A DNA stretch of 64,000 nt. Source: Mesorhizobium sp. B2-1-8. GTDB taxonomy: Bacteria > Pseudomonadota > Alphaproteobacteria > Rhizobiales > Rhizobiaceae. The position numbers and the translations under genes were made by a program. This document shows, in pieces, positions 1 through 64,000 of the stretch. The notes below the pieces were generated by a model. It saw nothing but the letters and a program-made list of their open reading frames with translations. It did not search any database and was not told the origin of the DNA. Each line of letters opens with the position of its first letter. Positions within the stretch are counted from its first letter, which is position 1. The stretch covers positions 5,185,501 to 5,249,500 of the forward strand of contig NZ_CP083952.1 of the NCBI RefSeq assembly GCF_006442545.2, read 5' to 3'.

Positions 1-2
1 AG

Positions 3-251
3 ATGCACGGTCCGCCACGCTATTTCACGCCCGACTGGGATGCGGCGGAAAGATCGGTGAAGCGCATGGCCGCACTGAAGCCGCAGATGGTCATCAGCGG
101 ACACGGGACGGCGGCTGCGGGCGTGGGCATGCGTCAAGCTCTCGACAGCCTGGCTGATCGGTTCAGGCAGTTGGCCGTGCCGCCGAAAATGAAATTCGTG
201 CGCGAGCCAGCGTCCCAGATAGCTAGGGCAACCGATCCGCCATCGTTCTGA
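3..251 (+). CDS. MBL-fold metallo-hydrolase, C-terminal part (cut by window edge)
   Basis: This is the last 82 residues of a protein whose beginning lies left of the window. The segment ending in MVISGHG resembles the late metal-ligand region of metallo-beta-lactamase-fold hydrolases, where a histidine in an S/P-GHG context binds the second metal ion. A run of charged, helical residues follows, as usual at the C terminus of the lactonase/glyoxalase-II-like branch. The ATG at position 3 is probably internal. The substrate cannot be guessed, because the HxHxDH motif that would help define the subgroup is outside the window. The next gene is on the same strand but more than 260 bases away, so no operon is implied. 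Confidence 0.6.
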   Translation: MHGPPRYFTPDWDAAERSVKRMAALKPQMVISGHGTAAAGVGMRQALDSLADRFRQLAVPPKMKFVREPASQIARATDPPSF

Positions 252-514
252 AAATAGGTCAGATTGGGCCGACTCTATCTCTCGACCGGTAGAGTTTCCC
301 GTCGAGTCGGGCGCCCCTGCATCGTTCACCGACAAACTCCGACAAGCGGAACAAACCCGGGAGGCGCCGGTTAGGAGGTTCGATCGACGCAGGGCGGCAG
401 CCAAGCGCCGGAAGGACGCGTCCTCTCCGGCGGCGAGCCGACCGGCAGTTATTCGAGCCCGAACGCGTCGGCATTCGCCAAGACTCGCTCATGCCAAACC
501 GCGGAGGAGACCAA

Positions 515-940
515 ATGGCAAATCTGGGAAGACTGGCGATCGCGATGCTTGGCGTTTTGGCATACCGAAGTCGCGACAAAGTCTGTGAATTGATTCCGGG
601 AGCGGGGTATCTTAACCCAAACGATCCGCAACGCAGAATTCTGGCTCAGATAACTAATGGCGTGTCGAGGGCTGACCTTGGTCAGATCCTCGACCGATTC
701 AGGGAGCTGGGCGCAGGATCTAAAGTCGACTCGTGGGTTGGCAACGGCCCAAACCAACCAATCGAGCCAAGGCTCGTCGAAGCGGCGATGGACGAAGGTA
801 CACTGATGTCCATGTCGGTGCAGACGGGTCTTTCGCGCGAGGAGCTAATCAGAAGGATTACGCGGGACCTACCCGAGACAGTCAACGAAATGACGCCGAA
901 TGGTGAATGGCTGCCTGAATCAACACAAGGCTTGGGATAA
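515..940 (+). CDS. YidB family protein (DUF937)
   Basis: A protein of 141 residues. The C-terminal half carries the pattern typical of YidB/DUF937 proteins: a segment with VDSWVGNGPNQPI, then an alpha-helical stretch with QTGLSREEL, then a conserved ending around VNEMTPNGEWLPE. The molecular role of this family is not established. An in-frame ATG lies 24 bases upstream (491), but the ATG at 515 has a good ribosome binding site (GGAGG at 503-507), so it was chosen. The N-terminal start MANLGRLAIAMLG is more hydrophobic than the rest. The gene is intact although it sits between a gene fragment and a dead transposon. It is convergent with the transposase remnant on the opposite strand. Confidence 0.75.
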   Translation: MANLGRLAIAMLGVLAYRSRDKVCELIPGAGYLNPNDPQRRILAQITNGVSRADLGQILDRFRELGAGSKVDSWVGNGPNQPIEPRLVEAAMDEGTLMSMSVQTGLSREELIRRITRDLPETVNEMTPNGEWLPESTQGLG

Positions 941-960
941 GTCGACCTTGCTCGACAATG

Positions 961-1758
961 TGTCCTAGGATGCGTGAATTGGTCGGCAAAACCAGTCCGA
1001 TCGTGCACTTCCCTCAGGAGATCCGGCACCTCAACCATTGGATACATATCGCTGATCTCGGCATTCAGTTCCTCGGCGGCGGCAGGAACTTCGCCAGCGG
1101 TCGGTGTGACGATCAACGTCCCGGCTTCAAGGCGAACACCTTCGAGCTTCCCTGACCGTGCTCTGTGCGCCAGGCGCTTCAGATTGAAGTCGAGCATCTG
1201 CCGCGCTTCGGCGAGCCAAGCCGTGCCATCACGCTGGACGCCCAATCCGAGCCGATCCTCTTCCTTCATTGTGGTGAATGCCGACCGCGGCATCAGGGGC
1301 TCATCGATCGGCCGGAAGGATCGGCTGCCGTCGACCCAAATGTCTGCAGATCTAAGCCTGTCTCGCAAAGCCCCGAGCGTTGCAATCTCGTAGACACGGC
1401 GATCAGGCTTTCCCTGTTCGAAGATGAGCCGTAGATCGGCTTGGCTGAGGTGGGTGACTGGGACGCGATCCGGGAGCGTCCGACGCCTCTCGGCATATAG
1501 GCGTTTCAGCAGCGAAATTGCCGCAAGAAGCGGATCGTGTCGCCGCGCCGATTGGAATGTGAGCGTCCGCAGAAAAGCACCGGCATACTTGTGCACGGTT
1601 GCATACTGTTCGGCCGCCAGGGCCAAAGGTGCCGCCTCGTTGTCCTCGACCATCGACTCAAGCTCAGACTTCATCCGCAGCAACCGGTGCCGTCCGACTT
1701 CCTGATCGAGTACCTCCAATGCGTTCTGGCCATAGTCATTGGCAGACTGCAGGGCGGT
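961..1758 (-). pseudogene. tnpA: Tn3-family transposase (TnpA), internal fragment
   Basis: About 265 codons on the minus strand match an internal part of Tn3-family TnpA. The segment DIWVDGSRSFRPIDE followed by PLMPRSAFTTM, and further on SDMYPMVEVPDLL and DQFTHPRT, is the recognisable region before the catalytic domain. Full TnpA proteins are about 950-1000 residues, so both the N-terminal DNA-binding part and the DDE catalytic part are missing. At its 5' side the frame runs without a stop into a fragment of an ABC substrate-binding protein (join near 1758). At its 3' side homology ends near 961, after which the frame continues antisense to the YidB gene. No terminal inverted repeats were recognised, so this is a dead remnant. 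Confidence 0.8.
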
Positions 1759-2110
1759 GAAGCGGCCGCGCTGCGCCTGCGCGATGTACATGTTCATGCG
1801 AACGTGGTGCTGGCCGGGGACCATTTCGGCCGGACCGCCGGCCCCTCGCCTATCCGGGTATGATCGAGCGCCCCGATGACCGCGTCGCGCGCTCGACCGT
1901 GCCGGCCTCGTTCACCGCCGCTTCCCACATCCTGATCGCGCGGTAATGGCCGGTGCAGCCGCTGCCTGCCGTCAACATCGCGCTGCCGGGGAACCGGTCG
2001 CTGTATCGCCGCAGGAGCGCGCGGCCAAACGGATCGTCGTCGAGGCACCTGTACAGGCCCTCGATCTGCTCGAACGGGGCAAGATTGAAGAAAATTCTCG
2101 TCGAAATAGG
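1759..2110 (-). pseudogene. Branched-chain amino acid/amide ABC substrate-binding protein, frameshifted C-terminal fragment
   Basis: Three reading frames in succession give one recognisable protein end. First comes a stretch with EGLYRCLDDDPFG and TAGSGCTGHYRAIRMW, then ALDHTRIGEGP in a second frame, then EMVPGQHHVRMNMYIAQA in a third. Joined together they resemble the C-terminal lobe of periplasmic binding proteins of the Leu/Ile/Val, urea and short-chain amide family. At least two frameshifts separate the pieces and the N-terminal two thirds are absent. The last piece is fused in frame to the Tn3 transposase fragment, so a transposon-related rearrangement probably truncated the gene. No permease or ATPase genes of this family are nearby. 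Confidence 0.65.
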
Positions 2111-2171
2111 TGCAGATAGTCCGCTTCGACGGTTTGCTTCTCCCGATCGCAATCTCGCTGAATTCAATTTG

Positions 2172-2969
2172 CTACGAACCGGTGGCACGTGCGGTGACGC
2201 GCTCGAGTCCGAGGAGCAGGACCAGCGTTGCCACCACCAGGATCATGGTCAGCGCCGCTCCGGCAAAGATGTCGCCGCGATCTGTGAGCGAGAAAATCGA
2301 CACCGGCAGCGTCACCCAGCCTGGCGGATAGACCATCACGGTCGCGCCAAGCTCGCCCATGGAGAGCGCGAAGCTCAGCCCGAAGGCGGCGACAAGGTAA
2401 GGCGCGAGCAGAGGCAGCGTGACGTGCCAGAGCCGGTAGGCCGGCCGCGCGCCAAGGCTCGAGGCCACCTGTTCGAAGTCGGGCGATAGCCGTGCCAGAC
2501 CGGCCGAGACATTGCCGAAGGTGAAGGCCGAGATCAGCACGAAATGGGCGATCATGACGATCGCGATCGTGCCGTTGAGCAGCAGCGGCGGATGACTGAA
2601 GGCAACCAGCAGGCCCAGCCCGACCGACACCGAAGGCACGGCGCTGGGGATGAAAAACAGCAGGCCGAGCAGCCGTTTCAAGGAGTGCCCCTGGAGGCGA
2701 AGCGACAGTGCCGCCCATGTGCCGCTGACCAATGCCAGCGCACTGGCCAGGAAGCCGGTGATCAGACTGGCCTTGACCGAGTTCCAGGCCGACCCTTTGA
2801 CCACATCGGTGTAATGCTCCGTCGTCAGGCCATTGGGCAGCACGCCGTTCCACTGGTCGGCGAGACTGGACAGGAGGATGATCGCCAGCGGCGCCAGGAA
2901 CAGCACGCCGAAGATCAGCGCGAAGAGCATCCACAGCACGATGCGACCAGGGCGCGACCAGACCAGCAT
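2172..2969 (-). CDS. phnV: 2-aminoethylphosphonate ABC transporter, permease (PhnV type)
   Basis: A 265-residue integral membrane protein of the binding-protein-dependent permease family. About six hydrophobic segments are visible. The cytoplasmic coupling loop has the EAA-like pattern around residues 175-200 (VASSLGARPAYRLWHVTLP), which docks on the ATPase. It starts 3 bases after the stop of the upstream permease gene, and the order binding protein, ATPase, permease, permease matches phnSTUV-type AEP importers. With the other permease it should form the inner-membrane channel bringing AEP into the cytoplasm for the PhnW/PhnY/PhnA pathway encoded upstream. Specificity is inferred from context. 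Related iron and spermidine importers have similar permeases. Confidence 0.85.
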   Translation of the reverse strand: MLVWSRPGRIVLWMLFALIFGVLFLAPLAIILLSSLADQWNGVLPNGLTTEHYTDVVKGSAWNSVKASLITGFLASALALVSGTWAALSLRLQGHSLKRLLGLLFFIPSAVPSVSVGLGLLVAFSHPPLLLNGTIAIVMIAHFVLISAFTFGNVSAGLARLSPDFEQVASSLGARPAYRLWHVTLPLLAPYLVAAFGLSFALSMGELGATVMVYPPGWVTLPVSIFSLTDRGDIFAGAALTMILVVATLVLLLGLERVTARATGS

Positions 2970-2972
2970 TGG

Positions 2973-3833
2973 CTAGACCCCCAACCGGGCGGCGGCGAAA
3001 CGGTAAAGGCCGAACAGGCCGAGCGACAGCGCGATGTTGACCACGGCGATGATGCAGGCGACTTGGTAGGCCGACTCCTGGATCGCCTTGCCGTAGATCA
3101 GCAACGGCAGCGTGATGACACCCTTGGCGCCGATGAACAGCACGATGCCGAATTCGTTGACGGTCAACAGCAGGCACAGGCTGCCGCCGGCGATGAGCGC
3201 CGGAACCGCGGCCGGTAGGATGACCTGGTGCACGATGCGGAACGGCCTGGCGCCGAGCACGCTTGCCGCTTCGATCTGGCCGCGATCGACCAGGGAGAAG
3301 GCGGCAAGCAGCGGCCGCAGGATGAAGGGCGTGTAGACCGTGACCTCGGCCAGCACCACGCCCCATGTCGAATAGAGGAAATCGACGGGCGGCAGCGGCA
3401 GCGAGAAGGCCTCCATCAGCCCGGTGTTGAGCATGCCGGCGGACCCGTAGAGGAAGGTGAAGGCCAGCGTCACCAGGAAAGTCGGCAGCGCGATGAACGT
3501 GTCGATCAGCCGGGCGATGAAGCCGCTGCCGGGAAACGGCACGAAGGCCAGGATCAGCGCCAGCACGAGGCCGACGGCCAGGCATCCGGCTGTCGCCGCG
3601 ACCGAGATCGTCACCGTGTTGATCAGCGCGTTGAGGAAGAACCGCGAATGCAGGACGCGAATGATCTCGGCGGCATTGGCGACGCCGCTATCGTCAAGGA
3701 ATGCCTGCCGGGCAATAAGCGCCAGCGGATAGAAGAACAGCAGCGCCAGCAGGGCCGCCGGCGGCACGATCCAGAATTTGCCGGGTTCCCGCCTGCTGGT
3801 GGCCGGCGAACCGATGGCGACCGCCTCAGACAC
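2973..3833 (-). CDS. phnU: 2-aminoethylphosphonate ABC transporter, permease (PhnU type)
   Basis: A 286-residue inner-membrane permease, partner of the downstream permease. The hydrophobic segment starting FWIVPPAALLALLFFYPL is the first membrane span, and several more follow. The coupling loop near residues 185-205 (AASVLGARPFRIVHQVILP) is the EAA motif. The frame is open to an ATG at 3956, but that extension is arginine-, proline- and cysteine-rich and overlaps the ATPase gene by about 130 bases. I prefer the GTG at 3833: it overlaps the ATPase stop by 8 bases (GTGTCTGA) and is preceded by GGAAG. That tight overlap suggests translational coupling within the phnSTUV operon. Confidence 0.83.
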   Translation of the reverse strand: MSEAVAIGSPATSRREPGKFWIVPPAALLALLFFYPLALIARQAFLDDSGVANAAEIIRVLHSRFFLNALINTVTISVAATAGCLAVGLVLALILAFVPFPGSGFIARLIDTFIALPTFLVTLAFTFLYGSAGMLNTGLMEAFSLPLPPVDFLYSTWGVVLAEVTVYTPFILRPLLAAFSLVDRGQIEAASVLGARPFRIVHQVILPAAVPALIAGGSLCLLLTVNEFGIVLFIGAKGVITLPLLIYGKAIQESAYQVACIIAVVNIALSLGLFGLYRFAAARLGV

Positions 3834-4971
3834 CGGCGTCTTCCGGCAGAAGCGAGGTATCGGCGGGAGCGAAGAACAGCGGCACCTGGGCGCCGGGCTC
3901 GGGCAAGGCGACCGGCAATCTCGTTGCCGAGACACGAACCGGTGTGCCCTCGACATCGAGCACGAGATGAGTGAGTTCGCCCTGCCAGTGCACTTCCATC
4001 AATGTGCCGACGATGCGGTTGGTATGCTCGCTGTCGGCGGTCAGGCTGAGGTGCTGCGGCCTGATGCAGAGCAGGCTCTTGTCGCCAGCCTTCTCGTCGC
4101 GGCCGGCACCCCTGAGCACCGCGTCGCCGTGCCTTGCCGTGGCAAGGCCCTTCGACCCGGCGCCCTCGGCGACCGTCACCGGCAGAAGGTTGGCGCGGCC
4201 GAGGAACTCGGCGGTGAACCGGTTCGGCGGACGGCGGTAGAGTTCCGTCGTCGGTCCGTGCGAACAGACCCTGCCGTCGCGCATGATGGCGATCTTGTCG
4301 GCAAGCGTCAGCGCCTCGGTCTGGTCGTGGGTGACATAGAGAATGGTCAGGCCCGGCAGGCTGCGGTGCAGGCGGGCAATCTCCTCGACCATGTTGCGGC
4401 GGATCTGCGCGTCGAGCGCCGACAGCGGCTCGTCGAGCAGCAGCACACGCGGCCGCACGGCCAATGCCCTGGCGATCGCCACGCGCTGTTGCTGGCCACC
4501 CGAGAGTTCGCGCGGATAACGCCGGGCAAAAGTCGCCATGTCGACAGTACCGAGCGCATCCTTGACCCGCTCGGCAATCAGCGCCTTGTCGGCGCCTTGG
4601 GCCCGCAGGCCAAAGGCGACGTTGTCCTCGACCCGCATATGCGGAAACAGCGCGTAATTCTGCACCACCATGCCGAGGCCACGTTCGTAGGGCGGCAGGT
4701 CGGTCACATCGGTGGCGCCGATGCGGATGCGGCCACTTGCCGGCCGCACGAAACCAGCAAGGGCCCGTAAGGCGGTGGTCTTGCCCGAGCCTGACGGGCC
4801 GATCAACGCCAGGATTTCACCGGGCGCGATATCCAGGGTCAGCGGGTGCAGGACGACATGCGCGCCGTAGGCGACGCTGACCTTGTCGAAATGGACGTTG
4901 GAGCCGGCGCCGCGAATTTTCGCGGCGTCGATGTCCATGACACTGGTACCAGTAAAGGCTGCGGCCGACAT
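3826..4971 (-). CDS. phnT: 2-aminoethylphosphonate ABC transporter, ATP-binding protein (PhnT type)
   Basis: A 381-residue ABC ATPase that energises the importer. Walker A is GPSGSGKTT near residues 58-66, the signature is LSGGQQQR near 156-163, Walker B is LLLDEP near 177-182, and the H-loop is VTHD. A C-terminal extension of about 130 residues with regulatory beta-barrel character (TOBE type) follows, as in the spermidine/iron/AEP importer class. The ATG at 4971 was chosen: GGGAGG lies just upstream, and the more upstream in-frame start would add a charged tail and overlap the binding-protein gene. Its 3' end overlaps the next permease gene. AEP specificity is inferred from the adjoining phn catabolic genes. 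Confidence 0.87.
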   Translation of the reverse strand: MSAAAFTGTSVMDIDAAKIRGAGSNVHFDKVSVAYGAHVVLHPLTLDIAPGEILALIGPSGSGKTTALRALAGFVRPASGRIRIGATDVTDLPPYERGLGMVVQNYALFPHMRVEDNVAFGLRAQGADKALIAERVKDALGTVDMATFARRYPRELSGGQQQRVAIARALAVRPRVLLLDEPLSALDAQIRRNMVEEIARLHRSLPGLTILYVTHDQTEALTLADKIAIMRDGRVCSHGPTTELYRRPPNRFTAEFLGRANLLPVTVAEGAGSKGLATARHGDAVLRGAGRDEKAGDKSLLCIRPQHLSLTADSEHTNRIVGTLMEVHWQGELTHLVLDVEGTPVRVSATRLPVALPEPGAQVPLFFAPADTSLLPEDAGV

Positions 4972-5003
4972 GGCATGGTCCTCCCGATTTCTGCCCTCGG
5001 GTG

Positions 5004-6032
5004 TCAGCTTCCGGTCGCCTCGTTCCACTTCCTGACGTAGTCGGGAAGCTTGCTCAGCGCCTCGTCCCAGTTCGGCGACCAGATGGTGACGCCCTTCATC
5101 GCCTCTTGTGCCTTGGCAAAGTTGGCATCATCGGGCTTTACGTCCTTTCGGGCCGGCATGCCGAGCGCAACCGAGCTTACAGTCGATTGTGCTTCCTTGG
5201 CGAGCAGGAAGTCGATCAGCTTCTTGCCGTTGTCGGCATTAGGCGCGCCGGCGACCAGCCCGATTTCGTAGGGCAAGGCGAAGGTGGAGCGGGTGCCGTC
5301 CGGACCAGCGGGCCAGAACACCTTGATGTTCGGATTGTCGGCCATCTGCGACATGTTCATCTGCAGATCGCCATTGGCGACATGCAGTTCGCCCTTGTTG
5401 ACCAGCGCGGTCAGCTTGCCCGTGGAGGCGGACGGGCCGACATTATTGTCCTGCAGCTTCTTCATGAAGGCGAAGCCGGCGTCCTCGCCGCCAAAGGCAT
5501 GGATGATCTGCAGCATGACGGCCGTGCCATCGCCGGCCTGGCCGGGGGTCGAATACTGGATCTTGCCCTTGAACTTCGGGTCGAGCAGGTCGTTGTAGGT
5601 CTTCGGCGCTTCCGACAGCACGGCGCTGTTGTAGATGAAGTCCATGTAGTTGTTGACCAGCGGCCGGTACTTGTCGGTGCCACCGTCGATCTGGGATGCG
5701 GCTTCGGGCTTGTAATCCTGCAGCAGGCCGTCTACGGCGGCGCGCTGGATGAAAGGCGGCAAGGTCACAAGCACGTCGGCCTGCGGGTTCGACTTCTCCT
5801 TGGCGACGCGCTCGACGACGCCGCCCGAGCCTGCCTCGATATACTGAACGGTGATGCCGGTGGCCTTTGTGAAGGCGGCGAATTCGGTTTCGTACCAGCT
5901 GCCATTGCCATCATGCAGGCCATCGGCGGAATAGATGGTGACGACGCCGTCGGCGAGGGCCGGTCCGACGAGAGCGGCCGAAGTGAGCAACGCGGCGAAG
6001 GCCGCGACCATGGTTGCGTTTCGTGATTTCAT
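5004..6032 (-). CDS. phnS: 2-aminoethylphosphonate-binding periplasmic protein (PhnS type)
   Basis: A 342-residue periplasmic binding protein of the iron/AEP/spermidine (type II) family. It begins with a signal peptide ([20 protein letters not shown], cleavage probably after ALA near residue 27), followed by [18 protein letters not shown], the usual first strand and ligand loop. The family also binds ferric iron, but here the gene heads a phnSTUV-type operon beside AEP degradation genes, so AEP is the likely ligand. The start at 6032 has AAGGGGA about 8 bases upstream. An open extension to 6137 lacks signal-peptide character. The 262 bases upstream separate it from the dehydrogenase gene, so a promoter of its own is possible. 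Confidence 0.87.
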
Positions 6033-6294
6033 GACCAGTTCCCCTTTTGATTTAAGGCACATTCTGCGATGCACTAGGACCAATCGGCATCGGTCTCTGC
6101 CGGACGTTGAGCCGATTGGATGTCGTCGTTGTGACAACTCTGATGACTGGGGATCGATAAGTAAAATCTATTTATTTTATGACAGACAAACTTCCTCTGA
6201 TATTTGTCACAGAACTGTCGCACGTCGTGGACGCATTTCGAGCCTTCGAGACTTTATGCCAAGCAAGCTCCCGAACCCTAAAACGCTGGGATAA

Positions 6295-7305
6295 TCAGGA
6301 GAATAAAACGCCTGCCGTCTGCGCCCGCAGACGAGGATCGAACGAGCGGACTGTCACCGGACGGCCGTCGAGGATTTCGAAGCAGCGGGCGAGCGTGTCT
6401 TCTTCAAGCCGGCGCATCGCTTCGTGCGTGAAGAATGTGAGATGCGGAAAGAGGATCACATTGTCGCGGCCGAACAATGCGCTCATCGGATGGCCCGACT
6501 TTGCCAAAGGCTCGACCGAATAGACGTCGAGCCCGACGCCGCCTATGCGTCCGGCAACGATCGCTTCGATCAGTGCCGTCTCCTCGATCAGCGCACCGCG
6601 TGAGACGTTGACGATGATGGCGGAAGGCTTGAGGCAAGCGAGTTCGGCTTGGCCGATCAGGCCGCGCGTGTTGTCGTTCAGCACACAATGGATGGAAACG
6701 AAGTCGCAGGTCCGCAGCATGGCTTGGAGATCGTCGACCTTTTCGATGCCGGCGGCGTGCATCGTCGCCGCATCGACGCAGGGATCGAAACCAAGAACCC
6801 GAGCGTGAAACCCCTGCCCGGCCATGCGCGCCATGCTGCGGCCAATCTTGCCGCAGCCAACCAGCCCCAATGTGGCGCCGGAAATGTCTCGCCCCAGCCA
6901 GCGCTGTTCGGGCCAGATCCAGCCGTCGCGCGACATTGCCTGCGTGATCGCCGGCAGCCGCTTGGCCAGCGCGATCATCAGCGCGAAGGCTCCTTCGGCA
7001 ACGGTTTCCTCGGCATATTCGGGTACGTTGACCACGGGAACGCCGCGCCGCATCGCGGCGGGGATGTCGATGGCATCGATGCCGACGCCATATTTGACGA
7101 TGCCCTTCAGCTTGGGAGCGGCATCGATCACCCGCGCGGTGATCGGCGTGTAGCACATCAAGAGAAGGTCGGCGTCGGCAACTGCCTCGATGAGCTCGGT
7201 TTCTGGAAGACCGTCCGGCAGCGTCACCAGGTCGACGCCCTTCGCCAGCAAGCCGACGTCAATGCCAGGACATTCGAGTTCCCGGTCTGTGCGGACGGCC
7301 TTCAT
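6295..7305 (-). CDS. D-isomer-specific 2-hydroxyacid dehydrogenase (phosphoglycerate dehydrogenase-like)
   Basis: A 336-residue NAD-dependent dehydrogenase. The nucleotide-binding motif GCGKIG sits at residues 150-155. The catalytic triad expected for the family is present: Arg236 (NVSRGALI), Glu265 (YSVEPL) and His288 (FPHLT). The fold should be a catalytic domain split around the Rossmann domain, acting on a D-2-hydroxyacid/2-ketoacid pair. It starts 2 bases after the stop of the PbfA-like gene, so it is probably the last gene of the phnW-phnA-phnY-pbfA operon. Its role there is not established. It might handle a hydroxylated phosphonate intermediate or recycle a keto acid, but this is conjecture. 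Confidence 0.8.
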   Translation of the reverse strand: MKAVRTDRELECPGIDVGLLAKGVDLVTLPDGLPETELIEAVADADLLLMCYTPITARVIDAAPKLKGIVKYGVGIDAIDIPAAMRRGVPVVNVPEYAEETVAEGAFALMIALAKRLPAITQAMSRDGWIWPEQRWLGRDISGATLGLVGCGKIGRSMARMAGQGFHARVLGFDPCVDAATMHAAGIEKVDDLQAMLRTCDFVSIHCVLNDNTRGLIGQAELACLKPSAIIVNVSRGALIEETALIEAIVAGRIGGVGLDVYSVEPLAKSGHPMSALFGRDNVILFPHLTFFTHEAMRRLEEDTLARCFEILDGRPVTVRSFDPRLRAQTAGVLFS

Positions 7306-7307
7306 GG

Positions 7308-8666
7308 TCAGGCCGCCAACACCGCGGCTTCGACGATGTCGAGTGCCCGGTCGAGATCGGTCTTCGAAATGACCAAAGGCGGCGAGAGTGTCAGCACATT
7401 GCCTTGGCTGACCTTGAAGCTCAGTCCCTGTTCCAGGCAGGCATAGAAGACACGTTCGGCGAGGTCGCGTGTCGGCTGGCGCGAGGCGCGGTCCTCGACG
7501 AGTTCGACCCCGACCATCAGTCCCCTGCCTCTGACATCGCCGACATGGGACGAACGCGCCATCAGGTCCTGCATCCGTCCAAGCATATGCCGGCCAAGCT
7601 CGGCCGAGCGCTCGACCAGTCCCTCCTCCAGGATGATGTCGATGGTGGTCAGCGCGGCACGCGTCGTCACCGGATTTTTCTCATGGGTGTAGTGACCGAT
7701 GGCAAAGCCGCCGGTGACGTCGAGGTCGCGACGCGCGATGACGGCGGCGATCGGCAGGATGCCGCCGCCGAGCGATTTGCCGAGGACGACGATGTCGGGC
7801 GTCACACCGTCATGTTCGTGGGCGAAGAATTTTCCGGTCTTGCCGAGGCCAGTCGGAATCTCGTCGAAGATCAGGAGCGTGCCGTGCCGGTCGCAGGCCT
7901 CGCGCACCCGCTTCCAGAAGCCGGCCGGCGGCGGATTGGGCGTCGCGCGCATCGGCTCGGCAACGACCGCCGACACATCCTGCTCGCGGCCGAGCACGTA
8001 AGCGATCATGTTGGCGCAGGCGAGCCCGGATGCTTCCAGCGAATCGTGGCCGTACGGGCACCGATAGCCGTCCCAGGGCGCGACGTGCTCGGTGCCGGTC
8101 ATCATGGGTCCGGCGATGTGGGAGCGGAAGGTCGCCTCGCCGCCGACACTCGCCGCCCCGAAGCCGGCGCCGTGAAAGGCATCCCAGAACGATACTGTTT
8201 TGAAGCGGCCAGTCGCGGCGCGCGCGATCTTCAGCGCCACCTCAATGGCGTCCGAGCCACCAGTAGTAAACAGCACCTTGCCGAGATCACCGGGCGCAAG
8301 TGCTGCCAGCTTTTCGGCCAGTTCGACAGCGGGCTCGCAGGTGAAGCGGCGCGGCGCGAAGCAGAGCTCGTCGAGCTGCTTCTTGATCGCGGCGACCAAC
8401 CTGGGATGGCCGTAACCAAGGTGATGCACGCTGTTGCCATGGAAATCCATGAAACGGTGACCGGCTGTGTCCTCGATCCAGATGCCTTCGGCCTTGGCGA
8501 TCGTCGAAAGGCAGGGGCTGGACAGGCTCTGGTGCATGAACGCGGCCGCGTCGCGATCGAGCAGGCCGCGAATGCGGGGATCGTCCTGGCCGGCATCCCA
8601 GCGGCCGCGCGCCGCCGTGGTGTTGGAATCGCCCTCTGTATGCACAAGCTCGGATATCGCGGCCAT
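7308..8666 (-). CDS. pbfA: Class III PLP enzyme, probable (R)-1-hydroxy-2-aminoethylphosphonate ammonia-lyase (PbfA-like)
   Basis: A 452-residue fold-type I PLP protein of the class III aminotransferase family. Lys297 (VVLGKSLGGG) should form the Schiff base and Asp268 (LIFDEIPTG) should contact the cofactor nitrogen. TGGSDA near 135-140 is the phosphate-binding loop. Such proteins are usually labelled aspartate aminotransferase family. However, the subgroup encoded inside phnW gene clusters has been shown to be PbfA, a lyase that removes ammonia from (R)-1-hydroxy-AEP to give phosphonoacetaldehyde, feeding the same pathway as PhnW. Its position between phnY and a 2-hydroxyacid dehydrogenase supports this. 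Homology to ethanolamine-phosphate phospho-lyase makes a different elimination possible. Confidence 0.75.
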   Translation of the reverse strand: MAAISELVHTEGDSNTTAARGRWDAGQDDPRIRGLLDRDAAAFMHQSLSSPCLSTIAKAEGIWIEDTAGHRFMDFHGNSVHHLGYGHPRLVAAIKKQLDELCFAPRRFTCEPAVELAEKLAALAPGDLGKVLFTTGGSDAIEVALKIARAATGRFKTVSFWDAFHGAGFGAASVGGEATFRSHIAGPMMTGTEHVAPWDGYRCPYGHDSLEASGLACANMIAYVLGREQDVSAVVAEPMRATPNPPPAGFWKRVREACDRHGTLLIFDEIPTGLGKTGKFFAHEHDGVTPDIVVLGKSLGGGILPIAAVIARRDLDVTGGFAIGHYTHEKNPVTTRAALTTIDIILEEGLVERSAELGRHMLGRMQDLMARSSHVGDVRGRGLMVGVELVEDRASRQPTRDLAERVFYACLEQGLSFKVSQGNVLTLSPPLVISKTDLDRALDIVEAAVLAA

Positions 8667-8737
8667 AACCCTCTCCGAAACGCGAATGAGGGAGCGACGG
8701 CCGCTCCCCCTGTTTTGGGTTCGTCAGTCGCGCCCGG

Positions 8738-10195
8738 TCATGACCAGGGCAGCGAAAACGTCTTCACATTGGTATAGCTCTTCATCGCCTCGATGACGCC
8801 TTCCTTGTAGCCATTACCTGAATCCTTGATGCCGCCGAAGGGCGACATCTCGATGCGGTAGCCCGGCACTTCCCAGATGTTGACCGTGCCGACCTGCAGG
8901 CCGGCGATGTATTTCTGCATGCGGGGAAACGAGTTGGTGCAGACGCCCGACGACAGGCCAAAGGCGGTCGAGTTGGACAGCGCGATCAGTGCCTCGTCAT
9001 CGTCCGGCGCGCGCACGATCGGGATGATCGGCCCGAAGGTCTCTTCCATAACCAGTTCGGATGTGTGCGATACGCGGTCGATGACGATCGGCGGCAACAG
9101 CGCGCCCTGGCGGCCCGGATTGTAAAGGATTTCAGCCCCCTGCTCCGCAGCCATGTGGACGCGGGCTTCGAACAATGCCGCCGCCTTCTCGTGCACGACG
9201 GTGCCAAGGTCGGTCGAGCGGTCCATCGGGTCGCCGAAGCGGATTTTCTTCGCCCGCTCCAGCACCAGCGGCACGAAGCGATCGGCGACGCTCTCCTGGA
9301 CCAGGATGCGCTTGACCGCCGTGCAGCGCTGGCCGGAGTTTTTGGTAGCACCCGCCACGGCGAGATCGGCGGCCTTGGCCAGATCCTCGTCGGAGAGATC
9401 GTTGAGGATGATCAGCGGATCGTTGCCGCCGAGTTCCAGTACCTGACGCTTGTAGCCCGCGGTGCGCGCGATCATCTTGCCAACCGGCACGCCGCCGGTG
9501 AAGGTGATGAGATCGATGTTGTCGTTGGAGATCATCTCGTTGCCGATATCGGCCGGCCAGCCGGTCACAACAGACAGCATTTCCGGCGGCAGGCCGGCTT
9601 CGTAAAGGATGTCGGCCAACAGCAACGCCGTCATCGGCGTCAGTTCGGTCGGCTTCACCACAACGCAATTGTTGGTGGCGATGGCAGGGGCCACCTTGTG
9701 TGAGACCATGTTGAGGGGATGGTTGAACGGCGTGATCGCCGAGATCGCCTTCAAGGGCTCGCGCGTGGTGAAGATCTTGCGCGCCTTGCCATGCGGAGTG
9801 AGGTCGCAGGAGAATATCTGGCCATCATCCTGGATGCACATCTGCGCCGAAAGCGTGAACACGTCATAGGCGCGGCCGACTTCGTAGAGCGAGTCGGTCT
9901 TGGAGATGCCGAGCTCGAGCGTAATCAGATCGGATATTTCTTCCCGGCGCGACGCCAGCGCTTCCGCTGTGCGGAACAGGATCTGCTGGCGCTCGTAGCG
10001 CGTCAGCTTCGACTTGTAGCCGGCGGCGATCTCGAACGCCTGGCGGGCATGCTCGGCACGGCCGGCCGGAACTGTGCCGATGACGGTGTCGTTCCAGGGG
10101 TAACGAACCTCGACCACGCTGTCGGCATCGACTTTCTTGCCGGCAATGCGCATCGGCTCGTGGCGAACTTTGATGGCAGGGTCAAGCTTGGTCAT
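8738..10195 (-). CDS. phnY: Phosphonoacetaldehyde dehydrogenase
   Basis: A 485-residue aldehyde dehydrogenase, the same length as the characterised Sinorhizobium meliloti PhnY. The catalytic nucleophile is Cys291 ([11 protein letters not shown]) and the general base Glu254 (LELGGNDP). Asn158 (TPFNHP) forms the oxyanion site and Lys181 (VVKPTE) contacts NAD. The enzyme oxidises phosphonoacetaldehyde to phosphonoacetate with NAD+. That links PhnW, which makes the aldehyde from AEP, with PhnA, which cleaves the carbon-phosphorus bond. It lies 185 bases after phnA and 71 bases before pbfA on the same strand, consistent with one transcript. The gene is intact. Confidence 0.93.
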
Positions 10196-10380
10196 GTCGG
10201 TGTTTCCGGGCGCTCAGAGGGCCGTGTTGATTTTTCGGAGGCAGCGGCATCGCGCCTCGGCAATGGCTTCACCCACTCCGTCGCTTTGCGGCGCCACCTC
10301 CCCCCTCCGGAGGGAGAGGAAGGGAGCCAGGGCTGTCGAACTCGAAGCTCGATGGAGTGGGGGTCGACATCTGGCTCAGC
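10196..10380. other. phnA-phnY intergenic region with GC-rich palindrome
   Basis: These 185 bases inside an otherwise compact operon contain a polypurine/polypyrimidine palindrome near 10305-10322 (CCCCTCCGGAGGG core). This kind of dispersed extragenic palindrome occurs between genes in rhizobial genomes and may stabilise or partially terminate the transcript. No open frame or second promoter was recognised. Confidence 0.4.
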
Positions 10381-11637
10381 CTAAGCCAGCGCCGCCGCCA
10401 TGGTCGCGTAGTAGAAAGCGTCGAAGTTGCGCAGCGTGGGTTCGTTCGGCAGGTCCGGCAGCACGCGGTTGACGATGAACGGCACTTCCTGCTCGGTCAG
10501 TCCGCCATGCGAGCGCAGCGGCTCGTTCAGCGCCGCGAGATCATGGCGGTGTTCGCTGGTGCCGATCGTCTTGTTCTTGGTCGAAACCAGCACGATGTCG
10601 CCGATGCGGTCAGCCGGCAGCTCGAAACGCTCGCAGGCATCAGGGCTGTCGACGACTAGCATGATGCCGTCGATCTTGGCCAACCGTGCCATGATGTCGG
10701 CCTGGTCGGCGCCATCAGGCAGATAGGCGGTGGCAAAGGAGCCGAGCGCGCCATGGTGCACGACATAGGGGTCGGTGATCGGCAGTATGACGCGCGCGGC
10801 GTCCTTGCCCAGCCATTCGTCGAGCAAGTCCTGGACGTAAACAACGTCGGGCGAACCGTCCTGCTTGTGCTTGGGCTTCATGCCATGGTCGGCGGTGACG
10901 ACGATCGCGGCGCCCAGCGCATCGAGCTCGGTCAGGTACTTGTCGAACATCTCGTAGAAGGCGTTGGCCTGGGGCACACCCGGTGCGTATTTGTGCTGCA
11001 CATAATCGGTCGTCGTCAGGTACATGACGTCGGGGCGGAATTCCTTGAGCAGCTGGACGCCGGCGGCGAAGACGAATTCCGACAATTCGGCCGAATAGAC
11101 CTCCGGCACCGGCAGGCCGAAATGCTTCGAGGCATTGTCGATGCCGTGCTCGGCCACGGTGGTGGTGTCCGACTTTTCGGCCGAGAAGCACAGCGCGCGG
11201 CCCTCGCCGAAGGCGAGGCCCTTGCCGAGCAGCGCACGCAGCTTGTCCTTGGCGGTGACCACGGCGACCTTGGCGCCGGCATCGTAGAAGGCCTGAAAAA
11301 TGGTCGGCGCGCGCAGGAAGCGCGGGTCGTTCATCATCACTTCCTTGCCGGTCTCGCGCTCGTAGAGATAGTTGCCGCAGATGCCGTGCACCGATGGCGG
11401 GCGACCGGTGGCGATCGACAGGTTGTTGGGATTGGTGAAGCTCGGAATGACCGAGTGGGCAAAGCGCACCGTGCCCTTCTCCTTGATCCTGACCAGGGCC
11501 GGCATCAACCCGGCTTTGATCGCCTCGTCGAGATAGGCCGGCTCGCAGCCATCAAGGCAAATGGCGATGGCCGGCACGCGCGGCCAAGCGTAGGTGCGGC
11601 CGTTGACCGCGACGTTGATCGGAGACATCTGGTTCAT
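10381..11637 (-). CDS. phnA: Phosphonoacetate hydrolase
   Basis: A 418-residue member of the alkaline phosphatase superfamily that hydrolyses phosphonoacetate to acetate and phosphate. The nucleophile region is IPSFTNPNNLS with Thr68. Asp29 (CLDGCEPAYL) and the TADHG segment are zinc ligands seen throughout the family. Length and sequence fit the S. meliloti type enzyme. This cytoplasmic step releases phosphate from AEP, so the cluster can supply phosphorus, carbon and nitrogen. The start at 11637 has GAGGA just upstream and follows the phnW stop by 24 bases, suggesting co-transcription. Confusion with the unrelated E. coli PhnA is ruled out by the sequence. Confidence 0.93.
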   Translation of the reverse strand: MNQMSPINVAVNGRTYAWPRVPAIAICLDGCEPAYLDEAIKAGLMPALVRIKEKGTVRFAHSVIPSFTNPNNLSIATGRPPSVHGICGNYLYERETGKEVMMNDPRFLRAPTIFQAFYDAGAKVAVVTAKDKLRALLGKGLAFGEGRALCFSAEKSDTTTVAEHGIDNASKHFGLPVPEVYSAELSEFVFAAGVQLLKEFRPDVMYLTTTDYVQHKYAPGVPQANAFYEMFDKYLTELDALGAAIVVTADHGMKPKHKQDGSPDVVYVQDLLDEWLGKDAARVILPITDPYVVHHGALGSFATAYLPDGADQADIMARLAKIDGIMLVVDSPDACERFELPADRIGDIVLVSTKNKTIGTSEHRHDLAALNEPLRSHGGLTEQEVPFIVNRVLPDLPNEPTLRNFDAFYYATMAAALA

Positions 11638-11661
11638 CTGGTATCCTCGAAATCGGCCGCT

Positions 11662-12861
11662 TCAGGCGGCGAGTTTGGCACGCTCGGCGATTGCCGCGGC
11701 GGGTGGAGCGGCGGTGTCGACGCCCATTTCATCAAGCGATTGCGCCGCCGCCTCGACGACGCGGCGCATGACATGCTCGTCCATCTGGCCGATGCAGCCG
11801 ACGCGGAAGGAATCCACGACCGTCAGCTTGCCGGGATAGATGATGAAGCCCTTGTCCTTCATCAACTCATAGAAGCGATCGAAGGCGAAGTTAGTGTGAG
11901 CGGGGTTGAAGAAGGTGACGATGATCGGCGACAGCCAGCGGTCCCGAAGCAGCGTCTCGAAGCCGAGTTCGCGCATGCCCGCCACCATGACGTCGCGGTT
12001 CCTGACATAACGGGCACCGCGGCCGGCGACGCCGCCTTCGGCCTCGTGCTGGCGCAAGGCTTCAAGGAAGGCGGCGACGACATGCGTCGGCGGCGTGTAG
12101 CGCCACTGGCCGGTCTTGTTCATGTGCGCCCATTGCGCGTGGACGTCGAGCGACAGCGAGTGGCTGCGCCCCTTGGCGGCTTCCAACTCGCTCTTGCGGG
12201 CGATGATGAAGCCGAAGCCTGGCACGCCCTCGATGCATTTATTGGCGGACGAGACCATTGCCTCGTAGCGGATCTCGTTGACGTCGAGCGCGACGGCGCC
12301 GAACGCGCTCATGGAATCGACGAGCAGCTTGCGACCCTTGGCATGGACGGCCTCGGCGATCTCTGCGACCGGGTTCAAAATGCCGGAGCTGGTCTCGCAA
12401 TGAATGGCGATGACATGCGTGATCGCAGGATCGGCCTCGAGGGCGGCCGCCACCTCATCACCGCGCGGCGGCAAGTAGTCGCCCTTGTCGATCAGTGTAT
12501 AGGCGCGGCCAAGATACTGCATGGTCTGTGCGGCACGCAGGCCGTAGGCGCCGTTGGCCAGCACCAGTACCTTGCCATCCCTGGGCACGAACGAGCCCAG
12601 CATCGCCTCGACGCAGAACGAGCCGCTGCCTTGCATCGGCACGCAGTCGAACTCGCCTTTCGCGTCGCCGGTCAGCGCCAGCAGGCGGCGGCGCATGTCT
12701 GATGTCATGGCGCGGAAGTCGCCGTCCCACGATCCCCAATCGCGCAGCATCGCCTGCTTGACCGAATAGGCCGTGGTGAGCGGCCCGGGGGTCAAAAGAT
12801 AAGGCTCTCCCAGGGCCGGCCTGGCCAGCGGCTCCGCGGCAAATTTCGTCTCGGCGAGCAT
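11662..12861 (-). CDS. phnW: 2-aminoethylphosphonate--pyruvate transaminase
   Basis: A 399-residue class V PLP aminotransferase. Lys208 (VSSANKCIEGVPG) is the predicted Schiff-base lysine and Asp182 (LLVDSMSAFG) pairs with the pyridine nitrogen. The N-terminal LLTPGPLTT and the QGSGSF loop are typical of PhnW. It transfers the amino group of AEP to pyruvate, giving phosphonoacetaldehyde and alanine, the first step of the pathway. The ATG at 12861 has GGAGG just upstream. It is the first gene of the minus-strand operon and is divergent from a LysR regulator 259 bases away. The related serine-glyoxylate aminotransferases are less likely given the neighbours. Confidence 0.93.
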   Translation of the reverse strand: MLAETKFAAEPLARPALGEPYLLTPGPLTTAYSVKQAMLRDWGSWDGDFRAMTSDMRRRLLALTGDAKGEFDCVPMQGSGSFCVEAMLGSFVPRDGKVLVLANGAYGLRAAQTMQYLGRAYTLIDKGDYLPPRGDEVAAALEADPAITHVIAIHCETSSGILNPVAEIAEAVHAKGRKLLVDSMSAFGAVALDVNEIRYEAMVSSANKCIEGVPGFGFIIARKSELEAAKGRSHSLSLDVHAQWAHMNKTGQWRYTPPTHVVAAFLEALRQHEAEGGVAGRGARYVRNRDVMVAGMRELGFETLLRDRWLSPIIVTFFNPAHTNFAFDRFYELMKDKGFIIYPGKLTVVDSFRVGCIGQMDEHVMRRVVEAAAQSLDEMGVDTAAPPAAAIAERAKLAA

Positions 12862-13120
12862 GATGTCCTCCGACAGGTCTTTTGATGTGGCGCCATTGTT
12901 GGCCCAGACGACATATTTGTAAAATCGTTATTTTGTATCGATGTATCGATTGGAACGATAGACGCTGAGCGTATGGGCTTAGGCTGCATGCTGCTCATGA
13001 CGCGGTTGTGAAACATAGGAAGTTCATCCCAGGCATCAGAGGAATCGTTTATTCCTGCCTTTTGACTACCGAGGCTTATGATAAAGTGCAGGCGACTTCG
13101 CGACCCGAAAGGCACACAGG
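12862..13120. promoter_or_regulatory. Divergent control region between phnW and its LysR regulator
   Basis: The 259-base gap should carry promoters for both genes. It contains an AT-rich palindrome ATCGAT-GT-ATCGAT at 12937-12950, framed by ATCGTT at 12924-12929 and its inverse AACGAT at 12954-12959. The nested symmetry around 12942 is a plausible binding site for the adjacent LysR protein. The arrangement resembles other LysR-divergent operons. No -35/-10 pair stands out enough to call. Confidence 0.5.
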
Positions 13121-13990
13121 ATGCGCTACGTTCAGCTGCGAGCCTTTCATCAGGTGGCGATCTCCGGTGGGTTTTCGCGGGCGGCCGAAGCGCTGTTCCT
13201 GACCCAGCCGGCGATATCGGACCAGGTGCGCAAGCTCGAGGAAGAGTATGACGTCCTGCTGTTCAACCGGAACAAGAAGCAGGTTACGCTGACCCATTCC
13301 GGCCAGAAACTGCTCGAAATAACCCACCGCATGTTCGATACCGAGCAGCAGGCGCTCGAACTCCTGACCGAGTCACGCGCCCTGCGTTCCGGTACGCTGC
13401 GCATCGTGGCCGATGCAGCGCACCATCTGCTTCACATCCTCGGCAGCTTCCGGGCCCGCTATCCTGGCGTGCAGGTTTCGGTGCGCGCCGGCAACACCGA
13501 GACTGTGATCAGCAGCCTCTACAGCTACGATGCCGACATCGGCGTGCTGGGCGAAGTGCCTGCCGGGCGCGACTTCGAGGTGCTGAAACTGAACTCGACG
13601 CCGATCATCGCCTTCACCTCGATCGACCATCCGCTGTCGGGGAAGAAATCGCTGACGCTCAAACAGCTGGCGCAGGAATCACTGGTCATGCGCGAGCGTG
13701 GCTCGAAGACGCGCCAGAAGCTGGAAGACCTGGCCGCTGCGTCGAAGGTCGAGCTCAGGCCGGTCATCGAGGCCGAGGGCCGCGAGGCCGTGCGCGAGAT
13801 CGTCGCCTCGGGCGCCGGCATCGGCTTTGTCTCGGCGGCCGAATTCGGCCAGGATTCGCGGCTCGTGCCGATCACAATCGACGCGCCCGAGACCTTGATG
13901 GACGAGGCGCTGATCTGCCTGCGCGAGCGCAGCGGCGGCAAGCTGGTGCGCGCCTTTCTCGACATGGCGCGCTCGATGTCGGCGGATTAG
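13121..13990 (+). CDS. LysR-family regulator of the phosphonate operon (inferred)
   Basis: A 289-residue LysR-type transcription factor. The N-terminal winged helix-turn-helix is residues 1-60 (FSRAAEALFLTQPAISDQV recognition helix). A linker helix follows, then a two-lobe effector-binding domain from about residue 90. It is divergent from phnW, the usual position of a LysR activator of an adjacent catabolic operon, so it probably responds to AEP or phosphonoacetaldehyde and activates phnW-phnA-phnY. The effector cannot be read from sequence. The start ATG lies within a CACAGGATG context, giving a short but usable ribosome binding site. It is followed by an extragenic palindromic repeat and a convergent flavoenzyme gene. 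Confidence 0.88.
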   Translation: MRYVQLRAFHQVAISGGFSRAAEALFLTQPAISDQVRKLEEEYDVLLFNRNKKQVTLTHSGQKLLEITHRMFDTEQQALELLTESRALRSGTLRIVADAAHHLLHILGSFRARYPGVQVSVRAGNTETVISSLYSYDADIGVLGEVPAGRDFEVLKLNSTPIIAFTSIDHPLSGKKSLTLKQLAQESLVMRERGSKTRQKLEDLAAASKVELRPVIEAEGREAVREIVASGAGIGFVSAAEFGQDSRLVPITIDAPETLMDEALICLRERSGGKLVRAFLDMARSMSAD

Positions 13991-13992
13991 TT

Positions 13993-14040
13993 GAGCATGA
14001 TCTCGTCCGAAAACCGGTTCCCACTTTTCGGGATAATGCT
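13993..14040. repeat. Rhizobial extragenic palindromic repeat
   Basis: This 48-base element begins GAGCATGAT and ends ATAATGCT, with CCGAAAA and TTTTCGG arms around ACCGGTTCCCAC. The pattern is a known dispersed intergenic repeat of rhizobial chromosomes. It fills the gap between two convergent genes and overlaps nothing else, so it could act as a bidirectional terminator. Its presence supports a Rhizobiales host. Confidence 0.75.
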
Positions 14041-16518
14041 TTAGGCCGCGACCTTGATCTCCACCGCATCGGCTTTCACCCGCTCCGACCTCGGGTCATA
14101 GGGGCTGCGCAGATGCGCCGTGGCGGTGTGGCGCACACCGGCCAGATCGATCTCGAAATGACCGCTGCTCAGGAACGAGGCGTCGACGCCCGCTTCGTGC
14201 TCGATCAGCCCGAGCGCCACCGAACGGCCTAGCGTATGGCCATAAGCGGCCGAGCGGACCTCGCCGACCGGTCTGCCGTCGCGCAGGATCAATTCGCCGC
14301 CCCACAGCATCGGCTCGGCATCGTCTGTTGTGAACAGCACGATGCGCCTGGCCGGTGCCGACGAGGGTTTCGCGGCGGCGAGCGCATCACGCCCGATGAA
14401 GCCGCCCGGCTTGTCCATCGCGACGGCAAAGCCAAGCCCCGCCTGCCACGGGTTGATGTCGGGCGTCAGTTCGCGGCCCCAAGCGCGAAAACCCTTCTCG
14501 ATGCGTAGGGCATCAAGCGCGTAGTAGCCGGCGTCGATCAGACCGGACTCCCTGCCGGCTTCATGCAGCGCCTCGTAGACTCCGACGGCGAATTCGGTCG
14601 GCACGATCAGTTCCCAGCCGAGCTCACCGACATAGGTCATGCGATTGGCATAGGCGGTGGCATAGCCGATATCGATTTCGCGGATGGTGGCGAAGGGGAA
14701 GCCAGTGTTGGAAAAATCCGCCGATGACAGTTTGCCCAAGAGGTCGCGCGAACGCGGCCCCATCAAGGCGAGCACGGCATAGGCGGAGGTGACGTCGGTC
14801 AGGACGGCATGCGCGCCCGCCGGGATGTTCTTGACGATCCAGTCGGCGTCGTGGACTGCCTGCGCGGAACCGGTGACGATGAGGAACTTTTCCGCGCCCA
14901 ACCGCATCACGGTGAGATCGCTTTCGTAACCGCCGCGCACGTTGAGCACGCCCGTGTAGACCGACGTGCCGATCGGCACATCGATGTCGCCGGCGCATAT
15001 GCGGCTCAGCACGACACAGGCGTCGCGGCCCTGGACAAGAAGCTTGGCGAAGGAGGTCTGGTCGAAGACAGCGACGGCTTCACGCGTCGCCTTCATCTCG
15101 CGCCGCACCGCCTCGTGCCAATTCTGGCGGCCGAAGGCATAGTCGTTCTCGGCCTTCTCTCCTGGTGCCGCGAACCAATTGGCGCGCTCCCAGCCCATCT
15201 TGGAGCCGAAGCAGGCACCCTTGGCAGCAAGCCGGTCGTAAAGCGGAGAGCGGCGGAAGGGCCGCGCGCTGTCCAATTCGCGGTTCGGCCACGGCATGGC
15301 GTAATGAAGGCCGAGCGTCTCCTTGACGCGGTCATGCAGCCAGCGCGGATTGTTGTTGAACGAGGCGAAGCGCCTGATGTCGACCGGCCATAAATCCATG
15401 GTCGGCGCGCCGTTGACGATCCACTCGGCCAGCGCCTTGCCGGCGCCCCCGGCACTGGCAATGCCCATCGAATTGAAACCGGCGCCGACATAGAAATTCT
15501 TTAACTCCGGCGCCTCGCCGAGGAGGAAATTGTTGTCAGGCGTGAAGCTCTCGGGACCGTTGTAGAATTTCTTGACTTCGGCCTGCGCCAGCTGCGGCAC
15601 GCGTACCAGCGCGTTTTCCATCAGGATCTCGAACTGATCCCAGTCGTCAGGCAGCAGCGCGAATTCGAAATTTTCGGGAATGCCGTTCATGCCCCACGGC
15701 TTGGCATGCGGCTCGAAGCCGCCCATGACCAGGCCGCCAACCTCTTCCTTGAAGTAGATGAAGCCATCGGGGTCGCGCATGACGGGCAGATCCGGATGCA
15801 CGCCTTCTATCCGGCTGGTGACGATGTACATATGCTCGGCCGAATGCAGCGGCACCGAGACGCCGCACATCAGCCCGACCTTGCGCGCCCATTGGCCGGC
15901 GCAATTGACGACGATCTCGGCGGCGACGTCGCCATGGTCGGTCTCGACACCGCAGGCGACGCCGTTCCTGACATTGATGCCGATGACCTTGACCCGCTCG
16001 AATATCTTGGCGCCACCATGGCGCGCGCCCTTGGCAAGCGATTGCGTGAGATCGGTCGGATTGGCCTTGCCGTCTCCGGGCAGCCAGACGGCGCCGACGA
16101 GGTCGTCGACAGCCATGACCGGCCACAGCTCGGCGGCTTCGCGGGGCGAAATGACATCGATCTCGACCCCTTGGGCACGCGCCGACGCGGCCGTGCGTTT
16201 TAACACCGTCATGCGGTCGGCAGTGCGCGCCACCGACAGCGAGCCGCAATTCTTCCAGCCCGTGGCAAGACCGGTCTCGGCCTCCAGTTCGCTGTAGAGC
16301 TGCGTGGAATATCGGATCAGGCTGGTCATGTTGGAATGGCTGCGCAGCTGGCCGACAAGACCAGCCGCGTGCCATGTGGTGCCGCCGCTGAGCTGCCCCT
16401 GCTCGAGCAGCACCACATCGCTCCAGCCCAGTTTGGTCAGATGATAGGCGACCGAACAACCGATGATGCCGCCGCCGACGATGACGATTCGAGCCTGAGT
16501 CGGGAATTCCTGCGCCAC
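14041..16518 (-). CDS. FAD-dependent oxidoreductase with GcvT domain (dimethylglycine/sarcosine dehydrogenase-like)
   Basis: An 825-residue enzyme with an N-terminal FAD amine oxidase domain (IVGGGIIG near 14-20) and a C-terminal aminomethyltransferase (GcvT) folate-binding domain from roughly residue 430. His50 in the GTTWHAAG motif is the position that carries covalent FAD in dimethylglycine dehydrogenase. Such enzymes demethylate or oxidise secondary and tertiary amines and pass one-carbon units to tetrahydrofolate. Recurrent FAD-dependent oxidases occur in AEP clusters and act on AEP or N-methyl-AEP, so an N-methylated phosphonate is a reasonable candidate substrate. That is inference; betaine-derived amines are the alternative. 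The GTG at 16518 was chosen (GGGAG upstream) over an in-frame TTG at 16536. Confidence 0.82.
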   Translation of the reverse strand: MAQEFPTQARIVIVGGGIIGCSVAYHLTKLGWSDVVLLEQGQLSGGTTWHAAGLVGQLRSHSNMTSLIRYSTQLYSELEAETGLATGWKNCGSLSVARTADRMTVLKRTAASARAQGVEIDVISPREAAELWPVMAVDDLVGAVWLPGDGKANPTDLTQSLAKGARHGGAKIFERVKVIGINVRNGVACGVETDHGDVAAEIVVNCAGQWARKVGLMCGVSVPLHSAEHMYIVTSRIEGVHPDLPVMRDPDGFIYFKEEVGGLVMGGFEPHAKPWGMNGIPENFEFALLPDDWDQFEILMENALVRVPQLAQAEVKKFYNGPESFTPDNNFLLGEAPELKNFYVGAGFNSMGIASAGGAGKALAEWIVNGAPTMDLWPVDIRRFASFNNNPRWLHDRVKETLGLHYAMPWPNRELDSARPFRRSPLYDRLAAKGACFGSKMGWERANWFAAPGEKAENDYAFGRQNWHEAVRREMKATREAVAVFDQTSFAKLLVQGRDACVVLSRICAGDIDVPIGTSVYTGVLNVRGGYESDLTVMRLGAEKFLIVTGSAQAVHDADWIVKNIPAGAHAVLTDVTSAYAVLALMGPRSRDLLGKLSSADFSNTGFPFATIREIDIGYATAYANRMTYVGELGWELIVPTEFAVGVYEALHEAGRESGLIDAGYYALDALRIEKGFRAWGRELTPDINPWQAGLGFAVAMDKPGGFIGRDALAAAKPSSAPARRIVLFTTDDAEPMLWGGELILRDGRPVGEVRSAAYGHTLGRSVALGLIEHEAGVDASFLSSGHFEIDLAGVRHTATAHLRSPYDPRSERVKADAVEIKVAA

Positions 16519-16602
16519 GATGAAACGATCTCCCAAAGGTGATGGGGGTCAACATAACTAAAGGGGCACAGATATCAACACAAAATGCAACAAATAATCA
16601 CA

Positions 16603-17391
16603 TTAAGTGCCGACTATGAGCTTTGGCCCTTTGCGCTCCAGCGCCTCGATGGTGGAGGAGGGCGGCGGTACATCCACGATGACGCCTGCCGCCAGTTCGA
16701 AGCGTGGAATGCGCAGCGGCGTCAGACGCCCGAATTTCGAATTGTCGAGCACGAAATAAGCCTTACTGGCCGTGGCCACCATGCGCGAGCGCTGCTCGGC
16801 GCCGTTGCGCGTGAAGTCGGTGACCTCGCCGTCAGGCGACAGCCCGCCGCCACCAAGAAATGCTACGTCAACGCGAAAGCGGCTGATCGCCTCCAGCGCA
16901 TCGATACCGATGGCCGCTTCTTCGGCCGGGTCGATCTCACCGCCAAGCATATGAACGCGCACATTGGGCTGGCGACACATATGCAGCGCGATCGACAAGC
17001 TGGTCGTGCAGATCGTCAGGCTTTGCCGGCGGTCCAGAGCGTGCGCAACGGCGAGTGTGGTGGTGCCTGAATCGAGGAAGACCACCATGCCATCCTCAAC
17101 TAGGCCGGCCGCGGTCCGACCAATCGCGGCCTTGCCGGCCGCATTCTCCTGGCTGCGTTCGTTGAGCGCCGGTTCGGTCGCCTCGAACAGCGTGGCCCCG
17201 CCATGGACGATGTCGAGCTGACCTCGATCGGCCAGATGTTTCAGGTCGCGGCGGATCGTCTCCCGCGACACGTGGAAGAAATTGGCCAGATCGGTGATCC
17301 CGACCGAGCCGACTGCAGCGAGACGTCTCAGGATTTCATCGTGGCGGCGCGGCGCAAGTGCGCGCCCCGCTGCAGATTGCGATACCGACAT
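16603..17391 (-). CDS. DeoR/GlpR-family transcriptional regulator
   Basis: A 262-residue regulator with an N-terminal DeoR helix-turn-helix (residues about 18-60, including VSRETIRRDLKHL) and a C-terminal sensor domain related to sugar-phosphate isomerases (DSGTTTLAVAHAL, residues about 105-117). Members usually repress a neighbouring operon until a phosphorylated metabolite binds. It lies just upstream of the FAD oxidoreductase gene on the same strand (84 bases apart) and probably controls it. The ATG at 17391 was chosen because MSVSQSA begins the conserved region. The longer open frame to 17529 has no recognisable content. The effector is unknown. Confidence 0.85.
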   Translation of the reverse strand: MSVSQSAAGRALAPRRHDEILRRLAAVGSVGITDLANFFHVSRETIRRDLKHLADRGQLDIVHGGATLFEATEPALNERSQENAAGKAAIGRTAAGLVEDGMVVFLDSGTTTLAVAHALDRRQSLTICTTSLSIALHMCRQPNVRVHMLGGEIDPAEEAAIGIDALEAISRFRVDVAFLGGGGLSPDGEVTDFTRNGAEQRSRMVATASKAYFVLDNSKFGRLTPLRIPRFELAAGVIVDVPPPSSTIEALERKGPKLIVGT

Positions 17392-17668
17392 GGCGCCACT
17401 TTGACGGAGGGACGGCCATGTTGCAAGATGTGGCGTTGCGCGCGAGTTACCTTCGGGGCGGATGCTGCCGAATGTTCCATCACAATGCCATACACGTCCG
17501 CGCACTGGTGGATCGGCTCCCCAAAGCAATAGCCTGGTCGTGTTTCGGCCGCAACGATGGTATTCTGTAACAAGCAGTCGATCGTTATCGGACCGACGTC
17601 ACCAGGGCTTCGATGACACCGTGATGGCGAGGCTTCCGACTGAACGTCAGAATTCCACACTGCCTTTT

Positions 17669-18977
17669 TATGCGACATGGGGTAATTGCGGGAGCGAAGC
17701 CCCATGAAACCAATCCCAAATGGGAGGTGGCTGCTCCCCCGATAAGATGGACGTACGGGCTCACGATTCGCACGGGCCCAGGCAACTATCGGAGAGAGCA
17801 GCCATGGATGATTTTATATCGGCCTTGATGTCTCGATGAAAGAGACGGCAATCTCAATTCGACGCGCCGGCGCCCGCGTCTGGCGGGGCAAATGTGCTTC
17901 TGATCCGAAGCTCATTGCCGAGCTTGTTCACAAGCGCGCGCCGGACGTGAAACGCGTCGTGTTCGAAACCGGCCCCCTGTCGGTATGGTTCTATCATGCG
18001 CTTCGCGCTGAGGGGTTGCCGGCAATCTGCATCGATGCACGTCATGCCAAGGCTGCGCTCGATATGGCGCCCAATAAAACCGATGCCAACGACGCGGATG
18101 GTTTGGCGCATCTGGCGGAGGTGGGCTTCTATCGTGAAGTACGCGTCAAGGGATTCGACAGCATGCTGACCCGCACGCTGGTCGGGGCCCGCGCCCGCCT
18201 GGTTCGCATGACCACTGAGCTGTCCAACCAGATCCGCGGGCTCATGAAGACCTTCGGCATAATCGTGCCGGCGGGCAAGGGGAACATGTTCGAGAGGCAT
18301 GTCCAACGCCTCCTTGCGGACCAAGAGCAACTGGCTCCTGTTATCCTGCCACTGCTGAAAGCGTGGTGCAGCCTTCGCATGCGCGCTGCCGATCTCGCCC
18401 GTCAACTCATTGTGGATGCGCGCCAAAGCGAGACCTGTAAAATTCTCATGTCGATCCCCGGCGTCGGTGTGACTGTTGCAACGTCCTTTGCGGCGGCCAT
18501 CGAAGATCCGAGCAACTTCAAGACATCTCGCTCCGTCGGTGCCTGGCTCGGCCTGACAACCCGCCGCTACCAATCGGGCGAGATTGATTATGATGGTCAC
18601 ATCTCGAGGCGGGGCGATCCTCGTTTGCGCACCCTTCTTTACGAAGCTGCGACGGTCATGCTGACCCGCAGTTCGGCTGCCAGTTGCCTGCGGACATGGG
18701 GGCTCAAACTCAAGGAAAGGGTTGGCTTCAAACGTGCTGCTGTAGCCGTTGCGCGCAAATTAGCTGTGACGATGCTCGCAATGCTCAAGACCAGTGCATA
18801 CTTCGATCGGCAACTCGGAGGAGTCGCAGCATGAGATTTTTGTGAATAGCGTTCAACATCCGAGCGCTTGAGACGTCCCTGCCGGGACGTGGGCAGAGTC
18901 ATTCCGCCTCGAAAGTTGCACGCTGATTGAGTGGCGTGCGTATGCGACATTGGAAGGCTCCTCCCGCGAAGCCCCAT
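17669..18977 (+). mobile_element. IS110-family insertion sequence (approximate extent)
   Basis: The element is defined by its transposase and by a block repeated on both sides. TATGCGACAT then 15 bases then GCGAAGCCCCAT occurs at 17669-17705 and again at 18941-18977, in direct orientation and with identical spacing. IS110 elements lack terminal inverted repeats, use a non-coding end to encode a bridge/seek RNA, and insert site-specifically. The non-coding flanks here are about 100 bases (17706-17803) and 105 bases (18835-18940) between gene and repeat. True ends are uncertain, since the repeated block could belong to the element or to its target. Confidence 0.65.
17804..18834 (+). pseudogene. 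IS110-family transposase with N-terminal frameshift
   Basis: The open frame from 17836 encodes 332 residues of a DEDD transposase. It has the RuvC-like N-terminal region (FETGPLSVW, NKTDANDADGLA) and the C-terminal Transposase_20 domain (MSIPGVGVTVATSF, then HISRRGDPRLR with the serine region). The natural start appears to be the ATG at 17804, preceded by GGAGAGAG. From it the frame reads MDDF, then an indel in TTTTATATC near 17815-17820 shifts it and it stops at 17837. The segment reading GLDVS, which contains the first catalytic Asp, is therefore out of frame with the start. A protein begun at 17836 lacks that Asp, so the transposase is probably inactive unless recoding occurs. Confidence 0.75.
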
Positions 18978-19320
18978 CGTGCGGCGACTCCTGTCGACCG
19001 CGTAGACAACCATGCACCGGCAGCGCCGTCGAAACGCCTAAAAGACGGTTGACGACCCCATCGCAATTAGACAACTTTCGAGGTACAAAGGGCGAACCTG
19101 GAGTGGCGGCTTTTGTGTTTCGTCGTCAACACCTCCGGGCCAGTCGGCGACGGTCGGCCATTGTATATGGTTGGAAGGGGGGTCGTTTACTGCCCGGCAG
19201 CAGCGATCCGGAAACGGCGTCTTCACCGAGCAGCGAAAAGATCACATTCACCGGCGCCCTTGGCGCAATTTTGGCGCGATGGCGATGAGTCTTTCCGCAC
19301 CCAGCCTTCGCTGTCATTCG
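18978..19320. other. Non-coding stretch after the IS110 element
   Basis: In these 343 bases I see no convincing gene. The short open frames on both strands lack ribosome binding sites and recognisable domains. The stretch is convergent territory between the insertion sequence and the XRE regulator on the minus strand. Confidence 0.4.
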
Positions 19321-19812
19321 TCATTGAGGGACGGTCAATTCTTCCCCGATCGCAGTGATCAGGGCAGATAACCTGGCGCGTACCCGTGGAGGCAGTAGTA
19401 TGAAACGTAAGATCAGCCGCTGACCTTCTGAGCTGGCAATGAAGCCAATGCGCTCATCGGGTGGCAGAGGGGAAGCCTCACAGTCGGTCTCGCCATCCTC
19501 CGAAAGACCTTCGAAAAAGCGACTGGCGGGGACGCCCAGCGACTTGCCAATCTCGTAGATCATGGACGCACTGACGCGATTCCTTGCGTTCTCGTATTTT
19601 TGTAGCTGTTGGACGCTGACGCCTATCGAGCGGGCAAGCTGAGCCTGCGATACGTCCGACAGTACTCGAACTGCCGCGATCTGTCTGCCGACGTGAAGAT
19701 CAGCAGGGTGAGGGTCACGCCCGATCTTTGGCTTTGGCGCTACACTAAAAGGGCTCGAGCGTTTCGGGTTCAACAATGCTTTCGATGCTCCAAAAGACCA
19801 TTCTCCGTGCAT
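19321..19812 (-). CDS. XRE-family helix-turn-helix regulator
   Basis: A 163-residue protein with a Cro/C1-type helix-turn-helix at about residues 43-95 (LSDVSQAQLARSIGVSVQQL, then YENARNRV). The N-terminal 40 residues are basic and probably disordered. The C-terminal 60 residues are unassigned and may be a dimerisation or sensor segment. The ATG at 19812 was chosen because the longer open frame, to 20115, is arginine-rich and overlaps the end of the capA-like gene. It follows that gene by 23 bases on the same strand and may be co-transcribed and control the transporter operon. Targets are unknown. Confidence 0.75.
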   Translation of the reverse strand: MHGEWSFGASKALLNPKRSSPFSVAPKPKIGRDPHPADLHVGRQIAAVRVLSDVSQAQLARSIGVSVQQLQKYENARNRVSASMIYEIGKSLGVPASRFFEGLSEDGETDCEASPLPPDERIGFIASSEGQRLILRFILLPPRVRARLSALITAIGEELTVPQ

Positions 19813-19835
19813 GGCCTTAGGTTTCTGGGTAATCG

Positions 19836-21089
19836 TCAGCCAAATTTGCGTGCAGGCGGCACAATTATTCTGCCGGAGCATCCGGACGTTTCGATCCCTA
19901 TACCGAAAGCACGCGAGCGGCTTGCGAAACCCTCGAGAATATCTCGCGCCACGTGTCCGCCGGCGGGAACGGGAACCAATCCGCCTGTTTCGGATCCGTG
20001 GCGCCGATTTGCCTCGCCGATCACGACGGGCAAAAAGTCTATGGCTTCGAGGGTTCCGTTCGCATCGTAGCGGCAAGCGGCGACAAGGCTTTGCCAGACT
20101 TCCGGAGGATCCCATTCGCCCTCATCCGGATGGACGTGAAAGAGGAAATTTCCGAGACCGTAGAAGATTGGCGAGCCATTGTAGATTTCAACCGCCTGAA
20201 GAACGGGAGCACCGTGGCTTACGAAAAGGTCTGCGCCGGCGTCAATGCATATACGGGCAAAGGCCTGTACCCAGCGCGGCACGTCCTGCCAACCTGGTTC
20301 CCAATGGTGGTGGTGCAGATAGGCGATAACAAAATCGCCTTTCGCAGCCGCCTGCCGGATGGCGGACAGTTGAATATCTGCACTTTGCGGATCGATCTCG
20401 ATCAAGCGGCTGAAGTCAGCGGCTTGGGTGAAAACGGTTCCGTAGAAATTCAGCTCCTTCCCGCTCGCCATCTGGGGCGGATCCTCCGGCTGCGCGTAGT
20501 TGGTGATTTCAAGATGCGAGCTTTGCAAGTGATCGCCAAGCCTTGCCAGCCTTCGGAAATGGCCGTTCGGCACCCCGATCTTGCGAACGGTTTTGAGTCG
20601 GTTGACGCCAGGTCGAGCCGGACGCGAAGCCGTCCGGTTCTCGGCATACATGTTGGCCGGACCGGGGCCTGCATCCATTGCAAGAAGAGAGACCTGGCGG
20701 GCTCCCAGAGTGCGATGGCCGAGTTTCGCGGCATCGGTCTCGTCGATCCCGATCCCAGCATGCAGGAAGCCGCGTGCTTCGACTTCCTCCAACGTCGCGA
20801 GAACCCCGCAAGGGCCAAGATCGAATGCGTGGTTGTTGGCCAGAGCAAGCGCGTTGAAACCGACGGCTTGCAATGCGTCCAGCACCTCGGCTGTGGAATA
20901 GCCGAAGTACTTGCCCTTGGTCGGCCAACCGCCATGTTTGCCGAGGATCGTCGACTCGAAATTGGTGAAGACGACGTCACCTTGCCGTAAGAAGCGTTCA
21001 ACCTCAGCGAACCGTTCGTCTTGAACATTGCGGATGTCATGTGTGATTAATGATTGGCCGGTCACGACCGCACAAAATGGATCTTTCAT
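19836..21089 (-). CDS. CapA family protein (poly-gamma-glutamate synthesis-type metallophosphatase fold)
   Basis: A 417-residue protein of the CapA/PgsA family, calcineurin-like fold. Visible motifs are NFESTI near residues 43-48, LANNHAFDLG near 82-91, AYLHHHHW in the middle and SHGAPVLQAVE later. No signal peptide or membrane anchor is seen, unlike Bacillus CapA, so it may be cytoplasmic and act on a soluble substrate. It is followed by an XRE regulator and preceded by a polar amino acid importer on the same strand. This suggests a shared pathway, perhaps use of an amino acid or opine-like conjugate. The enzymatic reaction of this branch is unknown. Confidence 0.78.
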   Translation of the reverse strand: MKDPFCAVVTGQSLITHDIRNVQDERFAEVERFLRQGDVVFTNFESTILGKHGGWPTKGKYFGYSTAEVLDALQAVGFNALALANNHAFDLGPCGVLATLEEVEARGFLHAGIGIDETDAAKLGHRTLGARQVSLLAMDAGPGPANMYAENRTASRPARPGVNRLKTVRKIGVPNGHFRRLARLGDHLQSSHLEITNYAQPEDPPQMASGKELNFYGTVFTQAADFSRLIEIDPQSADIQLSAIRQAAAKGDFVIAYLHHHHWEPGWQDVPRWVQAFARICIDAGADLFVSHGAPVLQAVEIYNGSPIFYGLGNFLFHVHPDEGEWDPPEVWQSLVAACRYDANGTLEAIDFLPVVIGEANRRHGSETGGLVPVPAGGHVARDILEGFASRSRAFGIGIETSGCSGRIIVPPARKFG

Positions 21090-21135
21090 GGAATTTGTCC
21101 TGCAGGTGCGAAGGCGGTGTTTGACGATTGTCCGG

Positions 21136-21984
21136 CTACTGTGAAACGGCCGGAGAAATGTCCATCTTGAACCACTTCAGGCTCAACGCCTTGATCGTGC
21201 CATCCTTGGTGGCAGCGTCGAGCGCCGCATTGAACTTGGTGAGTAGCTCTGCATCGTCTTTCCGCATGCCGGCGCCCACACCCGGTCCCCAGAGACCACC
21301 GTTCAATTCCGGTCCAAAAAACATCGCAACCGAGGCACCAGGTGCCTCCAAGAAATCGCGCCATGTGAAATAGTCAGCGAGCGCGCCGTCAACGCGCCCT
21401 GCGGTAAGGTCGAGCTTCAGGTTGTCGAGGCTATCATAGCTACGAATAGTCACGACATCGCCGAGCAGTTGTTTCACGACAGCCTCCGAATTCGATGACC
21501 GCAAGACGCCGATGGCTTTGCCGCTGAGGACCGACCTGAGCCGCTCGATGGTTGCCTTCTCCTTGTCACCAATGGTCGAGAGGTTGACCTTCTGCTTGGT
21601 GTCACCGGCGTCGAGCCCAAGCTCCTTGCGCACGATGAATTGATTAAAGCCACTGGCGTAGGGGATCGAGAACGCGATCTGCTGCTTTCGCTTCTCGGTG
21701 ATCGCCATGCCCGACATGATGACATCATACTTGCCGACGAGCAGCGCCGGGATGATCCCATCCCAATCCTGCGCGACGAACGAGCATGTGAGCTTCATTC
21801 GATTACAAAGTTCGCGACCGACATCGACGTCGTACCCGTAGAGCTCGCCATTCGCATCTGTCCCGTCCCAGGGTGGCGAGGCACCCTCGGTGGCGATGGA
21901 TATCGCGCGTTCACTTTCGGCACCGGCCGGGAGTGCTGCGAGCAAGGACGCGACAGAAATGGCAATAGCCAGGGGCATGCGCAT
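21136..21984 (-). CDS. Polar amino acid/opine ABC transporter, substrate-binding protein
   Basis: A 282-residue periplasmic protein of the SBP_bac_3 family. A signal peptide occupies residues 1-22 (MRMPLAIAISVASLLAALPA). The ligand-binding pattern ISIATEGASPPW, the YDVDVGREL segment and DVIMSGMAIT are typical of lysine/arginine/ornithine and opine (octopine, nopaline) binding proteins. It leads a three-gene minus-strand set with two permeases. No matching ATPase gene is adjacent. The ligand is probably a positively charged or opine-type amino acid, by family resemblance only. The start has AGAGGTG close upstream. Confidence 0.82.
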   Translation of the reverse strand: MRMPLAIAISVASLLAALPAGAESERAISIATEGASPPWDGTDANGELYGYDVDVGRELCNRMKLTCSFVAQDWDGIIPALLVGKYDVIMSGMAITEKRKQQIAFSIPYASGFNQFIVRKELGLDAGDTKQKVNLSTIGDKEKATIERLRSVLSGKAIGVLRSSNSEAVVKQLLGDVVTIRSYDSLDNLKLDLTAGRVDGALADYFTWRDFLEAPGASVAMFFGPELNGGLWGPGVGAGMRKDDAELLTKFNAALDAATKDGTIKALSLKWFKMDISPAVSQ

Positions 21985-22033
21985 AAGGCACCTCTTTCGT
22001 TTGGTTTGGGTGGGAAGCCGTAAGGCTGCGGCG

Positions 22034-22783
22034 TCACGGCACGGGTGTCGTGATCTCGTGGTCAGGCAAGGCTGGCCGGAACCGCGCCCTGCGTCGTTGC
22101 TTCGGCGTGCCGTCGGTCGAAAGCCGTTGCTCCAGAACCTGCGTCGCTTTCACTGCGGCCGAGGTGAGCGCCAGATAAATCGCTCCGGCGACGATGAATA
22201 TCTCGTAGGGCGCGAACGTGGCCGACACCATCTGGCGGGTCATTCCGGTTATCTCGAGCAGCGTTACCGTGCTTGCCAGAGAGGATCCTTTGATCATGCC
22301 CACGACTTCGTTTCCGTAAGCCGGAAGCGAAATCCTGAAAGCGATCGGAAAGGTGACAAGGCGGGCGATCTGCAAGCGTTTCAGGCCAAGCGCCCTGGCG
22401 GCTTCCACGACGCCTTTCGGCACAGACTGGAGACCGCGGCACAGTATCTCCGTAGTGTGTGCGGCGCTGTTTAGCGAAAAGGTAAAAAGGGCGCACCAGA
22501 AAGGGTCTCGCAGGATCACCCAGAAGATGCTGGCGCGCACGGCCTCAATCTGGCTCAGACCATAATAGAGCAGAAAGAGCTGAACGAGCATGGGCGTTCC
22601 ACGGAATGCGTAGGTGTAGGCGAGCACCGAGAACGACAGGCTCGGGCGTCCAAACGCACGGGCGAACGCCAGCGGCACTGACAGAAGAAATCCCGCCGTC
22701 AGCGACGCGACTGTCAGGGTCAAGGTGAGACCGATGCCCGAGGGCAGAACCAGCAAGGCGTCGATCATCAAGCCGAAGTTCAT
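22034..22783 (-). CDS. Polar amino acid/opine ABC transporter, permease
   Basis: A 249-residue HisM/HisQ-type inner-membrane permease with about five hydrophobic spans. The family motif around YAFRGTPMLVQLFLLYYG and the coupling loop VEAARALGLKRLQIARLV (residues about 145-165) are clear. It forms a heterodimeric channel with the next permease gene, which ends 12 bases upstream of its start. The long basic C terminus (RRRARFRPALP) is slightly unusual. It should pair with the binding protein encoded downstream and with an ATPase supplied from elsewhere in the genome. Confidence 0.83.
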   Translation of the reverse strand: MNFGLMIDALLVLPSGIGLTLTLTVASLTAGFLLSVPLAFARAFGRPSLSFSVLAYTYAFRGTPMLVQLFLLYYGLSQIEAVRASIFWVILRDPFWCALFTFSLNSAAHTTEILCRGLQSVPKGVVEAARALGLKRLQIARLVTFPIAFRISLPAYGNEVVGMIKGSSLASTVTLLEITGMTRQMVSATFAPYEIFIVAGAIYLALTSAAVKATQVLEQRLSTDGTPKQRRRARFRPALPDHEITTPVP

Positions 22784-22795
22784 GAGAGCCCCCTT

Positions 22796-23455
22796 CTATC
22801 GGTCAAAGGCGGGATAGCGCTGCTCCGCCAAGCGGATCGACAGCAAGGTGATCGTCGTCAGGGAGAGATAGAAAGCGGATGCCGCAAGGTAGAAGGTCAA
22901 CGGCGCGCGCAAGGATCCGGCGCCGATATAGGCAACGCGCATGATATCACTCAGCCCGACGACAGAGACGAGCGCCGTATCCTTGAAAAGCGATATCCAA
23001 AGATTGCCATAGGCGGGCAGCGCCAGCCGCAGCATCTGCGGACCAACGATGAGCAGCCACCGCTGCCAAGCATTCAGTCCAAGCGACTTCGCAGCTTCGG
23101 TCTGGCCTGCGGGCACAGCCGCGATCGCACCGCGGAAGACTTCGGTCGCATAGCCGCTGAAGACCACAGTGAGCGCGATGACCCCTGCGGTGAAAGCGTT
23201 CACCTCTACATACCTGCCAGCGATCTTACTGGCGAATGTGGTTCCACCGAAATATACGAGGAGGATAATGAGGAGCTCTGGAACGCCCCGAACCACGGTC
23301 GTGTAAGCCGTCACCACACTTTTGAAACGGGCCGCAGGCGTGCCCTTTGAGATGGCCAACAGCAGACCGACTACGGTGCCGAGCAGTCCGCTGACAAGAG
23401 CAAGACTCACGGTAACCATGACGGCGGCAGCAAATTGAGCAGTAAAGCCGCCCAT
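22796..23455 (-). CDS. Polar amino acid/opine ABC transporter, permease
   Basis: A 219-residue HisQ/HisM-type permease, the second half of the channel. The motif VVRGVPELLIILLVYFGG and the coupling loop TEAAKSLGLNAWQRWLLIV are typical. The ATG at 23455, preceded by GGAAAAG, was chosen over an open extension to 23545, which has no membrane or other recognisable content. It is the first gene of the minus-strand group running permease, permease, binding protein, CapA-like protein and XRE regulator, all closely spaced. The absence of an ATPase in this run is unusual for the family. Confidence 0.83.
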   Translation of the reverse strand: MGGFTAQFAAAVMVTVSLALVSGLLGTVVGLLLAISKGTPAARFKSVVTAYTTVVRGVPELLIILLVYFGGTTFASKIAGRYVEVNAFTAGVIALTVVFSGYATEVFRGAIAAVPAGQTEAAKSLGLNAWQRWLLIVGPQMLRLALPAYGNLWISLFKDTALVSVVGLSDIMRVAYIGAGSLRAPLTFYLAASAFYLSLTTITLLSIRLAEQRYPAFDR

Positions 23456-23826
23456 GGCGCTTTTCCATCGGTTCGCAATCTCGCAATATGCGCCGCGTCT
23501 TTCAGCGGCACATCTCTGTCTGGTGACCGAAGAATGCGAAATCAACTAAGGGTATCCTGCAATAAATTTCCAGGATTGCCCTCTAAATTACCGGCACTGT
23601 TTTTTCATTCAATCTATAATTTTTAACATTCGCTCTATAACGAATGATTATACGAGCGCTCCTTTCTCTCTGGTCCCGAAAGATTAAACGCCATCTCGTT
23701 TGCCCGCCTCTGCGCAGCCCGTGGAGGCAATCTCAGCGCTCTCGCGTCGTTGCGTTACGCGCCCTCTGATACCGCCCAGTGGCAGGCATGTGCCGGCCAG
23801 AGATATCATCCTCACAGCAGTCTCAG
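23456..23826. other. Upstream region of the amino acid transporter operon
   Basis: These 371 bases contain an AT-rich stretch near 23590-23660 (for example ATTTTTAACATTCG) that probably includes the operon promoter on the minus strand. No gene, tRNA or clear inverted repeat was recognised. Confidence 0.4.
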
Positions 23827-24045
23827 TCACAGCTCATTATCGGGCCGGACAAGCTCAACGTGATCGACGCCAAGAGCTTGTGCCAGCTCAAAAAGCGTAA
23901 TTACCGTTGGATTCCTGCGACCACGTTCCAGACCGCTGAGATATTGCTGGCTGAAGCCGGAACGCGCTTCCAACTCTTCCTGAGTCAGGCCTTTTTCTCG
24001 ACGCAGGCGGGCGAAGTTCCGGCCGACCAATTTGCGCATATCCAT
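23827..24045 (-). CDS. Small XRE-family transcriptional regulator
   Basis: A 72-residue protein that is essentially one Cro/C1 helix-turn-helix domain: RNFARLRREKGLTQEEL, then SGFSQQYLSGLERGRRNP, then TLFELAQALGV. Single-domain XRE proteins usually repress their own promoter and adjacent genes. It lies upstream of the transporter operon on the same strand and is divergent from a LysR gene. Its control target may be either neighbour; a 12-base inverted repeat lies between it and the LysR gene. The start is well supported by the conserved length of the domain. Confidence 0.85.
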   Translation of the reverse strand: MDMRKLVGRNFARLRREKGLTQEELEARSGFSQQYLSGLERGRRNPTVITLFELAQALGVDHVELVRPDNEL

Positions 24046-24150
24046 GCGCCGGAAGATCGCGACTTACATACTTTGAGTTTATCAACTATAATATGTAAAT
24101 GATTGGCTGAGAGAGATATCAGCCGCGTAGGCCGGCGTGGGTCGCTCAGA

Positions 24151-24179
24151 GAAGTCGACACAGAGATTGTGTCGACTTC
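24151..24179. promoter_or_regulatory. 12-bp perfect inverted repeat, candidate operator
   Basis: GAAGTCGACACA at 24151-24162 is followed by a 5-base spacer and its perfect inverse at 24168-24179. It lies between the divergent XRE and LysR genes. There is no T-run after the hairpin on either strand, so a regulator-binding site is more likely than a terminator. Confidence 0.55.
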
Positions 24180-24269
24180 GTCTGCTAGGCCCGCTGCACG
24201 GGATCGGTCTCCTCCATCATCTGCCACTCGCTTCGTGGCCGGTGAAGGGTCTCAGCAAAAGGGCGCAAG

Positions 24270-25235
24270 ATGGAGTTGCTGCAGAGCGGCCTGAAGCTCC
24301 GACAATTGCAGGTGTTTCGTCAGGTGCTGCGGACCGGATCGACCAGGCGAGCAGCTGCTGCGCTCGGGATAAGCCAACCTGCGGTAAGTCAGCAGGTGAA
24401 GCAACTTGAGACCGCGCTCGGTCTCAAACTCTTCGAGAGATTAACCAACCGCATCCTTCCATCGCGGGAGGCTTGGGAACTCCTGCGCAATGTAGAAATA
24501 GCCTTGACGTCTCTGGATCGGCTGGAGGCGTCAATTTTTGCAATGAAGAACGATGAGAAACAGCGGATCGCGATTGCCGCCCCCGCCGTCTTCGGATTCG
24601 TGACATTGCCAAAGGTCGTGGCGACTATCCGTTCGAAAACGGCTTCGAGTGTCCGGTCAATTTCGGGCAATTATGAGCAGGTGGGTGAGCATATCCTATC
24701 TGGGCGGGCAGATCTCGGAATTTCAAGGCTGCCTCTGGATACCCGGCTGTTTGAATGGGCACCAATCGGCTCGGCACGCAACGTGTGCATCTTCCAACGC
24801 AACCACCGTTTTTCAAAAAAGACATGTGTCGAGGCGCACGACCTGGCGGGGGAAAAGATCGTCGACATCGACCCTCAGTTTGCATCGCACCAAATGAACT
24901 TCAACGCGCTGCGGTTCGCCGGCATTGAGCCGGAAATATTGGTGGAATACGACTCCCATGGTTACGAAGTCGGGTTTGTCTCGGCCGGCCTTGGTGTCTC
25001 CATCACCAACGAAATCATTGCCCGTGAATATGCGGCGTTCGAACTGGGGGCAAAGCCGGCGGAGCCATCCGCACTCTACCACTATGTGGCGGTCTGGCAG
25101 AAAGGCAGGGTTTTTTCCAGCGCATTGGAAGTCGCTCTCGAGGCGATCCTGTCTGCTTTTCACCCGATAGCGCAAAGCGCACCGACTGTTCTCCCGCTAC
25201 ACGCTGCATCGCGCGGCGCTGATCGTTCTTCATAA
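24270..25235 (+). CDS. LysR-family transcriptional regulator
   Basis: A 321-residue LysR-type protein. The winged helix-turn-helix is residues 8-68 (STRRAAAALGISQPAVSQQV recognition region) and the effector domain starts near residue 95. The C-terminal lobe resembles regulators such as those of opine and amino acid catabolism (VEYDSHGYEVGFVSAGLG). It lies opposite the XRE gene and near the amino acid importer, so it probably senses that substrate. The start at 24270 fits the usual short N-terminal arm. Its end is 10 bases from the convergent DUF2274 gene, and this junction may be close to the boundary of the conjugation module. Confidence 0.85.
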   Translation: MELLQSGLKLRQLQVFRQVLRTGSTRRAAAALGISQPAVSQQVKQLETALGLKLFERLTNRILPSREAWELLRNVEIALTSLDRLEASIFAMKNDEKQRIAIAAPAVFGFVTLPKVVATIRSKTASSVRSISGNYEQVGEHILSGRADLGISRLPLDTRLFEWAPIGSARNVCIFQRNHRFSKKTCVEAHDLAGEKIVDIDPQFASHQMNFNALRFAGIEPEILVEYDSHGYEVGFVSAGLGVSITNEIIAREYAAFELGAKPAEPSALYHYVAVWQKGRVFSSALEVALEAILSAFHPIAQSAPTVLPLHAASRGADRSS

Positions 25236-25245
25236 CCGCTTTGGA

Positions 25246-25470
25246 CTAAGCCTTGCGCTCCTTCTTGGCCTTTGCGAAGCCACGATCCGTGGCGATGAAT
25301 CGCTCAAGCATGGGCACGATCAGGCGCAGGGGATCAGTAGAAGGGAGCCCAGCTTCTCCTCCAAGAATCTCCGCATATCTGGTCAGGTCGCGATGCAGTC
25401 GAGCGGGCAATTCCACCGAGACTTTGACCGGTTTGTTATCGGCAATAGGCGCGAGCTTCAACTTGGCCAT
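25246..25470 (-). CDS. DUF2274 domain protein, last gene of the trb cluster
   Basis: A 74-residue protein that regularly follows trbI in Trb-type conjugation clusters of alphaproteobacteria. The segment VKVSVELPARLHRDLTRYAE resembles a ribbon-helix-helix strand and helix, so DNA binding is possible. The C terminus is lysine-rich. The ATG at 25470 lies one base after the trbI stop, pointing to translational coupling. An in-frame start at 25497 would overlap trbI and is less likely. The function of the family is unknown. Confidence 0.75.
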   Translation of the reverse strand: MAKLKLAPIADNKPVKVSVELPARLHRDLTRYAEILGGEAGLPSTDPLRLIVPMLERFIATDRGFAKAKKERKA

Positions 25471-25471
25471 T

Positions 25472-26615
25472 TCAGCCACCGTAAGGTTCGAGGACAAGAT
25501 CGCGCGTAACGACGACGCGGACAGGAAAACCTGGTCGTATCGTTAGTGTTGGCGCTATTTCGAGCTGACGCTGGACGATCTGCTGACCGACCTGGCTGAC
25601 ACTGTCGGAAGCCCCGTTTCGCAGCGCGCGCACGATGTCGCTCTCCTGACCGGACGAGCCAGCCTCGGCCCCAACACTGAGTATGGTTGAGAGTGCGGCC
25701 GCCTTGAACAATTCCCCCCAGTGATAGTCGACGCCATCCTCAAGGCCAGCGTAGCCCTCCCCCGTCCGCGCCTGGCTGGCGCTCCAGAACAATCGAGCGG
25801 CCGTCCGGGAAAATCAGCCTGTTCCAGACGAGCAGCACGCGGCGCTGCCCGAAACCGACTCCGCTATCGTACTGGCCAATGACGCGGGTCCCTTGGGGGA
25901 TAAGAAGCGTCCGACCGGTCGGACTATCGTAGACGTTCTCTGTCACTTGCGCGGTGATTTGGCCGGGGAGGTCGGAACGGATACCTGTGATGAGTGCGGC
26001 GGCGATGACGGCTCCGGCCTGGAGCACATAGGGCGACGCCGGAGGCACGACACGGTCCGCCGCGACGGTGCGGCGGTCGGTCGCCGCATTGAGGAACGCA
26101 AGCTGGCGATCCTGCGGGGCTTGTCCGGAGGGATTCAGACCGGAGAGGTCTGGTGTAGCGACATTACCCGAAGGCTCGGCTGTAGCCCCAGACCTGGCTT
26201 CTGTCTGGAAGAAGACACGCGATGTGCGGGCCGCCTCCTCTTCAGCCCGCCGGCGTTGTTCAGCCTCGTCAACCGTTGGTGTTGGAATGCTCGGCGGCAC
26301 GACGGCCTGCCCCTTGTTCTGGGCATCTAGTATCGGCCGGCCGAGATCGCCCGGCAGCGGCGGCCCAAGGACGGGGCCGGTGTAGTCGCGTGGCAGGTTG
26401 GCGAGCCCATCGGCCGGCTGCCGGTTGGAGGTCGAATAAAGTTCCTCGCCGTGGGTGTCTCTATCGCGCGTCTGAAGCGCATACACCAGCGCGCCTCCGA
26501 TGCCCAGCGACGCGACGAAGACGACGCCGGCGATCGCCTTGCGCGACAGACGGGTCACGCGCGGCGGCTCGGCGCGAAGTCGCATCGGCGCAGTGGCGGT
26601 TTCGTTCTCGGTCAT
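25472..26615 (-). pseudogene. trbI: TrbI conjugal transfer protein, frameshifted
   Basis: TrbI is the VirB10-like protein spanning inner and outer membranes of the mating channel. The first frame (from 26615, GGGGAG upstream) encodes a cytoplasmic tail, a membrane span (AIAGVVFVASLGIGGALVYA), a proline-rich region and most of the periplasmic domain, ending SIVLERQPGADGGG. The rest, beginning GYAGLEDGVDYHWGELF and ending LVLEPYGG, is in another frame. One extra base in the five-C run at 25759-25763 (plus-strand view) explains it; four would restore one frame. The gene is therefore broken, or the base is a sequencing artefact. Rejoined, the protein would be about 380 residues, a normal length. 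Confidence 0.85.
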
Positions 26616-27672
26616 GACTGCTCCCCTCCCCTTTGCCTCGGTGCACTCGTGGCTTTCGACACTGAATTGGGAGTTGGCATCCAAGGCAGTCGATCCATTT
26701 TGATCCCGTCGCTTCGGACAATCTGCAGGGTCTGTTGCCGTTTGCCGCTGCCAAGACGCAGTTCGGCCGCACCGAACAGGCGATCGACAATCAGAATGTT
26801 TTGGTAGACCCGGCTGTTGACGATTTGGGCTTCGCCGTCAGGACCGATGACGAAGAGCGGCGGCATCTCGCCTTGCACGATCCCGCGCGGAAACTCGATG
26901 TAGACGCGTCTGCCGTCGTCATAGACGGCGACCGGCTTCCAGGGCGGCGTGTCACCTGTGAGGCCATAGCGGTAGTTTCGCCCGGCAAGGTCCGGGATCA
27001 TGGGCCTTGCGGGCATGCTCTGCTGCTGGCTGGCCGGGCCAGTTGGATACGCCCATGCCACTGCCGGCATGTAAGGCTTTTCGCCCGCCCGCAGCTCGAT
27101 CATGTAGCTGCGGCGGTCGGTGGTGATGACTAGGTTGGTGATGATGTCGGCGCGCGAGGGCTTCACCAGCACATGGACGCGCCGGGTCATGCCCGAGCCG
27201 CTCTCGGTATCGCCGATGATCCAGCGCGCGGTGTCGCCCGCCGCGATCGGGCCGCTACCAGTCAGGTTTTCGCCGGGCTCAAGCGCGATGTCCGTAATCT
27301 GCCCGGGTGCGGCATAGACCTGGTAGAGCGCCCCTTCGCTCCACGGATAGATCTGGATGGCGTTGTAATAGCCCTCGCGTCGAGGCTGGACGCGCGCGGC
27401 CGCGTTGGCGTTCTCGACGCGCGCAGTCGGCGTATCGCCAGCCGCCCCCCAAGCGTTGGTGTCCAGCCCGGTGGAATGTGCGGCGGCTTGGGTTTCTCCT
27501 CGGCAGTCCTTGCCGGGACGGATGGCAACGGCGGCACGTAGGCATCATAGGCAATCCGTGGCGGCTTCTGGAGCGTGGCACAGCTCGTGAGCACGAACCC
27601 CGAGAGGAACACCGACGCGAGTGCGGATCCACGAACAGCTGGAAATGCGACAGCATGCAGCGCGAGGCTCAT
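26612..27672 (-). pseudogene. trbG: TrbG conjugal transfer protein, frameshifted
   Basis: TrbG is the VirB9-like outer-membrane core protein. The first frame starts at 27672 (overlapping the trbF stop as ATGA) with a lipoprotein-type signal (FLSGFVLTSCATLQ) and a proline-rich linker, running as far as PPGWTPTLGG. The protein then continues in a second frame as DTPTARVENANAAA, leading to MTRRVHVLVKPSRADI and the C-terminal beta domain ending at 26612. The break is at the six-C run 27445-27450 (plus-strand view), where a net change of two fewer or one more base would restore one frame. Its 3' end overlaps the trbI start. Confidence 0.83.
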
Positions 27673-28358
27673 TGGCTCATCTCCCGCGACCAGTTGATGG
27701 CGTTGACGTAGATGCCGAGCGGGTTCACCCGAAGCCGTTCGGCGTCATGCGGCGGCTGGACCACGATCGTCAGGATCGCGGTCCAGTGTTCCGTAGTGGA
27801 GAGCTGACCGTTTTCGTAACGACGCTCGGTCCAGGCGACGCGGAAGGAATCCGCGGAGGCACGGATGACCGAGGAGACCTCGACCGCCACTTGGCTCTTG
27901 CCGACTTTGGAAAAGGGTTCGTTCGCACGGGCATAATCATTGAGCGCCGCCGCACCCTGGTCGGTCGTCCATTCATAGGCGCGCAACCAATCTTGGCGAA
28001 CGATGATCGGATCGGCCGGGATCGATCGAACCTGCTCGACGAAGCGGGCGAGATGCCAGGCGATTTGCGGATCGGTCGGCTTGTAGTCGGCGGTCGCCGG
28101 CGCGACCGTCTGCGCCTGTCCGTGCGCATCGACCTGGACTACCCACGGCACGACTGACCCTCGGGCTGACATCCAGACAACCGAGCAGGCGAGCCCAGCC
28201 GATAGGATCAGCGATCCGAAGGCCATCGTGCGCCAGTTCCTGGCCTGCACACGAGCAGAGCCGATCCGCTCGTCCCAGACCTGCGCTGCCTTCTGATAAG
28301 GCGTCTCCGGCTGAGGGGTCTTGCCGTAGTGAACGGCGGATCGACGAAAGATGTTCAT
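27669..28358 (-). CDS. trbF: TrbF conjugal transfer protein (VirB8-like)
   Basis: A 229-residue inner-membrane protein. A cytoplasmic N-terminal stretch is followed by one membrane span (MAFGSLILSAGLACSVVWM, residues about 45-63) and a periplasmic NTF2-like domain. The WLRAYEWTTDQG segment and the C-terminal NPLGIYVNAINWSREM are typical of TrbF. VirB8-type proteins link the inner-membrane ATPases to the outer-membrane core (TrbG, TrbI). Its stop overlaps the trbG start and it begins 3 bases after trbL, as expected for a compact trb operon. The frame is intact. Confidence 0.9.
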   Translation of the reverse strand: MNIFRRSAVHYGKTPQPETPYQKAAQVWDERIGSARVQARNWRTMAFGSLILSAGLACSVVWMSARGSVVPWVVQVDAHGQAQTVAPATADYKPTDPQIAWHLARFVEQVRSIPADPIIVRQDWLRAYEWTTDQGAAALNDYARANEPFSKVGKSQVAVEVSSVIRASADSFRVAWTERRYENGQLSTTEHWTAILTIVVQPPHDAERLRVNPLGIYVNAINWSREMSQ

Positions 28359-28361
28359 TGG

Positions 28362-29738
28362 TCATTTGCCTTCGGAGAGAGAAATCGATGTGCCGCTGCC
28401 ATGGGCTTCACCGGCGCGCACGGCATGCGCTGTGGTCTGGACGCCGTGCGATAGGCGCTGGGATCGCTGAATGCGTTTGGCCCAGTCGGGTGGGCTCTTG
28501 GCCGAGCCGCCGGCCTGGCCGTCGCGGCCAAACGACGGATCGTTGGCAGCTCCGGCGGGACCTCCGACGGTCCCCAGGGTCGATGAACCACCGGTGGCCG
28601 CAGCGGCCGAATTTGCGCCGGAAGCGAAGCTCGACTTCATCGATTGGCTGGCGCGCGCGGCGGCGCGCTTGAGCGGCGAGGCAGCAGCAGACACACCAGC
28701 GCTTGCAACACCGCCCAGCCCGGAGGCGATGCCGGCGGCGCCGGCTTGGCCGGCGGAGCCCAGGGTATAGGCGCTCGACGCACCACCTGCGACGAACGAG
28801 CCGCTCCGAGCCGCCAATGGGGCTGCAGACAAAGCAGCCGTTCCGCCCCGCATCGCTAGGCCGGCAGTGCCGCCGGCAACCAGTGCCATGCCGCCTGCCG
28901 CGAGCCCTGTTCCGACGGCTGCCCCCGCGCCAAGCTGCGGCCCACCGGAGACAAGACCGTTGGCAATACCTGGGCCGAAGATACCGAGACCAAGCAATGA
29001 CAGAGCCGCCAGCACGATCGCCATCGCCTGGTCGATCGTGGGGTTCTCCCCGCCAAAACCTTGGGTGAACTCGCTGAAGAGCGTGGAGCCGATACCAATG
29101 ACGACAGCAAGCACAAGCACCTTGATGCCGGATGAAATGACATTGCCGAGTACGCGTTCGGCCATGAAAGCTGTCTTGCCGAAGAGGCCGAACGGGATGA
29201 GCACGAAGCCGGCCAGCGTCGACAGCTTGAATTCGATCAGCGTGACGAAGAGCTGGACGGCCAGGATGAAGAAGGCGAGCAGGACGAGTGCCCAGGCAAA
29301 CAGCAGGCAGGCGATCTGGATGAAGTTCTCGAAGAAGGACACGTAGCCCATCAGCCCCGAGATCGCCTCGAGCAGCGGTCGTCCCGCATCGAGGCCGGTT
29401 TGCGCCACCTTGCCGGGACGAAGCAGGTCCTGGACGGAAAAGCCCGTGCCGCTCGCCTTCAGGCCGAGACCGGAAAAGCTTTCGAAGACGATCTGGGCAA
29501 GGCTGTTCCAGTTGGAAATCAGGTAGGCGAAGACGCCAACGAATAGCGTCTTCTTGACCAGCCGCGCGAGAATGTCATCGTCGGTGCCCCAGCTCCAGAA
29601 AAGCGCGGCAAGCGTCACGTCGATGACGATCAGGGTGGTGGCGACGAATGCGACTTCGCCGCCGAGCAGACCGAACCCACTGTCAATGTAGCGCGTGAAG
29701 GTGGCGAGGAATTGGTCGATGACCCCGGTGTTGCCCAT
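28362..29738 (-). CDS. trbL: TrbL conjugal transfer protein (VirB6-like)
   Basis: A 458-residue polytopic membrane protein. Six or so membrane spans occupy roughly residues 20-250 (for example LLFAWALVLLAFFILAVQLF). A long low-complexity C-terminal tail rich in Gly, Ala and Ser (residues about 260-440) follows, a TrbL hallmark. VirB6-type proteins form the inner-membrane part of the DNA channel. The start at 29738 follows the trbK stop by 2 bases. The frame is intact although neighbouring trbG and trbI are not. Confidence 0.9.
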   Translation of the reverse strand: MGNTGVIDQFLATFTRYIDSGFGLLGGEVAFVATTLIVIDVTLAALFWSWGTDDDILARLVKKTLFVGVFAYLISNWNSLAQIVFESFSGLGLKASGTGFSVQDLLRPGKVAQTGLDAGRPLLEAISGLMGYVSFFENFIQIACLLFAWALVLLAFFILAVQLFVTLIEFKLSTLAGFVLIPFGLFGKTAFMAERVLGNVISSGIKVLVLAVVIGIGSTLFSEFTQGFGGENPTIDQAMAIVLAALSLLGLGIFGPGIANGLVSGGPQLGAGAAVGTGLAAGGMALVAGGTAGLAMRGGTAALSAAPLAARSGSFVAGGASSAYTLGSAGQAGAAGIASGLGGVASAGVSAAASPLKRAAARASQSMKSSFASGANSAAAATGGSSTLGTVGGPAGAANDPSFGRDGQAGGSAKSPPDWAKRIQRSQRLSHGVQTTAHAVRAGEAHGSGTSISLSEGK

Positions 29739-29740
29739 GC

Positions 29741-30046
29741 CTATCGCGCCTCCGACGAGGTGGCCATCCCGGACGCCGAGCTCGCAAACGGCGTTTTGAG
29801 CCCGAGGAACCGGTCACGCTGTTGGGCCCACAAGTGCAGACAAGCGCTGTCGCGCAAAGCAGCCTCACCGAGGGTTTGGCAGCGGCGAAGGCCCTCGCTG
29901 AGCGGGTTCGGCGCCAAAGCAGTCAGCGCCTGTGGAGCGACGTTGTCCGGTCTTTTCTCCTTCCGGGTCATCTCGAGCGCGGTCGCCGTGACGGCCACCG
30001 CGACGAAGACGACGGCGACGATGCGAGCGAGGGTCCTGCCATCCAT
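29741..30046 (-). CDS. trbK: TrbK-type putative entry exclusion protein
   Basis: A 101-residue protein with one N-terminal membrane segment (LARIVAVVFVAVAVTATALE) and a soluble tail with two cysteines (RRCQTLGEAA and DSACLHLWA). It occupies the trbK position between trbJ and trbL, where alphaproteobacterial clusters carry an alternative form called TrbK-alt. TrbK proteins limit uptake of the same element by cells that already carry it. The ATG at 30046 was chosen, 10 bases after the trbJ stop. The open extension to 30079 overlaps trbJ. Similarity to the plasmid RP4 lipoprotein TrbK is weak. Confidence 0.75.
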   Translation of the reverse strand: MDGRTLARIVAVVFVAVAVTATALEMTRKEKRPDNVAPQALTALAPNPLSEGLRRCQTLGEAALRDSACLHLWAQQRDRFLGLKTPFASSASGMATSSEAR

Positions 30047-30056
30047 GGCCCTGAAC

Positions 30057-30815
30057 TCACTGGTTGAACATCTTGGCATCGCCGGCCTGGTAACCAGAGC
30101 CGGGGATCAGGAAGCGGCGACGCTGCTCGCGGCCCTGGTCGGCGGCGGCGGCGCGTTCGGCTTCGGTCAGTGCCTGGGCGCGACCGTTGGCCGCGACAAC
30201 GGCAGTGAGATCCGCGAGCTGTTGGGCCTGAAGGGCGAGGAGTTGGTTGCCGGCCTGCGTTGCCTGGAGCGCGCCGGCCGCTGATTGGCTGGCGCCGACA
30301 AGCGCCGACATCTGCGTGCGATTGGTGTCGATGTTTCCGACGACCCCCGCCTGCACGCGCATGGCGTCCTGAAGACCGCCGACAGTATTCTGCCATCGCG
30401 AGCGCGCATCCGTGACGAGTTGTTCATCAGACGCGGAGAGCGAGACACCGCCATATTGCTGCTGGAAGATCTTGTCGACCTGCTGGACGTCGAAGGCGAT
30501 GTTCCGCGCCTGGCTCAGGAGCTGTTGTGTTCGCTGCACCGATTGCTGCAACTGCTGCACGGAGGAGAAGGGCAGGCTCGCAAGATTACGCCCCTGGTTG
30601 ATCAGCATCTGGGCTTGGTTCTGCAGCGAGGTGATCTGGTTGGTGATCTGCTGGAGCGATCGCGCCGCCGTCAGCACATTTTGCGAATAGTTGGACGGGT
30701 CGAAGACGATGAATGCCCGTGCCGGCGCAGTCGCCATCAGCGAGATCGCAAACGGTGAGGCGAATACGGCGGCGGCCAGCAATACTGCGCGCGCGTGGTT
30801 CCCACGACTATTCAT
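30057..30815 (-). CDS. trbJ: TrbJ conjugal transfer protein (VirB5-like)
   Basis: A 252-residue secreted protein with a signal peptide (residues 1-33, ending APARA) and a long helical, glutamine-rich body (LQQITNQITSLQNQAQML), typical of TrbJ/VirB5, the minor pilus-tip component. The C terminus has GSGYQAGDAKMFNQ. The start overlaps the trbE stop as ATGA. The frame is intact. In the mating apparatus it would be exported with TrbC pilin subunits and contact the recipient cell. Confidence 0.9.
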   Translation of the reverse strand: MNSRGNHARAVLLAAAVFASPFAISLMATAPARAFIVFDPSNYSQNVLTAARSLQQITNQITSLQNQAQMLINQGRNLASLPFSSVQQLQQSVQRTQQLLSQARNIAFDVQQVDKIFQQQYGGVSLSASDEQLVTDARSRWQNTVGGLQDAMRVQAGVVGNIDTNRTQMSALVGASQSAAGALQATQAGNQLLALQAQQLADLTAVVAANGRAQALTEAERAAAADQGREQRRRFLIPGSGYQAGDAKMFNQ

Positions 30816-33268
30816 GATTGGAGCTCCTTTTCAGCTTGCGTTACGGAAGTGGAGAGGTCGGGAATAAGGTCAGCGGCCCAGCCGGCGTTTCGGGCGCGCA
30901 ACCAGGCTGCGAGGAAGCCATCGCGTCCGTGTTCGGCGGCGATGCGGGCGATCAGAGACTGATCGGTTTTTGAAGATGCGGCACAAAGCGCTAGCCCAAC
31001 TTCGGACAGGCCAAGTTCGAAGAGGCGGTTGCCACGCCGGGACTGGCAGTAGTAGTCGCGTTTCGGCGTCGCCCGCGCCAGGATCTCTATCTGGCGGTCG
31101 TTGAGGCCGAAGCGGCGATAAATCGCTGTAGTCTGCGGCTCGATCGCGCGCTCGTTGGGCAACAGCAGCCGGGTTGGGCAACTCTCGATGATCGCAGGCG
31201 CGATGTTCGAATTGTCGATGTCGGACAGCGACTGGGTGGCAAAGATGACACTGGCGTTTTTCTTGCGCAGCGTCTTCAGCCATTCGCGTAGCTGGCCGGC
31301 GAAACCTTCATCGTCAAGGGCGAGCCAGCCCTCGTCGATGATGAGCAAAGTCGGTCGCCCGTCGAGCCTGTCACCGATACGGTGGAAGAGGTAGGAGAGA
31401 ACCGCAGGTGCTGCTCCAGTACCGACAAGACCCTCGATCTCGAACGCCTGCACGGATGCCGCGCCAAGGTGTTCTGCCTCGGAATCGAGCAACCGGCCGT
31501 AGGGACCCCCGATGCAATAGGAGCGGAGGGCTTGCTTCAGATCGTTCGCCTGCAGCAGCACGCTCAGGCCGGTGATGGTGCGCTCTTCGACTGGCGCCGA
31601 GGCGAGCGACGTCAGGGCGGTCCAGATATGTTCCTTGGCATCTGGAGTTATGGGAACGCCCTCGCGAGCCAGGATTGCCACGACCCAGTCGGCCGCCCAG
31701 GCGCGTTCATAAGTGTCGTGTATGCGGGCAAGTGGTTGGAGGGAGACCGAGGCTTCCGTGCCTTCAGTGAGTTCGCCCCCGAGATCGTGCCAGTCGCCGC
31801 CCATGGCAAGTGTAGCGGCGCGGATCGAACCGCCGAAATCGAAGGCAAAGACTTGGCTTCGCGCATAACGGCGGAACTGCAGGGCCATCAGCGCGAGCAG
31901 CACCGACTTGCCAGCGCCGGTTGGCCCGACAACGAGGGTATGGCCGACGTCGCCGACATGCAGGGACAACCGGAACGGGGTCGAGCCTTCGGTCTTGCCG
32001 TAGAGCAAGGGGGGCGCACCGATGTGCTCGTCCCGTTCCGGCCCCGCCCACACGGCAGAGAGGGGAATCATGTGGGCGAGATTGAGTGTCGAGATGGGCG
32101 GCTGGCGGACATTGGCATAAGCATGTCCGGGCAAAGAGCCGAGCCAAGCGTCGACGGCATTGACGGTTTCGACCATGGCCGTGAAGTCTCGACCCTGGAT
32201 GACTTTCTCAACAAGGCGCAGTTTCTCTTGCGACACGCGTGGATCTTCGTCCCAGACGGTGACGGTCGCAGTGACATAGGCCATGCCCGCCACGTCGGCC
32301 CCGAGCTCCTGCAAAGCCATGTCGGCGTCGGCGGATTTGTTGGCGGCGTCGGTGTCCACGAGCACGGAAGCCTCGTTCGTCATGACCTCCTTGAGGATCG
32401 CTGCAATGGACTTGCGTTTGGCGAACCATTGCCGCCGTATTCTCGTCAGCAGCTTGGCAGCATCAGTCTTGTCGAGCAGGATTGCGCGCGTCGACCAGCG
32501 ATAGGGAAAGGCGAGCCGGTTGAGGTCGTCGAGCAGACCCGGCGTGGTCGCGGTCGGGAAGCCGATGATGGTGAGCACGCGAAGATGCTGGTCGCCAAGG
32601 CGCGGTTCAAGGCCGCCTGTCAGCGGCTGGTCGGCCAGCAGCGCATCGAGATAGATGGGTGTCTCCGGGACGCGCACCCGATGACGGTTCGTCGAGACAG
32701 TCGAGTGCAGGTAGGTCAGCGTCTCGCTGTCGTCGAGCCACCGGCATTCCGGCATGAAGCCGTCGAGCAAGGAGAGCACGCGCTCAGTGCGGTCGACAAA
32801 AGCGCGCAGGATTTCGTTGGCATCTATGCCGGACTGTTCGCGCCCCTCGTATAGCCACGTTTCCGCGCGCGCCGCATCCTCCGCCGGTGGCAGGTATAGA
32901 AAGCTGACGAAGTAGCTGGAGACGAAGTGAACCCCCTCCTCCTCGAACTCGGCTTTGCGCTCGGCGTCGACCAGCCGAGAGGCCGGGTCTGGAAACTGGC
33001 TCTCGGGATAAATCGCTGCCTCGTGCCGCTGCGCCTCGACAAAGATGCTCCAACCCGAACCCAGGCGACGGACGGCGTTGTTGATACGGGAGGCCACCGC
33101 GACCAGTTCGGCCGCGACAGCGGACTCGAGATCCGGGCCACGGAACCTGGCGGTTCGCTGAAAGCTCCCATCCTTGTTCAGCACCACCCCCGGTGCGACG
33201 AGCGCAACCCATGGCAGGTAGTCGGCAAGACGGCTCACGGTGGGGCGATACTCGGCAAGGTTCATCAT
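30812..33268 (-). CDS. trbE: TrbE conjugal transfer ATPase (VirB4-like)
   Basis: An 818-residue cytoplasmic ATPase that drives pilus assembly and substrate transfer. Walker A is VVGPTGAGKSVLL around residue 440 and Walker B is LLIIDEGWLAL around residue 625. The N terminus MMNLAEYRPTVSRLADYLPW is the conserved beginning of the family. The ATG pair at 33268/33265, preceded by GAGGG, lies 10 bases after the trbD stop. The longer open frame to 33424 runs through trbD and was rejected. The frame is intact across 2.4 kb. Confidence 0.93.
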   Translation of the reverse strand: MMNLAEYRPTVSRLADYLPWVALVAPGVVLNKDGSFQRTARFRGPDLESAVAAELVAVASRINNAVRRLGSGWSIFVEAQRHEAAIYPESQFPDPASRLVDAERKAEFEEEGVHFVSSYFVSFLYLPPAEDAARAETWLYEGREQSGIDANEILRAFVDRTERVLSLLDGFMPECRWLDDSETLTYLHSTVSTNRHRVRVPETPIYLDALLADQPLTGGLEPRLGDQHLRVLTIIGFPTATTPGLLDDLNRLAFPYRWSTRAILLDKTDAAKLLTRIRRQWFAKRKSIAAILKEVMTNEASVLVDTDAANKSADADMALQELGADVAGMAYVTATVTVWDEDPRVSQEKLRLVEKVIQGRDFTAMVETVNAVDAWLGSLPGHAYANVRQPPISTLNLAHMIPLSAVWAGPERDEHIGAPPLLYGKTEGSTPFRLSLHVGDVGHTLVVGPTGAGKSVLLALMALQFRRYARSQVFAFDFGGSIRAATLAMGGDWHDLGGELTEGTEASVSLQPLARIHDTYERAWAADWVVAILAREGVPITPDAKEHIWTALTSLASAPVEERTITGLSVLLQANDLKQALRSYCIGGPYGRLLDSEAEHLGAASVQAFEIEGLVGTGAAPAVLSYLFHRIGDRLDGRPTLLIIDEGWLALDDEGFAGQLREWLKTLRKKNASVIFATQSLSDIDNSNIAPAIIESCPTRLLLPNERAIEPQTTAIYRRFGLNDRQIEILARATPKRDYYCQSRRGNRLFELGLSEVGLALCAASSKTDQSLIARIAAEHGRDGFLAAWLRARNAGWAADLIPDLSTSVTQAEKELQS

Positions 33269-33278
33269 GTCCGCACCC

Positions 33279-33560
33279 TCAAACCGATAGATGAGCGGGG
33301 AGGCGCAGATGTCGGCGACCGACTTCCACGAACAGCGGATCACGTTTTGCAGCCCACACCGCCGTGAAGTGCCCAAGCGCCCAGATGATGAGACCGAGCA
33401 GCCACAGACGCAGGCCAAGGCCAACCGCGCCTGCCAGTGTGCCGTTCAGAATTGCGATGGAGCGCGGCGCGCCACCGAGCAGGATGTGCTCGGTCAGTGC
33501 CCTGTGAACGGGAACCACGAAACCGGGCACCGCGTCGAGTTGTTCGAAAGCGGTTGCCAT
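33279..33560 (-). CDS. trbD: TrbD conjugal transfer protein (VirB3-like)
   Basis: A 93-residue inner-membrane protein with a short N-terminal segment (PGFVVPVHRALTEHILLGG) and one long hydrophobic region (LGLRLWLLGLIIWALGHF). VirB3-type proteins associate with the VirB4 ATPase encoded next. Its start codon overlaps the trbC stop as TGATG. Length and position between trbC and trbE are as in other Trb clusters. Confidence 0.9.
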   Translation of the reverse strand: MATAFEQLDAVPGFVVPVHRALTEHILLGGAPRSIAILNGTLAGAVGLGLRLWLLGLIIWALGHFTAVWAAKRDPLFVEVGRRHLRLPAHLSV

Positions 33561-33886
33561 CAGATCAGAACTCCGCCGCCGAACGAGAAGAACGACAGGA
33601 AGAAGCTCGATGCCGCGAAGGCGATCGACAGGCCAAAGACGATCTGGATCAGCCGCCGAAAGCCCCCCGACGTATCACCGAAGGCAAGGGTCAGTCCCGT
33701 TACGATGATAATGATCACGGCAATGATCTTGGAGACGGGGCCCTCGATCGACTGAAGGATCTTCTCCAGCGGCTGTTCCCACGGCATCGACGAACCGGCG
33801 GCATTGGCGACCGGGGCTGCCATGAGAAAGACGATGAAGCTTGTGGCCGCTGTAGCCAGGTGCTCGCGCGAAAGCTTGCGGATCAT
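33560..33886 (-). CDS. trbC: TrbC conjugal transfer pilin (VirB2-like)
   Basis: A 108-residue prepilin. The N-terminal signal (residues 1-30, ending ANAAG) is followed by PWEQPLEKILQSIEGP and two hydrophobic helices (IIAVIIIIVTGLTLAFG and the C-terminal one). Mature VirB2/TrbC subunits polymerise into the conjugative pilus. The ATG at 33886 overlaps the trbB stop by four bases. The longer open frame to 34297 runs antisense-like through trbB and is not real. The TraF-like S26 peptidase at 42705 is the likely maturation enzyme. Confidence 0.9.
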   Translation of the reverse strand: MIRKLSREHLATAATSFIVFLMAAPVANAAGSSMPWEQPLEKILQSIEGPVSKIIAVIIIIVTGLTLAFGDTSGGFRRLIQIVFGLSIAFAASSFFLSFFSFGGGVLI

Positions 33887-34869
33887 GAATTGTCTCCTGT
33901 GTTGTTCGGGGTGGCTTGGGAGGTGCGGTAGTCGCCGTCGGGTCCAAGCCCATCGATGCGTGCGAGTTCGGTCAGTCGCCGCGCGGGACCACGTCCAGCC
34001 AGGACAGCGACTAAATCTATTGTTTCGGCGATCAGCGCGCGCGGGACAGTGACGACGGCTTCCTGGATGAGTTGCTCGAGACGGCGCAGCGCCCCGATCC
34101 CGGATCCGGCGTGGATGGTGCCGATGCCGCCGGGGTGCCCGGTGCCCCATGCCTTCAGAAGGTCGAGAGCTTCGGCGCCGCGCACTTCGCCGATCGGGAT
34201 GCGGTCTGGTCGCAGGCGCATTGAGGATCGGACCAGATCGGAGAGCGTGGCGACACCATCCTTGGTCCGCATGGCGACAAGGTTGGGTGCGGCGCACTGG
34301 AGTTCGCGCGTGTCCTCGATGATGACGACGCGATCGGCCCCCTTCGCGACTTCGGCGAGCAAGGCATTGGTCAGGGTCGTCTTGCCCGTGGATGTGCCGC
34401 CGGCGACGAGGATGTTCGCGCGGGCAGCAACTGCAGCGCGCAGCGTCGCCGCCTGGTCGGCTGTCATGATGCTTGCCGCGACGTAGTCTTCGAGTGTGAA
34501 GATCGCGACAGCGGGCTTGCGGATCGCGAAGGCTGGCGCGGCAACGACCGGCGGCAGAAGTCCTTCGAACCGTTCTCCGGTTTCGGGCAATTCAGCAGAG
34601 ACCCGCGGAGAGCGCGGATGCACCTCCGCGCCGACGTGGTGGGCGACCAGACGGACGATGCGGTCGCCATCGGCGGCGGACAGCACCTCTCCCGTCTCGG
34701 CCAGACCTTCCGCAAGGCGGTCCACCCAGATACGGCCATCGGGGTTCAGCATGACTTCGACGACTGCGGGATCGTCGAGGAGCCGTGTTATCTCGGCTCC
34801 GAGCGCTGTGCGCAGCATGCGCGAACTGCGCGCGCGACCTTCGGAATTGTTGTGCGAAACCACGACCAA
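33883..34869 (-). CDS. trbB: TrbB conjugal transfer ATPase (VirB11-like)
   Basis: A 328-residue hexameric traffic ATPase. Walker A is GGTSTGKTT at residues 157-165. The Asp box/Walker B region is [10 protein letters not shown] and the His box is [15 protein letters not shown]. The N-terminal domain (residues 15-130) has [12 protein letters not shown], typical of TrbB. It works with TrbE to power pilus assembly and DNA passage. It is the first trb gene on the minus strand, with about 450 bases separating it from the divergent hipBA pair, so its promoter lies in that gap. Confidence 0.93.
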
Positions 34870-35198
34870 GTCCCCGTTTCAGTCGGGAACCACTCAGGCC
34901 GTCCCCGCTCGGGGATGATCAAGAGAGCCAGAAATCGGGCCGGTTCAACAAGTTTCCATCGCCGTAGTAGCGTGGCGTACAAATACAGGAGAACGGCGGT
35001 GCCGCTATCGCCCTCCTGAGAACGCCTCTGCGGTCGAGTCGGTGAGTTGAGAGGCGACAGGCATGAGCCGTTGGGCGGGTGGGACACCCAAGCCCACCCT
35101 TGACCGGCTGGCTACAACGGCTGTCGCGCGCCTCGCTCATTCTTCCTATTCAAGGGGACCGCCGCAAGGTGGCTCCGTGAGAGCCGTTGTCGAACACC
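34870..35198. other. Region between trbB and the hipBA operators
   Basis: These 329 bases should hold the trb operon promoter on the minus strand. No gene was recognised; short open frames here lack domain content. The segment may contain transfer-related sites, but I cannot identify a nic site by eye. Confidence 0.35.
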
Positions 35199-35295
35199 AT
35201 ACGCGATCGCGTATATCCATATTTTATACGGAAGCGCGTATATTCTTGCTTTAGACGCGACCGCGTATATTGACATTTTATACGCAATCGCGTAT
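35199..35295 (+). promoter_or_regulatory. Four HipB-type operator repeats at 27-bp spacing
   Basis: Four copies of a 16-base palindrome lie at 35199-35214 (ATACGCGATCGCGTAT, perfect), 35226-35241, 35253-35268 and 35280-35295, exactly 27 bases apart. Copies 2-4 have 1-3 changes that weaken the symmetry. The AT-rich spacers (for example TCCATATTTT) could hold the -10/-35 elements. The array ends 20 bases before the hipB start. Autorepression by HipB or the HipBA complex is the natural reading. Confidence 0.8.
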
Positions 35296-35315
35296 GCAGG
35301 TGTTTGGAGGCTACA

Positions 35316-35570
35316 ATGACCGACCAGATCGCTCGCAATGAAAAGCAACTCGGCGCCATCCTGCGTCGCGCCCGCAGGCAAGCCGATCTCACGCAAGGGG
35401 CGCTTGGCAACCAGATCCACCTGCGCCAAGGCACGGTGTCCCGCCTCGAAGCCGGCGAGCCGGCGGTGCAGCTCCGCACGTTGATGGCGGCTCTCTCCGC
35501 TCTCGATCTTGAGCTCGTCGTTCGCGCGCGCAGCAAAGGCAGCGCCGCTGACATCGAGGATCTGTTCTGA
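35316..35570 (+). CDS. hipB: HipB-like antitoxin, XRE family
   Basis: An 84-residue antitoxin with a Cro/C1 helix-turn-helix (ILRRARRQADLTQGALGNQI, then LRQGTVSRLEAG) and a C-terminal strand (LELVVRARSK) that should form the dimer interface. It neutralises the HipA kinase and represses the operon at the four upstream palindromes. ATG 35316 was chosen, with GGAGG at 35306-35310. An in-frame TTG at 35304 would overlap the ribosome binding site. The stop overlaps the hipA start as TGATG, the usual coupled arrangement. Confidence 0.9.
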   Translation: MTDQIARNEKQLGAILRRARRQADLTQGALGNQIHLRQGTVSRLEAGEPAVQLRTLMAALSALDLELVVRARSKGSAADIEDLF

Positions 35571-36880
35571 TGGCGCGGCGGCCGGTGCACGCACCGCTGA
35601 ACGTCTTTCTGAACGGGCGCCTGGTGGGCGTGCTGCGCAGAGAACCGACGGGCGCAATAGACTTCCAATACGCCGCCGAATGGCTGGACTGGCGCAGCAC
35701 CTTCCCAGTGTCGCTCTCGCTCCCTTTGCGCGAGGACCGCTATATCGGCGCGCCTGTGATCAATGTCTTCGACAACCTGCTTCCCGACAATGAAGCCATC
35801 CGCAAGCGCGTTGCCGAACGCGTCGGCGCGGAAGGCACTGACGCCTACAGCATGCTCGCCGCCGTCGGTCATGACTGCGTCGGCGCGCTGCAGTTTCTGC
35901 CCGATGGCATCGATCCCGGCAATACCGGCAGCAGCGATGGCAAGCCGGTCAGCAACAGAGAGATCGCCGAGATGATCAAGAACCTCGCTGCCGCTCCTCT
36001 CGGTCTTGGCGAGGACGAGGATTTCCGCATCTCGATCGCAGGTGCCCAGGAAAAGACGGCGCTCTTGCACACTGACGGACGCTGGTTCAAGCCGATAGGC
36101 ACGGCCGCGACCACCCACATCCTGAAACCGCAGATCGGCCGGTTGCCCAACGGCATCGACCTATCCAATAGCGTTGAGAACGAGTATCTGTGCCTCAAGC
36201 TGCTCGAGGCGTTCGGCGTTCCTGCGGCCCGGGCAGAGATCGCTGATTTCGGGGAGCGCCGCACGCTGATCGTCGAGCGCTTCGACAGGCTGTGGGCCCG
36301 TGACGGCCGCCTCCTGCGCCTGCCGCAGGAGGATATCTGCCAAGCGCTATCAGTGCCGCCCACGCGCAAATATCAGTCCGAGGGCGGTCCTGGCATCGCT
36401 CAGATTGTCGAGCTTCTGAAGGGCAGTGACACGCCTGAAGACGACATCGCCGTCTTCTTGCGCGCTTGCATAATATTCTGGCTGATTGGCGCAACCGACG
36501 GCCATGCCAAGAACTTCAGTATCTTTCTCAGCCCTGGCGGACGGTTTCGCATGACGCCCCTCTACGACGTACTGACAGCGCAGCCCAGCCTTGATGCCGG
36601 ACAGATTCCCCGCAAGAAATTCAAGCTGGCAATGTCAGTCGGCAAGAGCCGGCACTATTCGGTGCATGAGATTATGCCCCGCCACTTCATGCAGACCGCT
36701 GACATTGCGGGCGTGGGGACGCCCGTCATGCGCAGGATTTTCGAAGACATTGCCGCAAACGCGGAGAAGCAGACCGAGGCCGTGATCTCCAAATTGCGGC
36801 GCGGCTTTCCCGAACAGCTTGTCGGGTCAGTCAGGTCGGCAATAGGCAAGCGAGCGCTTTTGCTTGCTGACGCAAGTTGA
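35570..36880 (+). CDS. hipA: HipA-like serine/threonine kinase toxin
   Basis: A 436-residue toxin of the HipA kinase family, close in length to the E. coli protein (440). Ser155 in ISIAGAQEKTAL is the position autophosphorylated in HipA, and Asp310 in LIGATDGHAKNFS is the catalytic base. The N-terminal subdomain begins LNVFLNGRLVGVL. Such kinases phosphorylate glutamyl-tRNA synthetase and halt translation when not held by HipB. Lodged between the trb cluster and the traG region of a mobile element, it probably serves to retain the element. All key residues are present, so it is likely active. Confidence 0.92.
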   Translation: MARRPVHAPLNVFLNGRLVGVLRREPTGAIDFQYAAEWLDWRSTFPVSLSLPLREDRYIGAPVINVFDNLLPDNEAIRKRVAERVGAEGTDAYSMLAAVGHDCVGALQFLPDGIDPGNTGSSDGKPVSNREIAEMIKNLAAAPLGLGEDEDFRISIAGAQEKTALLHTDGRWFKPIGTAATTHILKPQIGRLPNGIDLSNSVENEYLCLKLLEAFGVPAARAEIADFGERRTLIVERFDRLWARDGRLLRLPQEDICQALSVPPTRKYQSEGGPGIAQIVELLKGSDTPEDDIAVFLRACIIFWLIGATDGHAKNFSIFLSPGGRFRMTPLYDVLTAQPSLDAGQIPRKKFKLAMSVGKSRHYSVHEIMPRHFMQTADIAGVGTPVMRRIFEDIAANAEKQTEAVISKLRRGFPEQLVGSVRSAIGKRALLLADAS

Positions 36881-37085
36881 TCAAGTCGGCAAAGAAGAAA
36901 TGCAAAGCGACCGAACGCCTCGATCCACGTAGATACAATCAGCGTTGATGGCGTGACGATGACCAAAGGCGTCACGGCTGCGAGCTTTGCTCATCGTTGT
37001 GCTGATCATCATCATCGGCATCGTCGCCGACGTTGCCCTTCGCGGTGCCGGCCGCCATGATGATGACGAAGACACCCATCGCCCT

Positions 37086-37526
37086 TCATTGCATGCCATT
37101 GTCGTCGATCGGATTGACGTCCTCCGAAATCTCCTGGCGCAGTTTCGGGCCCTTCGCCAGGCGCCTGCCCAAGGCCGTGACGAAGGCTTCGTAGCGTTCG
37201 GCCGCCTTGGCGCGGGCCGCCTGGGCGGCGGGTTCCGGCAAGGCTGGCGTGGTCGCGAGCCAGAAGCGGACGAACACGGCGAGTGTCTCGACCGCGATGC
37301 CGATATCGCGCTCCTGCCGGGCGACCCGCCTGTCGACCTGGTCGAGGCGCTTGACGATCGCCGCCTCGCGACGCTCATCGGCATCCGGCGACAGGAATGA
37401 CGCGATGGCGGCCTCCGCAATCATGGACTGGGACTGTTCACGCCGCGCCGCGTAGTCCGCAAGCATCCCCATGACCGCCTGATCGAGATAGACAGAGATC
37501 TGCACTTTCTTCTTTCGACTGGTCAT
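37086..37526 (-). CDS. Ribbon-helix-helix (CopG-type) protein upstream of the relaxase/coupling genes
   Basis: A 146-residue protein starting MTSRKKKVQISVYLDQAVM, a typical ribbon-helix-helix strand, followed by two helices (MLADYAARREQSQSMIAEAA). A long coiled-coil-like region (residues about 50-85) and a helical tail follow. CopG-type proteins encoded beside traG in these elements are probably auxiliary DNA-binding factors at oriT or repressors of the tra genes. It ends 205 bases from hipA, converging with it, and its start is 5 bases after the traG stop. Confidence 0.78.
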   Translation of the reverse strand: MTSRKKKVQISVYLDQAVMGMLADYAARREQSQSMIAEAAIASFLSPDADERREAAIVKRLDQVDRRVARQERDIGIAVETLAVFVRFWLATTPALPEPAAQAARAKAAERYEAFVTALGRRLAKGPKLRQEISEDVNPIDDNGMQ

Positions 37527-37531
37527 GGCGC

Positions 37532-39517
37532 CTACAAATCCATGCCGTCATCGGGATCGAGCGAAACCTGCCGCGCCACGCCCTGCATGAGGCGAGCCAG
37601 GCGTCGATTGCGGACAGCTTCGTCGTCGTCGCTGTCGTCGGGCGGCTCGACCTCGAACTCATTGTCGATCGGAGCCATTTTTTCTACTGGACGCGAACGA
37701 TTGAGTTCGGGTTGCAGTCGCCGCTCGGACTCCGTTGGATCTCCGTCGTCCTGCGGGGGCGTTCCTGCACTTTCGGCAACCTCTGTGCTGGTTGGGGCCG
37801 GCAATCGGGTCCAGTCGTCAAGATCGCCCTTTTCGGATCGGGCCAGTTCGGGTGGCGGCAAGACGCGGTCCCGAAAACGGGGATCTTCGTAGTAACGTGC
37901 CTTCTTCGCCCGGATCGGCGGAGTGCCCGCCACCATCACGATCTCGTCGGTCGGGGCAAGCTGCATGATTTCTCCAGGGGTCAGCAACTGGCGGGCCGTC
38001 TCCTGCCGCGACACCATGAGATGTCCGAGCCAGGGCGACAGCCGATGGCCGGCATAGTTCTTCATCGCCCGCATTTCGGTTGCCGTACCGAGCGCGTCGG
38101 ACACACGCTTGGCTGTCCGTTCATCGTTGGTGGCAAAGCTCACACGAACATGGCAGTTGTCGAGGATCGAGTTGTTCGGGCCGTAGGCCTTCTCGATCTG
38201 GTTCAGCGACTGCGCGATGAGGAAGCTCTTCAGCCCGTAGCCTGCCATGAAGGCCAAGGCCGACTCGAAGAAGTCGAGGCGGCCAAGTGCCGGAAACTCG
38301 TCCAGCATGAGCAGCAACCGGTGACGGCTGGTCTTCGTATGCAGGTCCTCGGTCAGGCGACGCCCGATCTGGTTGAGGATAAGACGAATGAGCGGCTTGG
38401 TCCGATTGATGTCCGAGGGAGGCACGACAAGATAGAGCGTTGCCGGTTGTTTGCCGCCCACGATGTCGCTGATCCGCCAGTCGCAGCGCCGGGTCACCTC
38501 TGCCACGACGGGGTCACGGTAGAGACCGAGGAAGGACATCGCGGTGGAAAGCACGCCGGAGCGTTCGTTGTCGGATTTGTTGAGTAGTTCGCGCGCCGCA
38601 CTCGCAATGACCGGATGTGGACCCGCCTCGCCGAGAGGCGTCTTCATCATTGCCGCCAGCGTAGTCTCAATCGGGCGTTTCGGATCAGAGAGGAAGGCGG
38701 CGACACCGGCCAGGGTCTTGTCCTTCTCGGCGTAAAGAACGTGAAGGATCGCGCCGACCAAAAGCGCGTGGCTGGTCTTTTCCCAGTGGTTGCGCTTCTC
38801 AAGGCTGCCTTCCGGATCAACCAGAATGTCGGCAATGTTCTGGACGTCGCGAACCTCCCATTCGCCGCGGCGAACTTCCAGGAGAGGATTGTAGGCCGAC
38901 GATCTCGAATTGGTCGGATCGAAAAGCAGCACACGACCGTGCACGGCGCGGAAGCCGGCGGTGAGTTGCCAGTTCTCACCCTTGATGTCGTGGACGATCG
39001 CCGACCCCGGCCAGGTTAGCAGCGAAGGCACCACCAGGCCGACACCCTTCCCCGACCGGGTCGGAGCGAAGCACAGCACATGCTCGGGCCCATCGTGGCG
39101 GAGGTAGTGGCGGTCATAGCGCCCGAGCACCACCCCGTCGGCGCCGAGCAGCCCTGCAGTCTCCACCTCCTTCCTGTCCGCCCACCGCGCCGAACCATAG
39201 GTCTGGACATTCTTGGCTTCGCGTGCGCGCCACACCGACATGGCGATCGCGACAATGATCGAAAGGAAGCCGCCGGACACGGCAATCAACCCGCCTTCCA
39301 CGAAGATGTCAGCGGCGTAGGCATCGTAGAAATACCACCACCAGAACAGAGCGGGTGGATAGTACACGGGCCAACCGGCGAACTCGAACCAGGGCGGACC
39401 GAGTTGGGCCTGGAAGCCCAGCCTCCATGCCGTCCATTGCGTCGCCGTCCAGATCGTCAACAGCACTATCAAGCAGACAGTGAGTATCTGGCCCCAAAGG
39501 ATTTTCGTGGCGGACAT
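37532..39517 (-). CDS. traG: TraG/VirD4 type IV coupling protein
   Basis: A 661-residue inner-membrane ATPase that recruits the relaxase-DNA complex to the Trb channel. Two N-terminal membrane regions (ILTVCLIVLLTIWTATQW and FLSIIVAIAMSVW) anchor it. Walker A is APTRSGKG at residues 151-158, Walker B is LLMLDEFPALGRL in the middle, and the C-terminal acidic tail (EVEPPDDSDDDEA) may contact substrates. The start at 39517 is 23 bases from the relaxase stop, giving the order relaxase, traG, copG on one transcript. The frame is intact. Confidence 0.93.
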   Translation of the reverse strand: MSATKILWGQILTVCLIVLLTIWTATQWTAWRLGFQAQLGPPWFEFAGWPVYYPPALFWWWYFYDAYAADIFVEGGLIAVSGGFLSIIVAIAMSVWRAREAKNVQTYGSARWADRKEVETAGLLGADGVVLGRYDRHYLRHDGPEHVLCFAPTRSGKGVGLVVPSLLTWPGSAIVHDIKGENWQLTAGFRAVHGRVLLFDPTNSRSSAYNPLLEVRRGEWEVRDVQNIADILVDPEGSLEKRNHWEKTSHALLVGAILHVLYAEKDKTLAGVAAFLSDPKRPIETTLAAMMKTPLGEAGPHPVIASAARELLNKSDNERSGVLSTAMSFLGLYRDPVVAEVTRRCDWRISDIVGGKQPATLYLVVPPSDINRTKPLIRLILNQIGRRLTEDLHTKTSRHRLLLMLDEFPALGRLDFFESALAFMAGYGLKSFLIAQSLNQIEKAYGPNNSILDNCHVRVSFATNDERTAKRVSDALGTATEMRAMKNYAGHRLSPWLGHLMVSRQETARQLLTPGEIMQLAPTDEIVMVAGTPPIRAKKARYYEDPRFRDRVLPPPELARSEKGDLDDWTRLPAPTSTEVAESAGTPPQDDGDPTESERRLQPELNRSRPVEKMAPIDNEFEVEPPDDSDDDEAVRNRRLARLMQGVARQVSLDPDDGMDL

Positions 39518-39540
39518 GGCAGGGTCCTTTCTTGGATGCG

Positions 39541-41280
39541 TTAGAGGCCGAGTCCCCTTTTGCGACCAAAGTTCCAGTCGATGCCGCCGTCATCGCGAGC
39601 GACACCGGAGACATGCTGGCCGAGATGCTTTTCGAGCGAGGGCGTCCACGGCACGAGCTGGAAGCCGAGGCCGTCGTCGAGCATGGCGAAGCGGCCCGAG
39701 GCCAGGACGATCCGCTGGCGATAGGCGCCCGCTACATAGTCACCGCCGGCGGCGCGATTGAAGGGCTGGCCGGTCTCGGCTGCAAGTTTCTCACCAACCC
39801 GTTCGAGTTCCCTGCGGCGCAGCGTCTCGATCAGGTCGCGGCTGAAAACGACGCGCCCGCCGAGACGTTTCGCAAGGCCTTCGCCGGCCAGGTAATCGGC
39901 CCGCTGTTCCATGGCTTGATCAACCTCGGCGCCGAAGCCGGCTGCGCTCAAGGCGGCAGGCTCGCGCGCGATGGCCTGGCGATCTAGCCAGGTTGCTCCT
40001 GTTGCCGTGATTTGTTCTTGCACACCAAGATCGGAGCGGACGGCGAGCGCGACCCGCCGCTGGCCTCTCGCATCCTCGAACGTGCGCAGTTCGACGATCG
40101 ACCCCGGCGGCCCGTCGCCGGTTGCCTCCAGATCGCCAAGTCTGATGTGGTGCGTGCGTCCGTCAACGCTGTCGACCACGGCATAAGCAGTGCCGCTCAA
40201 CTCGTCGTCGAGACCGCGATCGAGCAGCCTACCGACAATGGGTGTATCGAGGCTTTCGGCGGCCAAAACATAATTGCCCGAACCACGCTCGATCCCGCGC
40301 TCGGTCAACGCGCGATGCATTCGCTTTATGATGTCGCCGCGCTCGCCGAGCTCACGCAAAGTCGTCTCGGCCCGTTCGTCAATCACCCATTGGCCTGGCG
40401 AGAGCTGATCGGCAAGTCCAAGGGCTTGGAGCTTGCGCAGGCGGCCGATCTTCTGCACGTGATACTCGTCGGGTGGCCTATGAGCATATGGGGCAAGATT
40501 GATGAAGCCGGTGTGGGAAAGGTCGCGGAGCAGCTGCCGGTCAAGCTGGGTCCAGCGTTCGGCTTCGATCTGCCGCTGCAAATTGCGGCGGATGTCGAGA
40601 TCGGAACGCGGCCCAAGTTCCTGCGTAACGAGATCGGCAGCGCGCGCGCGCATGCCTTCCTTGATATAGTCGCGTGAGATTACCAGATCCCGCCCGTCAT
40701 CGGCGCGGCCACGCAAGATGACATGGATATGGGGATTGTCGGTGTTCCAGTGGTCTGCCGCGACCCAATCGAGCTTCGAGCCGAGATCCTTCTCCATCTG
40801 CCTCATCAGGTCGCGGCTGAAGGATTTGAGATCAGCCATTTCCGTGGCGTCCTCCGGCGAGACGATGAAGCGGAAATGGTGGCGATCGCCATCGCAGCGC
40901 TCGGCAAATTCCTTGACGTTCGCGTCATCGGTCTCGGGGCCGAACATGCGGGGCTGTTCCCTCTCACGGGTCACGCCCTCGCGCCGCAGGTAGCTGAGAT
41001 GCGCGGTCAGCGGCACGGAGCGTGCGGAGTGACGAACCACCCGGGTCTTGATTACTGTCACGCGCGAGCGGCCGGTCAACAAACGGTTGGCCTGGACGTT
41101 GGCGATCCGGCCTCGGCCGAAGCGGGATCGATTGCCAGGACTGATTTGACCGCTGCGGGAGATGCTTCCACCGGCCTTCTTCGCCGCAGCCAGTGCCTGT
41201 GCGATGAACGGTCTCGCAGCTTGACCGCGGTTGGAACGAATGCGTCCGGGTCGAATGCGAAGCTCGCGCTCATCGGCCAT
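39541..41280 (-). CDS. Relaxase/mobilisation nuclease with DUF3363 domain (VirD2-like)
   Basis: A 579-residue relaxase that nicks oriT and pilots the strand into the recipient. Tyr97 (TAHLSYLRREG) is a good candidate for the covalent DNA link. The metal-binding histidines are His134/His135 (GDRHHFRFIV) and His184/His186 (DNPHIHVILRG). The C-terminal part carries the DUF3363 domain seen in rhizobial ICE relaxases. ATG 41280 was chosen; the open frame to 41415 adds a cysteine- and hydrophobic-rich extension with no support. The 243 bases before it, up to the transglycosylase gene, are a reasonable place to look for oriT. Confidence 0.88.
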   Translation of the reverse strand: MADERELRIRPGRIRSNRGQAARPFIAQALAAAKKAGGSISRSGQISPGNRSRFGRGRIANVQANRLLTGRSRVTVIKTRVVRHSARSVPLTAHLSYLRREGVTREREQPRMFGPETDDANVKEFAERCDGDRHHFRFIVSPEDATEMADLKSFSRDLMRQMEKDLGSKLDWVAADHWNTDNPHIHVILRGRADDGRDLVISRDYIKEGMRARAADLVTQELGPRSDLDIRRNLQRQIEAERWTQLDRQLLRDLSHTGFINLAPYAHRPPDEYHVQKIGRLRKLQALGLADQLSPGQWVIDERAETTLRELGERGDIIKRMHRALTERGIERGSGNYVLAAESLDTPIVGRLLDRGLDDELSGTAYAVVDSVDGRTHHIRLGDLEATGDGPPGSIVELRTFEDARGQRRVALAVRSDLGVQEQITATGATWLDRQAIAREPAALSAAGFGAEVDQAMEQRADYLAGEGLAKRLGGRVVFSRDLIETLRRRELERVGEKLAAETGQPFNRAAGGDYVAGAYRQRIVLASGRFAMLDDGLGFQLVPWTPSLEKHLGQHVSGVARDDGGIDWNFGRKRGLGL

Positions 41281-41523
41281 GCCGCTATCCTGCAACGTGG
41301 AAAAGAGGATGAGGATACAAAGTGTTGGGCGTTCGATGCACATTGCGCCGAACGGTCGCAATGTGCGCATGGCACTTGAAAATCCCCCAAAAACAACCGA
41401 CCGGCCGGTGCACAATGTGCGGGCTTTTATCTAGCCATCCCTCGGTCGTGTTGCCTGCATCTCCCCTCCCCGCACGCCATGGCACTCTGGAGCACAAAAT
41501 GGTGCGAGGCGCGTTGAGGAAGC

Positions 41524-42297
41524 TCACTGCGCGGACCTTTCGCTCGCTTGCGGCGCGAACAGACCGGTCGATCGCGGCGTAGCGTCAGCCAATCCTTCTG
41601 TAGGCACAGCCTTCGAAGGATCATTGCGGGAACGCTCCAGCTGCATCGAACCATCGTCCGGCTTGCTGACAGGCTGCACGGCGAAGAGCGGAGCGTCCTT
41701 CCAGCCGTGCTGCGCTGTGGCTGCCGGACTGAGAGCTTTCGGTGCACCGTCGTTGAGTATGGCGGATGCAACGACGGCAACGTAAGCACGCGTCTCGCGA
41801 GGCAGCCACCTGCCCCGCAGCGACGCCTCGTAGCGGCCTGGGCCGGCATTATACGCAGCAATCCAGCCGGGCGATCCATAGCGATCAACCAACTCGCGGA
41901 TATAGGCCGAGCCCGCGATGATGTTGTCGTGCGGATCGTAGGGATCGCGGCCAAGGCGATACCGTGCGCGCAGGTCGGACCAGGTGTTGGGCACAATCTG
42001 CATCAGACCCATGGCACCCTTGCGCGATGTGGCGCGTTGATCGCCGGCGCTCTCGGCGCCAAGCACGGCACGGATCCAGGCCGCTGGAAGGCGGAAGCGG
42101 CGCGCCGCTTCCGCTATGTGGGTCTCGTAGGGACCGCGCGCCGTCGACGTGGCGACTGGCGGGCTGTGCGCCGGTGCAATTGCGGGAACGACGCAGTTGA
42201 AGCAGAGCCCGGCAAGCACTAACAGAGCTGAACGTCGGATAGCGCGAGTCAACACAGGCGTTCGCAATTGGCTCGTCGGCCGACGGCGCGCCAACAT
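41524..42297 (-). CDS. Lytic transglycosylase (VirB1-like, SLT domain)
   Basis: A 257-residue secreted muramidase that opens the peptidoglycan for the transfer channel. A signal or anchor segment (SALLVLAGLCFNCVVPAIAPA, positions about 23-43) precedes the catalytic domain. Glu82 in VLGAESAGDQRA is the catalytic acid, followed by the family motifs GAMGLMQIVPNTW and YNAGPGRYE. The C-terminal 70 residues are low complexity. It lies in the tra module between DUF736 and the relaxase gene, the usual place in these elements. Confidence 0.88.
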   Translation of the reverse strand: MLARRRPTSQLRTPVLTRAIRRSALLVLAGLCFNCVVPAIAPAHSPPVATSTARGPYETHIAEAARRFRLPAAWIRAVLGAESAGDQRATSRKGAMGLMQIVPNTWSDLRARYRLGRDPYDPHDNIIAGSAYIRELVDRYGSPGWIAAYNAGPGRYEASLRGRWLPRETRAYVAVVASAILNDGAPKALSPAATAQHGWKDAPLFAVQPVSKPDDGSMQLERSRNDPSKAVPTEGLADATPRSTGLFAPQASERSAQ

Positions 42298-42300
42298 CGC

Positions 42301-42636
42301 CTAGTCCTTCTCGACGCGGTCACGCAGACGCGACCACTGCAAAGACCAAGATTTTTTGTCAGCGCCGTTTTGGAACAGATAGGCGCGGATGGGCTGCGCG
42401 AAAGTCGGGTCGTCTATCTGCAGCGATATGAACTCTCCCGCCTTTTCGCTGGAGTGTTTCCAACCGGCGCCGATTGCTATGCCGTCTTCGCCACCGGCGT
42501 GCACACGATAGTCGGGCGCATTGTCTGTCTCGTTCGCTTCGGCCGCGACGATCGCAATCTCGAGGTTCAGGCTGAGCGTGCGGATTCGTCCCGAATACCC
42601 GGTCTGATGGCTGATGAACTCGCCGATCTGTGGCAT
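42301..42636 (-). CDS. DUF736 family protein
   Basis: A 111-residue protein beginning MPQIGEFISHQTGYSGRI, with the C-terminal PIRAYLFQNGADKKSWSLQWSR pattern of DUF736. These small proteins are found almost only in conjugative elements; the role is unknown. The ATG at 42636 has AGGAGACA upstream. The open extension to 42975 overlaps traF and was rejected. A second DUF736 paralogue lies at 45626-45952; they share the fold pattern but diverge in sequence. It starts 68 bases after the traF stop. Confidence 0.82.
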   Translation of the reverse strand: MPQIGEFISHQTGYSGRIRTLSLNLEIAIVAAEANETDNAPDYRVHAGGEDGIAIGAGWKHSSEKAGEFISLQIDDPTFAQPIRAYLFQNGADKKSWSLQWSRLRDRVEKD

Positions 42637-42704
42637 TTCTTGTCTCCTGTCTTTGTTGTCGCGGCGACGATCAGACGGCACCGAGGGCACCGCCAGTGGC
42701 GCGC

Positions 42705-43250
42705 TCACCGCGCTGGCGCACGCCATTGGAAGCGGCCGTCGTTCTGCTCGTCCGTCCACAGCGGAACCGCGCGGCCGATGATGTGATCGGTGGGAAGGAG
42801 GCCGAAATAGCGTCCGTCGAAGCTGTCGCGGACATGGCTGTTCATCAGGAAAACGGCGCCGACGGGAATGCGCCGGCAGCCATGCCAATCCGGCAGATCG
42901 CGACCGGCGCGATCGCGTTTGAGCGCCATACCGACGTCGGTGCCATCGACTGAAATGACCAGCTCTCTCCGGCACACGGTTTGGCCTGAAACCGCAAGGA
43001 TGTGCTTGATGAGCGGCACGTCCTTCGGCAAATAGCCACGGTCGGCAAGCAATGTTGCGAGCGGTTCGGGCGGCTCAACGGCAACGAGATCGTTCGCCGA
43101 AAGCGGCACCCCGCCTTCGATCATGTACAGGCCGATTGGCGTGCTGGCTGAAGCGTTCCAGATGAGCCTTGGCGACACCGCGGTGAACGCGGGACAGAGC
43201 ATGGCCGTCGTCGCCAGCACCGTCGCGAGGAAGATTGCGGGCCGCGTCAT
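42705..43250 (-). CDS. traF: TraF-like S26 signal peptidase
   Basis: A 181-residue membrane-anchored peptidase. An N-terminal signal-like segment (residues 1-25) is followed by the catalytic Ser36 (NASASTPIGLY) and Lys82 (PLIKHILAVSG), the Ser-Lys dyad of the S26 family. The C-terminal DSFDGRYFGLLP matches the family's late box. In RP4, TraF cyclises and matures the TrbC pilin, and the same role is expected here. The start overlaps the DUF2840 stop as ATGA, suggesting coupled translation. Confidence 0.9.
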   Translation of the reverse strand: MTRPAIFLATVLATTAMLCPAFTAVSPRLIWNASASTPIGLYMIEGGVPLSANDLVAVEPPEPLATLLADRGYLPKDVPLIKHILAVSGQTVCRRELVISVDGTDVGMALKRDRAGRDLPDWHGCRRIPVGAVFLMNSHVRDSFDGRYFGLLPTDHIIGRAVPLWTDEQNDGRFQWRAPAR

Positions 43251-43765
43251 GGCTGGACCCGCCGCCGGAGCAAGTGGGCGCGGTGAAGATCCAACGTATA
43301 GGCGCGTGGCTCCTGTCCCGCAGTCAATCGGTTGTGGACATGGCGCCAGTGATCAGTCGAGACCGCTTCCGGATCGATGCCGAGTTGCTCGATGCCATCG
43401 ATCATCTGCAACACCCGCTCCACCCTGGGCCAGCCCTCAGACCTGAGCAGGATGTCGCCGCCAGGTCGCACGAAAGGCAGCGTCTGGTGTGCTTCGCCTT
43501 CGGCAACAGCGCGCACGATGTCGATGCGGGAAATGATCGTCCCGAAGTCGTTCGCGGCCCAGCGAACGAAGGCAAAAACGGTGCCAGAATGAAACGAGAC
43601 AATGCGCCGGTGGCGGTCGAGAATCTTCTCCTGGGCGACCGAACCGAAGCGGATCCAGTACTCGATCTTCTTCTCGACCCACGTCAATTCGACGTGGGTC
43701 AAGCCGTCTTCGTCGATCGCGCTGATCACCGATCGGCCTGAACGGAAGTCGACGACAGGGCCCAT
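43247..43765 (-). CDS. DUF2840 family protein
   Basis: A 172-residue protein of the DUF2840 family, always seen next to traF in alphaproteobacterial ICEs. The segment THVELTWVEKKIEYWIRFG and the C-terminal YTLDLHRAHLLRRR are conserved features. No membrane span or signal peptide is apparent. ATG 43765 was chosen (AGGAGACAG upstream), since the longer frame to 43873 overlaps the HTH gene. In many related elements a parA and a replication-initiator gene precede this gene; here only about 97 bases separate it from the HTH gene. Confidence 0.8.
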   Translation of the reverse strand: MGPVVDFRSGRSVISAIDEDGLTHVELTWVEKKIEYWIRFGSVAQEKILDRHRRIVSFHSGTVFAFVRWAANDFGTIISRIDIVRAVAEGEAHQTLPFVRPGGDILLRSEGWPRVERVLQMIDGIEQLGIDPEAVSTDHWRHVHNRLTAGQEPRAYTLDLHRAHLLRRRVQP

Positions 43766-43862
43766 TTGGCTGTCTCCTGATTTCGCGGGGAAGAGCCGCG
43801 TGATGCGGTTGCTGAAGTGATGCCGGCGTGGTGGACCCGCGGCGCCTTCGCGCCGGCTCAGG

Positions 43863-44144
43863 TCAGCGCCCAAACCGTCCGGCAGGCGTTGGCGCCGCTG
43901 ATGGATGGCGCTTGGCCGGAAGCACAGATCCGCGTGGGTCCGAAGTGGAGGTCACCGCGCCGCGCTCAGCCCAGGCCTGGAGATCGTCCACGGCGTAGAC
44001 GACACGGCCGCCGAGCTTGCGATAGCCAGGACCGGTGCCGTAAGTACGGTGTTTCTCAAGCGTGCGGGACGACAGGCTGAGGAAGTCGGCAGCTTCCTTG
44101 GTGCGCAGAAAGCGCGGCGGCAAAACGGCTAGGTCTGGTCGCAT
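43863..44144 (-). CDS. AlpA/MerR-like helix-turn-helix protein
   Basis: A 93-residue protein with a helix-turn-helix of the excisionase/AlpA type: RFLRTKEAADFLSLSSRTLE, then a wing with GPGYRKLGGRVVYAVDDLQAW. Such proteins activate or repress tra and excision genes in ICEs. The C-terminal 30 residues are basic and proline-rich. It lies at the head of the DUF2840-traF-tra run on the minus strand and probably regulates it. The start at 44144 leaves the conserved domain at residue 10, as usual. Confidence 0.8.
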   Translation of the reverse strand: MRPDLAVLPPRFLRTKEAADFLSLSSRTLEKHRTYGTGPGYRKLGGRVVYAVDDLQAWAERGAVTSTSDPRGSVLPAKRHPSAAPTPAGRFGR

Positions 44145-44273
44145 GTATCGAGCCTCCGTAGGGTTTTGAGAACCGCTGGTGTTCAGCGGTGGGCGGCGAC
44201 CACTGTGGCGGAAGGGCGGCTTCGCAGGGGATGGGGACGATCGGGGGGCGCAATATTCCCACCCCCGAGAGCG

Positions 44274-45039
44274 CTATGAGCGCTTGCGATGGCGCAGCAA
44301 TTGCAGATAGCCGCCGGCGATCATGGCTTTTCCGCCCTTGACCAGACCGATCACGGCGCTGCGAAGCGACGAGGTTTTCCAGGGATTGGAGGCAACACGC
44401 CCCATCCCATAGAAAGCGCTCGCGATTTCACGATAGCTGGCGCCGTTCGTGCTACCGTCGGCGGCCCGCATCATCAAGCGCAGACGGCGCCTCTGCTGAA
44501 CAGTCATTCGCGTATCGCGTGGCACAGGCCGCCTGCTATAGCCGCGCCAGAAACGGACCAGAGCCTCGACCCGCCCCAAGGTCTCGGAATCCAGCGGTAT
44601 CAAAGCCGCGCGGGGACAACTCGCTTCGCCGCCTGGAAAGAGGAGAAGCTGTGTTGCGATGTAGTTGTCATGGATGGCGTGCGACCCCTGCGGACTGTCA
44701 TGGCGAGCACTGATCCCTGTGAGCGCCATGGGAGGGTCGGATGACAGGAAATCCGGTGAAGGCACCAGGGCCAGCACCGCGGGGTCGGCAAGAGGCGACC
44801 ACAGAACGTCTTGCATCAATGCGGACAGGTCGGGGCGAGCTGCGAAATCGCAACCCCCAGCGTTTCTGCGCTTCTGTTGGAAACGGCTGCGTCTCTGCTC
44901 CCGAACGGGCCAGCGCCACGTAGAACCGTTGATACGAATTCCAACGGCGCAGACACTCCCAGGCCAGCCCTTCGACTGGTAAGCTGTCGAAGAAGTCGTA
45001 GCTGGTGTTGTCCCGCCAACGCGACGTATCCGGCTTCAT
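44274..45039 (-). pseudogene. DUF6499-DUF2285 fusion protein, split by a frameshift
   Basis: The gene normally encodes one regulator-like protein. Its first part (from ATG 45039, MKPDTSRWRDNTSYDFFD, then LAWECLRRWNSYQRFY) is a DUF6499 domain and runs as far as RWGLRF. The second part, in another frame, begins DLSALMQDVLWSPLAD and ends with a DUF2285 domain (RLRLMMRAADGSTNGASYRE). One extra base at about 44844 (plus-strand view) accounts for the shift; deleting it restores RWGLRF-AARPDLSALM. The protein is therefore probably not made whole. Function is unknown; it lies among regulators of the transfer module. Confidence 0.78.
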
Positions 45040-45178
45040 CGTGCGGTCCTCATCAGGCTGCAAGTCGTGCCTGAATCGATTCCGGGCGATTGCGATTAGC
45101 GGAAGACTCTGGAGAGGCATCGCGTGATGCTTTTTCAGCATCACCCGGGCGACAATGTTCCCTAGGTGTCGGTGTTCC

Positions 45179-45439
45179 CTAGGTGTCGGTCTTGCGCAGG
45201 AGATGGCGGTAGCCGGTTCTGGTCATCCAGCGCGCCCGCGCCAGATGGCTGTCATGAACCTGTCGCGCGCGCCGCGGCTCCTCTTTCGGATCGATCCCGA
45301 AGAGGATCCTGACCACCTCGCGCCAATCGGCGCCGTCGGCGTCGGCGTCAAACAAGCGCATGTAGAGCTTGATGTGGCGGCGATCGTAGTCGGTGAGTTC
45401 GTCGCCCGTTGGCGCGGTGTCGTCGAACGGCTCAATCAT
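45179..45439 (-). CDS. DUF2285 domain protein
   Basis: An 86-residue protein with LTDYDRRHIKLYMRLFDADA, then DWREVVRILFGID, and an ending HDSHLARARWMTRTGYRHLL. This helical pattern is the DUF2285 signature, found in small proteins at the head of tra modules. DNA binding is plausible but unproven. ATG 45439 was chosen, with GGGGGAG about 9 bases upstream; an in-frame GTG just before it lies within that spacing. It precedes the frameshifted DUF6499-DUF2285 gene by 139 bases. Confidence 0.8.
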   Translation of the reverse strand: MIEPFDDTAPTGDELTDYDRRHIKLYMRLFDADADGADWREVVRILFGIDPKEEPRRARQVHDSHLARARWMTRTGYRHLLRKTDT

Positions 45440-45625
45440 GATGTGCACTCCCCCACCGGCGAGACGTAAAACACAATTCTTACAGATGTCACGGTGGCTG
45501 CGGAGCCGCTACGAGAGCATCACACGATGCTATGCCGGCATCGCCGCCGCCCGGGTCTCCGCGGCTTTGATTTGGCGGGTGAGGTTCCGCCCGGACGGTC
45601 CGGGCGGAACCTCTGATGGGGGTCC

Positions 45626-45952
45626 CTATTCCGCGTTGCGGCGGGTTGGGCGGGACCAGATCAGGCTGAAGCCCTCACCGTCCTCGTCATTGAAGAGGTT
45701 GGCGAAGATCGGGGCGGTGAAGCTCGGATCGTCGAGCTTGAGGCCGAGATAGTCGCGGCCCTCGTTGGACTGCTTGGACCAGGCGGCGCCTATCTCGGCA
45801 CGGCCGACGAAGACGCGGTGGCTGGGGGCGTTTTCGCCGTTGGCGCGGGTTTCGGGGACAATGCGGACGCCTCGGGCCTGGACGCTGAGGGTGACGATTT
45901 CGCCGGTGAACTCGTTGTTGCCGGACTTCTTGAAGGTGCCGATGGTAGCCAT
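45626..45952 (-). CDS. DUF736 family protein (second paralogue)
   Basis: A 108-residue protein with the classic DUF736 start MATIGTFKKSGNNEFTGEI and the core ENAPSHRVFVGRAEIGAAW, ending FNDEDGEGFSLIWSRP. This is the canonical form, closer to the family consensus than the copy at 42301. The ATG at 45952 is preceded by AAGGAGAA. Conjugative elements of this type often carry two DUF736 genes. The role is unknown. Confidence 0.88.
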   Translation of the reverse strand: MATIGTFKKSGNNEFTGEIVTLSVQARGVRIVPETRANGENAPSHRVFVGRAEIGAAWSKQSNEGRDYLGLKLDDPSFTAPIFANLFNDEDGEGFSLIWSRPTRRNAE

Positions 45953-46511
45953 GATAGTTCTCCTTGATCCTGTCTGCTTCGAGCCGCACCATTGCGGTCT
46001 CGATGGTGGTCGCAAGGCCGAAGGCGATCGCCGGCGCACCAAGGGCCGAAGCGAAGCGGAGGACGGCACGGGAGCGACTTTGTTGTTGCGCGAGGAATGA
46101 CGGCGCAGCCGGCAGGGGAAGAAAGTCGCGATGTGCCGTTGCGTCACAGGCGACCGAGGCGAAGCTGTCCTTCAGACCAGAAACACCAATCGAAGAGACC
46201 GCTATCGGTGTTGCTCGTAACGACAGGATTGGGCGAGGAGATAAGGCTGCCTTGAGTCCGACTTCAGAGAGAAAGCCACGTGAGCGCGATCGGCATCAAC
46301 CACGGGAAGCTTCCAGGCCTCCTAGTCGCATTTGCCAGTGACGCGCCGAGCGCCTCGCCGCAATCTCTGCGATCTCGTCGCCCGTTGCGATCAAGCCGCT
46401 CTTTGATCAAGCCGGCATTAGGAGATGACGATGGGCGGCTTGAGCGGCAATAAATCGACGAAGCTGGCCCTACCACCGAGCGAGCGATTGACCTTGCCTA
46501 TAGGACGCTGC
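45953..46511. other. Non-coding stretch between DUF736 and the arginine cargo
   Basis: In these 559 bases no gene could be supported. Open frames on both strands have no recognisable domain and poor starts. It is probably a junction where the arginine-catabolic cargo was joined to the conjugation backbone, and it also holds the promoter of the DUF736 gene. I recognised no insertion sequence ends. Confidence 0.4.
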
Positions 46512-47570
46512 TCAAGCCGCCGGCTGCATCGCTGCTCTGAGCAGCATGCCGAACAGGTCGCGCGGCTCGTCGGGATCGGCGAGCAGGTCGAGCTCCTCGT
46601 AGAGGCCGGTCGCCTGGAGCTGGTCGCGGACATAGCGCAGCGCCGAAAAATCCTCGGTGGCGAAGCCGACGGAATCGAACAGCGTGATCTGTTCGGGCGC
46701 CTTGCGGCCCTCAGCCTGGCCGGTCATCACCTGCCACAGCTCGGTCACCGGATGGTCGGCGTCGAGCTGCTGGATCTCGCCCTCGACGCGCGTCTGCGGC
46801 GGGAACTCGACGAAGATGTCGGAGCGCAGCAGGATGTCGCGATGCAACTCGGTCTTGCCGGGGCAGTCGCCGCCGACCGCGTTGATGTGGACGCCGGTGC
46901 CGACCATGTTGTCGGTGAGAATGGTGGCGTACTGCTTGTCGGCCGTCACCGTGGTGATGATGTCGACGCCTTCCACCGCATCCTGTCCGGTCGAACAGAT
47001 GGTGATGTCGAAACCCTTGCCGGCGAGGTTGCGGGCGCATTTTTCCGAAGCCTGGCGGTCGATGTCGTAAAGCCGCAGCCGGTCGATGCCGGTGAGCGCC
47101 TTGAAGGCGATGGCTTGGAATTCGGACTGGGCACCGTTGCCGATGATGGCCATGACGCGCGATCCCTTAGGCGCCAGATATTTGGCCGCGAGGGCAGAGG
47201 TGGCCGCGGTGCGCAGCGCCGTCAGGATCGTCATTTCAGTGAGCAGCATCGGATATCCGGAGCCGACATCGGCGAGCACGCCGAAGGCGGTGACCGTCTG
47301 GCGGCCCTCGCGCATGTTCTTCGGATGGCCGTTGACATATTTGAAGCCGTAGAGCCGGCCGTCGCTGGTCGGCATCAGCTCGATGACGCCGTCATGGCTG
47401 TGCGAGGCGATGCGCGGCGTCTTGTCGAACAGCTCCCAGCGGCGGAAATCCTTCTCGATATAGGCGGCGAGCTCGGTGAGGAAGCGCTCGACGCCGATGG
47501 CGTGCACCAGCTTCATCATGCGGTCGACGCTGACGAAAGGGACGATGGCAAGGCGCGAAGGCTGGCTCAT
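46512..47570 (-). CDS. Ornithine cyclodeaminase
   Basis: A 352-residue enzyme of the ornithine cyclodeaminase/mu-crystallin family. The NAD-binding region is MAIIGNGAQSEFQAIAFKAL (near residue 140) and the substrate region includes GDCPGKTELH. It converts ornithine to proline and ammonia. With the arginase gene ending 2 bases before it on the same strand, the pair degrades arginine to urea and proline, the pathway known from Agrobacterium Ti plasmid opine catabolism. Length is typical. The frame is intact. Confidence 0.9.
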   Translation of the reverse strand: MSQPSRLAIVPFVSVDRMMKLVHAIGVERFLTELAAYIEKDFRRWELFDKTPRIASHSHDGVIELMPTSDGRLYGFKYVNGHPKNMREGRQTVTAFGVLADVGSGYPMLLTEMTILTALRTAATSALAAKYLAPKGSRVMAIIGNGAQSEFQAIAFKALTGIDRLRLYDIDRQASEKCARNLAGKGFDITICSTGQDAVEGVDIITTVTADKQYATILTDNMVGTGVHINAVGGDCPGKTELHRDILLRSDIFVEFPPQTRVEGEIQQLDADHPVTELWQVMTGQAEGRKAPEQITLFDSVGFATEDFSALRYVRDQLQATGLYEELDLLADPDEPRDLFGMLLRAAMQPAA

Positions 47571-47572
47571 GG

Positions 47573-48505
47573 TCAGAGGCTCCCGGAATGGCTGCGGGTC
47601 GGGCGGTCCATAATGCGGCGGCCCATCAGGCTGGCGGTGAGGTCGACCATCAGGGTCGCGGTGCGGCCGCGCTCGTCGAGGAACGGGTTCAATTCGACCA
47701 GGTCGAGGCTGGAGACCAGGCCGCTGTCGGACAGCATCTCCATCACCAGATGCGCCTCGCGGAAAGTGGCGCCGCCGGGAACGGTGGTGCCGACGGCCGG
47801 CGCGATCGAAGGGTCGAGGAAATCGACATCGAGGCTGAGATGCAGGAGGCCGTTCTCATTCTCGACGCGGGCCAGGAAGGCGCGCAGCAGCGGCGCGATG
47901 CCGTACTCGTCGATGGCGCGCATGTCGTGCACGGTGACGCCGGCTTCAGTGATCGCGCGGCGCTCGGCCGGATCGACGCTGCGCAGGCCGATGGCGCAGA
48001 TGCGGGCCGGGTCGACGACTTCAGGCAGATCCGGGAAATAGCCCTTGAAGCCCGCCTGCCCGCTCGCATAGGCGAGTGGCACGCCATGCAGATTGCCGCT
48101 GGTGGTGGTGTCGAGCGTGTGGAAATCGGGATGGGCGTCGAGCCACAGCACGAAGAGCGGCCGGCGGCGCTCGGCGGCGCGGCGCGCCACGCCGGAGACG
48201 GTGCCGGCGGAGATCGAGTGGTCGCCGCCAAGGAAGATCGGCATGGCGTCGCGCGAAGCCGCATAGGCGGTCTCGGCGATCGCCGCCGTCCAGGCGGAAA
48301 TCTCGGGCAGCGCCTTCAGCGCGAGGTTACCATGGGCCACCGGGCGGGCCACGGCCTTCTCGACCGCGCCCCAGTCCTCGACCTCATGGCCAAGATCGGC
48401 CAGCACTGAGACCAGCCCCGCCGTGCGCAGCGCGCTCGGCCCCATCTCGCATCCCATCCTGCCCGCACCGTCCTGTACCGGCGCGCCAACGATCCTGCAG
48501 CGCAT
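47573..48505 (-). CDS. Arginase
   Basis: A 310-residue manganese ureohydrolase. The metal-binding motifs are present: His96 in FLGGDHSISAG, Asp123/His125/Asp127 in LWLDAHPDFHT, and the later LSLDVDFLDPS. It hydrolyses arginine to ornithine and urea. The ATG at 48505 is the natural start (MRCRIVGAPVQDGAG); the open frame to 49195 runs through the divergent Lrp gene. It is the first gene of a two-gene operon with ornithine cyclodeaminase, and the Lrp regulator is 132 bases upstream, facing away. Confidence 0.92.
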   Translation of the reverse strand: MRCRIVGAPVQDGAGRMGCEMGPSALRTAGLVSVLADLGHEVEDWGAVEKAVARPVAHGNLALKALPEISAWTAAIAETAYAASRDAMPIFLGGDHSISAGTVSGVARRAAERRRPLFVLWLDAHPDFHTLDTTTSGNLHGVPLAYASGQAGFKGYFPDLPEVVDPARICAIGLRSVDPAERRAITEAGVTVHDMRAIDEYGIAPLLRAFLARVENENGLLHLSLDVDFLDPSIAPAVGTTVPGGATFREAHLVMEMLSDSGLVSSLDLVELNPFLDERGRTATLMVDLTASLMGRRIMDRPTRSHSGSL

Positions 48506-48637
48506 GATTTCTTTCCGCCCTCGCGATTGATTGGACAATTGAACCACCGCTGCCTGGCGGTTTGAACAGGAAGAATTGGCATTTCGGCAAGAGCAATCTA
48601 CCGTATTGCGCATATGACTTGATCGAAATGGACAATC

Positions 48638-49078
48638 ATGGATGCGTTGGACGAACGGCTGGTGACGCTGCTGCGGCATGATGCGCGGCGCAGCATTTCC
48701 GATCTCGCGGTCGATCTGGGCGTCTCGCGCGCGACGGTGCGGGCGCGCATGGAGCGGCTCGAAAGATCGGGCGAGATCATCGGCTATACGGTAGTGCTGC
48801 GCGCCGATGCGGTCGACCAGCGGATGCGCGGCGTCATGATGATCGAGATCGAGGGCCATGCCGCGGATCGCGTCATCAGGGCGCTCGGCGGCTTTCCCGA
48901 GGTCTCCACCGTTCACACCACCAACGGCCGCTGGGACCTTGTGGTCGAACTCGGCACCGCCTCGCTGACCGATTTCGATGCGGTGCTGCGCCGCATCAGG
49001 CTGATCCCCGGCATTACCGGCAGCGAAACCAGCCTTCTCCTGGCCACGCCCAGGACGACGAGGGCGCGACTCACTTAG
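48638..49078 (+). CDS. Lrp/AsnC-family regulator of the arginine operon
   Basis: A 146-residue Lrp-type regulator. The N-terminal helix-turn-helix is residues 15-50 (ISDLAVDLGVSRATVRARME) and the C-terminal RAM domain (residues 65-140) binds an amino acid effector. Divergent position from the arginase gene suggests that it activates it in the presence of arginine or ornithine, as ArcR-type regulators do. The 132-base gap contains ATTGGACAATTG-like sequence near 48530 and TTGATCGAAATGGACAATC at 48617, candidate half-sites. The gene is intact. Confidence 0.87.
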   Translation: MDALDERLVTLLRHDARRSISDLAVDLGVSRATVRARMERLERSGEIIGYTVVLRADAVDQRMRGVMMIEIEGHAADRVIRALGGFPEVSTVHTTNGRWDLVVELGTASLTDFDAVLRRIRLIPGITGSETSLLLATPRTTRARLT

Positions 49079-49191
49079 CTGTTTTGGGGTGGCTAACAGC
49101 GCGGATGTTGGCGGAGTCTCATCTCCCTGAGTTCTACATTGCGGCATGAAGCGCAATGCAACGTCTCCCGCAGCCGCGAGGTCACGCCGGT

Positions 49192-49359
49192 TCACCTCGC
49201 GTAGGGGTCGATTTCACCGACGATCTCCGAGGTATCGCCGTCATATTCGTCCGCCGGCACGACGGTGAGCGTGCCATCGCCGGCGCGGAAGATGACAATG
49301 CTGACCATCAAGCTGGTAGCGAGGCTGAAGGCGAAGGCGTTGGCTTCTGCAAGTGACAT
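49192..49359 (-). CDS. Small conserved hypothetical protein
   Basis: A 55-residue protein starting MSLAEANAFAFSLATSLMV and ending with acidic DEYDGDTSEIVGEIDPY. The first 25 residues are moderately hydrophobic. I do not recognise a domain, though similar short proteins seem to occur in this position of conjugative elements. ATG 49359 was chosen, since the longer frame to 49467 runs through the hairpin region. A 22-bp inverted repeat arm begins 17 bases upstream of its start. Confidence 0.45.
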   Translation of the reverse strand: MSLAEANAFAFSLATSLMVSIVIFRAGDGTLTVVPADEYDGDTSEIVGEIDPYAR

Positions 49360-49375
49360 CGATCCGGCTCCTGTT

Positions 49376-49566
49376 TGGAAGCGGGGATCGCTCCCCGCGT
49401 GACAGGCGCCCGATGTGTCCGGCCGAGGGCCGCGATCACCGTGCAGGCGCAGCCGAAACGGCGGCACGCTTTGCGTAGTCCGACCCTTTACGGGTTGATG
49501 GCGTCAGGCCTTCGGTCCGGACCAAGGAATCGCGCCCATGAACACGGGGAGCGATCCCCGCTTCCA
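49376..49566. repeat. 22-bp perfect inverted repeat pair, 147 bp apart
   Basis: The arm at 49376-49397 (core GCGGGGATCGCTCCCCG) is repeated exactly in inverse at 49545-49566. Each arm is also a hairpin by itself (CGGGGA-TCGC-TCCCCG). The enclosed 147 bases hold a smaller palindrome (ACCC-TTTAC-GGGT near 49486-49498) but no gene. It could be a small mobile repeat, an RNA or a transfer/replication site. Confidence 0.65.
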
Positions 49567-49701
49567 GCCGGCGAGACGAAATTCCAAGCTCAAGAGTTCG
49601 CATTCATCGCAGCCATGCCGGGAAGGGCCATCGCCAGACCTTGTCTCGGGGCGCTCAGTCGGACGGGTAAGGCTCGTGCGGGGTTGGCAGGACGCGACCC
49701 C

Positions 49702-50631
49702 TCAAGTGGCGCCGAATTTCATAACCGGGATGCCGAGCCCGCGCGCCTTGTCGGCGAGGTTGTCCTGAATGCCCGTGCCTGGAAAATGAACGACGCCGAT
49801 TGGCATCGTGTCGAGAATTGCGTCGTTGCGCTTGAAGGGGGCGGCCTTGGCGTGCCTGGTCCAGTCAGGCTTGAAGGCGATCTGTGGCACCTTGCGATTG
49901 TGAGCCCATTTGGCGGCGATCAACTCGGCACCCCTGGGTGATCCGCCGTGGACCAGAACCATGCCCGGATGCTTGGCGTGTATCTGATCGAGTTTGGCCC
50001 AGATGAGGCGATGGTCATTGAAGTCGAGCCCACCGGTGAAGGCGACCTTCGGCCCAGGAGGCACGAGCGCCTGGCTGTCAGCAAATTTCTTGGCGGCCAG
50101 GAAATCGCGGCTGTCGATCATTGACGCGGTGAGATTGCGGTGGCTGACCATGGAGCCCGAACGCGGCCGCCAGATCGAATGGGTGTGTCGCTCGAAATGC
50201 TCGGCGGCCTGGTCGCGCATCAGCTCGAAGGCAATGCGGGTTTCGAGGAGCGTCTGACCTTGGGCGGTGAGCCGTTCAAGTTCGACGGACTTGACCTCGG
50301 ATCCATCCTGTTCGCGCTGCAGGCGCCGCTGTGAGAGTTCGTTGTCGTCGAGTTGGCGTTCGATCCGGTTGGTTGCGCGATGGAATAGGTTGACCGTGCC
50401 CCAGAGCAGTTCCTCGAGGTCGGGTTCGAGGCGTGTGTCGGCCATCGCCACCACGAGGGCGTCGAAGATGTCGGCGATGCTGGCAGTGATGACGTGGCCC
50501 TCGGGGAGCGGGCGCGGATCGGGTTCGTCTTCGAAGGGACGGTAGCCGTAAAGTTGTAGTTCGTGAAGGACGTGGTCGGTCGGCGATGACGCGTGCGGCG
50601 GTTCGAAGTCCGTATCATGGTGGTCGTTCAT
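49702..50631 (-). CDS. DUF2493 domain protein (YspA/SLOG-like)
   Basis: A 309-residue protein. The C-terminal 130 residues contain KVAFTGGLDFNDHRLIW and VLVHGGSPRGAELIAAKWA, the nucleotide-binding pattern of the DUF2493/SLOG superfamily. The N-terminal part is acidic and helical. DUF2493 genes accompany ParB-like, toprim and helicase genes in rhizobial ICEs; the function is unknown, and related SLOG domains bind nucleotides or ligands. ATG 50631 (AGGAAGGCAC upstream) was chosen over an arginine-rich extension to 50709. Confidence 0.82.
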   Translation of the reverse strand: MNDHHDTDFEPPHASSPTDHVLHELQLYGYRPFEDEPDPRPLPEGHVITASIADIFDALVVAMADTRLEPDLEELLWGTVNLFHRATNRIERQLDDNELSQRRLQREQDGSEVKSVELERLTAQGQTLLETRIAFELMRDQAAEHFERHTHSIWRPRSGSMVSHRNLTASMIDSRDFLAAKKFADSQALVPPGPKVAFTGGLDFNDHRLIWAKLDQIHAKHPGMVLVHGGSPRGAELIAAKWAHNRKVPQIAFKPDWTRHAKAAPFKRNDAILDTMPIGVVHFPGTGIQDNLADKARGLGIPVMKFGAT

Positions 50632-50951
50632 GTGCCTTCCTTTCCGGGATCGGTCGCGTCCATCGCGGCCTTCATGGCGACGACGGCGACGGACGGTCCG
50701 GATCTGCACCCGCAGCGCCAGCGCAGGGCCGGAACGGAAGTGGAGGATGGCGAAGCCCGGCTATTTTGTTCGCGATGGAACGCGCGCTCTGCGGCGCGCC
50801 GGAAAATAACCGGGCGCAGCCATTGCCAATCCGGACCGACCGGCGCGCCGATCGCCCTCTGGAAGGCCGTGGGATGTCGTCTTCCGGCAAAGGAGCTGGC
50901 CATTGTGGCGACCATCGACAGGGACGGGGCCAGCGCTCGCCCCCCTCCCGG
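50632..50951. other. Gap between toprim and DUF2493 genes
   Basis: These 320 bases lack a supportable gene. They separate two minus-strand genes and may include a promoter for the DUF2493 gene. No strong inverted repeat was noticed. Confidence 0.35.
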
Positions 50952-52016
50952 TCAGGCCGCTGTTCGTGCCACGAAGCGTTCAGCGTCCTGCGGTGCGATC
51001 TGAACCCGCAGGATTGCCCTGAGGGCATTGAGACCGAGCAGACGCAGATCCTCGTTGAAGTCGCCGAGCTGTGGCTGCAGCACGATCGCCTCGATCCCCG
51101 CCGCGTTGGCGCGCTCGATAAGGGTCGCCACTGCTCCGTCCCCCGCCGGATCATTGTCGCGGGCGATGTAGAGACGCCGCAGTGTGTCGGGGAACAGGAT
51201 GGCGGACAGATGTGCTGCCGACAGGGCCGCGATCACCGGCATGAAAGGCAGCGCCGTACGCTGTGACAGCATCGTCTCGATGCCTTCACCGGCTGCCATC
51301 ACATCGCAGCCGATGCCGAAGCGGACCGCGTGTCCAAGCAGATCGCCCATGGCTCGCCTGGGAGTGTCGATCGGTGCTCTGCCGAGATGGGCCTCGCTGA
51401 AACCGGCCGGATCGAGCCAGGTGCGGTGTGCGCCTGTAAGCCTGCCTGTCAAGTCAGTGACGGCCGCAATCATCGCGGGCCAGATCTCGGTCGGCGCCTC
51501 CACGTCGGGCCGGTAGTAGCAACGCGGATGGAATCGAAGACTTCCGGTTTCGTGCAAGGCGGTTATTCCACGTCCACGCAGGTACGTCTCCACGAGCGAC
51601 CGTGAGATCGGCTGCGACATAGAAACCAGCCGCCTCGCCGCTTCGGCAGAGCCGGAAGGAGCAGGAACTGATTGCCTTCTGCGTTCAGTTGGATCGGGCA
51701 TCGGTTGGGGCATCGACAAGAAGCTGCGCGCCTCGTCGGCGACGTCCTTGAAGTCGACCAGGCCACACGACGCCCGAATGACGTCGAGCAGATCGCCGTG
51801 CTCGCCAGTTGCCGCGTCGGTCCACTTCCCAGCGACGCCCTTGCCGGACACCGGCCCTTTCAGGCGGACAAACATGGACCGCCCCGGCGTATTGCGCACA
51901 TCGCCGACCAGCCAGTAACGGCCTTGGCGATGACCGTTGGAGAGATAGTGGCTGCAAACTGCCTCGGCCTGTTGGCCGAGACGAGATGCCAGTTCGGAAG
52001 CATCGCGACGGCGCAT
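50952..52016 (-). CDS. Toprim domain protein (primase-like)
   Basis: A 354-residue protein. The N-terminal half has a DUF7146-type zinc-less primase-like region (KWTDAATGEHGDLLDVI). The C-terminal half is a toprim domain: Glu in VMAAGEGIETMLS, and IARDNDPAGDGAV with the aspartate pair. In this family the toprim metal centre supports primer synthesis or DNA cleavage. Position directly after the helicase/methylase gene, with the start overlapping that stop as TGATG, suggests a joint role in replication of the transferred strand. ATG 52016 fits the family start. Confidence 0.83.
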   Translation of the reverse strand: MRRRDASELASRLGQQAEAVCSHYLSNGHRQGRYWLVGDVRNTPGRSMFVRLKGPVSGKGVAGKWTDAATGEHGDLLDVIRASCGLVDFKDVADEARSFLSMPQPMPDPTERRRQSVPAPSGSAEAARRLVSMSQPISRSLVETYLRGRGITALHETGSLRFHPRCYYRPDVEAPTEIWPAMIAAVTDLTGRLTGAHRTWLDPAGFSEAHLGRAPIDTPRRAMGDLLGHAVRFGIGCDVMAAGEGIETMLSQRTALPFMPVIAALSAAHLSAILFPDTLRRLYIARDNDPAGDGAVATLIERANAAGIEAIVLQPQLGDFNEDLRLLGLNALRAILRVQIAPQDAERFVARTAA

Positions 52017-55000
52017 CAGGCTGCCTCCCTCTCGCTGATGCGCTGCACCGGATAGCGCTTGAGAACTTTGTCCAGGATGACGGGTCCCGCGGCATCGGTG
52101 GGAACGAACATGCGTAGCTTCCAGGAAATGATCTCGTGGAAGAGCCCGTAGGCCGAGAGCCGCTCGCGCATGGCGTCGGTGAAGCCCGAAAGCTCGATGC
52201 GGTTGGCGCCCATGACGCGGACACGCCGCAGATGAAGTCCTTCGGCAAGGTCGAGCGTCGTGCGGCCATCGATCAGTGCGTTGAAGGCATCGTCTGCCGT
52301 CAGTGTACTCACACCCGTTGCGAGAGCGCCAGCAGCCCAAACTGCCGAGACCATGCGGCCGATGATGCGCTCGCCGTCATCGCTTTGAAGCCGATAGACA
52401 CGGCTCGACTCGTTCGGGAGCCGCTTCCAGATCGGCAGCAACAGTCCAGCGACGACGTGGATGATCGTATCGGAGAACGCCGGGACGTTGGCGACCTCTG
52501 CATTCCAAGCGGTTGCAAAGGTGTCGCGGTCCACCCGATTCCAATGACTTTCCTCTATCATGCGGAGGGAAGCATGGTGTTGTTCCATCGGGTGGATCAG
52601 GCGGACGCGACGTTCGACCTCGCCATCGTCGAGCATGAGCGATGGCGCTGGAATCTGCACAGCGGCGCGTCCTGAGCGTTCGTTGACGAGCAGAATGGAA
52701 CGCGGATCGTCGCAATAGGCGACAGCCTCCTCACACGACGTCGGTCGATTGCGTTGGCGCTGGGCAATGGTGAGGAGTTGCGTTTCGGCGCCTGTGCCCG
52801 GATGGGAGTAGATCGTGCGCCGGTCGGTGACGACGAAACTCTCCGCCTGCAGCGTCTCCAGCCCAACGTCATAGATGCCGGCGGCGATGGCGCCTTCTAC
52901 CTTGGCGGTGAGCAGTTGCTCGAAGGCCGCGAACAGGACATCTTGCAGATCGATAGTGAGCGCCAGCAGCCGATTGAGGAAGGTGGTGATTGGCGGCAGG
53001 TCATCCTTGATGCCGCTATCGTCCATCAGCTTTAGGCCGGTCGTCTCCTCGAACCGCTGCAGCGAACAGCCCCTCACTTTGCCGCGTACGATCAGCAGAT
53101 AGAGCTGGCGCAGCGCATCGCGCGCATAGTGCGATTCCAGATTGTCCTCTGGCCGGAACAGGCCCTGTCCGCCGGTCTGGCGTTGGCCGCGCGTGATGGC
53201 GCCAAGCGTATCGAGGCGGCGAGCGATGGTGGAGAGGAAGCGCTTCTCCGCTTTCACATTGGTCGCGATTGGCCGGAAAAGCGGGGGTTGCGCCTGATTG
53301 GTCCGGTGCGTGCGACCAAGGCCCTGGATGGCCCTGTCGGCTTTCCAGCCCGGCTCGAGCAGGTAGTGGACGCGAAGCCGCATGTTGCGTGACGACACGT
53401 CGGCGTGGTAGCTGCGTCCTGTCCCCCCAGCATCGCTGAAGACCAGAACGCGTTTCATGTCATCCATGAAGGCCTGCGTCTCGGCGAGATTGGCCGAGGC
53501 AGCGCGGCTCTCAACCATGAGCCGTGCCTTCTTCCGGACGATGCGCCGTGACCTGCCCGTCACTTCCGCCACCATATCCGTGCCGAAGCGCTGGACGATC
53601 TGGTCGAGCGCGCCGGGGACCGCTGGCAGGCTGGCGAGCTTCTCGATCAGCGCCGTGCGGCGCGCGACCGCCTCGCGGCTTTCCACCGGTTGGCCGTCGC
53701 GGAAGACCGGCCTGGACGACAGATTGCCCTCGGAATCGGTGAAGGGCTCGTAGAGCTGGACCGGGAAGGAATGCGCGAGGTAGTCGAGGACATATTCTCG
53801 TGGTGTGATGTCGACGCGGACGTCGTTCCATTCCTGTGTCGGGACCTCGGCCAGCCTGCGCTCCATCAGCGCCTCGCCGGTGGAGACGATCTGGATGACC
53901 GCCGAATGCCCTGCGTCGAGGTCCTGATCAATCGAGCTGATCAGCGTCGGCGTCTTCATCGATGTCAACAGATGAGCGAAGAAGCGCTGCTTGGCGCTTT
54001 CGAAGGCCGAGCGTGCGGCTGACTTGGCCTGGCGGTTCAAGGTGCCGCCGTCGCCAGTGATGTTGGCGGCCTGCATGGCTGCATCGAGATGGTTGTGAAT
54101 GACGGCAAAGGCACCGGCATAAGCATCGTAGATGCGTCGCTGCTCGGGCGTCAGCTCGTGCTCGACCAGCTCATATTCGACGCCGTCGAAGGACAGCGAG
54201 CGTGCCGTATAGAGGCCAAGGGCGCGCAGGTCTCGCGCGAGCACCTCCATCGCTGCCACGCCGCCCGCGTCTATGGCTTCGACGAATTCCGCACGGGTGG
54301 AGAATGGCAGATCTTCACCGCCCCACAGGCCGAGCCTTTGGGCATAGGCGAGATTGTGGACCGTGGTGGCGCCGGTCGCGGAGACATACACGACACGTGC
54401 GCCCGGCAGAGCGTGCTGCAGACGCAGGCCGGCGCGGCCCTGCTGAGATGGTGCGACATCACCGCGTTCTCCCTTGCCCCCACCGGCGTTCTGCATGGCA
54501 TGCGCTTCGTCGAAAATGATCACTCCCTCAAACTCGGAGCCCAACCATTCGACGATCTGCCTGACGCGCGAAACCTTCTCCCCGCGGTCGTCGGAGCGCA
54601 GCGTGGCATAGGTTGTAAACAGGATGCCTTCCGGCAACGTGACGGGGCGGCCTCGAGGGAAACGCGACAGCGGGGTGACCAGCAGACGTTCCATGCCGAG
54701 TGCCGACCAGTCGCGCTGAGCGTCCTCAAGCACTTGTCCGACTTCGAGATCCACACCGCTTTGCGGCGGCCTTGCAGCCAGTTGTCGAGAACGATACTCG
54801 CCGCTTGCCGGCCCTTGCCGAGGCCGGTGCCGTCCCCGATGAAGAAACCACGCCGGAAGCGCACAGCCCCTTCCGCATCCTCCGGCGCGGCGTTGACGAT
54901 ATCGAATGTATCGTCGACCGACCACGATCCGGCGAGAAAGCCCGCATGGGCCTCGCCGGCGAGGATCAGCGTTTCGAGCTGGGCCTCGGAGAGCGACTTC

Positions 55001-56334
55001 AGAATTTCGCTGGGAACCGTCGGTCGATAGCTGGGCTTGGGCGGTGCGACAGAGGCCATGGCGGCGGATTGCACCAGCTTGGTCGGGTGCGCCTGGGAGC
55101 CTGGAATGCGGATCGTCTGCGATCCGTATTCCTCATAGATCGCGTCGGTCAGGCGGGCTCCTTCGTCAGGCGTCCAGTCCACCGTCTCGTAGGCGAGCTC
55201 GACGCCGGCGAGTTTGGAACGTTGCGGACGAGCCGGCACAGCGGCGTCGCGCACGAGATAGCCGCGCACGGTGCGGGATGTCGCGATGGTGGGCACGACG
55301 TTGGCCTGATCAGGGACCGGCAGCCGTGCAGGCACATGCTCGTCTATCCAGCCGAGCAGCGTCGCGACATCCGGTGCAAGACCGGCAGAGGCCGGAAAGA
55401 GAGAGGAATCGCCAGCAGCTACCTTGTCGATAACAGTCAGCCGCGTTTCGATCGTCGTGCCATGCTTGGCGTAGACAGAGCCGCCGATCGTAGCGGTGAA
55501 GACGACCCGACTGTGCTCCTGGAGACGGATGAAGGCGTCACGCCAGGCAGGTGTCTCCGGCCCAAAGTTCGCACCGGTGAGCGTGACCAGGCGACCACCA
55601 TCGGCAAGCCGGGCAAGCGCTGAAGTGACGTGGCGATAGGCTGCATCGGCGGCACGACCCTTGACATTGGCGAGCACGGAAAATGGCGGGTTCATGAGCA
55701 CGACGGTCGGCATGATCGCCGGATCGAGATGGTCATCGATCTGGGCGGCGTCGAACCGGGTGACCGTGAGGGCTGGAAAGAGGGTCGACAAAAGGCCGGC
55801 TCTGATCTCGGCGAGTTCATTTAAAACGAGCGAACCGCCGGCGGCCGCGCCGAGGATGGCGAGCAGCCCGGTGCCGGCGGAAGGTTCAAGTACCCGGTCT
55901 GTGGGGGTAATGGCCGCCGCGGCGACAGCAGCGAAGCCCAACGGGATCGGAGTCGAGAACTGCTGGAACGCCTGGCTCTCCTCGGAGCGGCGTGTATGTG
56001 TGGGCAGAAGCTCGCCAATCTTCCCGAAAAGCGGCAAGGCGCAAGCCGGAGATCCGGCTTTGCGTAGAAGCGACTTTCCGTATTTGCGAAGAAAGAGAAC
56101 GGTCGCCGCCTCGCAGGCGTCATAGGCGGTCTTCCAGTCCCAGGCGCCACTTGCGTCGGACCGGCCGAATGAGGCTTCCATTGCGGCGCGCAAATCGGCT
56201 GTGTCGATACGCTGACCGCGTTCGAGATGGGGAAGGAGAAGCAGCGCCGCCGCGTATATGGCAGCGGCTGGATCGGAAGCCAGGGAAGCAGGTGCAACTG
56301 GATTGACAGTCGCCGTCGGAAACAAAACGTTCAT
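52016..56334 (-). pseudogene. Strawberry-notch-like helicase with N6-adenine methylase domain, frameshifted
   Basis: Rejoined, this would be a protein of about 1440 residues. The first frame (from 56334) carries an N6-adenine methylase (LEPSAGTGLL, then VVLMNPPFSVLAN near residue 205) and the start of a helicase, with Walker A as GDGTGLGKGRQ, ending KAVWISKSDK. The second frame resumes with LEDAQRDWSALGMERLL and carries the DEAH box (VIIFDEAHAMQNAGG), the rest of the SNO-type ATPase and a long C-terminal domain. A single missing base near 54733 explains the switch. Such fusions are thought to protect or process incoming element DNA. In this state the helicase is broken or needs recoding. Confidence 0.82.
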
Positions 56335-56387
56335 TGGGAAGGCCCTCGGGAGAGCGATAACGGAAAGCCCGCCGGCGCTCTCTCTGA

Positions 56388-56408
56388 CCGGACGGGCTCA
56401 AACCCGTC
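56388..56408 (-). promoter_or_regulatory. Leader hairpin upstream of the helicase/methylase gene
   Basis: On the minus strand GACGGG-TTTGAG-CCCGTC forms a hairpin beginning with the same CGTGACGGGT start as the leaders of the ParB and ArdC genes. It lies 54 bases before the start codon. An alternative stem further along (GCCCG with CGGGC, enclosing AGAGAGAG) would compete with it. No T-run follows, so it is not a simple terminator. Confidence 0.5.
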
Positions 56409-56498
56409 ACGGCCTGACTCTCACTCTGATCGTCCGCGCACAAAAAATGCCCGGCGCTCTTCCGAGTGCCGGGCAGTCGATCTGCAAGGATGCTGTGC

Positions 56499-58628
56499 CT
56501 ACTCGGCGGCGTCGAGCTGCGGTTCCTCCTCGTCAGTCACTCCGTCCTCGCCGTCACCCGCGAGGAATTCGGGCAATGGCTCTTCTTCGCTACCCGAGTT
56601 GGCATTGGCCGCCTCCACATCGAGCTCGGCAAGCCGCAGCGGTTCAGGCAGCCAGCCACTGTCGGCCAGGAGTCGCTCCGCCTCCTTGGCCATATCGGCC
56701 TTCTTGAGGTGGTCGATCAGCTGGGCAGCGCCCTCGCCTTCCCCCTCGCGCACGGCCTCGAGGATACGCGCCTTGGTGACGCGGCCGAGATAGTTGCCGA
56801 CCGTCGGCCGCCAGCCGGCGTCAACCATGTCGAGCCCGACTGCGCGGGCCAGGTGGTCGGCCTCGGCAAGTCGCTGCTGCACGCCATGTGCGGAAGTCGC
56901 GCCGTTGCCGTACCGATCGACCCTTTCATAGAGAGCGTTCACGCCGAAGGACGCGCAGTGAGCGAACAACTCGGCTTGCTCGGGGACCGAGAGCGCCGCA
57001 AGCGCATCCCAAAGATCGGCGACGTTGCCTGGGAGACGGGTCTCCCAGGCCTTGTGGCGACCATCGATCGCGCGTGCGTAAGGTGTATCGCGAAGCTCGG
57101 GAGGCTGGGCCGAGAAGACCGTGCCACGGACAGAGACTTCCATCGCCACGCCTTGCGACTTGTAGCGAGAGAAGACGTCACGGACGAACTTGTGCAGCAC
57201 AGCCAGAAAAGCGGCCGCCGGATCGTTTGCGAGTTTGTCGCGCAGCGCCAGCGTACGCTCGGCGGTCAACTCCATGATCAACCGATCCGGCAATGGCTTG
57301 ATGCCATCGTCGTCGTCATCTTCCGGCTCGGCCAGTCGGCTACCGTCGATGGTGATGACGGACCGCCGGACCGGGCCCGTCGCCGCTGGTTCGTTGCCTG
57401 CCTCGACGCTGGGACCGTTGTCACCCTCCGGCGCACCGGGGGCTTCGTCCTCCGGCTTCACATAGCCACGCTCGACGAGAAGCGAGCCGTCCGATTCCAC
57501 GCTGATGAAGACGCCGGCGCGCGCGATGTCGTCCGGGTCGAAACGGGCGGGGCGCGTCTCCAACGCCTTGATCGCGGTTTCAAGTTCACCGAACCGCTGG
57601 TCGACTTCATCGGGCAACTCGTCGGCCTCCTCATATTCCGACTGCAGCATGCCGAACTCGTCACGCAATGCGCCGAGCGTTGCCTGCTCCTCGCCGGAGA
57701 GGTCGACCGGCGTACCATCGAGTTCGCGCAAGCCGTGCGCCGTGCTATAGGGAAAGCTCACCGCGACTTCGATCCACTTCCAGCCTTCGTTGGCGATTTC
57801 GTCGGCCATCACTTGCAGCTTCTCGGTGACAAGACGATCGAGCAGCGGCACATCTTGCAACCACCCGCCATCATCCGACTGGAACAGGTCGCGCAGCATT
57901 TCGCCGCCTGCTGCCTCATAGGCGGCGAGACCCACGAAGACCGCTCGCTTGTCTGAGGCACGGGCGGTGTTCTCGGTTAACATGCGGCGGATCTGGTATG
58001 GCTCCTTCGACCAACTGGTCTTGACTGCCTCCCAGACCTGTTCTTGCCGCGCATGATCGTTGTGGACCGAAAATGCTTCGAGCTGGGCGATCGTCATGCC
58101 GTCTTCGGCGTAGATGTCGAGGAGCGCCGGCGACACGGCGGTGAGCTTGAGACGCTGCTTGACGATGTTGACCGAGATGAAGAAGGCGGCAGCAATCTCC
58201 TCCTCTGACATGCCCTTGTCGCGCATTTCCTTGAAGGCGCGATACGCATCGAGCGGAGGGAGCGGAGCGCGATCCATGTTTTCAGCTAGCGAGACCTCCT
58301 CCGCGAGAATCGCGCTGGAAGAATCGCCGACAACGCAGGGAACGGGCGCGGTCTTGGCGAGCCGCTTCTGCTTCACAAGCATTTCCAGGGCGCGGTAGCG
58401 GCGGCCACCGGCAGGCACCTCGAACATGCCGGTCTCCTGGCCATCGGCATCGAGAACGGGACGGACGTGGATGCCCTGGATCAGGCCGCGCCGAGCGATC
58501 GAGGCTGCAAGGTCCTCGATCGACACGCCGGTCTTGATGCGCCGGACATTGGTCTGGGCGAGAACAAGTTTGTTGAAGGGAATGTCGCGCGAGGGCGACA
58601 GGGTGATCTTTTGAACGGCAGTGGCCAT
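56499..58628 (-). CDS. ParB/RepB-like partition or nuclease protein
   Basis: A 709-residue protein with a ParB N-terminal domain (NVRRIKTGVSIEDLAASIA, PAGGRRYRALEML, then SLAENMDRAPLPPLDAYRAF) and a central helix-turn-helix region (MSEEEIAAAFFISVNIVKQRL). The C-terminal 400 residues are acidic and unassigned. Large ParB-like proteins of this kind are standard in rhizobial ICEs and plasmids and probably help maintain the element. No ParA gene was found in the window. ATG 58628 (GGAG upstream) follows a structured leader. The frame is intact. Confidence 0.88.
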   Translation of the reverse strand: MATAVQKITLSPSRDIPFNKLVLAQTNVRRIKTGVSIEDLAASIARRGLIQGIHVRPVLDADGQETGMFEVPAGGRRYRALEMLVKQKRLAKTAPVPCVVGDSSSAILAEEVSLAENMDRAPLPPLDAYRAFKEMRDKGMSEEEIAAAFFISVNIVKQRLKLTAVSPALLDIYAEDGMTIAQLEAFSVHNDHARQEQVWEAVKTSWSKEPYQIRRMLTENTARASDKRAVFVGLAAYEAAGGEMLRDLFQSDDGGWLQDVPLLDRLVTEKLQVMADEIANEGWKWIEVAVSFPYSTAHGLRELDGTPVDLSGEEQATLGALRDEFGMLQSEYEEADELPDEVDQRFGELETAIKALETRPARFDPDDIARAGVFISVESDGSLLVERGYVKPEDEAPGAPEGDNGPSVEAGNEPAATGPVRRSVITIDGSRLAEPEDDDDDGIKPLPDRLIMELTAERTLALRDKLANDPAAAFLAVLHKFVRDVFSRYKSQGVAMEVSVRGTVFSAQPPELRDTPYARAIDGRHKAWETRLPGNVADLWDALAALSVPEQAELFAHCASFGVNALYERVDRYGNGATSAHGVQQRLAEADHLARAVGLDMVDAGWRPTVGNYLGRVTKARILEAVREGEGEGAAQLIDHLKKADMAKEAERLLADSGWLPEPLRLAELDVEAANANSGSEEEPLPEFLAGDGEDGVTDEEEPQLDAAE

Positions 58629-58640
58629 CGGGGTTTCTCC

Positions 58641-58685
58641 ACGACGGGCGCCGAGAGCCTCTCTCTCGGTCCTGAACCCGTCACG
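58641..58685 (-). promoter_or_regulatory. Two-stem leader RNA upstream of the ParB-like gene
   Basis: On the minus strand the outer stem pairs GACGGG (58677-58682) with CCCGTC (58643-58648). The inner stem pairs CCGAGAG (58663-58669) with CTCTCGG (58651-58657) around the loop AGAGG. It ends 12 bases before the start codon, next to the GGAG ribosome binding site. The same two-stem plan with different inner bases precedes the ArdC gene. Confidence 0.6.
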
Positions 58686-59101
58686 AAATCCCTTCAATCC
58701 TCTTCCTCTCCTTCCTTCGGGCTTGACCCGTCACGCCGCTGCCGTCAGCAGCGGCGTGCAGGATGCGTTCGCCCTCCGGGATGCTCCCAGTCACGCGGGC
58801 AGCCTCCGCATAGACCGAGATCGGGTGTCGGCCGGAAAAAAGGAGATCGCGTTCGATGGTCATGCCGAATGGCAGGCGGATCGATTGCAATTCCGAGAGG
58901 CTGAAGGAGCCAAGCTCGGTGCAGCCGAAACCGAGATCGGCCAGCCCGAACAGGGTGTCGCCATCCTCGTCGAGTTCAGTCGCGAGCCATGCGCCGGCGC
59001 CGAGCGGATTGAAGAAGCGGACAGCCGGGACGTGGTCCGCTTCGCGGCGGTGGCCATTGGCGAGAAGGCGCTCGTGTAGGGTCTGGGCACAGCAGGATCA
59101 T
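58681..59101 (-). pseudogene. DUF2958 family protein, frameshifted near the start
   Basis: From ATG 59101 (overlapping the ArdC stop as ATGA) the frame reads MILLCPD and is then lost. The rest, HERLLANGHRREADHVPAVR, then FFNPLGAGAWLATELDEDGD and SFSLSELQSIRLPFGM, is in another frame and continues to 58681. One extra base in the three-G run at 59079-59081 (plus-strand view) explains it; removing it gives a complete DUF2958 protein of about 139 residues. DUF2958 genes regularly follow ArdC-like genes in conjugative elements; function is unknown. Confidence 0.78.
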
Positions 59102-60060
59102 GCGGCTCTCCTGTCGTCACCCGCATCCATCTCAAACGGCAGCGCGCCATCCTCAGGTAGGTGACTGAGAAGCCAATCGGCCGCCTTGCTGGCCTGGCTG
59201 GCGGCGCGCACGATGGCGCGGTTGTCCTCTCGCAGCACCTCGAGCCAAGAGCCTATGTAGTCAGCATGCCGTACCGAGGGCACGATGCCGAGCGCGGCGC
59301 AGCAGAAAGCTGCGTTGATCTCGGCAACGAGTTCCTCGAACGCATATTTCTTCGTCCCAAAGGAGCCGGAGAAATCGCGGGCGAGGCGTGAGGCATGACC
59401 TGTGGCATGACCAAGCTCATGCAGCGCTGTGCGATGCCAGTTGATCGGCTCGAAATAGGCTTGCGGGGGCGGCACCTGAACGCAGTCTCTTGCCGGCACA
59501 TAAAAGGCATTGTTCCCGCCGATACGGAATTCGATGCCGGTGCCTTTGATCAGCGCCTTGAGCCGAGGCTCGATCAATCCGGCGTCCGGGAGTGGCGGCA
59601 AAACTTCCATTTCCTCGGACAAACCTTCACATTGCTCGATGTTGAAGACAGTGAAGCGCCTGAGGAATGGAACCGCCCTGGCATCCTCGCCGGTCTCGCC
59701 AGCGCGCTTCTTCTCATCGTTCGGGATAAAGCGATCCGCATAGACAATAGTGGTGCCATGCTCGCCTTTCCGGACATTCCCACCGAGCACTTGTGCCTGT
59801 CGGAAGGTCAGCCAGCTTTGCGTCCGATAGGCGCGCTCGATGACGGCGCCCCAGAGGATGAGCACGTTGATCCCACTATAGGCTCTGCCGGTGCTGGCGT
59901 TCTTCGGCAAACACAGCGGCGCCTTCGCGGCGGCGGTCCCCCACGGCTGGACCCAAGGGAAACGACCTGCCTCCAACTCGGCGATAATCTTGTTGGTGAT
60001 GTCGTCATAGAGGTTGGTCCGGTCGGCAACGACGCGGGCTCGATTGCTTTGATAGGACAT
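59098..60060 (-). CDS. ArdC-like antirestriction protein (zincin-like metallopeptidase domain)
   Basis: A 320-residue protein. The N-terminal 140 residues match the ArdC single-strand DNA-binding domain (DITNKIIAELEAGRFPWVQP, then YSGINVLILW). The C-terminal domain has the zinc-peptidase motif HELGH at residues 214-218 with a further acidic cluster (EELVAEINAAF). ArdC proteins protect incoming single-stranded DNA from host restriction during conjugation. It heads the minus-strand maintenance module and has a structured leader just upstream. The frame is intact. Confidence 0.9.
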   Translation of the reverse strand: MSYQSNRARVVADRTNLYDDITNKIIAELEAGRFPWVQPWGTAAAKAPLCLPKNASTGRAYSGINVLILWGAVIERAYRTQSWLTFRQAQVLGGNVRKGEHGTTIVYADRFIPNDEKKRAGETGEDARAVPFLRRFTVFNIEQCEGLSEEMEVLPPLPDAGLIEPRLKALIKGTGIEFRIGGNNAFYVPARDCVQVPPPQAYFEPINWHRTALHELGHATGHASRLARDFSGSFGTKKYAFEELVAEINAAFCCAALGIVPSVRHADYIGSWLEVLREDNRAIVRAASQASKAADWLLSHLPEDGALPFEMDAGDDRRAA

Positions 60061-60071
60061 CGCGGTTCTCC

Positions 60072-60117
60072 GCGACGGGCGTCGGAGGCCTCTCCTCCGG
60101 CTCTCTACCCGTCACGA
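60072..60117 (-). promoter_or_regulatory. Two-stem leader RNA upstream of the ArdC-like gene
   Basis: On the minus strand GACGGG (60108-60113) pairs with CCCGTC (60074-60079), enclosing CGGAGG (60094-60099) paired with CCTCCG (60083-60088) around the loop AGAGG. The start codon of the gene follows 13 bases later, after GGAGAA. The same architecture before the ParB-like gene differs in four of the inner pairs while keeping pairing. Confidence 0.6.
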
Positions 60118-60559
60118 AAAAACCGCTCGCACTCTCACTCTCGATTTTCGAAGATCGGGAATCGCCAGCAGGAGGGGAGCCCACCCCCGAGGCACCTCAT
60201 GAGGCCGGAGGCCTGAGTTGCCGGCACTCGTCGCATCGCGAGACTGCCCGCACATCATGGTGGATCCCGCCGTTTTTAACGCCAGAGGGTCCCAATCACC
60301 GCACGAGCGATTTGATCCCGTTCACAGATCGCTCTCATGCCCTTACATTTCCGGTCAGATAATCGCCTCGCGGTGAGAAGTCTTCTCGGACCGGTCCCTT
60401 CGCCAAAGGGTCGAGAGCGATTGTCCAATGGTCGGGGTCGACTGCCGGCCAGATCGCGCGATCGAGCGGCTTACTGATCGGTGTCGGATCCATCGCAGAG
60501 GCATAGTCCTCAACAGTAGCGCGCAGCTTAATTCTTCTGCGCGTGCGGAAAGGCAAGCC
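60118..60559. other. Divergent gap between ArdC and the excision/integration genes
   Basis: This 442-base region separates the minus-strand maintenance module from the plus-strand recombination genes and must hold promoters for both. It contains a palindrome near 60198-60219 (CTCATGAGGCCGGAGGCCTGAG). A minus-strand frame at 60335-60571 (78 codons) has no recognisable domain. Confidence 0.4.
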
Positions 60560-60982
60560 ATGACGATCCAAGAGCAGTTGGACGACGATACGCCGCTACG
60601 GCTCAACATAGCTGCCGATATCGCCTTTCCGGACGGCTCTATGGGGGCGGCAGGTCTGCGAAAAGAACGAGATGCTGGCCGTCTTCAGACAGAGTTGATC
60701 GCAGGCAAGGAATACGTCACTTTGGCGGCGATCGCAAAAATGAGAGAGCTATGCCGCGGACGTCGAAAGGGGCGCGCCTCGTCTGGCGTGCCGAAAGCAG
60801 AAGGGCGGACGGAAAGCTGCGCAACGCAGCCGGCTGGTTCATCCGCGATGGCGCAACCTTCATCAGCGCTTGTGGCGGCACTGGCGACCGCGAACGCGCT
60901 GAAAAGCGGCTCGCCAGTCACATCACGGAAAAATATCGGCCGGCCCGCGAGCGCGGTCGTGATCCCGCCACGGTCCCGGTAG
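60560..60982 (+). CDS. Putative excisionase/recombination directionality factor
   Basis: A 140-residue protein starting MTIQEQLDDDTPLRLNIAAD. The segment FPDGSMGAAGLRKERDAGRL followed by ELIAGKEYVTLAAIAKMREL has the winged helix-turn-helix look of excisionase-type factors encoded just before integrases in rhizobial elements. The C-terminal 65 residues are Ser/Ala-rich and basic. ATG 60560 was chosen, preceded by GGAAAGG. The gene overlaps the integrase start by 232 bases in another frame, and the tail ending ASAVVIPPRSR seems to be genuine sequence. Function is inferred from position and fold pattern. Confidence 0.6.
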   Translation: MTIQEQLDDDTPLRLNIAADIAFPDGSMGAAGLRKERDAGRLQTELIAGKEYVTLAAIAKMRELCRGRRKGRASSGVPKAEGRTESCATQPAGSSAMAQPSSALVAALATANALKSGSPVTSRKNIGRPASAVVIPPRSR

Positions 60983-62061
60983 CTGACGCCGTAAGTGTAT
61001 ACCTTACCGACGTCGCGCCGTCGCACGCCAAGCCGAAAGAAACCGCCGACCGGCTGATCGTTGTGCTAACGTGGTTTGGCGACACAAAAATCGGCGACAT
61101 CGATGGCAAGATGTGCCGCGATTACGCCAAGGCACACGGCAACGGCGCTGCCGCCAGGCGTCAGCTGGAGGATTTGAGAGCGGCGCTGAACAATTATCAT
61201 CGGGAGGGCTATGTAAGTTCTGCGCCAGCAATTGTGCTGCCCGCGAAAGCAGCACCGCGCGACCGCTGGCTGACCCGTGACGAGGCAGCCGCCCTGCTTC
61301 GCGCCGCGTGGCGCATGCGCCAGTCGTGGAAGGGAAGGCCAAGCGATCGTCGCACCGCACGCCACGTCGCGCGCTTCATCCTGGTCGCTCTCTACACTGG
61401 CACGCGCTCCGCCGCGATCTGCGGCGCAGCCGTCCGGAGAACAGAAGGCGCGGGACATGTCGACATCGAACGCGGCGTTTTCTACCGCCGCGCCAGCGGT
61501 CGCCGCGAGACCAAAAAGCGTCAACCGCCCGTCAGGCTGCCTGATCGCCTCTTGGCACATGTGCGCCGCTGGGCGAGCACACCGCTGGAGATCAAAACCA
61601 AGGGCCGCGGAAAAAGCGCCAGCATTGGCCGCATGGTCGCCCATGACTATGTGGTCGAGTGGAATGGCAAACCGGTGCAGTCGATCAAGAAGGCCTTCCG
61701 CGCGGTGGTCGAGGCGGCCGGACTGGGCTGGTACGAGGAGGTTGCGACACCGCATGGTAGCGTCCGGTGCGTCTTCCGCACCGATATCACCCCGCACGTG
61801 TTCCGCCACACGGCGGCTACCTGGCTAATGCAGCAGGGTTCCGACCCCTGGGCGGCGGCCGGATACCTCGGCATGAGCGTTCAAGTGCTCATTCAGACTT
61901 ATGGCCATCATCACCCCGATTTTCAGGCCCAAGCCGCCGAGGCGATCGTCTCCAAGTCGCGGTTGCGAAACCTGCCCAAAACCACAGGCAGAATGCTTAC
62001 AGCACAGAAGGAGAACGTTTCCGCCTACCCCACAGTTACCCCACAGATATACCGGAAATAA
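60751..62061 (+). CDS. int: Tyrosine recombinase/integrase of the ICE
   Basis: A 436-residue tyrosine recombinase. The catalytic residues are Arg219 (ALYTGTRSAAI), His349 and Arg352 (THVFRHTAATW-like segment: PHVFRHTAATW) and Tyr384 (LIQTYGHHHPDF). An N-terminal domain of about 95 residues and a core-binding domain (SHAKPKETADRLIVVLTWFG) precede the catalytic domain. It should integrate and excise the element at a tRNA gene. The partial tRNA sequence starts about 70 bases after its stop codon, the expected attachment site. The start at 60751, with GAGAG just upstream, lies inside the preceding excisionase-like gene. Confidence 0.92.
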   Translation: MPRTSKGARLVWRAESRRADGKLRNAAGWFIRDGATFISACGGTGDRERAEKRLASHITEKYRPARERGRDPATVPVADAVSVYLTDVAPSHAKPKETADRLIVVLTWFGDTKIGDIDGKMCRDYAKAHGNGAAARRQLEDLRAALNNYHREGYVSSAPAIVLPAKAAPRDRWLTRDEAAALLRAAWRMRQSWKGRPSDRRTARHVARFILVALYTGTRSAAICGAAVRRTEGAGHVDIERGVFYRRASGRRETKKRQPPVRLPDRLLAHVRRWASTPLEIKTKGRGKSASIGRMVAHDYVVEWNGKPVQSIKKAFRAVVEAAGLGWYEEVATPHGSVRCVFRTDITPHVFRHTAATWLMQQGSDPWAAAGYLGMSVQVLIQTYGHHHPDFQAQAAEAIVSKSRLRNLPKTTGRMLTAQKENVSAYPTVTPQIYRK

Positions 62062-62129
62062 ACGTGAACATTGGCCTTCGGACGCCATCAGAAATGGCGG
62101 AAATCCGGGCTTTTGCTGGCTAACCCGCC

Positions 62130-62176
62130 CGTTCGGGACGAGGGGGTCGCAGGTTCAAATCCTGCCACTCCGACCA
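62130..62176 (+). tRNA. 3' portion of a tRNA, probable attachment site (attR/attL core)
   Basis: The sequence from the anticodon loop (CGTTCGGGACG) through the T arm (GCAGG-TTCAAAT-CCTGC) to the acceptor strand CACTCCG, discriminator A and CCA is the 3' part of a tRNA. The loop TTCGGGA would give anticodon CGG, so tRNA-Pro(CGG) is likely. The D arm and 5' acceptor strand are not present upstream, where the integrase gene ends. This is the duplicated tRNA end expected at the boundary of an integrated element. Confidence 0.75.
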
Positions 62177-62404
62177 GAAAATACAATGTGTTAGCGCATC
62201 CCGACTGGCGCCACCCTAGATTCACCTGAGATAGAGCTCTGGTCCGGGCTGATGCCTGTTCCTTCGGGACAGGAAACGGACACGAAATCCCTTTCCTCTC
62301 ACGACGCATGGGCAACGAAGTTCCTCCCATCGTGCCGGTCAATCCGCGGGGGCGTTCGCTGTCACTGATCACACTCCGACGGGGCGCGCGGTGTGCGTCG
62401 TCGC

Positions 62405-62479
62405 CTAGCGGAGGCCGAAAAAGCTCAATATCGCTATCACGATGACCACCGCTCCCACGAGCCAAATTATATTGTTCAT
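62405..62479 (-). CDS. Small hydrophobic membrane peptide (24 residues)
   Basis: A very short gene reading MNNIIWLVGAVVIVIAILSF then FGLR, one membrane span and little else. The start ATG has AGGAGAG six bases upstream, an unusually clear ribosome binding site for so short a gene. Peptides of this kind are common in rhizobial genomes and often annotated only by homology. The role is unknown; a membrane-protein regulator or stress peptide is possible. It lies just beyond the tRNA fragment, so it belongs to chromosomal DNA rather than the ICE. Confidence 0.65.
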   Translation of the reverse strand: MNNIIWLVGAVVIVIAILSFFGLR

Positions 62480-62839
62480 GATCTCTCTCCTGTTGCTCGA
62501 TGAGCCCGCGCCTCTGGCCGAGGACGCGGGCCGATCAGCCTTTGCCTGCTGATCTTCAGCGGACCTCAAACCGTGATGCCTGCTGTCGAGATAAAACCAT
62601 TAGTTTTACCTAATGTTCCGCCGCTGACAGGATTTCGAAATGGCGCGATCATCCCTGAGCTAGGAACCGCAGGAGTCTACCGCCGAATATTGCGATTTTT
62701 CTCCAGGTCTGGTCGCGCGATGCGATGGCCGGCCCTTCGCGTTGCCCCAGGTCCCGGTTGTCCCGCGAAACCCGGAACCAAAGAGATCAGCAGCAGTTGT
62801 ATCCAACGAAGGGCTAATCAAGGCATTGGAGAAATTGCA
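62480..62839. other. Upstream region of the His-rich protein gene
   Basis: These 360 bases lie between divergent short genes and should contain both promoters. An open frame runs through it into the next gene from 62573 but has no recognisable content and a weaker start than the ATG at 62840. Nothing else was recognised. Confidence 0.4.
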
Positions 62840-63121
62840 ATGAAAACAATGATCATTTGCGCTTTGGCGCTTTCGGTGGGATTGCCCACCCTGGCTTCGG
62901 CCGCCGAGGCTGACGTTGTCATCAGGACCCATCATCGACATCATAACCACGTCAGGATCATCAATGAGGAGGGCCAGCGGCTCCATCACCGTCACCACGG
63001 AACCATCGCCTTCTACGACCAGGGGCGTAGGCATCATCGTCGAGATACCGTCGTTGTCACCGGCTCCGTCTCCACTCACCGCCACCATCGTCCGGTGGTA
63101 ATGGAAAACGGCGGTTACTGA
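62840..63121 (+). CDS. Secreted histidine-rich small protein
   Basis: A 93-residue protein with a clear signal peptide (residues 1-22, MKTMIICALALSVGLPTLAS then AAEA). The mature part is rich in histidine (THHRHHNHVR, RLHHRHHG, RRHHRRD, STHRHHRP). About one fifth of the mature residues are His, suggesting periplasmic metal (Ni, Zn, Cu) binding or buffering, but no defined metal domain is seen. ATG 62840 with GGAGAA upstream was chosen. No operon partner is apparent. Confidence 0.75.
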   Translation: MKTMIICALALSVGLPTLASAAEADVVIRTHHRHHNHVRIINEEGQRLHHRHHGTIAFYDQGRRHHRRDTVVVTGSVSTHRHHRPVVMENGGY

Positions 63122-63357
63122 TCGCCGCCTGGTGGCTCGGCTCTCGATCAAGCCTGGCCACCAGACGACTTTTCCCTGGCACGCTACACGCGCACGCTTC
63201 ATGCGCGGTCCGGGCTCCGCGCCGGCAAGCACCTTGCGTCTTGCTGCAAGACTTAAGTCCCTCGTCCCACCAGACCGAAGCCCAGCCCTGGAACGTTTGC
63301 TCGCGCCCCAAGTTCGGTTGATTGGGCGCGAGGGCCATCAAAACGAAGCGGAAATGG

Positions 63358-63588
63358 ATGACCACCACAATCTCGAATCGTGACAACGCAAGATCCGATG
63401 CCTTGCAGCTGCGAGTGGCAGATCTCAGGAGCAGGATGCGCGACGCGCGCATCACCGAGGGCGAAATCCAGACCTTCCAAAAGGTCGCGGCCGTAATGGA
63501 GGACGGTCAGGGCCGGATCGATGGCGACGATCTGATCGCCGCATCCTTCGTCATCGACGTGCTGACGGACACGACACGCCCTGAATGA
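63358..63588 (+). CDS. Small hypothetical protein
   Basis: A 76-residue, mostly helical protein (ALQLRVADLRSRMRDARITE, then EIQTFQKVAAVME, then GRIDGDDLIAASFVIDVL). No family was recognised. ATG 63358 was preferred over 63322, since the first dozen residues of the longer form are lysine-rich and poorly supported. The stop overlaps the start of the next gene as ATGA, so the two are probably translated together. Confidence 0.5.
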   Translation: MTTTISNRDNARSDALQLRVADLRSRMRDARITEGEIQTFQKVAAVMEDGQGRIDGDDLIAASFVIDVLTDTTRPE

Positions 63589-64000
63589 CCATGCCAACAA
63601 TCAGCAGGCTTTTTGACTCCCATTCCGAAGCAGCCCGGATCGCCGGCAACCTTTTGGCGGCCGGGGTTCCTCGCGTACAGATCGTCATCATCGGGCCCTA
63701 CCACGACGAAATCCGTGTCCTGAAGTCTCCCGCCGTCATGCTTGGCGCTGCCGCCGGGCTGCTGGCATGCCTGGCCGCTTTTGCTGTCCACGGCATCAAT
63801 CCTTTTACGACCGGCCTGTCGGCGATAGCCCTGACAGGCACGTTCTGCGGCTGCGTCCTCGGCGGGTTGCTCGGAGCCTGGCTCGCGGCCGCCGGAAGGC
63901 CTGAGCGTCGAAGCGTCGGCGAAGGGATTGTGCTGGTGACGGCCCATGTCGACGAGAACGCGACCGATATTGCCCAAATGGTGCTCGGCGGCAGTTGTGT
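63585..64000 (+). CDS. Membrane protein with general-stress-type N-terminal domain (cut by window edge)
   Basis: The first 138 residues of a protein that continues past the window. It begins MTMPTISRLFDSHSEAARIA, the pattern of the small alpha/beta domain found in general stress protein 17M-like proteins (also AGNLLAAGVPRVQIVIIG). Two hydrophobic helices follow (AVMLGAAAGLLACLAAFAV and a Gly/Ala-rich span CGCVLGGLLGAWLAAAG), so it is membrane-bound. A second soluble segment (GIVLVTAHVDENATDIAQ) repeats the first motif. The ATG at 63585 overlaps the previous stop; 63591 is an alternative start. The function is unknown. Confidence 0.55.
   Translation, partial: MTMPTISRLFDSHSEAARIAGNLLAAGVPRVQIVIIGPYHDEIRVLKSPAVMLGAAAGLLACLAAFAVHGINPFTTGLSAIALTGTFCGCVLGGLLGAWLAAAGRPERRSVGEGIVLVTAHVDENATDIAQMVLGGSC

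Follow-up and report, generated by a model that had tools for sequence, protein, structure and literature searches.

A candidate cis-acting leader RNA in front of genes for establishment and maintenance in alphaproteobacterial plasmids and integrative elements

Introduction

Few systems are known that give fast, transient expression of anti-restriction and maintenance genes when a mobile element enters a cell, and those that are known act on transcription. A 64,000-nt stretch of Mesorhizobium sp. B2-1-8 (NZ_CP083952.1, positions 5,185,501 to 5,249,500; this whole stretch is called the window below) carries an ardC gene, a parB-like gene and a helicase gene on its minus strand. A first-pass annotation of the letters had proposed that related RNA structures precede all three genes and could control their translation together. 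Here we ask whether these structures exist as described, whether relatives keep their pairing and on which strand, and what they might do.

Results

Two leaders of one type precede ardC and the parB-like gene

The ardC gene (59098-60060, minus strand; Pfam domains ArdcN, PF08401, and MPTase-PolyVal, PF18818) starts 6 nt past a leader at 60067-60120, which we call type I. Its outer stem pairs 60117-60108 with 60079-60070 and encloses an inner stem, 60100-60094 paired with 60088-60082, whose outermost pair is a mismatched C-A and whose loop, AGAGG, occupies 60093-60089. The Shine-Dalgarno sequence GGAG lies at 60068-60071, with its first two bases within the outer stem, and a AGAGNNAGAG box with the letters AGAGTGAGAG is found upstream of the leader at 60132-60141. 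The parB-like gene (56499-58628, minus strand; ParB_N, PF02195) starts 7 nt past a second type I leader at 58636-58689, which is likewise preceded by a box, with the letters AGAGGAAGAG, at 58700-58709. In both leaders the outer stem begins CGTGACGGG and GGAG sits at its foot. The two-stem structures that the first-pass annotation had drawn for these genes are thus present letter for letter on the minus strand at the positions claimed.

Beyond the letters, each leader was judged by its fold against shuffled sequence and by its match to R1, a covariance model built from 11 aligned leaders (those of the window plus others from four plasmid records and one further genome); the family as a whole was judged by its covariation. 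None of 200 shuffles folds as well as the ardC leader (z -4.24); the parB-like leader is weaker when taken alone (z -1.96, equalled by 9 of 200 shuffles). R1, run on the window at E up to 1, matched exactly these two leaders, which are themselves among its training sequences, so that both match by construction. Because the GTGACGGG word is only mildly enriched in the window (6 occurrences vs 2.5 expected, with 6 reached in 4 of 100 shuffles), the case for the leaders rests on comparison. A stretch just upstream of the parB leader, GTGACGGGT at 58727-58734 (minus strand), was considered as a further copy and rejected: R1 gives no match there, and the surrounding sequence has no stable fold (z 0.59).

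Between ardC and the parB-like gene, at 58741-59100 on the minus strand, is a remnant without an intact frame that presumably resembles a DUF2958 protein. On the other side, a phage-type integrase gene (PF00589; 60751-62061, plus strand) diverges from ardC, which may place the ardC side of the module close to where the element ends.

A leader family bound to a small set of genes

To sample relatives of the ardC locus, we took the best 80 of 573 confirmed relatives, chosen by protein similarity alone (73-78% identity). In these best 80 loci R1 found 185 leaders at E<=0.001, at least one in every locus, and all 185 lie on the strand of the gene. Each is followed by an ATG, at 6-8 nt in 184 cases and at 2 nt in one. 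From 5' to 3', the plan of the family is a AGAGNNAGAG box, about 11 nt of spacer, and the outer stem enclosing the inner stem with its AGAGG loop; GGAG sits where the outer stem closes, and the ATG comes after another 6-8 nt.

Pooling over three sets of loci, some of which overlap and which include the window and the training sequences, gave 340 matches; duplicates were merged afterwards. Six of these matches are cut off and 15 lack an open reading frame of 50 aa. By eye, 14 of the 15 nevertheless have an ATG at 6-8 nt: ten end at the edge of their locus, and in L166, L055, L184 and L185 the ATG is in place and the frame is short. In L194 alone no ATG stands at this distance. A reading frame follows 275 distinct leaders, every one with GGAG at its place, and these precede ParB-like genes (112), ArdC (112), a protein of about 186 aa (26), DUF932-like proteins (19), a 131-aa protein (3) and three singletons. 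The DUF932 label is the records' own annotation; two of the proteins scanned score below the Pfam cut-off of 23 bits (21.0 and 17.5), and a third representative has no Pfam match. The protein of about 186 aa, which recurs behind the leader at L088 13347 and 25 others and has no Pfam match in the one representative scanned, is a candidate new establishment gene.

We considered whether the leader is a recently spread repeat. The nearest non-identical leader precedes the same gene family in 193 of 216 cases, compared to 69 when labels are shuffled, although the leaders of DUF932-like genes cluster less clearly by gene (9 of 19). Among the 275 distinct leaders, no sequence precedes two gene families. 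Since the leaders group by gene and none is common to two families, they are gene-bound elements and a recently spread repeat is ruled out; by their sequences, the copies look old and maintained.

As a control, we examined 142 genomes drawn from across the class, of which 17 contain 24 loci with the ArdC domain PF18818. Only six of the 24 have the leader, indicating that it marks a subfamily and its module rather than every ArdC. A loose pattern, GTGACGGG-N-CCCGTC, was unsuitable for counting; it matches 131 of 289 genomes, and a reversed control also matches often.

The purine box has a fixed place

Allowing the form RGAGNNAGWG, the box precedes 221 of the 273 leaders that could be searched over 60 nt of upstream sequence (the other two of the 275 were too short), and its end lies 10-12 nt before the leader in 217 of those 221. 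The strict AGAGNNAGAG form accounts for 214 of 273. On the opposite strand the box was found in none of the 273 upstream windows. The window itself has four strict boxes, compared to an expectation of 1.6 by mononucleotide shuffling; three of them precede the ardC, parB-like and helicase genes.

Two roles for this region were tried and rejected. As a ribosome standby site pairing with the 16S tail, the box scores from -5.4 to -12.0, compared to a mean of -9.65 for random purine 12-mers. A small hairpin within the box-to-leader spacer is equally unsupported, the mean energy of 130 distinct spacers being -3.06 vs -3.00 (sd 0.19) in shuffles. We also observed by eye that more short hairpins recur up to 120 nt upstream of the ardC leader, in L097, L102, L105 and similar loci; an example is GGGGGAAAGCCTTCCCCC in L097.

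Pairing is kept by compensatory changes

The first-pass annotation had inferred covariation from two copies, and this was borne out in larger sets of leaders, by their pairing, by changes on both sides of pairs and on a tree. In 93 distinct leaders of the ArdC loci, drawn from the best 150 of the 185 matches, standard pairs make up 98.9% of pair cells, and both sides have changed in 9 of 17 pairs. In 95 distinct leaders of other loci, 98.0% of cells are paired, compared to 31-57% with slid partners, and 11 of 17 pairs have changed on both sides. Fitting these alignments to R1 favours the R1 structure, and R1 also has a preference for G-U over A-C. On a tree of 205 leaders, pairing is kept in 30 of 31 double changes (both sides on one branch), whereas controls slid by 1-3 columns keep it in 0-3 of 1-7. 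Of 221 single changes, 175 leave the pair intact, compared to 48 of 101 up to 103 of 139 for slid partners, a rate not far above the best control.

A stricter test was weak: ranking by APC-corrected G-test covariance against two tree-based nulls leaves only 1 of 17 pairs at E<0.05, although the five best pairs in this ranking are all structural.

The fold is kept on the sense strand

Over 208 distinct leaders, 484 pair cells are G-U and 32 are A-C, and one inner position of the outer stem has U-G more often than any other pair (143 of 208). Because G-U is so far above A-C, the sense strand is the strand whose fold is kept. As predicted folds, 203 of 205 leaders are better on the sense than on the antisense strand. 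By these sequence criteria, such a bias would be predicted by an RNA of the coding strand and would not be predicted by a double-stranded palindrome or by a hairpin of the template strand. The preference for the sense strand persists with DNA parameters (mean -16.2 vs -11.1 kcal/mol for antisense). The strand bias alone is therefore compatible with a fold of sense single-stranded DNA, which weakens the argument for RNA only and somewhat raises the rival explanation of single-stranded DNA discussed below.

When the leaders are folded up to the ATG, the GGAG has a mean predicted unpaired probability of 0.15, compared to 0.42 when the whole upstream sequence is shuffled once (n=269). On this prediction, the default state of the leader may be read as translational OFF.

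The helicase gene has a related but different leader

The annotation had also taken a hairpin at 56388-56408, before the helicase gene, for a simpler copy of the same RNA. The hairpin is present as letters. However, R1 has no match before the helicase gene of the window at E up to 1, and few sequences keep the exact local GACGGG..CCCGTC hairpin (4 of the 36 helicase leaders aligned and 9 of the 67 matches of the model described below), so this claim did not hold. Instead, the sequences indicate that the helicase gene has a related but different, longer leader, type II. In the window it spans 56328-56415 on the minus strand (R2, 77.3 bits, the window being a training sequence), behind a AGAGNNAGAG box with the letters AGAGTGAGAG at 56418-56427. 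It contains GAGAGCG at 56382-56376, complementary to CGCTCTC at 56356-56350, and then GAGG at 56347-56344 and the ATG at 56334.

That ATG opens the first part of a strawberry-notch-like helicase (54520-56334, minus strand; N-terminal part of AAA_34, PF13872), whose frame is broken. The gene occupies two overlapping frames at 52016-56334 (minus strand), with AAA_34 divided between both, as the result of either a real frameshift or a sequencing error.

The helicase start could be placed by protein in 35 of 105 sequences, and we read 33 distinct upstream regions by eye. Nearly all have an AGAG box, some with AGTG as its second half, and nearly all have a GGGACGGG-like start and a GAGAGAG run; the start departs in L071 and L086. 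GAGAGAG and GCTCTCC are present in all 36 aligned helicase leaders, which were chosen partly by a pattern requiring these words. A model built from the 36, R2, gave 67 matches in 93 sources, 37 of them in training loci. A helicase-like frame lies downstream of 58, and the end of the locus cuts five. The others are one match before an ArdB-type anti-restriction gene (PF03230), two before the same DUF6878 protein, and one, in L003, before a frame that by eye looks like a helicase with an internal deletion.

In 53-58 of 55-58 distinct type II rows, GAGAGCG can pair with CGCTCTC, and both hardly vary, while a nested top hairpin that would compete with their pairing is paired in 39-57 of 55-58 rows. 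From these sequences, a pseudoknot next to the GAGG site is possible. Covariation in type II is weak, with 4 of 16 pairs changed on both sides and a covariation term of -0.61 kcal/mol. In a second ardC/parB module of the same genome (L178 4755; C1, about 3.306 Mb), the box and the opening bases of a type II leader are recognisable; beyond them the sequence diverges.

Distribution

R1 matched 20 of 289 genomes drawn across the class (E<=0.01) and 89 of 397 genomes of the order (E<=0.001). In a sample of the phylum whose share outside the class is unstated, it matched 30 of 349 genomes, all in the class of the window or closer. The genome of the window has six R1 copies, two of them within the window. 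The leader was found in Hyphomicrobiales, Sphingomonadales and Rhodobacterales, as well as in Caulobacterales and Rhodospirillales, represented by L087 and L083. Among 72,556 PLSDB records, the ardC leader has 97 matches and the parB leader 144; the 120 rows among the matches listed all bear alphaproteobacterial names. No match to the parB leader was found among 50,697 phage records or 20,395 E. coli records, and an exact pattern search matched 2 viral contigs.

Several individual loci deserve mention. Four loci of Paracoccus and Erythrobacter (L133, L134, L135 and L140) have identical match positions and scores, which suggests very recent transfer of the module. On a 6.5-kb Sphingomonas plasmid (L206), in which no ArdC or ParB is annotated, a leader at 3366-3419 precedes a frame similar to the DUF932-like proteins; this frame is absent from the PLSDB gene table. 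In L142, the leader at 9095 is followed by a frame that starts parB-like and continues helicase-like, as after an internal deletion (by eye).

Discussion

Our findings indicate that ardC and the parB-like gene have leaders of the same RNA-like type in front of them, as had been proposed, and that the third member of the supposed set, the helicase leader, is related yet different. The broader proposal, a shared cis-acting RNA that acts on translation, is well supported by the compensatory changes, the G-U signature of the sense strand, the spacing to GGAG and ATG and the predicted sequestration of GGAG. As expected of a cis-regulatory leader RNA, conserved structure with compensatory changes is found in type I, and less strongly in type II, and the position upstream of the genes on the sense strand is fixed. 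We consider it probable, on this comparative evidence, that type I and type II leaders are one kind of cis-acting RNA in the 5' UTRs of genes with which alphaproteobacterial plasmids and ICEs establish and maintain themselves. The leader family is best read as a translational control element common to establishment genes.

Three other explanations deserve weight. The leader could be a single-stranded DNA promoter of the Frpo kind, a hairpin in the incoming strand at which RNA polymerase starts, giving a burst of expression in the recipient. The genes served are those expected early after entry, several copies stand before several genes, a simple sigma-70 scan of the minus strand at 56000-60760 found no promoter-like site, and the leaders can fold as DNA too. 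The analogous EGeRS1 of pLS20 is described as preceding ardC without a constitutive promoter (PMC8708921). Such a promoter, however, needs its hairpin on the antisense (template) strand, whereas the kept fold is on the sense strand, as the G-U over A-C cells (484 vs 32), the better sense fold in 203 of 205 leaders and the common U-G pair (143 of 208) all testify. In addition, GGAG lies in the stem at a fixed distance from the ATG and would be lost from a transcript that started at or after the hairpin, and the G+C-rich stems hold no -10-like element by eye. We regard a single-stranded promoter as unlikely.

The same strand signature bears on a double-stranded operator or promoter, in which a transcription factor would bind the box and the inverted repeat. 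Letters of the box and the outer stem are indeed conserved beyond what pairing needs, and EGeRS2 of p576, which lies before establishment genes, is described as holding a strong promoter (PMC8708921), but an inverted repeat should show A-C as often as G-T, and the position of the leader is tied to GGAG and ATG rather than to a promoter. This explanation is, in our judgment, unlikely. Lastly, the hairpin might be a constitutive feature that merely stabilises the mRNA or insulates the gene from read-through, as EGeRS1-B of pLS20 is described to prevent read-through expression (PMC8708921), and no ligand or factor for the leader is known. Against this, the near-invariant outer stem, the AGAGG loop and the fixed box exceed the needs of a plain stable stem, and sequestering GGAG would be costly for a constitutive gene; we hold a purely constitutive role to be quite improbable.

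How might a translational control element of this kind work? In its default fold, GGAG would be held in or against the stem, and translation would start poorly. Pairing alone would not require the outer-stem letters, the AGAGG loop and the box to be as constant as they are, which suggests, from conservation, that something recognises them. A trans-acting factor reading the repeated AGAG elements and the near-invariant outer stem could open or lock the leader; alternatively, a change of fold could do so. All genes with the leader would then respond together, and type II would add its strictly kept GAGAGCG/CGCTCTC complementarity beside the GAGG site. Expression may also be timed to entry into the recipient, given that the genes concerned encode the anti-restriction proteins ArdC and ArdB, ParB-like and DUF932-like proteins and the helicase. 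A bolder and decidedly tentative version is an establishment regulon at the RNA level, in which a dedicated factor, protein or small RNA, would recognise the AGAG box and the loop in type I and type II leaders alike, and translation of the anti-restriction, ParB-like, DUF932-like and helicase genes would be switched together when a cell lacking the factor is entered.

Frpo and the ssi of F and ColIb-P9 are single-stranded promoters, hairpins before leading-region genes that act as DNA; in the leaders described here, by contrast, it is the sense strand that keeps the fold, in a fixed relation to GGAG and ATG. The radC motif is related to mobile elements. Rfam 15 has 0 matches at gathering score in the 64,000 bases of the window; at E up to 10, the stretches with the three leaders of the window give only low-scoring unrelated families, and neither STAXI nor radC matches there. 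The radC motif (RF01754), which resembles the leaders in this respect, is listed as a candidate cis-regulatory RNA of Proteobacteria (PMC2864571). STAXI is described in the same paper as a candidate structured RNA with a pseudoknot near anti-restriction, SSB, integrase and topoisomerase genes; it differs in consisting of tandem pseudoknot repeats, often with UUCG loops, and the section on it names no tie to a ribosome binding site or start codon (PMC2864571).

The closest published idea is EGeRS1, an establishment-gene regulatory sequence of the Bacillus plasmid pLS20, which is described as lying upstream of the ribosome binding site of ardC and other establishment operons (PMC8708921). According to the passages concerned, it has no detectable promoter and blocks read-through, and its authors left open whether it acts as RNA or as single-stranded DNA (PMC8708921). 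EGeRS1 and our leaders are alike in being repeated, structured, relatively G+C-rich and directly upstream of the ribosome binding site, with several copies per element (PMC8708921). EGeRS1, however, is Gram-positive and is given as about 325 nt common to all five copies plus up to 180 more (PMC8708921), whereas the leaders here are about 54-90 nt, with covariation and a sense G-U signature; the two are set apart by description only. In the passages of a paper on leading-region anti-defence genes (PMC11541004), the word ArdC is absent. Among the matches listed in our literature search, which covered mostly open-access papers without preprints, no title or beginning of an abstract described the element.

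The leader provides a marker for finding establishment genes, including those for the protein of about 186 aa and the DUF932-like proteins. A translational RNA element common to the whole module would be a different solution to expression on entry, found across five alphaproteobacterial orders. If the tentative regulon described above is true, it would amount to zygotic induction by translation rather than by transcription.
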